Under the pieces are notes generated by a model. That model had not been told where the DNA came from. It did no database searches and worked only from the letters and a program-made list of their open reading frames with translations. This document shows, in pieces, positions 1 to 43,996 of a stretch of 43,996 bases of DNA. This DNA is from Crocinitomicaceae bacterium (GTDB taxonomy: Bacteria > Bacteroidota > Bacteroidia > Flavobacteriales_D > Sanyastnellaceae). The position numbers were made by a program, and so were the translations under genes. Where the stretch lies: positions 89,014-133,009 of the forward strand of contig NZRP01000045.1 in the NCBI GenBank assembly GCA_002693775.1, written 5' to 3'. Numbering within the stretch: the first letter of the stretch is position 1; each line of letters opens with the position of its first letter.

Positions 1-355
1 TTAATGCTGAGATTTCAGAACTTTTACCGCTTTTTGATAAGCATAAAACGACATCTCCATCCTGAATTCCGCCTAAATCTCCGTGCACCGCATCACCAGC
101 ATGTATGAAAATAGCGGGAGATCCTGTAGAGTTGAGGGTTGCAACAATCTTTCTAGCTACATCGGCACTTTTACCCACGCCTGACATCACAATTCTTCCA
201 GTAGATTCTAGTATTAGAGAGACAACCGAAACAAATTCATTACCTAAATTATTAGCTAAGTTATGTATAGCATCACCTTCTAGTTTGAGAGTTTCTACGG
301 CTCTTTTTAGAACGTTGTCAGGTGACAAATCGCTATTTGTTTGGCGTAAATGCAT
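1..355 (-). CDS. kdsD: Arabinose-5-phosphate isomerase, SIS domain (partial, N-terminal part)
   Basis: This is the N-terminal 118 codons of a KpsF/GutQ/KdsD-type sugar isomerase; the gene continues past the left edge. The family converts D-ribulose 5-phosphate to D-arabinose 5-phosphate in the cytoplasm, the first step to Kdo for lipopolysaccharide. The SIS-domain signatures are visible: RIVMSGVGKSADVARKI, then HAGDAVHGDLGG, then LCLSKSGKSSEISAL. The ATG at 353-355 gives a short N-terminal helix before the SIS fold, as in relatives. The CBS pair expected at the C-terminus lies outside the window. The gene diverges from recQ across a 77-base gap that carries promoter-like elements for both. 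The family is clear; the exact substrate is inferred. Confidence 0.9.
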   Translation of the reverse strand, partial: MHLRQTNSDLSPDNVLKRAVETLKLEGDAIHNLANNLGNEFVSVVSLILESTGRIVMSGVGKSADVARKIVATLNSTGSPAIFIHAGDAVHGDLGGIQDGDVVLCLSKSGKSSEISAL

Positions 356-370
356 AGACAAAATTAATGA

Positions 371-400
371 TTGCAAATCTAAGAAAAGGGCTTATCTTTA
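371..400 (+). promoter_or_regulatory. Predicted recQ promoter
   Basis: A TTG at 371-373 is followed, after 19 bases, by TATCTTTA at 393-400. This is one mismatch from the Bacteroidota form TTG-N19-TAnnTTTG. The recQ ATG is 32 bases downstream. Based on consensus matching only. Confidence 0.4.
374..381 (-). promoter_or_regulatory. Predicted -7 element of the kdsD promoter
   Basis: Read on the minus strand this is TAGATTTG, a perfect match to the Bacteroidota -7 consensus TAnnTTTG, 18 bases upstream of the kdsD ATG. No convincing -33 element is visible. It overlaps the recQ promoter region, so the two divergent promoters may compete. Confidence 0.45.
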
Positions 401-432
401 TTAGAGAAAATCTTACCCACCCTTAAGCATCG

Positions 433-2631
433 ATGAGCCTGATTGATGAGACGCCTAAAAGGGCGTTACAGAAATATTTTGGATTTAAAGAATTCAAAGG
501 AAAGCAAGAGTTTGCTATCCAGAGTGTCCTTGATGGTAAAGACACGTTTGTTATTATGCCCACAGGCGGTGGAAAAAGTCTCTGCTATCAACTTCCTGCC
601 TTAATGCTAGACGGTGTAGCTCTAGTGGTTTCACCACTTATAGCTTTAATGAAGAACCAGGTTGATGCGATACGAGGTAATCATGAGGAAAAGGCAATTG
701 CTCATTTTTTAAATTCTTCGCTAAATAAGTCTGAGGCGGAAACTGTTGTCAAGGATGTTACAACGGGTAAGACTAAGCTGTTATATGTTGCACCAGAGAC
801 TCTAACCAAACAAAGTAATATTAATTTTTTAAAGTCAGTAAAAATTAGTTTTGTTGCTGTAGATGAGGCACACTGTATAAGCGAATGGGGGCATGACTTT
901 AGGCCTGAGTATAGAAAGATTAGACCTATCATCAAGCAAATTGCAGACGTTCCAGTCATTGCTTTGACAGCTACTGCTACTCCTAAGGTTCAGGTGGATA
1001 TACAGAAGAATTTGGAGATGGTTAGTGCAAACGTATTCAAGTCTTCATTCAATAGAGATAATCTGTATTACGAGGTAAGACCTAAAAAGGATGCTTTGAA
1101 ACAGATTGTTCAATATGCTTTAAACAACAAAGGCAAGAGTGGGATTGTTTACTGTCTAAGCAGAAAGAAAGTAGAGCAAATTGCAGAAACTTTAGCTGTA
1201 AATGGCGTGAAAGTACTTCCTTATCATGCAGGTAAGGATTCAAAGACCAGAAGTTCCATTCAGGATCAATTCCTAATGCAGGATGTTGATGTGATTGTTG
1301 CGACTATTGCTTTTGGGATGGGGATTGATAAACCAGACGTGAGGTATGTGATTCACTATGATATTCCAAAGAGTTTAGAGAGCTACTATCAAGAAACTGG
1401 TAGAGCTGGTAGAGATGGGCAGGAAGGCCATTGTATTGCTTTCTATAGTCATAAGGACATTGAGAAACTTGAAAAGTTCTTACATGGCAAACCACTTGCT
1501 GAACAAGAAATTGGGATGCAATTACTTCAAGAGGTAATGGCGTATGCTGAGACTTCTATTTCAAGAAGAAAATTCCTACTTCATTACTTTGGTGAAGAGT
1601 ACGACGAGGTTAATGGCCCAGGTGCAAACAACTGTGATAACACAAGATTTCCTAAACCACAATACGACGGTAAAGAGGAGTTAGAGCTCATCTTAAATAC
1701 TATTAAAGGATTTAAGGAGGGGCACAAAATGCAATTCATATCTGCAATTCTTACAGGGGAAGAAAATAGGGAGATTGAGGCATATAAGGGGTCACATAGT
1801 GAGTTTTGGCTTAAAGGAGAGGGGAAGGACGGTAGGCATTGGAATGGTGTTATGAGGCAGGCAATTGTGTTGGGATACTTAAAGAAGGATGTTGAGCAAT
1901 ATGGAGTTCTTCAGATAACAGATAATGGTAGAGATTTTATTGAAACCCCGCATGATATCAAACTTTCTGAAGAGAGGAATTACGATGATGTTGATTCTGG
2001 AGATACCATGGTCCAAACTAGAAAAGGTCAGGGCGGTGCAGCAGATTCTAAACTCAGGCCCATGCTTGTGTCTCTGAGAAAAGAAACAGCTGATAAAAAG
2101 GGATTGCCACCATATGTTATATTCCAAGATGTTAGCCTCGATGAGATGTCCATTCATTACCCAATTACCGAAGAAGAGTTGTTAAGAATTACTGGTGTTG
2201 GATCTGGAAAAGCTAAGAAGTTTGGGCAAGAATTTCTTGAACTTATAGCTAAGTATGTGAAGGAAGAAAATATTGAAAGGGTAGAGGATCTACTTGTTAG
2301 AACAGCTTCAAATAAATCGAGTAATAAGGTTAATATTATTCAGCAGATAGATAGAAAGATGAGTCTGAGTGATATGGCTTCTAGAACAAATCTGACTATT
2401 GAGGAGGTGCTTGCTGAGATAGAGCAAATAGTCTCAGCAGGAACCAAGGTGAATATCGACCACTGTATAGAAGAATCAATGGATGATGACTGCGTGGAAG
2501 AGTTGTTCGAATTCTTCAGCGAATCTGAAGAGGAAGGGATTGACGCAGCTCTTGTTGAATTTGACGATAGTTATTCTGAAGAAGAACTAAGACTTGTAAG
2601 AATCAAGTTCCTTTCGGACGTAGCGAATTAA
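433..2631 (+). CDS. recQ: ATP-dependent DNA helicase RecQ
   Basis: This is a superfamily 2, 3'-5' DNA helicase that unwinds recombination and repair intermediates in the cytoplasm. Walker A (PTGGGKS) is at residues 43-49, the DEAH box at 144-147, the RecQ signature CISEWGHDFRPEY at 148-160, and helicase motif VI (QETGRAGRDGQ) follows. An RQC region comes next, then an HRDC-like domain near residues 540-620 and an acidic C-terminal tail. The length of 732 residues is typical for Bacteroidota. The zinc-binding subdomain after SRRKFLLHYFGE keeps only one cysteine (C401) where Escherichia coli RecQ has four, so zinc binding is probably lost. The 3' end overlaps the convergent amidohydrolase by 29 bases. 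Confidence 0.96.
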   Translation: MSLIDETPKRALQKYFGFKEFKGKQEFAIQSVLDGKDTFVIMPTGGGKSLCYQLPALMLDGVALVVSPLIALMKNQVDAIRGNHEEKAIAHFLNSSLNKSEAETVVKDVTTGKTKLLYVAPETLTKQSNINFLKSVKISFVAVDEAHCISEWGHDFRPEYRKIRPIIKQIADVPVIALTATATPKVQVDIQKNLEMVSANVFKSSFNRDNLYYEVRPKKDALKQIVQYALNNKGKSGIVYCLSRKKVEQIAETLAVNGVKVLPYHAGKDSKTRSSIQDQFLMQDVDVIVATIAFGMGIDKPDVRYVIHYDIPKSLESYYQETGRAGRDGQEGHCIAFYSHKDIEKLEKFLHGKPLAEQEIGMQLLQEVMAYAETSISRRKFLLHYFGEEYDEVNGPGANNCDNTRFPKPQYDGKEELELILNTIKGFKEGHKMQFISAILTGEENREIEAYKGSHSEFWLKGEGKDGRHWNGVMRQAIVLGYLKKDVEQYGVLQITDNGRDFIETPHDIKLSEERNYDDVDSGDTMVQTRKGQGGAADSKLRPMLVSLRKETADKKGLPPYVIFQDVSLDEMSIHYPITEEELLRITGVGSGKAKKFGQEFLELIAKYVKEENIERVEDLLVRTASNKSSNKVNIIQQIDRKMSLSDMASRTNLTIEEVLAEIEQIVSAGTKVNIDHCIEESMDDDCVEELFEFFSESEEEGIDAALVEFDDSYSEEELRLVRIKFLSDVAN

Positions 2632-3805
2632 TTGCTCCCCATGCCATAAGGCCGGCTCCAATTTCTAAGGCTCCCTCATCAATATCAAAGAGGGGTGTAT
2701 GTAGGCCATGATGACCCAAATCTGAATTCTTACTTGCAGTTCCTATTCTATAAAAACAACCTGGAATTTTTTGGGCATAAAAGCTAAAGTCCTCAGCTGT
2801 CATTCTCTCTGGGAGGTCGTGAACCTTATCCTCACCCAAGTATTCAATTGCAGAAGCCCTGACACTTTCAGTCAGCTCGGGGTTATTGTAAACACTGGGA
2901 TATCCAACTCTTATCTCAAAGTCAGCAGTGGCTCCTCTGCGCTTGCAAACACTTGCTACAATTTCCTTCATTAAATCATGAGCTTTAAACCTCCACTCTT
3001 CACAAAGAGATCTGAATGTTCCTTCTAGTCTTGCTGAATTTGGGATGACGTTTGTTGCCCCGTTAGCTTCTATAAAACCAAATGCAAGAACAGTCTTTAC
3101 ATCCTGTTCATCCCTAGACTCCATCATCTTTTCAAATTCCAAAAGAACTTCTGAAGCCACTACTATGGGGTTGCACGTTCCGCTAGGTAATGCAGCATGA
3201 CCACCCTTTCCGAGAATAGTTAAATGCAATTCATCAGCAGAAGCCATGTACATACCGGAACGCATTCCTACGTGACCTACTTCTAGATCTGGAAATACGT
3301 GCTGACCAATAATGTGTTCTGGTGTAGGATTTGTTAAAGCCCCATCTTTTATCATAAGTGTAGCACCCCCTGGTAATCTTTCTTCACCAGGTTGAAAGAT
3401 GCATTTCACAGTCCCTTCCCACTCGTCAGATGTTCTATTTAGAATGGTAGCGGCACCTAGAAGGCAAGCAGTGTGCACATCATGACCGCAAGCATGCATT
3501 ACGCCTTTGTTCTTAGAAGAATAATCAACATCGTTTGCCTCAAGTATTGGCAGAGCATCGTGGTCTGACCTTAAGGCTATGATTTTACTTTCTGGATTTG
3601 CCCCCTTAATCAAAGCAACTACACCTGTCTCACCAACTCCTTTTGTAAATTCTATACCCTGTTGAGATAGAACCTGTGCGATAAAGTCCATGGTATTATG
3701 CTCCTGATACGAGAGCTCAGGGTTAGCATGAATATGTCTTCTCCAAGTTAGTATGTCAGCAGAAATTGACTGCGCTAACGATTTTACCTTTTCCTTAAAC
3801 TCCAT
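2603..3805 (-). CDS. M20 family amidohydrolase (N-acyl-amino-acid / hippurate hydrolase type)
   Basis: This is a 400-residue metal-dependent amidohydrolase of the M20D group, which splits N-acyl amino acids or related amides in the cytoplasm. Metal-site motifs are present: MHACGHDVHT, the QPGEERLPGG acidic pair, and a histidine in GQHVFPD. The dimerisation (lid) domain sits in the middle, and HHGLHTPLFDIDE supplies the last metal-side histidine. No signal peptide is seen. It starts 11 bases inside the 3' end of the upstream TSUP gene, which suggests coupled translation. Its own 3' end overlaps recQ on the opposite strand. Hippurate hydrolase, indole-acetyl-amino-acid hydrolase and N-acetyl-diaminopimelate deacetylase cannot be told apart from sequence alone. 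Confidence 0.9.
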   Translation of the reverse strand: MEFKEKVKSLAQSISADILTWRRHIHANPELSYQEHNTMDFIAQVLSQQGIEFTKGVGETGVVALIKGANPESKIIALRSDHDALPILEANDVDYSSKNKGVMHACGHDVHTACLLGAATILNRTSDEWEGTVKCIFQPGEERLPGGATLMIKDGALTNPTPEHIIGQHVFPDLEVGHVGMRSGMYMASADELHLTILGKGGHAALPSGTCNPIVVASEVLLEFEKMMESRDEQDVKTVLAFGFIEANGATNVIPNSARLEGTFRSLCEEWRFKAHDLMKEIVASVCKRRGATADFEIRVGYPSVYNNPELTESVRASAIEYLGEDKVHDLPERMTAEDFSFYAQKIPGCFYRIGTASKNSDLGHHGLHTPLFDIDEGALEIGAGLMAWGAINSLRPKGT

Positions 3806-4193
3806 TACTTAGGAATAATTCTTTTAGAGACTTTAAAGTCATTACGGTAGCAGTATAAAACATAAATCCAGCAAAGATTAATCTTACTACTGTAGGCGAA
3901 AGTTTAAGTGACCACTTACTGCCTAGCCAAGCTCCAATAATAAAGGTAATAGCCAAGCATCCAGCATGCACCCATTCGACACTCTGCTCATAGTGATAGT
4001 TCATTGCAGCTAAAATGCCTATTGGAGGTAACATCATTGCAAGTGAAGTGCCTTGCGCAGTATGTTGTTCTAAACCGGTAAAATAGATTAATGCAGGGAC
4101 TATGATTAGTCCTCCGCCTATACCCACAAAGCCACTAGCAATACCGGCTATGATGCCTATCAGAAGTAGTATGAATAGAGTTGAAAGTTCCAC
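3795..4193 (-). CDS. TauE/SafE (TSUP) family permease, half-size
   Basis: This is a 132-residue membrane protein with about four helices and the N-terminal TSUP signature GFVGIGGGLIIVPAL, followed by QGTSLA. TSUP proteins export or import sulfite, sulfoacetate and other small anions across the inner membrane. Full-length members have 7-8 helices. This one covers a single repeat and presumably works as a homodimer, as half-size TSUP proteins are thought to do. The frame is open and in register with the overlapping amidohydrolase gene, so it does not look like a decayed gene. The substrate is unknown. Confidence 0.85.
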   Translation of the reverse strand: MELSTLFILLLIGIIAGIASGFVGIGGGLIIVPALIYFTGLEQHTAQGTSLAMMLPPIGILAAMNYHYEQSVEWVHAGCLAITFIIGAWLGSKWSLKLSPTVVRLIFAGFMFYTATVMTLKSLKELFLSNGV

Positions 4194-4207
4194 GGTGTCT
4201 TTAAAAC

Positions 4208-7200
4208 TTAAAAATCAAAGTTTAAACTTAATGAAAAACGGCGAGGCTGAATGATTTGATTATCAACGCCCCATCCAACGTCAGCACAAACCCAGTAACC
4301 TAAAACCCTTGATCTAACCCCCAAACCAAAGTCATATAGAATGGGCTCGTGATTGTTATCTACAGTTATTGTAATAGGGTTTTGTTCTACTACAGTTGAG
4401 TTAAATGAGTTGTCCTCAGAATACGGATGGAGTCCGTTCCACGCTGAACCTACATCAAAAAATCCAACTACATGAAAATGCCTAACAAAGTCATTTGTTG
4501 CAGCCGTATTAAAGAGAGTGCTCCAAACAGGAACTCTCAGCTCAGCATTTGCCACAAAAGCATTTGCTCCATTCCTAGAATTGTTTGAAAACCCTCTAAG
4601 CGGAGTAATCCTAGCTTGGTAAGTATATGGAATGTCTGGATCTATATCAAGGTCGCTATTACCCCAATTAAATAAAGCGTTATCAGTTCCGCCTAACATA
4701 TGTAGAAGCTTGTTCTCCCCAATTGAATAATCTCCCGCCACTCTCAGAGCTAAGATACTGTTTGAGAATAATCGAATGTACTTCCTTGCATCGAGCCCCA
4801 TCGTTCCAAATGACCTACCGTCTCTGTCTAAATAGTATTCAGCCCAAACTTTAGCTCTTGTCCCTTCTCTTATATTCAATGTGAGAATTCTGGAATCATC
4901 AAATATCCATGCTATTTCCCCTCCCATTTGTTCGCTCCATGTGATAGGCTGCATGAGCGTAAACATTTCTGTACCCTGTGGTACATGCCTATCAAGTCTT
5001 ACACCAAGTGAAGTCCTTACGCTCCTTACTTCATCAATTGGAAAAGTGAGCCTATATTTTGCAAAATGTGATGCAGTTTCAATAATGGCATAGTTGTCAT
5101 AATCATAACTTGTAGTTCCCTGACGTTGAATGCTCCACATCTTATCTACTCTTCCTTCTAAATTGTAGTAGGCTAGCCCAACTAAGCTATTATTCAAATT
5201 GGCTGGGATATTGAATCCAGCAATTATGTGCTTGTCCTCAAATAAATCGCTTATTCTGATTTCTGTAGCATTACCTAGGCCTGGAATTACGTTGATGTTT
5301 CCGTCGTAGGGTGTGTAGAATTGAGAACCAAAGGCGTTGCTGACTTGGGTTTGGGCTTTTTCTAAAGAATAATTGAGCTTGTAGTAACGAGGCTTCAGAT
5401 TAACTTCTTCCCCTTCCATATTTTCGGTGTCAAGAACAACAGTTTTTTCAACTTGAGTCTTCTTTTCAGATTCAAAAACATAATTCCTGACATCTACTTG
5501 CGTATCGGTTAACTGTAAACTCCAGTCTGGCGCTTTGAATTCTTCAGTTATGCCTACTACTTCTCCGTGGTTGATGGCATTGCTAGTTAGACGACTATCA
5601 GCAAGGGGCATTTCTGCAGCAGACATTTTTATTAACTCTCCATTGATAATCGCTGATGTGTGAATCACTCCGTCTGTGGTGTCGCAACTCAGGCCTAAAG
5701 CTGGAATAACAATTTGTTCAAGTAGCCTTGTATCTGTAAAACATCTATACCTAATGATGGTGTCAATGCTCAATATTGTACTGTCCTTCCAACCCCACAT
5801 CAAGTCTTGGTCTCCACTGGGCATTTCTGCTAAGTAAATAAAATCGCCATCTGGCAATGGAACAGGTTGTCTTTCATCGACGTTGGGAGTGTTTATGAGT
5901 CTTTCAATTGTGACTTCCTCTTCATCAAGGTGAGCGAGGAATAAGTCAAGTTCTCGTTTAACAGGAATAAACCCTTGGTCGTTTCTTAGTGTGTCATCTG
6001 GCCTGTTAGAAGCAAAAATTATGCTCCTGCCATCACTTGTAAATCTGGGGCTTAGATCGTCGAATCGATCCTCCCAGAGTGCTTCTTGAATATTTCCTAC
6101 AACTCTATACAAGTACAAATCAGACCTTCCGTTTCGCAACCCTGAAAAAACTATCGTCCTCCCGTCTTTCGAATAATCAAGCGATGAGACTCCATCAATT
6201 CTAAATAGTTCCTTTTCTATGATTTTCTTCTCATCTAGTCTGATTGTAATTAGTCTAGGCTGGCCTAATTCGAAGATTACATAGCTGAACTGGTTAGAGT
6301 TGGGGTGCCAGGCGATGTTAAGGTCTTCGCCGTCACCGATTTGGCTTAGCTTACTTCCGTGCCTAGCTCTTTTAGTGATTTCACCTGTTTCATGATTAAC
6401 TGTTCTTATGTCCAACTGGCCTCTTGTGTTGGAGATATAAGCTGTTGTAGATCCGTCAGGAGAGGTTTTATAACAGTGATAGTTGAAGCTCAGTTCGTCC
6501 CGTTTGATTCTATCAGTTGCTATATCATATTCTGATGAAGCCCTTCTGTTTCCGTAGGCAACAACTTCAGTGATTAATCCTGATAAATTTAATCCTGTTG
6601 CCATCCTGATGCCCTCCTCAACATTGCTGGTTATTCTTACCATGTAGAGGGTGTTCCCCAAGGCTTTTTTACCATATACATCAGAGATATAAGACCAAAC
6701 CCCACATCCCAGACGTCCCGCTTCTTCTCCGTATGCTCGTTCAATCCAGTTTAACTCCCCGGTATTTGCTGCGTCAAATAAGTAAGCATTGTTCTCTGCT
6801 GAATTAGGATCGCTGATATACTTTGCTAATCCTTCCTCAAACCATTCAGGTAACTGTAAGATGCTTGAATTCCTAAGAGCGTCTTGCCAAGAGCCAATGT
6901 AAAGTGCTTGCCTAATCGCTATCCTTGCTAACCCTTCAACTAGGTCCTTTTCTAATTCCTTTCTATCCCCTCTTCCATAAACAAAAAGCTTACTACCAAC
7001 CAGTTTAGCATTTCCTCCTATGTTATTTCCCTCATCCTCAGGAGTGAATAACCCCACATTTGATTGCTTGAATTCTGTTTGGTTATTGAACACAAGAATT
7101 TGGATGGGTCCTTCTAGCGGGAGTGAAAAATATGGGTCTAGCTTCTCGCTTGCACTTTCAACTATTGCAGCAATATCTCCAGCCAGTTGTTTGCCACCTT

Positions 7201-7384
7201 GGTAGTAGAATATCTCAAAATCACCCTGCACATGGTATTGCCACTCAAAGTCCCTGTATTGAACTCTATTTTTACCGTACTCAACTTGTAAACCATCGTG
7301 GAATTGCCCCAACATTACATTCACAAGTAGGAATGTGATTGCAATTGAGATGAACCTTGGTAATATTGCGGTAATTAAGTGCAT
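4208..7384 (-). CDS. Exported protein: degenerate peptidase-MA-like domain, TolB-type propeller, outer-membrane beta barrel
   Basis: A large envelope protein of about 1058 residues. I chose the ATG at 7384, because it is followed directly by a signal peptide (MHLITAILPRF... ending VMLGQ); an upstream ATG at 7405 is possible. The first ~270 residues look like the peptidase-MA fold, including LPEWFEEGLAKYI, but the place where HExxH should be reads DLVEGLARI, so it is probably inactive. Residues of roughly 290-560 carry WD40/TolB-like repeats (for example YSKDGRTIVFSG and FTSDGRSIIFASNRPD). The C-terminal ~350 residues are rich in alternating beta strands with GTDNALFNW, LRGF and a terminal LSLNFDF, typical of a BamA/surface-antigen-like barrel. 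The function is unknown. It is divergent from the downstream hydrolase, with only about 30 bases between starts. Confidence 0.75.
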   Translation of the reverse strand: MHLITAILPRFISIAITFLLVNVMLGQFHDGLQVEYGKNRVQYRDFEWQYHVQGDFEIFYYQGGKQLAGDIAAIVESASEKLDPYFSLPLEGPIQILVFNNQTEFKQSNVGLFTPEDEGNNIGGNAKLVGSKLFVYGRGDRKELEKDLVEGLARIAIRQALYIGSWQDALRNSSILQLPEWFEEGLAKYISDPNSAENNAYLFDAANTGELNWIERAYGEEAGRLGCGVWSYISDVYGKKALGNTLYMVRITSNVEEGIRMATGLNLSGLITEVVAYGNRRASSEYDIATDRIKRDELSFNYHCYKTSPDGSTTAYISNTRGQLDIRTVNHETGEITKRARHGSKLSQIGDGEDLNIAWHPNSNQFSYVIFELGQPRLITIRLDEKKIIEKELFRIDGVSSLDYSKDGRTIVFSGLRNGRSDLYLYRVVGNIQEALWEDRFDDLSPRFTSDGRSIIFASNRPDDTLRNDQGFIPVKRELDLFLAHLDEEEVTIERLINTPNVDERQPVPLPDGDFIYLAEMPSGDQDLMWGWKDSTILSIDTIIRYRCFTDTRLLEQIVIPALGLSCDTTDGVIHTSAIINGELIKMSAAEMPLADSRLTSNAINHGEVVGITEEFKAPDWSLQLTDTQVDVRNYVFESEKKTQVEKTVVLDTENMEGEEVNLKPRYYKLNYSLEKAQTQVSNAFGSQFYTPYDGNINVIPGLGNATEIRISDLFEDKHIIAGFNIPANLNNSLVGLAYYNLEGRVDKMWSIQRQGTTSYDYDNYAIIETASHFAKYRLTFPIDEVRSVRTSLGVRLDRHVPQGTEMFTLMQPITWSEQMGGEIAWIFDDSRILTLNIREGTRAKVWAEYYLDRDGRSFGTMGLDARKYIRLFSNSILALRVAGDYSIGENKLLHMLGGTDNALFNWGNSDLDIDPDIPYTYQARITPLRGFSNNSRNGANAFVANAELRVPVWSTLFNTAATNDFVRHFHVVGFFDVGSAWNGLHPYSEDNSFNSTVVEQNPITITVDNNHEPILYDFGLGVRSRVLGYWVCADVGWGVDNQIIQPRRFSLSLNFDF

Positions 7385-7417
7385 TCTATTCGAAATTACG
7401 CCCATAATCCCAAAATG

Positions 7418-8062
7418 ATGAACGATCTACATACTTTCACTTTTAATGTATTTAGCGAGAATACCTATTTGCTCGATCATGGTAATGGAGAGGCAACTGT
7501 GTTCGACCCAGGTATGAGTAGTTTTGATGAGAGAGAAGATTTTGATTCTTTTCTTCAGAGTAGGGAATTAAAGCTAGTTGAATGTTTATTAACCCATGCC
7601 CACCTAGATCATGTCCTAGGTGCAAATTGGATTGTTGAAAAGTACGGACTACTTCCAAGGTTACACGACTTGGATATTCCGACTTGGGATATGGCTGAGA
7701 AGTCAGCTCATGTATACGGTATCCCTATGGATCCGTTGCCATCGAGGGGAGTGCCGTTAGAAGGTCAGGGCTCAATTATTTCTTGTGGCAATTATGACCT
7801 AGAAGTAAGATTAGCACCTGGACATAGCCTAGGTCACGTTGTTTTTGTTTGCCATGAATACAGCTTCGTAATCGGCGGAGATGTACTTTTTAATGGAAGT
7901 GTTGGTAGGACTGATTTACCAGGTGGAGATGCATCTACTCTGGCTAAGTCTATAGTGGAACAACTTTACACTCTGCCCGATAATTTTGAAGTTCATCCAG
8001 GTCACGGACTTTCAACTACTGTTGGGAAGGAAAAAGCGACAAATCCCTTTGTTCATTCTTAA
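7418..8062 (+). CDS. Metallo-beta-lactamase-fold hydrolase (glyoxalase II-like)
   Basis: A compact MBL-fold hydrolase of about 214 residues. Zinc ligands are in place: HAHLDH, the histidine in GHSLGH, GGDVLF and the HPGHG motif near the end. The closing segment GKEKATNPF is typical of the YcbL/glyoxalase II-like group, which hydrolyses thioesters such as S-lactoylglutathione analogues. The longer reading frame starts at 7379, but the ATGs at 7415 and 7418 fit the family N-terminus (MNDLHTFTFNVF) and avoid overlap with the divergent gene. The physiological substrate is unknown. Confidence 0.9.
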   Translation: MNDLHTFTFNVFSENTYLLDHGNGEATVFDPGMSSFDEREDFDSFLQSRELKLVECLLTHAHLDHVLGANWIVEKYGLLPRLHDLDIPTWDMAEKSAHVYGIPMDPLPSRGVPLEGQGSIISCGNYDLEVRLAPGHSLGHVVFVCHEYSFVIGGDVLFNGSVGRTDLPGGDASTLAKSIVEQLYTLPDNFEVHPGHGLSTTVGKEKATNPFVHS

Positions 8063-8102
8063 TTAAATATTAAAATTCGGAAATAAATCATACATTAATG
8101 AA

Positions 8103-8411
8103 ATGAAAAATTTTTTGCTTTTTATCATAACGGCAACTATACTTGGATGTTCTCCAAATACAGTAAATGTTCTCGAAGGATATAGTACAGAAGGTTTGAC
8201 TTACGAAAATGCCTCAGTATATTATAATGGCAAACTTGCGGCTACTCTTGGCTCTGTAGAGGTAGCATATGACGACGGTAAACTTATTAGAGAGGCAACA
8301 TTCATTTTGACCTCATCAGAATTTAATGATATTGCAATTAATATCATCAAACTAATACAGCAAAAGAAAGAAGACCCTGACTGGGAAATTGAAGTAGAAT
8401 TAAAACTTTAA
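8103..8411 (+). CDS. Small hypothetical lipoprotein
   Basis: A 102-residue protein with a lipoprotein signal (MKNFLLFIITATILGC), lipidated at the cysteine. The mature part is short and mixed in charge, with no domain I recognise. Its stop codon overlaps the stop codon of the convergent TonB receptor (bases 8408-8411), so no terminator separates the two. Base composition is AT-rich like that receptor. Probably an envelope protein of unknown role. Confidence 0.7.
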   Translation: MKNFLLFIITATILGCSPNTVNVLEGYSTEGLTYENASVYYNGKLAATLGSVEVAYDDGKLIREATFILTSSEFNDIAINIIKLIQQKKEDPDWEIEVELKL

Positions 8412-11400
8412 TTTTCTTTTTCAGAAAAATTATATGAGAGGCCCAAAGTGAATGTCCTTCCAATATTGAAATTTTGGAAGTCATACTCTACGTCTTTGAA
8501 GGTGTATGTTTGCTTGTATTCAGGGTCGAGCAAATTTCTTCCTTTTAAGCTAATAGATAATTTATCTCCAAGAGTTTTATTTATACTCATGTCAAGAGTT
8601 CCTCTTGGTTGATCATATACATCTGGAGTTCCACCAGGCGTAACAAGTACTAATTTCTCGCCACTTATATTAAAGCCACTATTTATGCTTAATCCTTTCT
8701 CTTGATTAACATAACTAATCATGCTATTTATAATGTATGGCGATTGACCAAACATTGGTCTTGTATCAGCATGATCGGGATCTGTAGCTCGAATTTCTAT
8801 CAATTCGTCGTTAGCAATACTGGTTTTGCTTTGAATGTAAGTTGTATTAAACGCAAAGTTGAAGTTTTTAAATCCTTCAGTGATAAATCCAAGATTTTTC
8901 TTTACTTCAAGTTCAGCACCAAACAATTGAGCTCTCTCTACATTTTTCCAAGTAATTTCAGTATTAGAAGCTGTTGAAATGATTACTTGTTCAATTGGAT
9001 CTGTAAAACTTTTATAAAAACCAGTAATGGAAATTATTTCTCCTAAGTTTGGAAAGAATTCAATCCGATTGTCAATGTTTAAGACTTTTGTTCTGTTTAA
9101 ATCAGTGTTGCCAGTTTGTTGTTCCTGAATTTCAAAATCAAATACTGAGAACGGGGCTTTTTCTCTAAAGAGTGGTCTAGCTACACTTTGGCTTGCAGAA
9201 AATCTTAAGTTTATACTTTGTAATTCCTGTTCATACAAAGTGTATGTCATATTCAAAGAGGGAAGAATATCAATTACGTCTAACGAACCTCGATAATTTT
9301 CCTGTAATTCATCTGACAATTCTTCTTCTTCAATAATGGCACTTTCTAAAAGCATATTTGTTGCTTCGACTCTAACCCCTGTGTTTATTCGTAAAAATTC
9401 TGTAGGGGTAAGGTCTAGCATTGTATATCCACCTAACACACTTTGAGATGCATCGTAGCTGTTTTGAATATCAGTGTCATCTCGTAAGTATAAATAATTT
9501 CCTCCATTCGATGCATCACCCGGTATAATATTCATATTATTTGGGTTGAAATAATTTGTTGGATCGCCATCATAATTTATACCACTAGAAACAAAACTGA
9601 ATCTATTTTCCGAATAGTTTCTAGTTTTTAAAACATACGATATTCCCAATGACAACTTATTTTCTTCACCTAAATTTTTAAGAGGCCTAATGTAATTGAT
9701 TTTCAGATCAGTAGTTTTGTTGACCATATCCCTGTAAAATCTTGTTGGTGAGGGATATAAATTATCCATAATGCTATACGTTAGTTGTCCGTTTTCAATT
9801 TCTTCAGAAGAGAAATTTGGGTAGTATTCTTCCAACGCTTCACCATCATTAATTAATGCAACAGCTTCATCAGTAATATTGTTGCCGTTTTCATCAAAAT
9901 ATAAAGTCCCTTCTTCAAGTTCTTCATAACTATTTATGAATGATCTTAAATCTGGTGTAGACTGCTTGCCTTTAGTATATGAAGCGGTCCAAGTAATTTT
10001 ATTACCTGAGTTTTCCCAAAGCTCATGCTCACCTCTTAATTGGTATACATTCATCCCCCTTTCTAAGTATCTCTGCAGTGTTTGTTCTTGCCCTAAACCA
10101 ACTGCATCACTAGGATTTATACCGTTTTGATACCGAGCATCATTTATTCCTGAAACATTTGGCATAAATGTAAAACCAAGTGTTGTTGTTGGATTTAAAT
10201 TGTAGGCAAGGTTAATTAATGCAGAAGTATATACCGATCGAGTGCCTCTTATATCAGATAGTTGTCTTTGAACTTCCAGCTCATCTTTTTCTGCTTCAAT
10301 ACCAGTTAATGTATACCTTCCAGTTCTCCCATCTTCGTAAAGTCGGCTGTTTAATTTGTATTGAAATCCAACGTTGTAACCAAATTGGCGATTAAATAGT
10401 TTTAAATTATCTCCAAAAGAAAAGCTTTGTGAAATATCTAAAATTGGAGTTATTTTCTTAGGTACCCAATTGTTTTGAAAACCTTGTGTTTGATTTGATA
10501 GATTTTGGTTCAGCTCTTCACGAATGTCTGTCATAATAACATCATCGATATAGTCTACGGATTCAATTTCCAGATTATTTACGAGTGTGTAAATGTTAGT
10601 TTGATTCTGGTTAAAACCGATATCTTCAGAAGAAAATATGCCTAATTCAGCAAGTTCATTTTCATATCCTGCGTATACTAAAGCGTCATAGTAATTGGAA
10701 ACTTGAACAGGAAGAATATCACCATTGCTTATAGAATTTGGGATATCGAGAAAACCATTGTCCCAGCCAAATAATTCCGTACTTCCAGCCTCACTTGTAA
10801 TAAAGTTTTGATTAAAAGATGCATTTGTATTGTAACCAATTGAGGTAGAGTAATTAAACGTAAAGTTGTCAGGATAATCTTTTGTTAAAATGTTGATATA
10901 AGCTCCTGAATAATTAGATGGGAGATTTGAATTTAAGGTTTTAACAACAACTAAATTGTCTATCAAATTAGTTGGGAATAAGTCCATTGAAACAGAACTT
11001 CTTTTTGGATCTAAAGAAGGTATTTCGGCTCCATTTAAGGCGGTTCTTATATATCGATCACTTAAGCCTCTAACAACAACAAAATTTCCAATTGTGTAAA
11101 CACCACTTACTCGTTTAATTGCACTACTTACGTCACTATCACCATTCTTCTTTATATCTTGTGAAGACACATAATCAATCATAGTGCTTTCTTTTTTCTT
11201 TATATTCTCCATATAAAGTGTACTAGATCTGTTTTGCCTTACTTCAACGATTGCCTCATTATCAATTGCAATAACTGAAGACTCTAGAGAAAAATCTAAA
11301 GTAATAGTCTCGTTTCCTGTAATTTCCACATCTTGTTTAAGTGTCTTATACGCAATAAATCTTCCACTAAATGTGTAAATCCCAGGTGCTAGACCGCTAA

Positions 11401-11578
11401 TTGTATAATTTCCATCGAAATCGGTCATTGTGCCCTTCCCAGATGATTCAATGATTACTGTTGCACCTAATAACACATCTCCATTTGACTTATCTGTCAC
11501 TACTCCTTTGACTGTTCCTTGAGCATTTAACTGACAAATTGTAAGTATGAAAAGAATGAGTCCTAGATAATTTTTCAT
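8408..11578 (-). CDS. TonB-dependent outer-membrane receptor with carboxypeptidase-regulatory-like N-domain
   Basis: A 1056-residue TonB-dependent transporter for active uptake across the outer membrane. It has a signal peptide ending LNAQ, a CarboxypepD_reg-like domain at about residues 20-110 (GVVTDKSNGDVLLGATV, DFDGNYTISGL), then a plug with SSAIKRVSGVY and VVRGLSDRYIRTALNG, and a long barrel. SusC proteins are normally paired with a SusD lipoprotein. There is none here; instead the upstream neighbour is a T9SS-exported protein. With PhoR/PhoB and a PiT-like transporter in the same block, a phosphate or organophosphate ligand is possible (inference). A terminator at 11661-11689 separates it from the T9SS gene, so it likely has its own promoter. 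Confidence 0.93.
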   Translation of the reverse strand: MKNYLGLILFILTICQLNAQGTVKGVVTDKSNGDVLLGATVIIESSGKGTMTDFDGNYTISGLAPGIYTFSGRFIAYKTLKQDVEITGNETITLDFSLESSVIAIDNEAIVEVRQNRSSTLYMENIKKKESTMIDYVSSQDIKKNGDSDVSSAIKRVSGVYTIGNFVVVRGLSDRYIRTALNGAEIPSLDPKRSSVSMDLFPTNLIDNLVVVKTLNSNLPSNYSGAYINILTKDYPDNFTFNYSTSIGYNTNASFNQNFITSEAGSTELFGWDNGFLDIPNSISNGDILPVQVSNYYDALVYAGYENELAELGIFSSEDIGFNQNQTNIYTLVNNLEIESVDYIDDVIMTDIREELNQNLSNQTQGFQNNWVPKKITPILDISQSFSFGDNLKLFNRQFGYNVGFQYKLNSRLYEDGRTGRYTLTGIEAEKDELEVQRQLSDIRGTRSVYTSALINLAYNLNPTTTLGFTFMPNVSGINDARYQNGINPSDAVGLGQEQTLQRYLERGMNVYQLRGEHELWENSGNKITWTASYTKGKQSTPDLRSFINSYEELEEGTLYFDENGNNITDEAVALINDGEALEEYYPNFSSEEIENGQLTYSIMDNLYPSPTRFYRDMVNKTTDLKINYIRPLKNLGEENKLSLGISYVLKTRNYSENRFSFVSSGINYDGDPTNYFNPNNMNIIPGDASNGGNYLYLRDDTDIQNSYDASQSVLGGYTMLDLTPTEFLRINTGVRVEATNMLLESAIIEEEELSDELQENYRGSLDVIDILPSLNMTYTLYEQELQSINLRFSASQSVARPLFREKAPFSVFDFEIQEQQTGNTDLNRTKVLNIDNRIEFFPNLGEIISITGFYKSFTDPIEQVIISTASNTEITWKNVERAQLFGAELEVKKNLGFITEGFKNFNFAFNTTYIQSKTSIANDELIEIRATDPDHADTRPMFGQSPYIINSMISYVNQEKGLSINSGFNISGEKLVLVTPGGTPDVYDQPRGTLDMSINKTLGDKLSISLKGRNLLDPEYKQTYTFKDVEYDFQNFNIGRTFTLGLSYNFSEKEN

Positions 11579-11660
11579 AGTTTAAAAATATTGCAACTCG
11601 ATTTCAGTGACACTCAAATACTTTGATTTTTATCCCCAATAATTATGTATCTATTCACCA

Positions 11661-11689
11661 AAAAAGGCATGTGACTCACATGCCTTTTT
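11661..11689 (-). terminator. Rho-independent terminator after the T9SS protein gene
   Basis: A perfect 14-base inverted repeat, AAAAAGGCATGTGA and its complement, separated by one base, so the real loop is about five bases. T-runs on both strands make it bidirectional. It lies 21 bases past the stop of the T9SS gene and 83 bases before the TonB receptor start. Confidence 0.88.
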
Positions 11690-11709
11690 CTGCAAAAAAT
11701 TATTTACTA

Positions 11710-13365
11710 CTATTCAATAATAATTTTTGAATATTGTATTTGGTTATCACTAAAAATATTTACTAAATACATTCCCTCTGACAAATTCATTAAATCGATG
11801 TTTACAATTTCGCCAGCGCTAACATCTTTAGTGTTTTGATATACTAGTCTTCCATTTAAGTCGATGATATTTACGCTGGAATTTTCTAACGCAGCTTCAA
11901 AATAAATTGAGAACTGACCGTTGGTAGGATTTGGGAAAATTGAGAACTTAGATTTTATAGCTTCATCAATATTAGAAGCATCGCAACTAATAAATCCTCT
12001 TTCGCTTAGCATAGACCATCCATCTAGCCATGTGCATTCTAAATTGGGATCAAAGGCTCCAGGATAGCTATTTGTTTCAAACCAATCTAGTTCAGCAGAT
12101 GAGCCAACGGGTAATGCAACAGTAGGTATTAAATTTAAAAGACCTGCCCCTTGTATAATAGTATTGTTTATTCCTGTGGAAGCTACGCTATTGTCATTTT
12201 CATCAAAAATAGCTTGAAATACTGATGATGAATTATTAGCAGCTTCTGTAGAATCACTTTCTGACGACCATCCAGATCCCATTGATATTGTAAACAAATC
12301 ACTTGAAGTTGCATTTAATCCTTCAGCAGTACATTGATCAAACACATTTCCCTCAAACACAATTTCATCATTAGTTAGTCTTGCATATGAATCTTCTCCA
12401 GATGCTAAATTTTCAACATCAAAGCCTTTCCCCCAACCATAAAATATAGAGTTGTGGTATTCTCCAGCGGCGTTGTCTCTTAAAGTAAGTGCTCGTTTTC
12501 CCGCTGTTGAGCCTTGCCCAATATATGTTGCGTTATAGATGATAGGGTGTGCATATGGAAGCCCGTCTTCAGGGTCTGTTCCGCCATCATGTTCTCCGCC
12601 TCTATCGCCTTCTCCTTCCTCTTGAATAGTACACCAATATTGACCATACCCTCTCCAACCTTCGTCATAATCAAATGAGTCGTCACCACAAAAAGCAGTA
12701 AGAACATATTTTATTGATGCGGTTCCTCCGAAAAATTCAACACCATCGTCAGCATTAGAGATTACTTCAATATGGTCGAAGTTTGTGTTAGATCCAACTC
12801 CACCAAGAGTAAGTCCATTGATTTCGTTGCCCGCTCCAATATCAGTTCCACCATGTCTAATTGATACATATGACATTGAACCACTATTGTCCATGTCATC
12901 ATTACCGCCATATCGTCCTCTTGATTCAGTATCTGGTATTCCTTCAATCTGAGTTTCCCCAGGCGTAGAGTTAAGCTGTGCGTTTCCAAGAATGATTACT
13001 CCCCCCCATTGACCTCTGATATTATAAGGTGTTGAACCGTCGAGAGCATCGTTTTCAAACGTAAAAATAATTGGGCTATCGCTTGTTCCGTTTGCAAATA
13101 TTTTACCTCCTCGTGCTACAATTAGCGCAGATGCACTTGCGCCAGAACCAGATTTGCCTTTAATTACTGTTCCAGGTTCTATGGTTAAAATATCACCGCT
13201 ATTTACAAATACAAATCCATCAAGAATGTATATATTATCATTTGTCCATGTTGTTGTTCCTGTACCTGAACCATCATCAGTAATTGTTATCTGAGAAAAT
13301 AAGTTAGTTGAGATGCAGATGATTGCTGCAAATACAAGGAGAATAGAGATAAATTTTTTCATCAT
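11710..13365 (-). CDS. T9SS-exported beta-helix-like protein with type A C-terminal sorting domain
   Basis: A secreted protein of about 550 residues. The reading frame extends to a TTG at 13389, but the adjacent ATGs at 13365 and 13362 put a proper signal peptide (MKKFISILLVFAA... to LFSQ) at the start. The body has right-handed beta-helix character with motifs such as GTVIKGKSG, GQWGGVIILGNA, ADDGVEFFGG and GDDSFDYDEGWRG, rich in Asp and Gly, which may bind calcium. The last ~80 residues are a type A sorting domain (FSIFPNPTNGQFSI, LNGRLVY, LSEGMYLVNI) that directs export through the type IX system and usually attachment to the surface. It is next to the TonB receptor and downstream of a possible Pho box. 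A surface binding partner for that receptor is inferred, not shown. Confidence 0.9.
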   Translation of the reverse strand: MMKKFISILLVFAAIICISTNLFSQITITDDGSGTGTTTWTNDNIYILDGFVFVNSGDILTIEPGTVIKGKSGSGASASALIVARGGKIFANGTSDSPIIFTFENDALDGSTPYNIRGQWGGVIILGNAQLNSTPGETQIEGIPDTESRGRYGGNDDMDNSGSMSYVSIRHGGTDIGAGNEINGLTLGGVGSNTNFDHIEVISNADDGVEFFGGTASIKYVLTAFCGDDSFDYDEGWRGYGQYWCTIQEEGEGDRGGEHDGGTDPEDGLPYAHPIIYNATYIGQGSTAGKRALTLRDNAAGEYHNSIFYGWGKGFDVENLASGEDSYARLTNDEIVFEGNVFDQCTAEGLNATSSDLFTISMGSGWSSESDSTEAANNSSSVFQAIFDENDNSVASTGINNTIIQGAGLLNLIPTVALPVGSSAELDWFETNSYPGAFDPNLECTWLDGWSMLSERGFISCDASNIDEAIKSKFSIFPNPTNGQFSIYFEAALENSSVNIIDLNGRLVYQNTKDVSAGEIVNIDLMNLSEGMYLVNIFSDNQIQYSKIIIE

Positions 13366-13413
13366 TTTTTTTACAAAACAACAGAACAAACTGTAGTAGT
13401 AGTATCATCAAAA

Positions 13414-13442
13414 CATTACAGTTCCGTTAATAAATTGTTATG
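13414..13442 (-). promoter_or_regulatory. Possible weak PhoB box upstream of the T9SS protein gene
   Basis: Plus-strand units CATTACA, CGTTAAT and TGTTATG start at 13414, 13425 and 13436, exactly 11 bases apart. Against the TGTTAAG unit of the strong box at 15233-15261 they match 3, 5 and 6 of 7 positions. The element lies about 50 bases upstream of the gene's start. Because the match is partial, this is a candidate only. Confidence 0.35.
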
Positions 13443-13474
13443 ATTTACAAACTTCAAGACCCATTTCAAACAAA

Positions 13475-15079
13475 TTAAAAAATCTTTTCGAAGAAGTTCT
13501 CTATTCCTGCTTTAAATGCTTGAGGGATTTCAACAAGTACTTGATCGTATTCAAGACTATCATTAACGCCAACTGCAATAACTATTGAAATAAACAAACC
13601 TATTAAAGCAAAGCTCACATCCTTAATTGCAAGTTTTAATCCCCCAAAAACAGTGTTCGTTCCTGTCTTCATTAAAGACATACCAAGCTCACGTCCTGCA
13701 AGAAGACCAATAAATACCCAGGTTGTACTCATTGGAACTTCTGATATCATCTTAAAGTAGAATAAAATAATGCAGTAGATGAGGTCAATCATTGTCGCAA
13801 AACGTACATCAGTTACAACTGATTTTTCTGTTATAATCTTTTGGATGCGCCCACCCTTTTTGTAGAGTAAAATACCGAGCCCTATTGTCACTACAGAAAT
13901 AAAACATGTTACCTCAAGACCAGATAATTTTCTAGGAAGGAATACTGCAATGTTAGCTGCATCTTGAGTTAACCAAGTTGCCCATAGAAGCCCTGATGTC
14001 AGCCATTGTGCTAATGTCCACCAAGGTTTGGGAGTTCCGACGAAATGCTTTTTTGTAGCTTTTGCTACGATCATAAAGAAAGCCAGCCCTAAAATAAATG
14101 CCATCATATACCCACTCATACTTTTTGCAAGTACTTTGCCTACTGCATCTGTAGAAGCAGCAAAAGAGGTTAGCAGGATGAATGTTGTAGACACAGGCAT
14201 TCTAAGCCTAGTTAAGATAAGAAGGAATATTGCTGCCGATACTTGTAGGAAGTGAAACTTTACGGGTGTTTTTTCAAATCCCTTAGATGATAATCTTGCA
14301 TGACTAACATCACGATCGACAATGTTATTTCCAAAGAAAGTGATATTTAAATTTTCGCTATTAGACACACACTCTTTAGTTTCAAGGGGCATTTTAACCA
14401 CTCCAGCTTCTTGTGATTCAAGATTTAGATATTCAAGAGTGTGATAAGTGTTGAATGTATTTTCAACACTGTTTTCAGGATCATCTCTAAACTTAATGAG
14501 ATTCGTAACTTCACAAAGTTCTCCTTGAGAATTTAGATAAAAGCATACTCCATAGTCCTCATTAACATGATCTGTAGAGTAGTTAGTGAATCCCTTAATA
14601 TTTAGATCAGTTACACTCCATGAAACTTGTTTGCTAGATGCGTCAATAGTTAGCTTTAGTGATGGCGTTTTTAGTATCTCACCCGTTTTATTATCAATAG
14701 TGTAATTCCCGTAAAATGCCAGATTTCTATCCTCAGACTCCTTGCTTACTTTTTCAGTGAATAAAGTTACTCCGGTTTTGTCTACCTGAGTCCAACTATA
14801 AAGCATTGTTAAACAGAATATCCCACCAATAAAAATCCAAAGCACCCACCATTTTTTATCTTGGTTAGAGGCTATGAATGTCCCTATTGTTTGAATAGAA
14901 TCATTTGCTATTGCAGCATATGCTGCAAATAAAAACCCCACCCATCTAGCAATATGAGTGTGATCTGTAGCTATCATAGCTACAATAAATGCTAATGCTA
15001 TAAAGCTTAAGAATGATTGCTCTTTCTTATGTAACCATACTACTTCAGGATAGCTGAATACTTTGAAGAGCTTCTTCAT
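13475..15079 (-). CDS. PiT-like inorganic phosphate transporter with large inserted domain
   Basis: A 534-residue inner-membrane protein. The PiT family carries two inverted copies of a GANDxxN-type and a PxSTT-type signature. Here I see AIANDSIQTIG (residues 57-66) with MPVSTTF (294-300), and QDAANIAVFL (372-381) with VPMSTTW (448-454). PiT proteins bring phosphate in with H+ or Na+. Between the two halves, residues ~100-275 form a hydrophilic, beta-rich insert with several cysteines (CFYLNSQGELCE), presumably outside the cytoplasm. The gene lies after phoR, with a triple Pho-type repeat upstream and a 28-residue membrane ORF 9 bases before its ATG. Phosphate transport is likely; another small anion is possible. 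Confidence 0.75.
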   Translation of the reverse strand: MKKLFKVFSYPEVVWLHKKEQSFLSFIALAFIVAMIATDHTHIARWVGFLFAAYAAIANDSIQTIGTFIASNQDKKWWVLWIFIGGIFCLTMLYSWTQVDKTGVTLFTEKVSKESEDRNLAFYGNYTIDNKTGEILKTPSLKLTIDASSKQVSWSVTDLNIKGFTNYSTDHVNEDYGVCFYLNSQGELCEVTNLIKFRDDPENSVENTFNTYHTLEYLNLESQEAGVVKMPLETKECVSNSENLNITFFGNNIVDRDVSHARLSSKGFEKTPVKFHFLQVSAAIFLLILTRLRMPVSTTFILLTSFAASTDAVGKVLAKSMSGYMMAFILGLAFFMIVAKATKKHFVGTPKPWWTLAQWLTSGLLWATWLTQDAANIAVFLPRKLSGLEVTCFISVVTIGLGILLYKKGGRIQKIITEKSVVTDVRFATMIDLIYCIILFYFKMISEVPMSTTWVFIGLLAGRELGMSLMKTGTNTVFGGLKLAIKDVSFALIGLFISIVIAVGVNDSLEYDQVLVEIPQAFKAGIENFFEKIF

Positions 15080-15088
15080 GTAGGTAGC

Positions 15089-15175
15089 TTAAAGACCTAA
15101 AAAAAAGACACAGACCATTAACGCTATATATACTATAGCTGATAAGTCAATTGTTTTTGTATTAGAATTTTCCAT
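15089..15175 (-). CDS. 28-residue single-helix membrane mini-protein upstream of the PiT-like gene
   Basis: A short ORF with ATG at 15173-15175 and TAA at 15089-15091. The product begins MENSNTKTIDLS and continues as one hydrophobic helix (AIVYIALMVCVFFLGL). The stop is 9 bases before the PiT-like start codon, the spacing of translationally coupled genes, and the Pho-type repeats begin 57 bases upstream. I know no family for it. It could be a small transporter subunit or a leader ORF. The support is position, a clean start and stop, and a textbook transmembrane segment. Confidence 0.5.
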   Translation of the reverse strand: MENSNTKTIDLSAIVYIALMVCVFFLGL

Positions 15176-15232
15176 TTATGGATGCATTTACAACTTATTG
15201 TTGACAAAACTCTAAATACGATTATGAAGCAA

Positions 15233-15261
15233 TGTTAAGTTAATGTTAAGACAACGTTAAG
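15233..15261 (-). promoter_or_regulatory. Predicted PhoB/PhoP box: three 11-base direct repeats
   Basis: On the plus strand TGTTAAG (15233), TGTTAAG (15244) and CGTTAAG (15255) recur at exactly 11 bases. Read towards the downstream genes they are TTAACG-N5-TTAACA-N5-TTAACA, the arrangement of Bacillus PhoP boxes and the 11-base repeat geometry of Escherichia coli PhoB boxes. The element overlaps the last codons of phoR and faces the mini-ORF and the PiT-like gene. Confidence 0.72.
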
Positions 15262-16307
15262 TTATCAACTTCTGTTGAAATCTTCTGTAGTGTAAAGCTG
15301 AAGGTTGTTCCCTTACCGTATGTAGATCGAACGTGAATATTCTGTCCATGGGCCTCAATAATGTGCTTAACAATAGCTAGTCCTAGACCTGATCCTCCAG
15401 CATTTCTTGACCTACTCTTATCCACTCTGTAAAACCTTTCATATATTCTCATAAGGTCTTTCTTCTTGATTCCTATTCCATCGTCACTAACTTCAATAAG
15501 GACTTTGTCACCCATATCGAAAAACTTAACCCTGGATTGTCCTCCATCTTTTCCATAGTTGATGGAGTTTACAAGAAGGTTTGAAACTACCTGTTCAATT
15601 TTATTTACATCACATAAAACTGTAAAGGGTTCTTTATCAGAAATACTGAGTGTGACATTAGACTTTTCAGCTTTTTTCTGAAGGCTGTCTATGATGTCAG
15701 AGCATAGATCGATGATGTTGGTAGGATGGAGGTCGATGCTCATTCTGCCAGACTCAATCTTGTAAATGCTGTCTAGATCTTCAAGAAGCCCTGTCATCCT
15801 ATCGATGTTTTTCTCAGCTTTTTTGAGGAATTTATCCCTTATTTCTGGATCATCCGCTCCGCCCTCTATCAGGGTCATAACAAATCCTTGTATGTTGAAT
15901 AGTGGGGTTTTTAATTCGTGAGCAAGGTTGCCGATAAAGTCCTTTCTAAACGAGTCAGTTTCTCTAAGAATGGTGATCTCTTCAATTTGTTCAGAAGCCC
16001 AATCCATAACGTCTTGGTTAACCTTTCCTATCACATCCTCGTCCATGTTGATTACGGGGTCAGCACTTCCCTTTATCTTACTAATGGTCTTGTATAAAAT
16101 CTTAATTCGTTGATTTATAAAGTCCTCAATAGCTCTGTAAATTACGAAGTAGCTGATTTCTTCGATGACTACACCTAGTGCAATTGCATAAAACCAATAG
16201 TCCAATGAGCCTATAGCAATCAGGACCATAATGGAAGTGATAAGACTAATTGCGCCAAGCTTAATGGCTGATTGTCTAGCAATTTTTTTAGGTGTGTTGT
16301 TTTTCAT
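15246..16307 (-). CDS. phoR: Sensor histidine kinase, PhoR-like
   Basis: A 353-residue membrane histidine kinase. Two hydrophobic segments lie within the first ~60 residues with almost no periplasmic loop, as in PhoR. A linker follows, then the HisKA box FIGNLAHELKTPL with the phospho-accepting histidine at 130, and an HATPase domain with N box (NSINYG), G1 (DDGIGI) and G2 (GGSGLGLAIVKHI). PhoR proteins sense phosphate status through the transporter and phosphorylate PhoB. The start ATG abuts the stop codon of the response-regulator gene with no gap. The 3' end carries the Pho-type repeats. The PhoR identity rests on architecture, the phoB partner and the PiT-like neighbour; the stimulus itself is not visible. 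Confidence 0.85.
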   Translation of the reverse strand: MKNNTPKKIARQSAIKLGAISLITSIMVLIAIGSLDYWFYAIALGVVIEEISYFVIYRAIEDFINQRIKILYKTISKIKGSADPVINMDEDVIGKVNQDVMDWASEQIEEITILRETDSFRKDFIGNLAHELKTPLFNIQGFVMTLIEGGADDPEIRDKFLKKAEKNIDRMTGLLEDLDSIYKIESGRMSIDLHPTNIIDLCSDIIDSLQKKAEKSNVTLSISDKEPFTVLCDVNKIEQVVSNLLVNSINYGKDGGQSRVKFFDMGDKVLIEVSDDGIGIKKKDLMRIYERFYRVDKSRSRNAGGSGLGLAIVKHIIEAHGQNIHVRSTYGKGTTFSFTLQKISTEVDNLTLS

Positions 16308-16985
16308 TTATCCAATGAATTTGTAGCCAACACCTTTTACGGTTTTAATAGCATCATTGTCCAGTTTTTCTCTAAGCTTCCTGATGTGAACGTCTATGGT
16401 TCTGTCGCCAACAACTACTTCAGCACCCCAAATCTTATCCATTATCTCTTCTCTTGTGTGGACTGTACCAGGATCAGAGCAAAGAAGTGTGAGGAGCTTG
16501 AATTCTTTTCTAGGAAGTACTATGTCTGTGCCATCGAATTTCACACTGTGATGCTTAGTATTAATTTCGATTCGGCCTTCATTGATGATGGATGCTTGAG
16601 TAACTTCAGTCTTAATACCACCTCGCCTGAGTAGAGCTTTTACTCGACTTACAAGCACTTTAGGCTTGATGGGTTTAAGAATGTAGTCGTCAGCACCTGC
16701 GTCGAATCCTGCTATTTGGCTATAGTCTTCACCTCTTGCAGTAAGAAATGCAATCATAACAGTCTTTAGTTTTTCAGATTCACGGATTTTCTCACATGTT
16801 TCAATGCCATCCATCTCAGGCATCATCATGTCAAGAAGAATCAGATCTGGCTCAAACTCATTTGCAATGCGAATCCCCTCTTCTCCATTACTCGCAACCA
16901 TTACCTTGTACTCTAATGCTCTCAGATTATATGAGAGGAAGTCAAGGATGTCGCTTTCGTCATCAACTATAAGGATTTTTTTCAT
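16308..16985 (-). CDS. phoB: Response regulator, PhoB-like (OmpR family)
   Basis: A DNA-binding response regulator of 225 residues. The receiver domain has the acidic pair DDE near residue 8, phospho-acceptor D52 in LILLDMMMPEMDG, and the switch residues T and K (FLTARGED, LKPIKP). The C-terminal winged helix (LPRKEFKLLTLL, VGDRTIDVHIRKLREKL, KGVGYKF) is OmpR/PhoB type. I start at the ATG at 16985, not at a TTG two codons upstream, since MKKILIVDDE is the usual beginning. The VOC gene ends 16 bases upstream, so phoB-phoR look like the tail of the pheT operon. Expected to bind the 11-base repeats at 15233-15261. Confidence 0.88.
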   Translation of the reverse strand: MKKILIVDDESDILDFLSYNLRALEYKVMVASNGEEGIRIANEFEPDLILLDMMMPEMDGIETCEKIRESEKLKTVMIAFLTARGEDYSQIAGFDAGADDYILKPIKPKVLVSRVKALLRRGGIKTEVTQASIINEGRIEINTKHHSVKFDGTDIVLPRKEFKLLTLLCSDPGTVHTREEIMDKIWGAEVVVGDRTIDVHIRKLREKLDNDAIKTVKGVGYKFIG

Positions 16986-17001
16986 AGACAATAGGGTTGT
17001 G

Positions 17002-18069
17002 TTAGTAGTCCTTTATCCTGTTAAACTTTAAAGCCTTTAGCATCCACTTAGGAAGAGGTTGCTGTGGGTTTCTTTTAGTCACATTTAAAAATAGCCCCAG
17101 GTTTTTTAGAATAGGAATCTTATGAACTTCTATTAATTCTAGCCAACACTCATCTGGGTCATCTATGTAGGTACAATGTACAGATGTGTGATCTCCCATA
17201 CTTAGAGCATCATTTGTATCGCACCTAAAGCCAAAGCCTTTCTCGTCCAACACCTTCCCCAACTCGTTCATCCCTCTTACGTCGAATCCCAGGTGAGCAA
17301 TACCTATATCAGCCCAAATCCTTTCATCGAAAATAAATCGCCCTTTTCTATCTAGGGCTTGAATAAGTTCAATATTTGTTTCTCCCATTACTGCGGCAAA
17401 TCCGCCAGTGCTTGGTGAGGTTTGGGCTAAAACAATCCTTCTGTAGCGCTCAGTTCCTCCAGGAAGGTGTGCCCAATCTTCGAAAGTTCCCTCTCCATCA
17501 TAGAGAACCTTGTCGTAACCAAGAATTTCAGAATAAAGCTTGAGGCTTTCCTCAATACTACTTACTCCAATTGAACATCCCATGATACCTCCAGAAGGGT
17601 GACCATGATTTGTGAACCATTGATCTGATTCGAGGATTTGGAATAAGTTGTTGTCGTAATCTCTTAAGTAGAAGGTGAGTTTGCCTAGAGGATTCATGCA
17701 TAGCTCAGCATCGCATGAGTCACCCACGATTTCGCGAGCGTGCTCGTGCATTTTCCTAATATCTGGAGTCTTAACAGTCGTACATCCAATACCCAAATCT
17801 CCTTGAGCAAGATCGAATACTGGTCCTCTAGGCTTAAAAGAAGTAGGACACAGAACTTCCACAGAACACCCGCCTTGATGGTTAAGAACCATGCTTGCTC
17901 GTTTAGTAATGGTCTCTCCGTTACAATGAGAATCCATAAGTGGAGCTGCAGCAACTGCGTCGAAAAAAGGGATGTCTAGTCCAAATAATTTTCTGTATAG
18001 TTTTAAGCTAGCATCCATGTCAGATACTGCTATTCCAACGTGTTGTATTCCTTGAATTACGTAACTCAT
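17002..18069 (-). CDS. Double VOC (glyoxalase/dioxygenase superfamily) protein
   Basis: A 355-residue protein made of two vicinal-oxygen-chelate units. The first begins IQHVGIAVSDMDASLKLYRKLFG, broken here by its metal-side histidine at about 11; the second begins near residue 160 with GCSIGVSSIEESLKLYSEI. FYLRDYDNNLFQILE and CTYIDDPDECWLELIE are the closing strands of each unit, with metal-ligand-like glutamates. VOC proteins include glyoxalase I, extradiol dioxygenases and resistance proteins, and the activity here cannot be assigned. The last ~40 residues form a basic, hydrophobic tail. Its ATG overlaps the stop of the acyltransferase gene (ATGA), so the two are probably translated together. 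Confidence 0.82.
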   Translation of the reverse strand: MSYVIQGIQHVGIAVSDMDASLKLYRKLFGLDIPFFDAVAAAPLMDSHCNGETITKRASMVLNHQGGCSVEVLCPTSFKPRGPVFDLAQGDLGIGCTTVKTPDIRKMHEHAREIVGDSCDAELCMNPLGKLTFYLRDYDNNLFQILESDQWFTNHGHPSGGIMGCSIGVSSIEESLKLYSEILGYDKVLYDGEGTFEDWAHLPGGTERYRRIVLAQTSPSTGGFAAVMGETNIELIQALDRKGRFIFDERIWADIGIAHLGFDVRGMNELGKVLDEKGFGFRCDTNDALSMGDHTSVHCTYIDDPDECWLELIEVHKIPILKNLGLFLNVTKRNPQQPLPKWMLKALKFNRIKDY

Positions 18070-19394
18070 GATTTCATCACCTCTGTATATTTATTCCAAG
18101 CATCTCTCAAGGCACTCATTTTTTTATCCTTCCAAAATTTCTCTCCTTCAATAGCGTCCTTATGGTCAAATAATTTGTCTTGAAGTTTGCCATAAAATTT
18201 ATTTCCCCATGTAGCCCAAGACCAGAACCCAATAAAGCTGTACAAGAATGGTATATTTTTATAACTAGCAAGTAAAAGTCCTAAAGCAATAGCCATTAAT
18301 GTCCATGTCAGCGGGTATATAAACATGCCAGCACCAATTTTCATAGTACTCCTAAACTCTATTGCTTTAATTTTTTCTCCCCTTCTGTTGAGCAAGAACT
18401 GCTGCAGCGCTGTAGGAGCATTAAGCACCCAGCTTAAAGGCCTTAGCAATACCGCCAGATAATTCTTTCTTCTAATATTACCTGCATTTAAACCCCATGC
18501 CTCTGGTCTCATTGAAGAATTGTAACCTGCCTTTTCTAGTTCCTCAAAAGCTCCTCTCACTTTTTCCAACCAATCTAGATTTTCAGCTTTAGAAGCAAGT
18601 TCTTTAATCTTTTCGTTCTTTTCTTTCCATTCCAATCCCGCACTTTCAGTTGTGCGCAATGCTCTAACAAATGGATCGAGAATTTTATATTCTTTTGCAG
18701 GTTGAATGTCAGTAGTTAAATTGCTAAGAGCCGTAGAAATACGCTTATTTAAAGCAACATAGTTTATTAATCCAGACTCCTCATCAAACAAATCAACCCA
18801 CTCAATAGGTTCTCCAGCTCTAAGAGCTAGTCTTCTTCTGTAAGTAGGATATTCTTCATAGTCTAGGCCAAACGGAATCAGCTTTAGTCTTTCTAGGCTC
18901 TTGTGTTTGGCATATGATTTTCCAATGAGATCACTAACCCCCCTTTTAAGGCTTCTTACATGTCTTTCAGGATTGTGATTTCCTTCAGGGAAAAGAGCCA
19001 TTGATGCACCCATTTCTAATCGTTCAATGCAACAATTCCAAATTATTTCATTTCTTTCTCTTAGATCTTCAAGCCTATCCTTCTGCCTATAAATGGGCAT
19101 TTGGTTGAAAGAGTATAGCATTATTTTTGCAAATGGATTCCAGAAAACATCTGCCCTGGTAAGCCAATGGAATTGGCGAGTCATTACTCCGCAAATATTC
19201 AATGCATCCATCATCCCATTCTGGTGGTTGCCCACCATCACCATGGGTTCGTTTTTGGCTGGGAAGTTTTCTAAACCGGTAAGAACGTCGATTCTGTGAA
19301 ATCGTTTGGCCCCTTGACTCACTAAAAGCCGAGCAAGGAAATACCCCAAATGATACCGCTGAACAGGAGGAGTTAAAACAGGTCTTTTCTTCAT
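18066..19394 (-). CDS. PlsC-like lysophospholipid/glycerol-phosphate acyltransferase
   Basis: A 442-residue membrane-associated acyltransferase, larger than a standard PlsC (~240). The catalytic block is VGNHQNGMMDAL (H57, D63), an HX5D spacing instead of the HX4D of E. coli PlsC. The FPEG block (LFPEGNHNPERH) is present. After the catalytic domain come a helical region (residues ~240-330) and two or three transmembrane helices near 350-410. It presumably transfers an acyl chain to a lysophospholipid or another lipid at the inner membrane. It sits between pheT (1-base gap) and the VOC gene (4-base overlap), in the run that ends with phoB-phoR. A part in lipid change under low phosphate is speculative. 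Confidence 0.85.
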   Translation of the reverse strand: MKKRPVLTPPVQRYHLGYFLARLLVSQGAKRFHRIDVLTGLENFPAKNEPMVMVGNHQNGMMDALNICGVMTRQFHWLTRADVFWNPFAKIMLYSFNQMPIYRQKDRLEDLRERNEIIWNCCIERLEMGASMALFPEGNHNPERHVRSLKRGVSDLIGKSYAKHKSLERLKLIPFGLDYEEYPTYRRRLALRAGEPIEWVDLFDEESGLINYVALNKRISTALSNLTTDIQPAKEYKILDPFVRALRTTESAGLEWKEKNEKIKELASKAENLDWLEKVRGAFEELEKAGYNSSMRPEAWGLNAGNIRRKNYLAVLLRPLSWVLNAPTALQQFLLNRRGEKIKAIEFRSTMKIGAGMFIYPLTWTLMAIALGLLLASYKNIPFLYSFIGFWSWATWGNKFYGKLQDKLFDHKDAIEGEKFWKDKKMSALRDAWNKYTEVMKS

Positions 19395-19395
19395 T

Positions 19396-21849
19396 CTATC
19401 TAAGAGTAGCGCCAGTTTTTTCAGTGATAGCGTCTAAAATTCTAGCTACACACTTGTCAATTTTCTTGTCTGTAAGAGTTGCCGTCTGGTCCTGAATAGT
19501 CAGGCTAATTGCGTAACTAACCTTGCCCGGCTCAAGCTTATCGCCTTCATAAACGTCGAATAAGTTTACTGCTTTAAGAAGCTGCTTCTCAGCTCTTTCA
19601 GCTGCAGACTTGATGCTTTCAAAAGAAACTCCTTTGTCTATGATCAAGCTCAGATCTCTTCTTACTGAAGGGAATTTAGGCAAGTCTTGGGCTGTGATTT
19701 TGCGCTTCTTCCTAGCTTCTAGTAGTGGCTTCACGAGTAGATCAGCCCAGAAAACTTTGTCCTCAACGCCACACATGCTTGCAACATCAGGATGCACCAT
19801 GCCAAACCTTCCAATAACCTTTTCACCAATCAATATCTCATTGCCTTCAAGCAACAACCCGCCATCATCTGGCCTTTCGCAAACCTTGTGAGCAATCCCA
19901 ACTTGAGTAAGCAAGCTAACTACAGCTTCCTTAATTGTGAAAATATCGCTCTCAGCACTCCCTCTATACCAACTCTCCATTCCCTTATTTCCACACACAA
20001 ACAAGCTCAAGTGCTCAGTCTCAGAATAGCCCTTAGCCTTCTTAGCATAAGTCCTTCCAAACTCAAACAATCTCAAATTGCTAACCTTGTGATTCTTATT
20101 CCTTGCGATAGCTTCCAGACCTTGGAACACAAGACTCTGCCTCATAGCACCCAAGTCATTGCTCAATGGGTTTAAAATCTCAACAGCAGTTTTTGGATTC
20201 AAACTCTTGTCACTCACACTCTCAACATAAGAAGCCTTGGTAAGCGAATTTGACATAATTTCATTATATCCCTTTGCTACAAGAGTTGATGCTAGCCCAA
20301 ACAACACGTCCTCCCTATCAGGTCTATCAGGAATTTCTACAGTACTTGAAATAGTGGTAGGAATAGCAATTTGGTCAAACCCGTGTATCCTTAGAATTTC
20401 CTCAACAATATCAGCTGGTCTAGTAACATCACTCCGATAAGCGGGCACTTCTAATACCATCCTCTCATCGTTCTTGCTACTAACCTCAATATCTAAGCTC
20501 TCTAAAATCGACCCCACTCTGTCTCTGTCAAGAACGGCACCGATCACCCTATTCAGCATAGCCCATTCAATCTCAACGGTAGCGCCCTTCACATCTTCAG
20601 TGCTCCCAATAAATTCAGCACCAGTGACCTCGCCACCAGCCCACTCCATCACAAGCTCAGCAACTCTGCTAGCAGCGTGCTTTACCATGTTGGGATCTAT
20701 CTGTCTTTCAAATCTAAAAGACGCATCCGTCGAAAGTCCGTGCTTCTTAGCCGTCTTCCTAACAGACACAGGATTAAAGTATGCTGCTTCAATAACAACC
20801 CTAGTTGTCTTGTCAGTCACGCCATGCTTAGATCCGCCAAACACACCGGCAATACACATCGCCTCCTCTGCATCAGCAATCACAAGATCTACTGAGCTAA
20901 GCTTCCTCTCAACATCGTCAAGAGTAACTATTTTCTCACCCTCTCTGGCAAGTCTCACATTTAGCACTTCACCTCCAATAGTGTCATAATCGAAAGCGTG
21001 GAGTGGAGTGCCAAGTTCATGTAGTACGTAGTTAGTCGCATCAACAATGTTGTTGATAGGCCCCACGCCTATTGCTTTTAAAAAGCTCTGGATTTTATCT
21101 GGTGATGGCCCAACTTTTACATTGTCTATCTCTACAAGAGCATATTTGCTAGCTAAATCACTAGCTTCAACAGTAGCATTCAATCCTTTAAGACCCATTT
21201 TGAAATCTAAGCTCAATGAGCCGGGTGTTTTTACAGGTGCAAGTCCTGTTTCAGTAATCTCGCACACTGTTCCGTGCTCTAGTCCAGCTCTAAGATCTCT
21301 TGCAACACCCATGTGACCCATGGCGTCGTTCCTGTTTGGTGTTAAACCTATTTCTAGAACTTCATCTGTTCCAATATTGAATGCTTCGCTAGCTAGTGTG
21401 CCTGGCTTTAATGCAGAGTCTAGCTCCATAATCCCGCCAGTATCTTCTCCTAATCCCACTTCATCTTGGCCACAAAGCATTCCCATACTTACCTCGCCTC
21501 TAATTTTGCTCTTTTTGATTTTAAAAGGTTCGCCAGATACTGGGTAAAGAGTTGTGCCTACTGTTGCAACAAGCACGTGCAAGCCTGCTTTAGCATTTGG
21601 CGCTCCGCAAACAATGTCGAGTTCTTCCTTTCCAATGTTCACTTTGCAACATCTCAATCTGTCCGCGTTTGGGTGTTGCGAGCAGGCGGTGATTTCACCA
21701 ACTACAAGTCCTCTTAATCCACCTGTGATATCCTCTACCGTTTCAACACCCTCAATCTCAAGGCCTGTTGCTGTTAAAACTGCAGCAGCTTCAGTGGCAG
21801 AAACTGTAGTCGGTAAGAATTCTTTAATCTTTCTGTACGATACCTTCAT
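19396..21849 (-). CDS. pheT: Phenylalanine-tRNA ligase beta subunit
   Basis: The 817-residue beta subunit of the alpha2-beta2 enzyme that charges tRNA-Phe. The N-terminal tRNA-binding OB domain is seen at about residues 40-150 (VVGEITACSQHPNADRL, CGAPNA). B3/B4 editing-domain motifs follow (LHAFDYD), then B5 (GFDQIAIP region) and the C-terminal ferredoxin-fold anticodon-binding domain (KFPSVRRDLSLIID). It is full length. The alpha subunit pheS is not adjacent; it lies 4 kb away on the other strand. pheT leads a minus-strand run of acyltransferase, VOC, phoB and phoR. Its likely promoter forms half of a palindrome shared with tRNA-Pro. Confidence 0.97.
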   Translation of the reverse strand: MKVSYRKIKEFLPTTVSATEAAAVLTATGLEIEGVETVEDITGGLRGLVVGEITACSQHPNADRLRCCKVNIGKEELDIVCGAPNAKAGLHVLVATVGTTLYPVSGEPFKIKKSKIRGEVSMGMLCGQDEVGLGEDTGGIMELDSALKPGTLASEAFNIGTDEVLEIGLTPNRNDAMGHMGVARDLRAGLEHGTVCEITETGLAPVKTPGSLSLDFKMGLKGLNATVEASDLASKYALVEIDNVKVGPSPDKIQSFLKAIGVGPINNIVDATNYVLHELGTPLHAFDYDTIGGEVLNVRLAREGEKIVTLDDVERKLSSVDLVIADAEEAMCIAGVFGGSKHGVTDKTTRVVIEAAYFNPVSVRKTAKKHGLSTDASFRFERQIDPNMVKHAASRVAELVMEWAGGEVTGAEFIGSTEDVKGATVEIEWAMLNRVIGAVLDRDRVGSILESLDIEVSSKNDERMVLEVPAYRSDVTRPADIVEEILRIHGFDQIAIPTTISSTVEIPDRPDREDVLFGLASTLVAKGYNEIMSNSLTKASYVESVSDKSLNPKTAVEILNPLSNDLGAMRQSLVFQGLEAIARNKNHKVSNLRLFEFGRTYAKKAKGYSETEHLSLFVCGNKGMESWYRGSAESDIFTIKEAVVSLLTQVGIAHKVCERPDDGGLLLEGNEILIGEKVIGRFGMVHPDVASMCGVEDKVFWADLLVKPLLEARKKRKITAQDLPKFPSVRRDLSLIIDKGVSFESIKSAAERAEKQLLKAVNLFDVYEGDKLEPGKVSYAISLTIQDQTATLTDKKIDKCVARILDAITEKTGATLR

Positions 21850-21868
21850 GGTCTATCTTAAAGTTGGT

Positions 21869-21885
21869 CAAAGTTAATAACTTTG
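21869..21885. promoter_or_regulatory. Palindromic back-to-back -7 elements for pheT and tRNA-Pro
   Basis: CAAAGTTAATAACTTTG is a perfect 8-1-8 inverted repeat. Each arm is an exact TAnnTTTG element: TAACTTTG at 21878-21885 points to tRNA-Pro, and its mirror at 21869-21876 points to pheT. Clear -33 elements are not evident. The spacing to the tRNA (12 bases) and to the pheT ATG (20 bases) suits transcription starts. Confidence 0.5.
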
Positions 21886-21896
21886 CTCCTCCGATT

Positions 21897-21969
21897 CGGG
21901 ATGTAGCTCAGTTGGTAGAGTACGCGTCTGGGGGACGTGTGGTCGCTGGTTCAAGTCCAGTCATCCCGA
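21897..21969 (+). tRNA. tRNA-Pro (anticodon GGG)
   Basis: The cloverleaf can be drawn by hand. The acceptor is CGGGATG with CATCCCG, the D arm is GCTC...GAGT, the anticodon stem is CGCGT/ACGTG around loop CTGGGGG (anticodon GGG), and the T arm is CTGGT-TCAAGTC-CAG-type. The first pair C1-G72 and discriminator A73 are proline identity features. CCA is not encoded. A strong terminator follows within 6 bases. Confidence 0.93.
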
Positions 21970-21974
21970 CATTG

Positions 21975-21999
21975 AAAAGAGGGGCTTTGCTCCTCTTTT
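21975..21999 (+). terminator. Rho-independent terminator after tRNA-Pro
   Basis: The stem AAAAGAGG pairs with CCTCTTTT and extends inward through GC/GC around a TTT loop. It is followed by TACTATTTTT. It ends the tRNA transcript 6 bases past the discriminator base and separates it from the gene at 22031. Confidence 0.85.
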
Positions 22000-22030
22000 A
22001 CTATTTTTGTCAAGTCATATTTATTCATTC

Positions 22031-22366
22031 ATGAAATACAGACCATCATACACAAAATTAGACTCTTTCAAACGAATTGTGTTCTTTATGTTGATGGCTC
22101 TATTTGCAAGTAGTTTTTTATCGAAAAATGTGCTGTTTAATTACAGCAATGATAAAGCTGAATTGATAGAACTTTTAGAAAATAGTGAGGAGACTGAAAC
22201 TGAAACTGAAAGGGGAGAAGATAAAAAAGAAATAGATGACTATACTAGTGTTTTAGGGCATTTTGTTCAGCAAACTAAGGTGATGAGTCACTATGCTGAG
22301 AATACAGAATATAGTTGGATTACTAGATATAGTGAAGTTCTAACACCCCCTCCGGACTTAGTATAA
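22031..22366 (+). CDS. Hypothetical protein with N-terminal membrane segment
   Basis: A protein of 111 residues starting at the ATG at 22031 (MKYRPSYTK). The frame opens earlier, at a TTG in the tRNA terminator trailer, which is unlikely to be used. A hydrophobic stretch (IVFFMLMALFASSFL) could be a signal or anchor. After it comes a highly charged Glu/Thr/Lys segment (ETETETERGEDKKEID) and a short C-terminus with a PPP. I recognise no family. It precedes the SulP transporter gene on the same strand with 81 bases between, and shares its AT-rich composition. Confidence 0.6.
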   Translation: MKYRPSYTKLDSFKRIVFFMLMALFASSFLSKNVLFNYSNDKAELIELLENSEETETETERGEDKKEIDDYTSVLGHFVQQTKVMSHYAENTEYSWITRYSEVLTPPPDLV

Positions 22367-22378
22367 TCGGATGTTCGC

Positions 22379-22438
22379 CCGCTAGCGGCAAGTAATCATA
22401 TTGCTAGCAAAACTTTCTAACCGCGCTGAATTAAGCGC
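22379..22438. promoter_or_regulatory. Cluster of three palindromes upstream of the SulP gene
   Basis: CCGCTAGCGG (22379-22388) and TTGCTAGCAA (22401-22410) are perfect 10-base palindromes with the same GCTAGC core, 22 bases centre to centre. GCGCTGAATTAAGCGC (22423-22438) is a 16-base palindrome with one mismatched pair. They fill most of the 81-base gap before SulP. They could be operators; alternatively the two GCTAGC cores can pair as an RNA hairpin. Confidence 0.4.
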
Positions 22439-22447
22439 AAAAACATT

Positions 22448-24040
22448 ATGAAGATGAATTCAAATAATAAGTTTGGATTATTAAGTAATCTAAAAAATGA
22501 TATTCCTGCAAGTATTGTAGTATTCCTAGTTGCAGTACCTCTTTGTTTAGGTATTGCACTGGGTTCTTTTGGTTCGATAGAGGATACGGAACTTGCCAAT
22601 GCGATGCTCGAAAACAATTTTATGGCTGGGATTATCGCCGGAATTATTGGAGGAATAGTAGTAGCTGCGATTAGCGGTTCTCCATTGGGTGTAAGTGGTC
22701 CTGCAGCTGGTTTAATGACAATCGTAGCAGCTCAAATTTATACTCTAAAAACATACGAGGTTTTCCTTTTGGCTGTTGTACTAGCGGGATTAATACAAAT
22801 TCTTCTTGGCTTTTTAAAGGCAGGTAAAATAGGGATGTATTTTCCTTCTTCTGTAATTAGAGGAATGTTAGCTGGAATTGGGATAGTAATAATTAAAAAA
22901 CAAATACCATATGCATTAGGCTCCTATGATAAATCTTTCTCTGGTTGGTTTGAAAATATTAGTTGGCCTGTAATAACAATTACACTTGTGTCTCTAATTA
23001 TTCTACTAATCTGGGAAACCCCATTTATGAAAAGGATAAAATTGTTTACTATTATCCAAGGTCCACTAGTTGCTGTATTATCTTCAATAGGTTTAGGTCG
23101 TTATTTCTATGATGAATTACAACCAAAATTTAAAGAAGTTGAGCAGGTTTCGGATACAATAGCATCAACGGTTCAAACAATAGATTTGGATACACTCAAA
23201 TTAGTGAATGTAAAAGTTCTTGATTCTTTAGGCGATATCGGTAGCCTATTCACATTTCCCGACTTTTCATTAGTAAACTTTTCAAATTCTGAAGTTTACA
23301 TTGCTGCAATCACAATTGCTATTGTTGCAAGTCTTGAAACACTTTTATGTGTTGAGGCTACTGATAAAATCGATCCTTACAAAAGGATAACTCCAACAAA
23401 TAGAGAATTAATTGCACAAGGTGCTGGAAATATGTTTTCAGGATTTATAGGAGGCCTACCGATAACACAGGTTATAGTTAGAAGTTCAGCAAATATTCAA
23501 TCCGGTGGTAAAACCAAAATGTCAGCAATTCTTCATGGTATCCTACTATTTATATGTGTTGTTTTTATCCCAAACTTTTTAAATATGATACCACTTGGCT
23601 GCCTTGCTGCAATTCTCTTTGTGGTTGGATATAAGTTAGCTAAGCCAGCTTTATTTATTGAAATGTACAGTAAAGGATGGAAAAACTTTGCTCCATATAT
23701 TCTAACAATATTTGTGATAGTTCAATTTGACTTGTTATTGGGGATTGGAGCTGGTTTAGGTTTATCTCTGTTGTTATTGTTACTGAGCATAATGACGAAC
23801 TCGTATACAAAGTCAGAGGAAAATGGAACTATAAAAATTATTCTATCCGAAAATCTTACTTTCTTAAATAGAGCAAAAATTAAAGAAGCACTGGATGATA
23901 TATCTGATGATGATGATGTTATCATAGATTGTAGTAAAACGAAAACCATGCACATAGATGTTCTTGATGTTATTCAAGACTACAAAGACAACTCATCAGA
24001 GAGAAAAGGCTCAGTAGAAATAAATGGACTACGAATTTGA
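22448..24040 (+). CDS. SulP family inorganic anion transporter with STAS domain
   Basis: A 530-residue inner-membrane transporter of the SLC26/SulP family, which carries sulfate, bicarbonate or other anions. The N-terminal signature (DIPASIVVFLVAVPLCLGIALG) and GSPLGVSGPAAGL are visible, then about 10-12 helices, and GGLPITQVIVRSSANIQSGG of the SulP core. A cytoplasmic STAS-like domain occupies the last ~90 residues (DVIIDCSKTKTMHIDVLDVI). Many Bacteroidota SulP genes sit by a carbonic anhydrase; none is here, so bicarbonate is only a guess. Codon use is clearly more AT-rich than in neighbours such as pheT. Its last 17 bases overlap the next gene's start. Confidence 0.92.
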   Translation: MKMNSNNKFGLLSNLKNDIPASIVVFLVAVPLCLGIALGSFGSIEDTELANAMLENNFMAGIIAGIIGGIVVAAISGSPLGVSGPAAGLMTIVAAQIYTLKTYEVFLLAVVLAGLIQILLGFLKAGKIGMYFPSSVIRGMLAGIGIVIIKKQIPYALGSYDKSFSGWFENISWPVITITLVSLIILLIWETPFMKRIKLFTIIQGPLVAVLSSIGLGRYFYDELQPKFKEVEQVSDTIASTVQTIDLDTLKLVNVKVLDSLGDIGSLFTFPDFSLVNFSNSEVYIAAITIAIVASLETLLCVEATDKIDPYKRITPTNRELIAQGAGNMFSGFIGGLPITQVIVRSSANIQSGGKTKMSAILHGILLFICVVFIPNFLNMIPLGCLAAILFVVGYKLAKPALFIEMYSKGWKNFAPYILTIFVIVQFDLLLGIGAGLGLSLLLLLLSIMTNSYTKSEENGTIKIILSENLTFLNRAKIKEALDDISDDDDVIIDCSKTKTMHIDVLDVIQDYKDNSSERKGSVEINGLRI

Positions 24041-24368
24041 AAGAGACTGGAATAAGCTGATGAAACTGTTGATGGATAGGTTTGGCGAGCAGCCAGATAT
24101 TACATCAGCAATTTTTTCAGTGGGGCTTCAGGAAGCGGGGATGGGTAGTAGATCGTATAAAAAGGATGATAAGATGAATCTGATGCATGTCGGAGTTTGT
24201 ACGCTTTTGGAGCCTCTGGGCTATTATAAAAGTGTAGGACATGACGAGGATGGATGGCCACACTTTGAAAGAGTTAAGGAGTTGCCAAATCTTAAACCTG
24301 AGGAACAAGAATTAATGATGAGGAGGCAGATAGTCGATTATTTCGCTAATTGGATAAGTCAAAGTTAA
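24024..24368 (+). CDS. Conserved hypothetical protein (small, cytosolic)
   Basis: A 114-residue soluble protein beginning MDYEFERDWNKLMKLL, with a GLQEAGMG motif, then LMHVGVCTLLEPLGYY and an acidic-aromatic C-terminus. I have the impression of a family conserved in Bacteroidota, but cannot name a function. There is no signal peptide or metal motif. The ATG lies 17 bases inside the SulP reading frame. Base composition shifts towards higher GC at its start, so it may be an older resident gene that the SulP frame runs into. A terminator follows at 24382. Confidence 0.72.
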   Translation: MDYEFERDWNKLMKLLMDRFGEQPDITSAIFSVGLQEAGMGSRSYKKDDKMNLMHVGVCTLLEPLGYYKSVGHDEDGWPHFERVKELPNLKPEEQELMMRRQIVDYFANWISQS

Positions 24369-24381
24369 TTGGTTTATATAA

Positions 24382-24412
24382 AAAAAGCCCAGCAGAAAAT
24401 GCCGGGCTTTTT
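24382..24412. terminator. Bidirectional rho-independent terminator
   Basis: AAAAAGCCCAGCA pairs with TGCCGGGCTTTTT (one mismatch) around loop GAAAA, with T-runs in both directions. It sits between the convergent ends of the small cytosolic protein gene and the lipoprotein gene at 24434 and can serve both. Confidence 0.88.
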
Positions 24413-24433
24413 ATTTATGGTAATATTTAAATT

Positions 24434-24817
24434 TTACTCTACAATAATAGTTTCAGAGTTGGTCTCCATTTCCTCAATCTTAATTAGACCGCTTCCATAA
24501 AGAGCTCCTTTAGTCACTTCGATGTCTAAAACTGCGAACCCAGCTTGACCTCCTACATAGTAGTCAGAGAAATTAAAGGTTACGAAACCCTCGTCAGACG
24601 TTAATTGAATAGTATCAAACCTTGGTTCACCCACGAAGTCTTGATCTAAAGATCCAAGAGCGTAAAGCCTGACTTCCGCCTCATCTACTGGGACTTCCTC
24701 GCCTACAGAGTTGATTCTAACAACGGTTACATTTGCGATAGTTTCTTCTACTTCGAAGCAGCCTGAAGCGAAAATTGAAATTACTGCGAGAGTGAATACA
24801 GGAAAAAAGCGGTTCAT
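24434..24817 (-). CDS. Small hypothetical lipoprotein
   Basis: A protein of 127 residues. I chose the ATG at 24817, giving MNRFFPVFTLAVISIFASGC with a lipobox; the frame runs 15 codons further upstream. The mature part has an immunoglobulin-like or carboxypeptidase-regulatory-like beta pattern (VDEAEVRLYALGS, SDEGFVTFNFSDYYVGGQAGF), as found in small envelope lipoproteins. It diverges from the cyclophilin-parvulin gene with 50 bases between start codons. No function is known to me. Confidence 0.72.
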   Translation of the reverse strand: MNRFFPVFTLAVISIFASGCFEVEETIANVTVVRINSVGEEVPVDEAEVRLYALGSLDQDFVGEPRFDTIQLTSDEGFVTFNFSDYYVGGQAGFAVLDIEVTKGALYGSGLIKIEEMETNSETIIVE

Positions 24818-24831
24818 TGCTGGTAGGTTTA

Positions 24832-24839
24832 TAACTTTG
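24832..24839 (+). promoter_or_regulatory. Predicted -7 element for the cyclophilin-parvulin gene
   Basis: TAACTTTG matches TAnnTTTG exactly, 28 bases before the ATG at 24868, in the divergent gap. No clear -33 partner is seen. Confidence 0.4.
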
Positions 24840-24867
24840 TAGTTCTTAATTCTGAAAGTCAAATATC

Positions 24868-25893
24868 ATGAAAAAATCGTTCATACGTAACATTTTCCTT
24901 CAAATCAGTGCAATTATATGTTCATTCTTTTTGATTTCATCAGCTGGTTGTGAGTCTCCTGAACCCGTGAAAGTGGTTATTCACACTGACTTTGGAGATA
25001 TGATCATTGAACTTTCAGACTCAACTCCTGGACACAGAGATAATTTCATAAAACTGGCAAATGAAGGATTTTACGATAACCTTTTATTCCACAGAGTAAT
25101 GGATGGCTTTATGATTCAGGGTGGAGATCCTGATAGTAAAGACGCACTACCTGGCCAAAGACTTGGATCTGGTGGACCTGGCTACACAATTCCAGCTGAG
25201 ATGAGAGCTGACCATCTTCACGTGAAAGGAGCACTCGCTGCTGCACGTCAAGGAGATTCATCTAATCCAACAAGAGCATCTTCAGGGTCTCAATTTTACA
25301 TCGTTCACGGAAAGACATATACGGGAGAGGAATTAGATAATATCATTGAGCGCAGCTCTCACATGACAATTGCTGGTTTCGAATACACTGACGAGCAGAA
25401 GGAGCTTTATTCAACTTTAGGCGGAGCCCCTTTCCTAGACATGAACTACACGGTGTTTGGCCAAGTGATTGAAGGCTTAGATGTTATCGATTCAATTGCT
25501 GCAGTTAGAACAGAAGGCAAACGCACTGCATCAGTTAGGCACATTCTTTTGAAGGCTGATAATGCATCTGATGAAGCTGAAATGGCAGCATTAAACGTTC
25601 AAGCAAATGAACTAATGGAGGCTATAAAAGGTGGAGCTGACTTCTGCGAGCTTGTAACACTTTACTCTAAGGATCCTGGATCAGTTAAAAACTGTGGAGC
25701 ATATATTGATTTCCCTGAAGGCCAAATGGTTCCAGCATTCAATGACTTCAGTTTTAACGAAGAAGTTGGTGCTTTAGGTGCAGTTGATACGAGATTTGGA
25801 GTTCATATTATTGAAGTGCTTAATCACGGTCATAAGTCGACAACAAATAGACCTGTAGAAGACGTTAGATTCAGCGTTGAGATTTTACAATAG
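24868..25893 (+). CDS. Lipoprotein peptidyl-prolyl isomerase: cyclophilin with nested parvulin domain
   Basis: A 341-residue lipoprotein (LISSAGC lipobox, C28) that should speed proline isomerisation during folding of exported proteins. Residues ~35-217 are a cyclophilin: LLFHRVMDGFMIQGGDP contains the catalytic Arg/Phe/Gln set, SGSQFYIVHG follows, and YTVFGQVIEGLDVIDSI ends it. Residues 221-323 are a parvulin domain (ASVRHILLKAD, GGADFCELVTLYSKDPG, FNDFSF, GVHIIEVL). The final NRPVEDVRFSVEIL is the last cyclophilin strand, so the parvulin sits inside the cyclophilin. The parvulin is about 57% identical to that of the PpiD-like protein in this window. pheS starts 2 bases after the stop. Confidence 0.92.
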   Translation: MKKSFIRNIFLQISAIICSFFLISSAGCESPEPVKVVIHTDFGDMIIELSDSTPGHRDNFIKLANEGFYDNLLFHRVMDGFMIQGGDPDSKDALPGQRLGSGGPGYTIPAEMRADHLHVKGALAAARQGDSSNPTRASSGSQFYIVHGKTYTGEELDNIIERSSHMTIAGFEYTDEQKELYSTLGGAPFLDMNYTVFGQVIEGLDVIDSIAAVRTEGKRTASVRHILLKADNASDEAEMAALNVQANELMEAIKGGADFCELVTLYSKDPGSVKNCGAYIDFPEGQMVPAFNDFSFNEEVGALGAVDTRFGVHIIEVLNHGHKSTTNRPVEDVRFSVEILQ

Positions 25894-25894
25894 A

Positions 25895-26917
25895 ATGAAA
25901 GAAGAACTAGAAGGGTTACTGGTAGATATTCAAGAGAGAACATTTGATTCGGCTGATGCCTTAGAAGCGTTCCGTATTGAGTATTTAGGTCGTAAGGGTA
26001 AGATGAAAGACCTTATGGCTCAGTTTCGAGATGTCGCACCTGAGAATAAAAGGGAGCTGGGCCCTCTGATCAACAAAGTGAAGACTTCTGTAGAAGAAAG
26101 AGTGGCTGAGGAGCAGTCGGCATTTCATCGCAAGGATGCTGTTAAGTCTAGCGGAATCGATGCTTCTCGTCCTGTAGGGGGATTTGCCCATGGAACTCAC
26201 CATCCACTTCAGGTGGTAAGACGTGAGATTCTAGGAATTTTCACTGATATGGGATTTAGTGTTGTAGAGGGACCGGAAATTGAGGATGACTGGCATGTGT
26301 TCAGCGGACTAAATTTCCCGCCGGAGCATCCTGCTCGAGATATGCAGGACACATTCTTTATTGAAAGAGAGCCTGATCTTTTATTGAGGACACATACTAG
26401 TTCCGTTCAGGTAAGAGAGATGGAGGAGAGGGAGCCACCTATGAGGATTATTATGCCAGGAAGGGTGTTTAGGAATGAGGCGATTTCTGCTAGAGCTCAC
26501 TGCATGTTCCACCAAATCGAAGGTTTGTACATCGCTGAGCATGTTTCGTTTGCTGATTTAAAGCAGACTCTACTGCACTTTGCTCAGAGGTTCTTTGGTG
26601 CTGACACTAAGATTAGACTTAGGCCTTCTTATTTTCCATTTACTGAGCCCAGCGCTGAGGTTGATGTGTATTGGGGGCTTGAGACAGAGGTCGATAAGCG
26701 AATCACTAAGGGAACGGGCTGGCTGGAGATTTTAGGATGCGGAATGGTTGACCCAAATGTTCTTGAAGCCAGTGGTATAGATTCGAAAAAGTATAGCGGT
26801 TTTGCATTTGGGATGGGTATTGAAAGAATTACAATGCTTAGATATCAAATTGGAGATCTAAGATTATTCTTTGAGAACGACAAGCGTTTTCTGGATCAAT
26901 TCTCAGGCGAGAGATAA
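25895..26917 (+). CDS. pheS: Phenylalanine-tRNA ligase alpha subunit
   Basis: The catalytic alpha subunit of PheRS, 340 residues from the ATG at 25895. A TTG six codons upstream would overlap the previous gene and is not needed. The N-terminal coiled coil is followed by the class II core: motif 1 region (THHPLQVVRREI), motif 2 (MPGRVFRNEAISARAHCMFHQIEG, given in part as GRVFRNEA) and motif 3 (FGMGIERITML). It pairs with pheT, which lies on the opposite strand 4 kb upstream; many bacteria have pheST as one operon. It likely shares a transcript with the isomerase gene before it. Confidence 0.97.
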   Translation: MKEELEGLLVDIQERTFDSADALEAFRIEYLGRKGKMKDLMAQFRDVAPENKRELGPLINKVKTSVEERVAEEQSAFHRKDAVKSSGIDASRPVGGFAHGTHHPLQVVRREILGIFTDMGFSVVEGPEIEDDWHVFSGLNFPPEHPARDMQDTFFIEREPDLLLRTHTSSVQVREMEEREPPMRIIMPGRVFRNEAISARAHCMFHQIEGLYIAEHVSFADLKQTLLHFAQRFFGADTKIRLRPSYFPFTEPSAEVDVYWGLETEVDKRITKGTGWLEILGCGMVDPNVLEASGIDSKKYSGFAFGMGIERITMLRYQIGDLRLFFENDKRFLDQFSGER

Positions 26918-26943
26918 GGAAAGATAAAAGTGTTAGATAGGGA

Positions 26944-27945
26944 CTATCGCTCGCTGTAAACTACCGACAACACTGTTTCACCTACTTCTTGCAGTGTCTG
27001 TACCTCTATGATGTCCATGTTGTCAGCGTGCGTATGGTGGAAGAATCCGTATCCCATAGTCCTGACGTTCATCCTGTAGTCGACTATGTTTGCTGAAGGC
27101 ACCCCAGCGAATTCACTTACAAATAGATTATCGTCTATAGTTGGAGGAGTTTCTTCATTTAAGAATCTGCTCTCATATCCTAATTCTTTAGCCCTAGTCC
27201 AAACCTTCCTCACCACATGAGGCGCATGCTTCATCGAAGTGCCTTCTTTATTAAACTCTGCATCCTTAGCGCCAACCATATCAAGCAATATCCCATACCT
27301 TGCCCTATATCCGTAGCGATGTGGTTCTTGCGACCAGTACTGAGAACCTAGGCACCAATCCATGTAGTCAGTTTGCATTGAAGGAGCCCCGTTTGGCTTC
27401 CCGTAATCCTCTCCGTCGAAGAAAATAATATCAACCCCTACTTCGGCAGGTTTCAAGCTTAGCCTTCTCGCAATTTCCAGCAATACGCCCACTCCAGAAC
27501 CTCCATCATTTGCCCCATCAATTGGAACATCAACCCTTACGCTATCCTTATCTGCAAACGGCCTAGTATCCCAGTGAGCATAGAGAAGAACCCTCGATCT
27601 CGCCTTAGTATTAAACTGCCCAATGATGTTCTGAAGCTCTAATAGCTTCCCATCAAAAGCGCGTGCGCGGAAGTTTTGGACTACAACTTCAGCCCCATAT
27701 TTCTCAAGCTCAGAAGCCAACCATTCTCCGCATGCATCGTGTTCAGGCGTGTTAGGCACACGAGGCCCAAATCCAACCTGCTTCTGAATGAATGCATATG
27801 CTGAATCACCTGAAAAATCGGGCGCAACAACTGATTCCACTTTAGGAGGTGGGGGAGTTGTTTTGTTTTCGCTAGAATCACCGCATGAGTAGAGGGCAAC
27901 AATTGCAAAAAGCGCAAAAACTTGTATGAACTTCAAGTGTTTCAT
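26944..27945 (-). CDS. M28 family metallopeptidase / glutaminyl cyclase-like lipoprotein
   Basis: A 333-residue lipoprotein (FAIVALYSC lipobox), followed by a proline-rich spacer (TTPPPPK) and an M28 zinc-hydrolase fold. Zinc-site motifs are YAHWDTRPFAD, GANDGGSGVG, FFDGEDYG and a late histidine in FFHHTHAD. The pattern of VGFGPRVPNTPEHDACGEWL at the start resembles bacterial glutaminyl-peptide cyclotransferase relatives, which share the aminopeptidase fold. Either N-terminal pyroglutamate formation or aminopeptidase activity is possible. It is anchored in the envelope. It converges with pheS across 26 bases that hold only a short inverted repeat, GATAGGGACTATC. Confidence 0.88.
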   Translation of the reverse strand: MKHLKFIQVFALFAIVALYSCGDSSENKTTPPPPKVESVVAPDFSGDSAYAFIQKQVGFGPRVPNTPEHDACGEWLASELEKYGAEVVVQNFRARAFDGKLLELQNIIGQFNTKARSRVLLYAHWDTRPFADKDSVRVDVPIDGANDGGSGVGVLLEIARRLSLKPAEVGVDIIFFDGEDYGKPNGAPSMQTDYMDWCLGSQYWSQEPHRYGYRARYGILLDMVGAKDAEFNKEGTSMKHAPHVVRKVWTRAKELGYESRFLNEETPPTIDDNLFVSEFAGVPSANIVDYRMNVRTMGYGFFHHTHADNMDIIEVQTLQEVGETVLSVVYSER

Positions 27946-27952
27946 ACGAGAT

Positions 27953-29434
27953 TTAATCGTGTGACCACGAGCTTCCGTCCTTACTGTCTTTTACTGTAAC
28001 ACCCAGCTCAGAAAGTGTGTTTCTGATTCTGTCTGCACTAGCCCAATCTTTGTTAGACTTAGCGTCTGATCTAAGCTCTACTAATAAGTCTAGTAAGTTA
28101 GATGCAAGATCCTCAGATCCTTCAGCAGATCCTTTAGATCCCTCCTCTACAAGGCCCAGCACATCTTTCATAAACCCAGAGTAAAGAACTTTAAGATTTG
28201 AGATTTGGGTTGAGCTTAATGAGATTCTACCATCTACTGCTGAGTTGATTGTTTTCACCCCTTCGAATAGTGATGCTATAAGAATAGGAGTGTTGAAGTC
28301 GTCATTCATAGCAGCGTAGCACTTGTCTGAAAGCGCCGTGAAGTTGAAATCGGTGTTTTCTTCTCCGCCTACGAGTTTTCCAAGAGCTTCAACTGCGTTT
28401 GTTAGTTTAGACAGACCCTTTTCAGCAGCTTGAAGTGCTTCATTAGAGAAATCTAGTGTGCTTGCATAATGCCCCATAAGCATGAAGAACCTCACTGTCA
28501 TAGGTGAGTAGCCTCGCTCAAGAAGTTTATGGTTTCCAGTAATCAGCTCGTCTGGAGTGAAGCCGTTTCCCTCTGATTTGGCCATTTTTCTTCCATTAAC
28601 AGTGAGCATGTTTCCGTGAATCCAGTAGCGAACAGGGTTGGGAGTTTTATTGGCTCCAATGTTTTGGGCTATCTCACATTCGTGGTGAGGAAACTTAAGA
28701 TCCATTCCTCCTCCATGAATATCAAACTCTTCACCAAGGTATTTAGTACTCATAACTGAACACTCTAAATGCCACCCCGGGAAGCCAATTCCCCAAGGCG
28801 AAGGCCAACGCATCAAGTGACTATCATCAGCCTTCTTCCAAAGAGCAAAGTCAAGTGGATCCTTCTTTTCAGATTGTCCATCAAGGTCACGAGTATTGCT
28901 AAGAAGCTCATCGATTTTCCTTCCAGACAATTCTCCATAAGGGTAGTCTTCACTGAATTTTCTAACGCTGAAATAAATGCTCCCGTTCACCTCATATGCA
29001 TATCCGTTTTCAAGAATCTTCTCAATAGAGCTAATTTGCTCAATGATATGACCAGTTGCTGTCGGTTCAATTGATGGAGGAAGGATGTTGAATACCCTCA
29101 TCACATCGTGAAAGTCATTTGTGTACTTCTGCACTATCTCCATAGGCTCAAGCTTCTGCAGCCTAGCCATCTTACCAATCTTATCCTCGCCATCTTCAGC
29201 GTCGCCAACAAGGTGACCTACATCAGTAATGTTTCTAACGTATCTAACCTTGTACCCGATAAACTCTAAATACCTGTATATAACGTCGAACGAAAGGAAT
29301 GTTCTCACATTGCCTAGATGTACATTGCTATAAACAGTGGGTCCACATACGTACATACCAACGTGTGGAGCATTTAACGGTTCGAATAATTCCTTTTTGC
29401 GACTGAGGCTGTTCTGAATGTGCAGTGGTTGCAT
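27953..29434 (-). CDS. cysS: Cysteine-tRNA ligase
   Basis: A 493-residue class I synthetase that charges tRNA-Cys. The N-terminal zinc cysteine and HIGH-type motif are in [18 protein letters not shown], other zinc ligands are in GWHLECSVM and HHECEIAQ, and the KMSKS loop reads [10 protein letters not shown]-terminal anticodon-binding helical region ends in [19 protein letters not shown], the usual CysRS tail. It is full length. The M28 gene follows after 7 bases on the same strand, suggesting co-transcription. Confidence 0.97.
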
Positions 29435-29472
29435 TTGTTAGAATTTGAGCTACAAAGATAACGAGTGTAATG

Positions 29473-30411
29473 CTAGTTCCTTAGAGCATTTAACATAGCT
29501 TCTACAAGCTCTTTAACGCCCAATTCTGATTTCCATCCCCATTCTTCTCTTGCAGTTGTATCGTCTATGCTGTTAGGCCAAGACGCGGCAATATTTTGTC
29601 TATGATCTGGATTGTAAGATATTTTAAAACCAGGGATAACCCTTACAATCTCCTCCGTCAACTCTTTAGGAGTGAATGAACATCCACTCAAATTATAAGA
29701 TGTCCTAAGCTTTATGCTGTCAGCTGGAGCTGCCATCAAATCAAGAGTTGCTCTAATTGCATCATCCATATGCATCATAGGTAGAGCCTCATCAGGGTTT
29801 AAATAGCAGTCAAACTCCACTCCCTCAAGAGCTTTATAAAAAACATCAACAGCATAATCCGTGGTGCCTCCTCCAGGCAAAGACCTATGCCCAATAAGAC
29901 CTGGATATCTTAAGCTTCTAACATCTACACCGTATTTTTCAAAGTAGTAATTACACCAAAGCTCCCCTGATACCTTTGATACCCCATAAATAGTTGTTGG
30001 ATCACAAAAAGTATCCTGCGGAGTTCCATCCTTAGGAGCCTCAGGGCCAAACACAGCTATCGAACTAGGCCAAAACACCTTCTCCACCAACCCATCTTTA
30101 GCGCACTCTAACACATTAATAAGACTCTTCATATTTAGGTCCCAAGCTGATACGGGATTGATCTCTCCCTTAGCTGACAACATAGCAACAAGTTGATATA
30201 CAGTGCTATATTCTCCTTTTTTAAGAATATCTCTCAAAGCTTTGGAGTCAGTTGAGTCTAATTCAACAAACTCACTTCTATTAGCTAATTCATCATCACT
30301 TTTCCTGAGATCACAAATTGTAACTGACTCGATTCCATAGCGCTCTTGTAACCCCAGGGTTAATTCTATCCCTAACTGTCCAGAGGCTCCTATAACTAGG
30401 TGTTTTCTCAT
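29473..30411 (-). CDS. NAD-dependent epimerase/dehydratase, L-threonine 3-dehydrogenase-like SDR
   Basis: An extended short-chain dehydrogenase of about 312 residues. The ATG at 30411 (MRKHLVIGASGQLG) starts right at the Rossmann fold; the frame extends 33 codons upstream but would overlap queA on the other strand. It has the glycine motif GASGQLG, the catalytic YGVSK, and MMHMDDAIRATLDLM. This pattern is that of the SDR-type L-threonine dehydrogenase known from flavobacteria, which oxidises L-threonine to 2-amino-3-ketobutyrate, but UDP-sugar epimerases are close relatives. The partner gene (glycine C-acetyltransferase) is not nearby. Confidence 0.85.
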   Translation of the reverse strand: MRKHLVIGASGQLGIELTLGLQERYGIESVTICDLRKSDDELANRSEFVELDSTDSKALRDILKKGEYSTVYQLVAMLSAKGEINPVSAWDLNMKSLINVLECAKDGLVEKVFWPSSIAVFGPEAPKDGTPQDTFCDPTTIYGVSKVSGELWCNYYFEKYGVDVRSLRYPGLIGHRSLPGGGTTDYAVDVFYKALEGVEFDCYLNPDEALPMMHMDDAIRATLDLMAAPADSIKLRTSYNLSGCSFTPKELTEEIVRVIPGFKISYNPDHRQNIAASWPNSIDDTTAREEWGWKSELGVKELVEAMLNALRN

Positions 30412-30442
30412 TGCGATGTGAAGGTAAGTAGGGATACCTTTG
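30411..30442 (+). promoter_or_regulatory. Predicted queA promoter close to the start codon
   Basis: TTG (30411-30413), 21 bases, then TACCTTTG (30435-30442), an exact TAnnTTTG. The queA ATG begins at 30447, only 4 bases after the element, which would place the transcription start at or next to the start codon. Confidence 0.45.
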
Positions 30443-30446
30443 GAAA

Positions 30447-31661
30447 ATGCATTCAAGTGACTTTGATTATGAACTGCCTGATGAAAAAATTGCAAAACAT
30501 CCGGTATCACCTAGGCGAGTAGCAAGGCTACTTAAAGCCTCTTCGCCCAGTTCTATTACTCACCATACTTTTGAACATCTTCCAAAGATTCTAGACGAGC
30601 ACGGTTGCGATGGTTTGTGGGTGAATGATACTAAGGTTCTACAAGCAAGATTATACATGCTTAAACCTACAGGTGGTAGACTTGAAATCTTCTTGCTTGA
30701 ACCTTTAGATGGTGTTGCTGAGCAGGCACTTTCTGCTACTAAGGGAAGTTCATGGCGATGCATGGTACGTGGAGGTAGAAAGTGGACTTCCGGATATGCT
30801 TCAATACAGCTTGGTGATATCGTTTTAGAGGCAAGACCCATTCACCCTGAAGAGGGACTTGTTAAAGAGGAGGGAGGCACCTTTAAGTTGACCTTTTCTT
30901 TTACAGGAGCTGATTGCATGGGTGATGTGTTAGATAAGCTGGGAAAAATGCCGCTTCCACCTTATATGAAAAGGGAGTCTGAGGATAGCGATAAAGATGA
31001 ATACCAAACCGTCTTTGCTAGGCTTCCAGGATCAGTTGCAGCTCCTACAGCTGGACTACATTATGACGATGTATTGTTGTCAGACCTGGAACAAATCGGT
31101 CTACCATTAAGTAGGTTAACGCTTCACGTGGGAGCAGGAACGTTTAAACCACTTTCTGCAGGTGCTATTGAATCACACCATATGCATGCTGAAAGATGTG
31201 TGCTTACATACTCAACACTTCAACTGCTTAGATCACAAAATAGACGAATCGCAACTGGAACTACAACTCTAAGAACATTAGAAAGTGTATATTGGATGGC
31301 AGTCTATCACAAGACTAATGGGACGTTCCCTGACATCCTTCCGCAGTGGACACCATATGAACTTGATGATTTCAATATGAGCTATGAAGATGCTCTTGAT
31401 TATCTTATGGAATTAATTCCAAATGAAGGCCTCTGGACTTTTAAAACTCGTATAATGATAAAGCCCGGATACAGAATTAGATCTATATCCGGACTTATTA
31501 CGAATTTCCATCAACCGAATAGCACACTTTTATGCTTGGTAGCTGCCTGTTTAGAATCTGCCGGTTTCCAGCAGAGTTGGCTTGAGCTTTATGATGTTGC
31601 TCTTGAAGAGCAGTATAGGTTTTTAAGCTATGGAGACGGTTGTCTCATTGAGCTTAAATAG
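30447..31661 (+). CDS. queA: S-adenosylmethionine:tRNA ribosyltransferase-isomerase
   Basis: A 404-residue enzyme that transfers and isomerises the ribosyl part of SAM onto preQ1 in tRNA, giving epoxyqueuosine. Its signature segments are LPDEKIAKHPVSPR at the start, WVNDTKVLQARL, the central DEYQTVFARLPGSVAAPTAGLHY, LTLHVGAGTFKPL, TGTTTLRTLES and GLITNFHQPNSTLL. It is somewhat longer than the ~350 residues of E. coli QueA. It diverges from the SDR gene with 35 bases between starts, and converges with the PpiD-like gene with only two bases between stops. Confidence 0.96.
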   Translation: MHSSDFDYELPDEKIAKHPVSPRRVARLLKASSPSSITHHTFEHLPKILDEHGCDGLWVNDTKVLQARLYMLKPTGGRLEIFLLEPLDGVAEQALSATKGSSWRCMVRGGRKWTSGYASIQLGDIVLEARPIHPEEGLVKEEGGTFKLTFSFTGADCMGDVLDKLGKMPLPPYMKRESEDSDKDEYQTVFARLPGSVAAPTAGLHYDDVLLSDLEQIGLPLSRLTLHVGAGTFKPLSAGAIESHHMHAERCVLTYSTLQLLRSQNRRIATGTTTLRTLESVYWMAVYHKTNGTFPDILPQWTPYELDDFNMSYEDALDYLMELIPNEGLWTFKTRIMIKPGYRIRSISGLITNFHQPNSTLLCLVAACLESAGFQQSWLELYDVALEEQYRFLSYGDGCLIELK

Positions 31662-31663
31662 GC

Positions 31664-33712
31664 TTATTTATATCTGTTGTCCTCAACGCCAGCAGCTTCA
31701 TTCATTCCATTAGTAACGGCGATTGAAAGTCCACTCTTAGCTCTAGTAACAAGTGCTGTTTGCTCTTCTAAGAAGTCAGTCTTCTCATCAGCAGGAGTTA
31801 CTGTTTTAGGAGCAATTACCCAAATACCGCTCTCGCCAATAATAGGGTTAGACATGTTTCCTTCAGGAATTGAGAATGAAGAACCAACCACAATAGGTTC
31901 AGCACCTGCACCTGATCCCGAAACAGCAGATGTCTTCATGTTTGCATTGAATGCTGTTCTTACAGGCTCACTAATTACCTCAGCGATTTCTTCAAGATTA
32001 TTGCCATTCATTAGCTCTGCGTAAAGCTCGCCTTTAGCTTGCTTTATAGCTCCAGATCTCATTTGTTCTTCAACAGCTGCAAATTGTGGCTCACCTTTTT
32101 TCTTAATCATATCAACAACAACGATTACGTATTGCTTGTCAGTTTTAATTGGGTGAGATATCTCTCCTTCCTCAGCTCTGTATACCCAGTTTACGATCTC
32201 TGAAGCATTTCTAATACCAGAAAGAGACTTAGCTCCTCTGATAATGTTCACAGCTTCACTTGTTACGAATCCAGCTTCTTCTGCAGCTGTTACTATCTCT
32301 TCTTTAGTTTCATTCGATACAGCAAACTCAATAGCTTCGTTGTATGTGTTTCTTCTTGTAGAATCAGATGCTGCAATTTGTCTAGTGATAAAAGCAACTT
32401 CTGCTTCCTCAATCTTGTAACGACGGTCAAGTACTTCAATTACGTGAACACCGTATGAAGTCTCAACTGATCCAATAGATCCAACTCTTCTGTTAAAGCT
32501 GAAGTCGTTAAATGGCTTAACCATTTGGCCTTGAGGGAAGAATTCGTATACACCTCCATTGCTCTTAGAGCCTGGGTCGTCGCTGTAACGTGCCGCAAGT
32601 GTACCGAAGTCTTGACCACCTTTGATTACTCTAACAAGGCTATCTGCTTTTGCGTTAAGCTTAGCCATTTCATACGCGTCATTTACATCCTTAGCTTGAA
32701 GAAGTATATGTCTAACAGATGCAGCTGTGTCTGGTACCATAGTTCTTCCAAGAACGTTTGCAACAATCATTTGGTCTCCCTTAGAATATGGTCCAACCAT
32801 AGATCCAACCTTCACATCAAAAAATGATGATTCATCAGCATTTGTTTCTACCATTGACTTTCTAACTGAAGTAACAGTTCCAGATACATCAGATTCAGCG
32901 AAAGCTTTCTTGTCATCAAAGTTGCTCCAAGAATCCTTTAGATCTTGAAGATCTTTATTTATAGCATCAATATCTTCAACTGATGCACCAAATGGAATCT
33001 TGATAAGAGTAATATCTCTTCCTTCGTTCTTCTGCTCGAACTCTTTATCTGATTTGTGATCGTTGAAGTAATCCATAACATCGCTTTCAGTAACGTTCAC
33101 AGCGCTATCAGGAATGTTCTTGAATAATTTTACTACATATCGAAACTCTGATTTGTTGTTAGCGTGTAGGTAATCATATTTGCCTTCAAGAGAATTAGCA
33201 TAAACACCTTTGTTAATCAACGCTTCAAACTTTTCTCGCTTACGCTTAGAGATAATTACGTTTTTGTATCGGATAAACATCTTCTTGCCTTCATCAGTAG
33301 AGAGCATTGCGTTGAAGTTGTTTACCCAGTTCTCCTTTGCAGGACCGTTACTGTAAAATGCTCTTGACATGTATCCAGAGTCAATGTCTCCAAATATAAT
33401 TTCCTCAAACTCTTCGTTTGTCACGGTGAGTCCAATTGATGAAAACTCATCTGCAAGAACAATATCAGTAGCTATATCATTCCACACTTCATCTGCAAGT
33501 CCGTCACCAGTAAAGCCCAAGCTTCTTCTGTTGTCCAATGCTGATTGGTATTCTGGTAAAGAGATTGTTACTCCGTTAGCACTACCAGCACCGTTGTCAG
33601 AAAATAAGTTTGGGCCAGTTAATAATGAAGTTATGAGGAATAAAATCATTGCTCCTCCTATAATAATAAGGAGTAAGATTTTTTGATCACGAATTTTTTG
33701 AATCATAGCCAT
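31664..33712 (-). CDS. PpiD/SurA-like membrane-anchored peptidyl-prolyl isomerase chaperone
   Basis: A 682-residue periplasmic folding factor held by one N-terminal helix (KILLLIIIGGAMILFLITSLL). A SurA_N_3-like chaperone region follows. A parvulin domain lies at residues 331-433 (ASVRHILLQAK, GGQDFGTLAARYSDDPG, FNDFSF, YGVHVIEVL), and a second, degenerate parvulin-like part follows near the C-terminus. PpiD homologues sit at the translocon and help newly exported proteins. This gene leads a minus-strand envelope group (CNNM, lptC, OMPs), a layout I associate with Bacteroidota. Its parvulin is the closest visible relative of the one nested in the cyclophilin at 24868. Confidence 0.92.
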   Translation of the reverse strand: MAMIQKIRDQKILLLIIIGGAMILFLITSLLTGPNLFSDNGAGSANGVTISLPEYQSALDNRRSLGFTGDGLADEVWNDIATDIVLADEFSSIGLTVTNEEFEEIIFGDIDSGYMSRAFYSNGPAKENWVNNFNAMLSTDEGKKMFIRYKNVIISKRKREKFEALINKGVYANSLEGKYDYLHANNKSEFRYVVKLFKNIPDSAVNVTESDVMDYFNDHKSDKEFEQKNEGRDITLIKIPFGASVEDIDAINKDLQDLKDSWSNFDDKKAFAESDVSGTVTSVRKSMVETNADESSFFDVKVGSMVGPYSKGDQMIVANVLGRTMVPDTAASVRHILLQAKDVNDAYEMAKLNAKADSLVRVIKGGQDFGTLAARYSDDPGSKSNGGVYEFFPQGQMVKPFNDFSFNRRVGSIGSVETSYGVHVIEVLDRRYKIEEAEVAFITRQIAASDSTRRNTYNEAIEFAVSNETKEEIVTAAEEAGFVTSEAVNIIRGAKSLSGIRNASEIVNWVYRAEEGEISHPIKTDKQYVIVVVDMIKKKGEPQFAAVEEQMRSGAIKQAKGELYAELMNGNNLEEIAEVISEPVRTAFNANMKTSAVSGSGAGAEPIVVGSSFSIPEGNMSNPIIGESGIWVIAPKTVTPADEKTDFLEEQTALVTRAKSGLSIAVTNGMNEAAGVEDNRYK

Positions 33713-33762
33713 AGTAAGACCTTTTAAATATCAGGTGCGCGAAGATAAGAAAATCTACCTAT

Positions 33763-35055
33763 CTATAGTGATTTCAATTCAACAAGGTCTATTCTGTTTG
33801 CTTCGACCTTTAGAATTTTAATGATATAATTTTCGATTTGGACCTCTTTACCCTCTTGAGGGATTTCAGCTACATTATCTAGAATAAGCCCACCTAAAGT
33901 CTCATAAGCGTCGTCAGTAGGAAGGCTAAGCTCAAGTTTTGTATTTAAATACTCTACTTCATGCCTAGCCGATAATAACCAAATACTATCGCCAATATTT
34001 TGTTCTACTAAGTCTTCTACGTCGTGTTCGTCCTCAATTTCGCCAAGCAATTCCTCCACAATATCTTCCATAGTGAGAATACCGGCAGTACCACCAAACT
34101 CATCGAGTACAACTGCTAAATGTCTTCTTCTTCTTATAAATTGCTTCAACAATTCGTCTCCTGTCATAGGCTCAGGGATGAAGAATGTAGGAAGTAGAAC
34201 TTCATTAATTGATTGAGGTAGTTTGAATAGATCTTTTACGTGAACATAACCAGTGATTTTATCTATGTCCTCATTGTAAACAACAATCTTGCTAAGACCT
34301 GTCTTGTCAAACATTTCTTTTAGTTCAGAAATGCTAGTTATAGAAGAAACTGAAACAACTTCGTTCCTAGGTACAAGGCAGTCACGAGCTCTGATATTTC
34401 CCAACTCAAGAGCGTTCTGCATTATTTTAAGTTCATGCTCAAATTCCCCGTCAGGCTCAATTTTTCCACTCATACCCTGTAGATAATGGTTGAGGTCAGT
34501 TGCCCCAAACTCAGTTGAATCCACTTCTTTTTCAGAGGAACTAAATGGGAATAAAAACAACTTACTTAATCCAACTATCATCATTGCTGGAATGGCAAGC
34601 ACACCTACAATTGTTGCGAGGATTAAGCTCAATCGATTAAGCCAAAGATTTGGCGCTACGTGAAACAGTGACTTAGGAATAAATTCTGCTGTAACAAGTA
34701 CTACTATGGTTGTTATTGTGGTTTGGACTAAGAGAGCTAGAAACGAAATATCAACCTCCCTGCCTAGAAATGGAATATTAGCCTCCTGCCAATTATCACC
34801 ATTGAAGATTAAATCACTGATTATTTCCCCTGATTGAATGCCACAAACCACCAGCGCTAGGTTATTTCCCACAAGCATGCATGCTATAAAAAGCTGAGGC
34901 CTTTTGAAGAATGAGGCAACAAGTTGGCCGCTCCAACTCTTCGTTGAATCCATCTCAACTTGAAGGCGGTTTGCTGAAACAAAAGCCATCTCCATTCCGG
35001 AGAAAAAAGCAGATGCTATTAGTGAGCCAAGTATTATAAAACTAGAAGTGGCCAA
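33763..35055 (-). CDS. CNNM/CorC-type transporter (DUF21, CBS pair, CorC_HlyC)
   Basis: A 430-residue membrane protein, usually annotated as hemolysin family. An N-terminal DUF21 (CNNM) membrane domain with GMEMAFVSANRLQVE spans about four helices to residue ~180. The two CBS modules (ARDCLVPRNEV and GYVHVKDL; RRRHLAVVLDEFGGTAGILTMEDIVEELLGEIEDE in part) bind nucleotides. A CorC_HlyC domain ends it. CNNM proteins are linked to Mg2+ or Co2+ export. It is a paralogue of gldE (39953) with the same domain order. It starts 6 bases after the stop of the small membrane gene upstream. Confidence 0.92.
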   Translation of the reverse strand: MATSSFIILGSLIASAFFSGMEMAFVSANRLQVEMDSTKSWSGQLVASFFKRPQLFIACMLVGNNLALVVCGIQSGEIISDLIFNGDNWQEANIPFLGREVDISFLALLVQTTITTIVVLVTAEFIPKSLFHVAPNLWLNRLSLILATIVGVLAIPAMMIVGLSKLFLFPFSSSEKEVDSTEFGATDLNHYLQGMSGKIEPDGEFEHELKIMQNALELGNIRARDCLVPRNEVVSVSSITSISELKEMFDKTGLSKIVVYNEDIDKITGYVHVKDLFKLPQSINEVLLPTFFIPEPMTGDELLKQFIRRRRHLAVVLDEFGGTAGILTMEDIVEELLGEIEDEHDVEDLVEQNIGDSIWLLSARHEVEYLNTKLELSLPTDDAYETLGGLILDNVAEIPQEGKEVQIENYIIKILKVEANRIDLVELKSL

Positions 35056-35061
35056 GGTCCA

Positions 35062-35274
35062 TTATTTGCCTAAATCTCGTTCGAGTCGTTTTCTAAATAT
35101 ACGACGAATTATATACCAAAGAACTGCAAGAGCTGGTATGATAGGTAAAAACCTATTTTCATAAAGGCCTTCATTGAACATAATCCATATCGTAACCACC
35201 GTTGTTATGACAGTTGCAATTAGCCAAAATTTCTCAGCCGCTTTATTTACTTTCAGTATTCTTTTCTGATCCAT
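35062..35274 (-). CDS. Small two-helix membrane protein
   Basis: A 70-residue basic protein with two predicted helices (FWLIATVITTVVTIWIMF and FLPIIPALAVLWYIIRRIF) and a charged tail. No function is known to me. It overlaps the 3' end of lptC by 32 bases and is followed 6 bases later by the CNNM gene, so it looks like a genuine member of the run. Confidence 0.72.
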   Translation of the reverse strand: MDQKRILKVNKAAEKFWLIATVITTVVTIWIMFNEGLYENRFLPIIPALAVLWYIIRRIFRKRLERDLGK

Positions 35275-35824
35275 TTGGCAAATCGAATGCCCCTGTAGGG
35301 TTTAGTATCATATAATTTTCAAATTTACTATCTGCCTCGAGCCCTTTCCCTTGTATTGTTCCAGTGTTAGTTGTAATACTTACAGGTCTATTTGTGTGGA
35401 CTCTATCCTCTTCATTAGACCAAACCAAGTATTCTGTATTCAACTTTTCACCTTCATTATTTATTAATTCAACTTTATCCCAAGCTTCAAGATGAGCCTT
35501 GTCTGCATTATATGTGCCTCTACCACCTTTTAGAACTGCATCGTGCTCATGCTCATCACCCTCTATATACAAAGTGAATCCATCACTAACCCTCCAAATC
35601 TCGCTTTCCTCTCCGTCACTTTCCCATCTCTCTAATCTTCCTGAATAAAGGACATTTTTCACTTCCCCTTTTTCAGAGTATTTAAAGGAACCACCAGATA
35701 TAACTTGGAGGGCTATTTCTTCCCGGTCTTTACTCATCACTTCTTCAGCTTCTGTAACTCCACAGCCAAATGAAATGGTGGTAAAAGCTAATGAAGCTAA
35801 AGAAATGCGAATACCAGTAGACAT
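35243..35824 (-). CDS. lptC: LPS export protein LptC
   Basis: A 193-residue protein of the LptC family, which passes lipopolysaccharide from the LptBFG extractor to LptA in the periplasm. An N-terminal hydrophobic segment ends in SFGCG, so it may be a lipoprotein, unlike E. coli LptC, which has a transmembrane anchor. The mature part is the LptA/LptC beta-jellyroll pattern (LYSGRLERWESD, LKGGRGTYNADKAHLEAWDKVELINNEG, given in part, and GKGLEADSKFENYMI). It lies 3 bases after the TPR gene stop. Confidence 0.85.
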   Translation of the reverse strand: MSTGIRISLASLAFTTISFGCGVTEAEEVMSKDREEIALQVISGGSFKYSEKGEVKNVLYSGRLERWESDGEESEIWRVSDGFTLYIEGDEHEHDAVLKGGRGTYNADKAHLEAWDKVELINNEGEKLNTEYLVWSNEEDRVHTNRPVSITTNTGTIQGKGLEADSKFENYMILNPTGAFDLPNGSEKNTESK

Positions 35825-35827
35825 TAT

Positions 35828-37222
35828 TTATCTAACTCGGATAACTGTAGTCTCTCCAGAACATGGGCATGACCCAGACTCCTTTACTGTAAAGTTAGCT
35901 CCAGCATTTAACCCTAGTGCGAAGATTTCATCAATAGTTGGGAATTGCTTCTCCATATTACTCATCTTCTTTTTCGCAGTTGTAGCAAGTTCTGCGTCCA
36001 TTCTCTTAGCTCTAGAGTAGTAGTCGTGAGCTACCCAGTAAACTGATCTTTTACCAATAGCTCCATCATCACATGCCTTAGAAGAACCAGCAATAGCGTC
36101 TCCAATTAGCATATATGCATCTGCATTATTAGAATCTATAGCAAGAACCTGACGAGCGTATCTCTTAGCAGTGTTAGGTCGCTGAAGTGCTGAAGCAATT
36201 TGGCCTGCCTTAAGAAGGTAAGTAAGCTGGTTAGAACAATTATCACAGCTCATCACTGCCTCCTCCATGTACTTAAAACTATTAGCAAAGTCTGACTTTT
36301 TAGCGTAGCCCATACCGATTGCATAAGCAGCCTCAGCAGATGGGTCTACATCGTATACAGCTGTTGCAACAGGAAGGAATAAATCGTTTTCAGTACACTC
36401 TCTATCAACAAGAAGACTTAACACTTTGCGCTTTAGATCAATGTCTTCAGGGTTAGCATCAATGCTTGCTTGGAGAACTGGAACCATCTCATCACATTTA
36501 GCGATCGCAATAAATGTCTTTTGGATGTTCTCCTTTGCACTCTTGTATCCATTGATGGTTTTCTCCTTGCCATTAGCATTTGCAATTGCTGAATTAGCGT
36601 ATTCCATAAGCATCAGGTAGTCAGTAAGCATATTTGCTTTCATTTCTGTACCCTTTTCCTTGTCCTCCTTGTTAACGGCTTTCATAGTGTAGAAAGAAGT
36701 AACGTAGTATCCGCTTAATGTTGAAGCAGAACTCTTGCTGCCTAAACAGTCTATGCTTTCCTTAAACATTTCTAAAGCCACCTCAGGATGAGACTTGAAG
36801 AACTTATACTGATCAGATGCTTTTCTTCCTAGTGTGTGACATCTGTTGTTTGGCTTTTTCTTAGTAGAAGGGAATAGTTCCATTCTCATGTCGTAAACCC
36901 ACATAAGGCTATCAACAAGAACCGCTTGTCTTACGTCATCCCCAGCCTTTTTTGCAACTTTAATTTCAGCTTTAATGAAAGTCGCACCATCTGCGTAAAG
37001 ACTTTCCTGTACTGTAGGTGGGCACACCTCACAAGCAGTCTCCCACTGTTGGTATGCTTCTGAATAGTTTTTCTGCTTTTTGTAACTCTTGTAAACGCTA
37101 AGAGCTTCTTTACATAGAGTTTGTTGCTCCGGAGTATCTCCGTACTTAGAATCGTCTTGCGAGAAACCGCAAAGAGGCAGGACAACTAGAATTGGAAGTG
37201 TTAGGAATTTGGTAAATTTCAT
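35828..37222 (-). CDS. Periplasmic tetratricopeptide-repeat protein
   Basis: A protein of about 464 residues. The ATG at 37222 puts a signal peptide first (MKFTKFLTLPILVVLPLCGFSQ); the frame continues further upstream through non-ATG codons. Helical repeats with Ala/Tyr periodicity fit TPRs (PSAEAAYAIGMGYAKKSDFANSF, then PNTAKRYARQVLAID). Paired cysteines in the repeats (CEVCPP, CDNC) suggest disulfides. It sits between the outer-membrane protein gene (14 bases) and lptC (3 bases), so a role in envelope assembly is plausible but not shown. Confidence 0.82.
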   Translation of the reverse strand: MKFTKFLTLPILVVLPLCGFSQDDSKYGDTPEQQTLCKEALSVYKSYKKQKNYSEAYQQWETACEVCPPTVQESLYADGATFIKAEIKVAKKAGDDVRQAVLVDSLMWVYDMRMELFPSTKKKPNNRCHTLGRKASDQYKFFKSHPEVALEMFKESIDCLGSKSSASTLSGYYVTSFYTMKAVNKEDKEKGTEMKANMLTDYLMLMEYANSAIANANGKEKTINGYKSAKENIQKTFIAIAKCDEMVPVLQASIDANPEDIDLKRKVLSLLVDRECTENDLFLPVATAVYDVDPSAEAAYAIGMGYAKKSDFANSFKYMEEAVMSCDNCSNQLTYLLKAGQIASALQRPNTAKRYARQVLAIDSNNADAYMLIGDAIAGSSKACDDGAIGKRSVYWVAHDYYSRAKRMDAELATTAKKKMSNMEKQFPTIDEIFALGLNAGANFTVKESGSCPCSGETTVIRVR

Positions 37223-37236
37223 TTTCTTGCGTTTTA

Positions 37237-38679
37237 TCAATCGTATAGTTTTGGCGTAAGCCAAAGGTTTTTAAAGAATGGTGCCAAAGACACACCTACT
37301 TGAATATTAAAAATTGATTCTTCTAATGTGTTATCTAAAACTATGCCATTTGCATCTGAAAGCGAACGATGGCCGTATTCTACACCAAAGTGAAGATTGC
37401 TATTAGATCTAGATCCCTCAAGTGGTATTGAGAGTCCAGCAGAAGCTCTCCAACCTGTTAGTTGGTTGTCTAAATATTTTATAGGGTACTCATCAATAGC
37501 AAATCCAGCCCTATAAGTAGATCTACTAAAAATACTGCTATTACTACCAGATGATGCAGGTTTTATTGATAGGCCTAGGGACTTTCTACTAGCCTTAGCC
37601 CACTCTGCATTGCCGTCGATTAGATCTATATCAAAATCATTCGCCACAGAAGCCCAATCCTCCTGCATCATGTCTGCTACAATAAGAATTCTTCTTCCTT
37701 TTGAACCTTCAAATGATATTCCAGCACCAGCTGTCCATTTAGAAGGGATCTTTCCTTCAGCATCTAGTGTGTTCAAGTAAAAAGCTGTGTCCACAGGAGT
37801 CTCCACACTACTTAAAAGCTGAACAGACTCTACTATTTTTTCGTAGTCAGTGTATAAAGTTGACGACGTAGCATATGTTCCACCAATAAACAATGAAGCT
37901 GAATTTTTGAAGTTCTTATCAGCGTCATAATTCGCATAAAGCAGTTGAAATGCCTGTAGTCCAAAGACCCCGCCAAGAGATCGATGTCTCATTGAAGTGC
38001 TGGTCCTATTGTCTAGGAATGTTATATCCTCGATATCAAGTCTGCTTTGCTGGATTACCTCGCCAAACAAGTAGTTCACTTGTGCGCCTAAATAAACGCT
38101 ATTTTTAAGAACAAGTACAGAATCAGCTTCCCCTGCATCAATCCACTTTTTACTTCTAAATGCGTGAGCTAGCCCCAAATAACTCTTGGCTGTCCCACCA
38201 GATCCCCGGTATCTTTCTGTAATATGCCCTAATAATTCATCTTCTGAACTTCTGCTTAAGTTGTAGCCATTTGCTGAATATGGTAGCATACCCATCATTA
38301 TTGAAGTCTTTCCGCCAGGTCGCTTAACAACTATGTTCATTGCGCCTATGCTTCCTGTTAATGAAGTAGTGCTAGAATCCCCTTCATTCATGGTGTTTCT
38401 GGACCCGTGCACTGAAGATTGAAAAATGGTTGAAGTACACCCAGCTGCAGAAGCAGGTTGCTCAGGATTGATCACGCCACCTTCCATCATTGGAGCGCTA
38501 ACTCCACCCATTAGAAGTTGAGGCGTTGAGAGAGTAGGCACATTTAGACCTAGACCAAATCTAGACCAAGGCGAAGGTTCAGTGTCCTGGCTTAAAAGTA
38601 AGTTATGGCTTAAAACGCACAATAATACTGCGATTGCGGTTTTAAGATTAGACACTTTTGATAGTTTGTAATAAAGCAT
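37237..38679 (-). CDS. Outer-membrane protein, probable FadL/OMPP1-like barrel
   Basis: A 480-residue exported protein (signal ends NLLLSQ) beginning the mature part with PSPWSRFGLGLN, common in Bacteroidota outer-membrane proteins. Alternating beta strands, NYLFGEVIQQSRLDIEDI and glycine-rich turns fit a long barrel. Its 5' end overlaps coaX by 32 bases; a GTG at 38655 would reduce this overlap but not remove it. The ligand is unknown. It is one of the conserved coaX-OMP-TPR-lptC group. Confidence 0.8.
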   Translation of the reverse strand: MLYYKLSKVSNLKTAIAVLLCVLSHNLLLSQDTEPSPWSRFGLGLNVPTLSTPQLLMGGVSAPMMEGGVINPEQPASAAGCTSTIFQSSVHGSRNTMNEGDSSTTSLTGSIGAMNIVVKRPGGKTSIMMGMLPYSANGYNLSRSSEDELLGHITERYRGSGGTAKSYLGLAHAFRSKKWIDAGEADSVLVLKNSVYLGAQVNYLFGEVIQQSRLDIEDITFLDNRTSTSMRHRSLGGVFGLQAFQLLYANYDADKNFKNSASLFIGGTYATSSTLYTDYEKIVESVQLLSSVETPVDTAFYLNTLDAEGKIPSKWTAGAGISFEGSKGRRILIVADMMQEDWASVANDFDIDLIDGNAEWAKASRKSLGLSIKPASSGSNSSIFSRSTYRAGFAIDEYPIKYLDNQLTGWRASAGLSIPLEGSRSNSNLHFGVEYGHRSLSDANGIVLDNTLEESIFNIQVGVSLAPFFKNLWLTPKLYD

Positions 38680-39397
38680 AGTACCCCTTTAGGGTCAGAT
38701 TAGAGTCTGCAAATTTCGGGGCTACAGGTCCTAGTTCCAAGTTCGAACTCCCACCTCCTGTTAAAATAACTCCTAAAGAAGGATATTCTTGCTTCAATGT
38801 TGTCCATCTCCCAATTATTTCGCTTACAATTCCATCTGCAGCTCCCTTCATCATAGCGTCTTCCGTATTTACTCCTTTACTTTCTCCAGTGATTTTATAA
38901 TTGCCTGTGTATTCAAGTTTTGGAAGAGCATCAGTGTCTTCATTCATTGACTTAAGACGCGAATCAATTCCAGGAGATATCATACCGCCAAGATGAATAC
39001 CTTCAACTATTAGGTCAGCAGTTATGCATGTACCCACATCAACTACAAGCCATGCTGGATTTATTCTCATGTAGTCTTCTATGCCTTTCTGAACAGCAAA
39101 TGAATTCGCAATTCTATCAGCGCCTAATGAATTAGGTTTTTCAATTTCAGTAACTAGAGGATGATCATCCCCGTGCTTAAAAATGATAATGTTTCCAGAG
39201 CATAAGTCAAATAGTGAAGCCTCCTCATGATCTGTCCAACTTCCACTTCCTGTAAGCATTATTTCGCTAGGTTTTCCAGGAGGAATTGCTTCAGCGGTGA
39301 ACTCTTCAAATGCAAGCCTTGATAAAAGGTTCCCTTCAACGAAGATTCCAATCTTCCATAGCGTATTGCCCTTTTCTACAATCCACGTTGTTCCCAT
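38648..39397 (-). CDS. coaX: Type III pantothenate kinase
   Basis: A 249-residue enzyme of the ASKHA fold that phosphorylates pantothenate, the first step of coenzyme A synthesis. The start is shortened compared with the classical DxGNT motif: VEKGNTLWKIGIF. Later motifs are LGADRIANSFA, VVDVGTCITADLI, GGMISPGIDSR and ILTGGGSS. The usual first aspartate is replaced by glutamate (VEKGNT), which may matter for the P-loop-like site. It overlaps gldD upstream by 22 bases and the barrel gene downstream by 32 bases. Confidence 0.92.
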   Translation of the reverse strand: MGTTWIVEKGNTLWKIGIFVEGNLLSRLAFEEFTAEAIPPGKPSEIMLTGSGSWTDHEEASLFDLCSGNIIIFKHGDDHPLVTEIEKPNSLGADRIANSFAVQKGIEDYMRINPAWLVVDVGTCITADLIVEGIHLGGMISPGIDSRLKSMNEDTDALPKLEYTGNYKITGESKGVNTEDAMMKGAADGIVSEIIGRWTTLKQEYPSLGVILTGGGSSNLELGPVAPKFADSNLTLKGYYALLQTIKSV

Positions 39398-39969
39398 GAT
39401 ATTGATCTCATTACGTGTTCTACATCGCTAAGCAATCTGCGAACCACAGGCGCTGTGCTATCAGCATTTGGTTTGTGATTGAAGTAAAGTGAACCACGCA
39501 CAAAATAATCAGAGCTGTCAGTCACAAAAAACTGTAATGGAGTAGCAACAGGCCCTCCTAAGTGGTATAGCACTCCATTCGTTCCATGTTCATCTTCGCT
39601 GATTCTAATCCTACTAATTCCGTTTGCTTTTATGTCATGGGAAAACACCATGTCCTGAGCATCCTCCATTAAATCATAAAGGTTGTCGTGCACTTCTACT
39701 TGAGTGCAATGAAGGCGTGCATTAAACCGATCGAATTTGAGGTTAAACCAACAAGCGTCACCACTTTTTTCAGACTTTATTAACTCAACGGAACTGTATT
39801 GTGGCTTCTCTAAACTCAACCCACAATCTAAATCGACCTGAGAAAAACTAGCTTCAGGAATATTAATTCTTTGGTATCCTTTAGGTCTAGGAATTGGAGA
39901 TTCTGAGCAGCTCGAAAAACAGAAGCTAACTAAAGAAGCGATAACAAAAGTTCTAGTTCTCCCTGTCAT
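39376..39969 (-). CDS. gldD: Gliding motility lipoprotein GldD
   Basis: A 197-residue lipoprotein (SFCFSSC lipobox) with the GldD start CSESPIPRPKGYQRINIP. GldD is needed for gliding in Flavobacterium and is linked to the type IX secretion machinery. It is encoded directly after gldE with a 17-base overlap, the standard order. A secreted T9SS substrate is present in this window, which fits a working system. Confidence 0.92.
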   Translation of the reverse strand: MTGRTRTFVIASLVSFCFSSCSESPIPRPKGYQRINIPEASFSQVDLDCGLSLEKPQYSSVELIKSEKSGDACWFNLKFDRFNARLHCTQVEVHDNLYDLMEDAQDMVFSHDIKANGISRIRISEDEHGTNGVLYHLGGPVATPLQFFVTDSSDYFVRGSLYFNHKPNADSTAPVVRRLLSDVEHVMRSISWEQRGL

Positions 39970-41242
39970 TTTTCTCTCCCTTTATGATTTCAATTTTAAC
40001 CCTGTCAATCTTTCTATTATCGCCAGCGTCTATTGACAGCTTCAAGTTCTCAAAATTGATATACTCTCCTTTTCTTAAAATCTTCCCAGCCTGTTCCATG
40101 ATAAACCCCCCCAAGGTGTCACTTTCTCCCTTTGCCTCTTCCCAAGAATTTTCCTCTAACTCTAGGACTCGGTAAAAATCGATAAGAGCAGTTTTACCTT
40201 CCATAATGAAAGTGTTCTCGTCTAGCTTAGAGTAACTAATTTCTTCTACATCGAATTCGTCAGTTATATCTCCAACTATCTCCTCAAGTACATCTTCTAA
40301 GGTGATCAGACCGCTGGTTCCTCCGTATTCATCAACCACCAGGGCCATGTGCACTTTACGCTCTTGGAATTCCCTTAACAAGTCGTCGATCTTCATGTTT
40401 TCAGTTATGAAGTATGGTTCTCGTAAAAGTGAAGTCCAAACCGCAGTTTCAAGATCCAGAAGCGGAATCAGATCTTTAATATGTAATACCCCCACAACCT
40501 CATCCATAGATCCCTTATGAATGGGAATCCTAGAGTATCCACTTGCAACAACGGCTGACCGTAAGACGCTCCACGGTTCCTCTAGTGAAAATGCTACCAC
40601 ATCAGTCCTGGGCGTCATTATCTGCTTTGCATCCTTGTCGCCAAACTTTACAATCCTCTCAAGAATCTCTTTTTCCTCAACGGACCTGTCCTTATTATCT
40701 GTTAACTCAACAGCTTTCGAAAGCTCATTTACAGAAATTTCTCCGGCGGATTTTGCGATTCTCTCGTCTAATCTCCTACCAATAGATACAAGTGGTCTCC
40801 AAAGAGGTTTAAATAGTTTCTGGAGAACTACTAAAGGAGGCGCCATGAATCTGCTCACTTGCAAATTATGAGAGTTAGCGTAGAGCTTTGGTACTACTTC
40901 TCCAAATAATACAATTATGAATGTGATACCCACAACATTAATTGCAAAGTTCAATAATTCATTTTCACTTGCTGAAGGGATTAGAGATTGAGACCAAACT
41001 GTTGCAATCAAGATGATTGCAATATTTATAAGGTTGTTCAGAACCAGAATTGTAGCAAGTAAATTCCTAGGTCCTTCCTTTTCACTTGGGGACTTTAAGA
41101 GTTTAAGTACTAGTTCTGACGACCTTTTGCTATCTGATTCTAATTCTTCTAAATCATTAGGTTTTAGGGAAAAGAAGGCGACTTCAGATCCGGAAATAAG
41201 TGCACTGCAAAGCAGTAAAAATGCAATTAGTCCTAGTGTCAT
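39953..41242 (-). CDS. gldE: Gliding motility-associated protein GldE (CNNM/CorC type)
   Basis: A 429-residue membrane protein with a DUF21 domain (SALISGSEVAFFSLKP), CBS pair (AKQIMTPRTDVVAF, GVLHIKDLIPL, MALVVDEYGGTSGLITLEDVLEEIVGDI in part) and a CorC_HlyC end. GldE is a close partner of GldD, and its overexpression can offset some gldD defects in Flavobacterium. Placement ssb-gldE-gldD is the usual Bacteroidota arrangement. The CNNM at 33763 is a paralogue. Confidence 0.92.
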   Translation of the reverse strand: MTLGLIAFLLLCSALISGSEVAFFSLKPNDLEELESDSKRSSELVLKLLKSPSEKEGPRNLLATILVLNNLINIAIILIATVWSQSLIPSASENELLNFAINVVGITFIIVLFGEVVPKLYANSHNLQVSRFMAPPLVVLQKLFKPLWRPLVSIGRRLDERIAKSAGEISVNELSKAVELTDNKDRSVEEKEILERIVKFGDKDAKQIMTPRTDVVAFSLEEPWSVLRSAVVASGYSRIPIHKGSMDEVVGVLHIKDLIPLLDLETAVWTSLLREPYFITENMKIDDLLREFQERKVHMALVVDEYGGTSGLITLEDVLEEIVGDITDEFDVEEISYSKLDENTFIMEGKTALIDFYRVLELEENSWEEAKGESDTLGGFIMEQAGKILRKGEYINFENLKLSIDAGDNRKIDRVKIEIIKGEKNDREN

Positions 41243-41245
41243 TAA

Positions 41246-41677
41246 TTAAAATGGTAAGTCGTCACTCTTAGGTTCTGCAGGCTGTGTAGACTGAGCTGTA
41301 GCGTCTGGTTGTTCTGGTGCTGGTGCATGAGCTGAAGGATTGTCCTTCTTATCAAGCATCTGCATAGTGTCGCCAACGATTTCAGTAGTGTAGCGAGTCA
41401 TGCCCTGCTTGTCTTCCCACTTTCTTGTGCGAAGTTTTCCGTCTATGTATACTTGAGATCCTTTTCTTAGGAATTTTTCAGCTGTTTCAGCTAGTCCTCT
41501 CCAAAGAATTATGTTGTGCCATTCAGTAGAAGTAACTCTTTCTCCACTGGTTCTGTCTTTATAAGACTCAGAAGTAGCTAATGAAAATGAACAAACTGCA
41601 ACTCCACTTTGAGTGTAGCGCATCTCTGGATCTCGGCCTAAGTGGCCTACTAATATTACTTTATTTATTCCTGCCAT
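41246..41677 (-). CDS. ssb: Single-stranded DNA-binding protein
   Basis: A 143-residue SSB. The OB fold covers about residues 1-110 ([42 protein letters not shown]). A proline/glutamine-rich disordered linker leads to the acidic tip DDLPF that recruits repair and replication proteins. gldE starts 3 bases after the stop. It diverges from HU across 166 bases. Confidence 0.96.
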
Positions 41678-41741
41678 GTAAAGCGAAGGTATGGATTCTG
41701 CTATCGAATTAATCTTCTTATTGCATAAAGTTCATCATACG

Positions 41742-41772
41742 TTTCGTTTTCAGTTGAATAGACGTATTTTTG
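41742..41772 (+). promoter_or_regulatory. Predicted HU promoter
   Basis: TTTC (41742-41745), 19 bases, then TATTTTTG (41765-41772), an exact TAnnTTTG, which fits the Bacteroidota -33/-7 pattern. The HU ATG lies 71 bases downstream, leaving an AT-rich leader. The other half of the 166-base ssb-HU gap shows no equally good element for ssb. Confidence 0.55.
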
Positions 41773-41843
41773 CACCCCAATTAATTTGAAAAGCGCGGTA
41801 ATTTTATCGCATGTAACTAAAACTCAAGCAACTACAAATAGCT

Positions 41844-42137
41844 ATGACAAAAGCTGATATTGTTAGCCAGATCGCAGAGCAAACTGGTATGGAAAAGCAC
41901 GATGTGCAAATTACTGTTGAAGCATTTATGCGCACAGTGCGTGATAACGTGGAAAGAGGTGATAACGTTTACTTAAGAGGATTTGGAAGCTTTATTGTGA
42001 AGACAAGAGCTGCGAAGACAGGAAGAAATATTCTTGCTAAGAAGTCTATTCGCATCCCTGCTCATAACATTCCAGCGTTCAAGCCTGCAAAGGAATTCCT
42101 TGAAAACGTTAAGGAAAAGGTTGCTGTAAAGGCGTAA
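41844..42137 (+). CDS. HU-type DNA-binding protein
   Basis: A 97-residue nucleoid protein. The helical dimer half (MTKADIVSQIAEQTGM, VEAFMRTVRDNV) is followed by GFGSFIVKTRAAKTGRN, with the conserved GFG and the beta arm, then IPAHNIPAFKPAKEFLENV. HU bends and coats DNA. The downstream TPR lipoprotein gene begins 3 bases after the stop, so the two are likely co-transcribed from the promoter at 41742. Confidence 0.95.
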   Translation: MTKADIVSQIAEQTGMEKHDVQITVEAFMRTVRDNVERGDNVYLRGFGSFIVKTRAAKTGRNILAKKSIRIPAHNIPAFKPAKEFLENVKEKVAVKA

Positions 42138-42140
42138 TTA

Positions 42141-42782
42141 ATGAGGCCTGCCGCTGAGCAAATATTATTAATTGTAGTAGCAGTTATCTCAATTGTTGTC
42201 ATCGCGTGTTCAGACCGTTTGCCGGAATCTGTTCAGGCTGATGCTGAAACAGAACATCCTGCCATAGAGGTAGGTGAGCTGAAGTCAGATGATGATAAGC
42301 AAATAGATAAAGCTCTTGCAATTATTGATGGCGGTAAAGCACCTATGGAGGGCATCCTCCTATTAAAAGAGCTTGCTGAAAGAGAGGGTGATCCTAATCT
42401 TGATGCAATATTCTTACTTGGAAAACTGAGCGTTCAAATCGATTCATTGGATAAAGCCGTAAAGAGGTTTAACCAGGTACTCGAAATTGATCCTAATCAT
42501 CTTGATGCAACTTGGGAGCTTGCTATGTTGAACATGAAAATGGGAGACTTAGAAGCAGCCATTCTTCAATTTGATTATTGTGTCGAATATGATTTGTCCT
42601 ATGCAAATGGTTATTTTTTTATAGGACAATGCTACGAAGCAATGAACCAAACAAAGCCTGCACTCGAGGCTTATAAAGCATATCTCCCACTAGCTCCTGA
42701 TTCAATTGTATCAGTAAGTGTAGAGGGTATTATTAACAGATTGGAAGTCGGAGCCACAGTGGCAAACGACCCTAACTCATAA
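42141..42782 (+). CDS. TPR-containing lipoprotein
   Basis: A 213-residue lipoprotein (VVAVISIVVIAC) with an acidic spacer and at least three tetratricopeptide repeats from about residue 75 (SLDKAVKRFNQVLEIDPNHLDATWELA in part, LEAAILQFDYCVEYD, KPALEAYKAYLPLAPDS). It is probably a scaffold in the envelope. It lies between HU and the basic mini-protein gene, with 3 and 11 bases between them, so it belongs to the same short run. Confidence 0.85.
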   Translation: MRPAAEQILLIVVAVISIVVIACSDRLPESVQADAETEHPAIEVGELKSDDDKQIDKALAIIDGGKAPMEGILLLKELAEREGDPNLDAIFLLGKLSVQIDSLDKAVKRFNQVLEIDPNHLDATWELAMLNMKMGDLEAAILQFDYCVEYDLSYANGYFFIGQCYEAMNQTKPALEAYKAYLPLAPDSIVSVSVEGIINRLEVGATVANDPNS

Positions 42783-42793
42783 AGCACATTATC

Positions 42794-42886
42794 ATGCCAA
42801 GCGGAAAAAAACGCAAGCGTCATAAGATGGCCACTCACAAGAGAAAGAAGCGTCTACGTAAGAATCGTCACAAGAAGAAGAAGTAA
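42794..42886 (+). CDS. Very basic 30-residue protein, AURKAIP1/COX24-domain type
   Basis: This short gene starts MPSGKKRKRHKMATHKR and ends KKKK. More than half of the residues are Lys, Arg or His. Proteins of this shape, annotated AURKAIP1/COX24 domain-containing, are common in Bacteroidota. The related mitochondrial protein belongs to the mitoribosome, so a ribosomal role is likely but not shown here. The ATG is 11 bases after the TPR lipoprotein stop. A hairpin follows at 42893. Confidence 0.85.
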   Translation: MPSGKKRKRHKMATHKRKKRLRKNRHKKKK

Positions 42887-42892
42887 TTCTTG

Positions 42893-42918
42893 ACTTCGCG
42901 CACATAAATGTGCGAAGT
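42893..42918 (+). terminator. Hairpin after the mini-protein gene, weak terminator
   Basis: ACTTCG and CACAT pair with ATGTG and CGAAGT, with a two-base bulge on the left arm. Only a short T-rich tail (TCTTGTT) follows. It could end the HU-TPR-mini-protein transcript, or act as a leader hairpin of rng. Confidence 0.45.
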
Positions 42919-42932
42919 TCTTGTTACATGTA

Positions 42933-42957
42933 TTAGTCTAACGGATCGTTAGTCTAA
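42933..42957. repeat. Direct and inverted repeat upstream of rng
   Basis: TTAGTCTAA occurs at 42933-42941 and again at 42949-42957, 16 bases apart. The bases between form an inverted repeat, CTAACG-GAT-CGTTAG (42938-42952). It lies just before the rng start at 42969. It could be an operator or a structured leader. Confidence 0.55.
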
Positions 42958-42968
42958 ATTCACGTGCG

Positions 42969-43996
42969 TTGAAATCGGAATTAATAATTAATTCTACCTC
43001 AAAAGGGGTGGAGCTAGCTGTACTAGAAGAAGGAAAACTAGTTGAGCTACACCGCGATCCAGGTGAGACTTCCTACAGAGTAGGAGATATCTATTTAGGT
43101 CGGGTTAGGAAAGTAATGCCTAATCTAAACGCTGGATTTATTGACGTAGGATACGATAGAGATGCCTTTTTGCACCATAGTGATCTTGGGGCCCAGTATA
43201 AAACTTTCCAAAAATGGACCAAGCTGGTCATATCTGGGAAGCAACCAGTTTCTAAAATTGACAAGTTCAAGAAGGAAGCTGATATTAACAAGAAAGGAAA
43301 TATGCAGGACTATGTCAGCTCTTCTCAACTTGTTCTTGTACAGGTAGCAAAAGAACCTATTAGCAGTAAAGGGCCAAGGCTAACAGCCGACGTTACTCTG
43401 CCTGGGCGTTTCCTTGTACTTGTTCCTTTCTCTGACAAGGTAAACTTATCGAGCAAGCTTAGAAATGAGAAAGAAAAGAAGCGTTTAAAGAGTCTGATTA
43501 ATAGTATTAGGCCTCCAGGGTTTGGCATAATTGTGAGAACTGTAGCTGAGGGAAAGAGATCCGCGGATTTGCATAGTGACCTTAGTGATCTTATGAAAAG
43601 GTGGGATGAGATGTATAATGGTCTTAAGCGTGCGAAGCCAGGGAAGAGAATTCTAGGTGAGCTTAATAAGACTAGTACAGTACTAAGAGATGTACTTCGT
43701 CCTGAGTGTGAGATGATCAGAGTCAATGATGAGAAACTAGCTGATGAGGTTAAAACCTATCTAGGTAGCATAGGTTCTGATAAGGTTGATATGGTGAAGT
43801 TTAACAAGGATAAAGACTTGTTTAACACCCTATCGATTCACAGACAGGTGAAAGCAACATTTGGTAAGACTGTGAATCTCAAGAACGGGGCTTACCTAAT
43901 TATTGAGCAGACTGAGGCGATGTTTGTTATCGATGTAAACAGTGGTGGAAGAAAGAAGGGGGCTACTTCGCAAGAGGAAAATGCTCTTATCACCAA
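42969..43996 (+). CDS. rng: Ribonuclease G/E family protein (partial, N-terminal part)
   Basis: An RNase G/E that cuts RNA at 5'-monophosphorylated, AU-rich sites, in rRNA maturation and decay. The window holds 342 codons. The frame has no ATG near its start: a TAA lies at 42939-42941, and the only sensible start after it is TTG at 42969, giving (M)KSELIINSTSKGVELAVLEE. This matches the usual RNase G start. The S1-like domain (VGDIYLGRVRKVMPNLNAGF, then FLHHSDLG) and the catalytic DVNSGG near residue 320 are visible. The C-terminal part is off the edge. Confidence 0.92.
   Translation, partial: MKSELIINSTSKGVELAVLEEGKLVELHRDPGETSYRVGDIYLGRVRKVMPNLNAGFIDVGYDRDAFLHHSDLGAQYKTFQKWTKLVISGKQPVSKIDKFKKEADINKKGNMQDYVSSSQLVLVQVAKEPISSKGPRLTADVTLPGRFLVLVPFSDKVNLSSKLRNEKEKKRLKSLINSIRPPGFGIIVRTVAEGKRSADLHSDLSDLMKRWDEMYNGLKRAKPGKRILGELNKTSTVLRDVLRPECEMIRVNDEKLADEVKTYLGSIGSDKVDMVKFNKDKDLFNTLSIHRQVKATFGKTVNLKNGAYLIIEQTEAMFVIDVNSGGRKKGATSQEENALIT

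Follow-up and report, generated by a model that had tools for sequence, protein, structure and literature searches.

A 28-residue membrane protein inherited with one clade of PiT-type phosphate transporters in Bacteroidota: a probable accessory subunit

The minus strand of positions 15175–15089 of the window (the whole stretch of 43 996 nucleotides analysed here) is a real protein-coding gene under purifying selection. Its product, a mini-protein of 28 residues, is linked to a Pho-type box and is inherited and duplicated with one clade of PiT-type phosphate transporters only. In our view the mini-protein is probably a single-helix inner-membrane protein that acts as an accessory subunit dedicated to the adjoining starvation-induced PiT; it would bind to the transporter and have a positive effect on transport. 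The features of the locus are listed in Table 1.

Table 1. Features of the mini-protein locus, with coordinates in the window
Feature	Position	Strand	Remarks
PiT-type phosphate transporter	13475..15079	(-)	534 aa; beta-rich insertion at residues ~98-255; top fold match TmPiT 6l85
Gap from mini-gene stop to transporter start	15080..15088	(-)	9 nt; 5-197 nt in relatives
Mini-protein gene	15089..15175	(-)	28 aa; polar N-terminus, one hydrophobic helix reaching the C-terminus; basis: 41 homologues, purifying selection
Pho-type box	15234..15260	(-)	TTAAC repeats with an 11-bp period, overlapping the 3' end of the phoR-like gene
PhoR-like sensor kinase	15246..16307	(-)	HisKA, HATPase_c; PnpS/PhoR models best but below cut-offs
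PhoB-like response regulator	16308..16991	(-)	Response_reg, Trans_reg_C; PhoB model is the best match, below its cut-off

The original prediction placed an in-frame ATG and TAA at these positions, and translation of the minus strand from the ATG at 15175 to the TAA at 15091–15089 indeed reads MENSNTKTIDLSAIVYIALMVCVFFLGL*. The predicted coordinates are exact and need only the strand, which had not been given; read on the plus strand, these positions are rich in stops. The nine bases said to separate the stop from the transporter ATG (15079) were also counted, while the upstream Pho-type box lies 58 nt from the mini-gene ATG by our recount and not 57 as first stated.

An ORF of 28 codons is by itself no more than chance, and it is conservation that makes this one significant. 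A transporter protein search of genome contigs gave 62 loci. In the close loci, mostly labelled Flavobacteriales, an ORF of 26–33 aa lies directly 5' of the transporter and encodes the motif [DE]-[LI]-S-x-x-[VIL]-Y-x-x-[IL]-[ML]-x-x-V-[FY]-x-x-A. Together, the transporter-locus and whole-genome searches yielded 41 distinct homologues of 25–33 aa, each with one predicted helix. Frameshifts or a lost start codon in relatives, which had been named beforehand as signs against a gene, were not seen: all 41 homologues start with ATG and are in frame. The proposed comparison of synonymous and non-synonymous change revealed a strong synonymous bias, with 74 synonymous changes at 229 sites and 68 non-synonymous changes at 782 sites in 12 disjoint close pairs (pN/pS = 0.27; Fisher P of about 6e-17). 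In the same pairs the changes fell 42, 24 and 76 times on the first, second and third codon positions, and in most close pairs the ORF is better conserved than the 24-nt gap 3' of it. A chance ORF, for which the not improbable length of 28 codons might speak, is rejected on the pN/pS value and the codon-position pattern, and the in-frame homologues and the less conserved gap also argue against it; we regard this explanation as extremely improbable.

The prediction of one hydrophobic helix was borne out, since the 18 C-terminal residues have a mean Kyte–Doolittle hydropathy of 2.66. The predicted helix is short (about 17–18 residues), and charges are mixed at the N-terminus and absent from the C-terminal half; we infer that the protein inserts in the inner membrane as a single helix. 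Conservation among the homologues follows a helical period which places S12, Y16, I19/M20, V23 and A27 on one face (P = 0.0002–0.006). When S12 and Y16, both of which are favoured by the motif search, are left out, P is 0.002–0.04. A helix that packs against a partner would be expected to show this pattern, and the conserved face is suggestive of physical binding to the transporter.

Searches with 30 members of the family gave no match worth naming in Pfam or NCBIfam, including the known small-subunit families, and no match was found in the PDB. The description of the mini-protein as unannotated therefore stands only insofar as these two family databases contain no family for it; the GMSC catalogue predicts ORFs from 30 nt upward (PMC11364881), and some members may be included there as uncharacterised entries. 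A full-text search of open-licence papers found no paper on the mini-protein. No phage or plasmid homologue was matched by tblastn, a search of low power with a 28-aa query.

Coupling to the PiT-like transporter, as originally proposed, is supported by synteny, by exact co-occurrence in a blind sample and by the transporter tree. A PiT lies 3' of every fetched homologue that was scored, on the same strand and 9–197 nt away, the gap being 5 nt in locus L206. The mini-protein was found in 37 of the 376 genomes sampled from the order of genome G067. For the blind sample, transporters were searched for in 160 genomes of that order, which is not the order of the window, picked by handle number only (G799–G958). 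The 21 genomes with the matching transporter clade are exactly the 21 with the mini-protein, which is present in none of the other 139 (eight whose PiTs are remoter and begin to align at residue 7 or beyond, and 131 without a PiT). The corresponding P value of 1e-26 overstates independence because the genomes are related. Two of the 21 are imperfect: the G881 match covers only the first part of the transporter, near a contig end, and the G859 transporter is frameshifted. In the latter (locus L207, 1221–2467) the mini-gene is intact and the PiT that follows is spread across more than one frame, through either an assembly error or decay of the transporter.

The same association is seen at closer range. 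In the family of G067 the seven genomes out of ten that carry the mini-protein are also those with the transporter, and in the window's genus the mini-protein and the matching PiT are confined to the same four genomes (G000, G003, G007 and G012). A record labelled Euryarchaeota (isolate SP189; locus L003) matches G012 and is probably a mislabelled MAG. No other convincing match was found in a sample of 399 genomes from the window's order, in which three further weak ones have E values of 0.005–0.009, and the window's own genome gave the sole match among 395 genomes sampled at class level.

Further upstream the neighbours differ by locus and include same-strand phoR, divergent phoB, pst genes, a porin and unrelated genes. 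The mini-protein might act on some other membrane protein of the Pho regulon, such as PhoR or a component of a porin-assembly or stress pathway, and be merely parked before the PiT. The frequency of phoBR and porin genes as neighbours would fit this, and small proteins acting on PhoR, namely DUF1127 proteins, are known from elsewhere (PMC12501420). However, the PiT is constant where phoBR and porin neighbours are variable or absent, and within one genus the genomes that have another PiT are without the mini-protein, so that we consider a target other than the PiT improbable.

The partner is PiT-like by fold, in agreement with the original prediction: for two AF2 models the best fold match is TmPiT (6l85; probability 1.00, E = 4e-4), with modest global TM-scores for the fold matches (0.28–0.47) which indicate that the domain arrangement is not well predicted. 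The window transporter does not reach the gathering score of PHO4 (PF01384; 16.6 versus 33.7 bits), and 14 of 53 members match this model at a weak score, the best E value among relatives being 8.5e-7. Compared with TmPiT and the PiT family, it belongs to a divergent branch from Bacteroidota and carries an additional insertion. This insertion of about 155 residues, predicted as beta-rich with low confidence, is absent from most relatives (380 aa); insertions of similar size are present in the PiTs of L210, L062 and L001, and shorter ones in some others. The first 17 residues (15029–15079, minus strand) carry a pattern, MKKLF..F.YP..VW..K.E, which is common to the mini-protein PiT clade and absent from remoter PiTs. 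It is a candidate docking element, although both lineages that lost the mini-protein have kept it. PiT transporters are normally regarded as single-protein carriers.

The Pho-type box consists of three 11-bp direct repeats, TTAACGTTGTC-TTAACATTAAC-TTAAC, read from 15260 to 15234, and the phoR-like and phoB-like genes lie upstream of the mini-gene on the same strand. By a loose pattern, 36 of 37 loci have a Pho-type repeat 45–84 nt 5' of the start codon of the mini-gene, as is expected of a member of the Pho regulon. From the conserved box and the adjoining phoBR we infer control of the mini-gene and PiT by PhoB. Directly downstream of the PiT are a T9SS-sorted secreted protein (11710–13389) and a TonB-dependent receptor (8408–11578), both on the minus strand; similar proteins are encoded near the PiT in L001 and L026. 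The phoBR operon of F. johnsoniae likewise includes a TonB receptor and a pectin-lyase-fold lipoprotein that low phosphate strongly induces (PMC8115612).

Sequence prediction places a hairpin, then a T-run, and a second Pho-type repeat in the gap between mini-gene and PiT in at least three loci (L006, L017 and L058), and a second repeat is also present in L007. In these three loci the two genes appear each to be under their own Pho promoter. This arrangement bears on the idea of a leader peptide or coupling uORF, in which translation and not the product would control PiT expression. In many loci only 5–39 nt separate the ORF from the PiT, which would permit translational coupling, but a leader peptide would not need separate promoters, and it would always lie in cis on one transcript, which is not what is predicted for the three loci. 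The conservation of the hydrophobic helix in its amino-acid sequence, with a single conserved face, also speaks against it. A leader peptide is thus made unlikely, and we give it slightly less weight than an unrelated Pho-regulon target.

The mini-protein shares with the MgtS/AcrZ/KdpF-like class a genuine short protein, one predicted membrane helix and a genetic link to one transporter. The nearest precedent in size, single helix and PiT-family partner is MgtS of E. coli, a 31-aa membrane protein of Mg2+ starvation which acts on PitA and MgtA and is thought to inhibit PitA (PMC10710835). MgtS differs in its reported link to Mg2+ starvation and in its supposed inhibitory effect, whereas the mini-protein is encoded next to its PiT and downstream of a Pho-type box; no sequence relation to MgtS emerged from the family searches. 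AcrZ (E. coli, 49 aa) is likewise a single-helix partner packing on a transporter membrane domain, that of AcrB, but it is larger, its partner is an RND pump and the mini-protein has no family match. KdpF, of about 29 aa, is the small subunit of the Kdp K+ pump. It resembles the mini-protein in being a tiny hydrophobic protein encoded by the first gene of its transporter's operon, and differs in that Kdp is a P-type ATPase and the mini-protein matches no small-subunit family in Pfam or NCBIfam.

The precedent of a 31-aa protein acting on a PiT (PMC10710835) also lends some weight to a regulatory role, in which the mini-protein would not be a constant subunit and would bind the PiT to inhibit or redirect it, like MgtS on PitA, or control its turnover in the manner of MgtR or MgtU. 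The separate Pho-type promoters of L006, L017 and L058 would allow the ratio of mini-protein to PiT to vary. Against this, the mini-protein appears to be made under the PiT's own starvation signal, where inhibition would be counter-productive, and its co-inheritance with a single PiT clade is what a subunit would show. We consider a regulator unlikely, if less so than the two preceding alternatives, and prefer an accessory subunit. As such, phosphate starvation would activate PhoB, which would bind the TTAAC repeats and switch on the mini-gene and PiT; the mini-protein would enter the membrane as one helix, and its face of S12, Y16, I19/M20, V23 and A27 would pack on the PiT of its clade, aiding assembly, stability or activity.

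On a PiT tree of 106 rows all mini-protein PiTs fall in one clade (SH-aLRT 100). With L206 taken as a carrier of the mini-protein (label corrected), the history fits one gain and two losses, the latter in L012 and in L026/L029/L032. Searches of the rest of the genome for L012, L026 and L029 gave no convincing mini-protein, and these two lineages of the clade indicate that the mini-protein is not strictly essential for that PiT. L026 and L032 are nearly identical PiT loci on different contigs of one MAG (MED1094), neither of which has the mini-gene. In the sister PiTs of Cyclobacteriaceae a Pho box immediately precedes the transporter gene, about 70–80 nt from its start, and no conserved small ORF intervenes, so that promoter and transporter seem to have been adjacent before the mini-gene arrived between them. 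As possible analogues, small ORFs 5' of remoter PiTs (L117, L118, L120, L187 and L188) were considered and rejected, since they are the final part of a longer frame that begins upstream. The clade of the window's genus, which belongs to another order, branches from within MAGs labelled Flavobacteriales; this nesting and the restriction to four genomes of the genus imply horizontal transfer, and mini-gene and PiT appear to have entered part of the genus as a pair, as judged from a quickly built tree in which the window has a long branch. In G003 the pair is present twice, at L004 and L060 on different contigs, the second ending at a contig edge.

The window's genome (92% complete) gave no PstB, and a PstB match is absent from 34 of the 41 genomes with the mini-protein. 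As Pst is mostly absent, the PiT of the mini-protein clade may be the main phosphate importer. Replacement of Pst as the reason for the mini-protein was rejected: lack of Pst is equally common in genomes without it (pstB in 7/41 genomes with and 5/39 without the mini-protein; P = 0.76). We propose tentatively, with rather less than even confidence, that the mini-protein represents an undescribed family of single-helix subunits for PiT, gained once in one lineage of marine Bacteroidota by insertion between a Pho promoter and the PiT and making a starvation-grade importer where Pst is mostly absent.

The locus illustrates that a gene of 28 codons can be established from comparative sequence even when Pfam and NCBIfam offer no model. 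If the proposed role is correct, a co-inherited 28-aa partner linked to phosphate starvation would offer a clean, naturally linked system for the effect of an added helix on a secondary transporter. The pair may also bear on the uptake of scarce phosphate by small-genome bacteria, most of which, among those surveyed here, have no PstB match.
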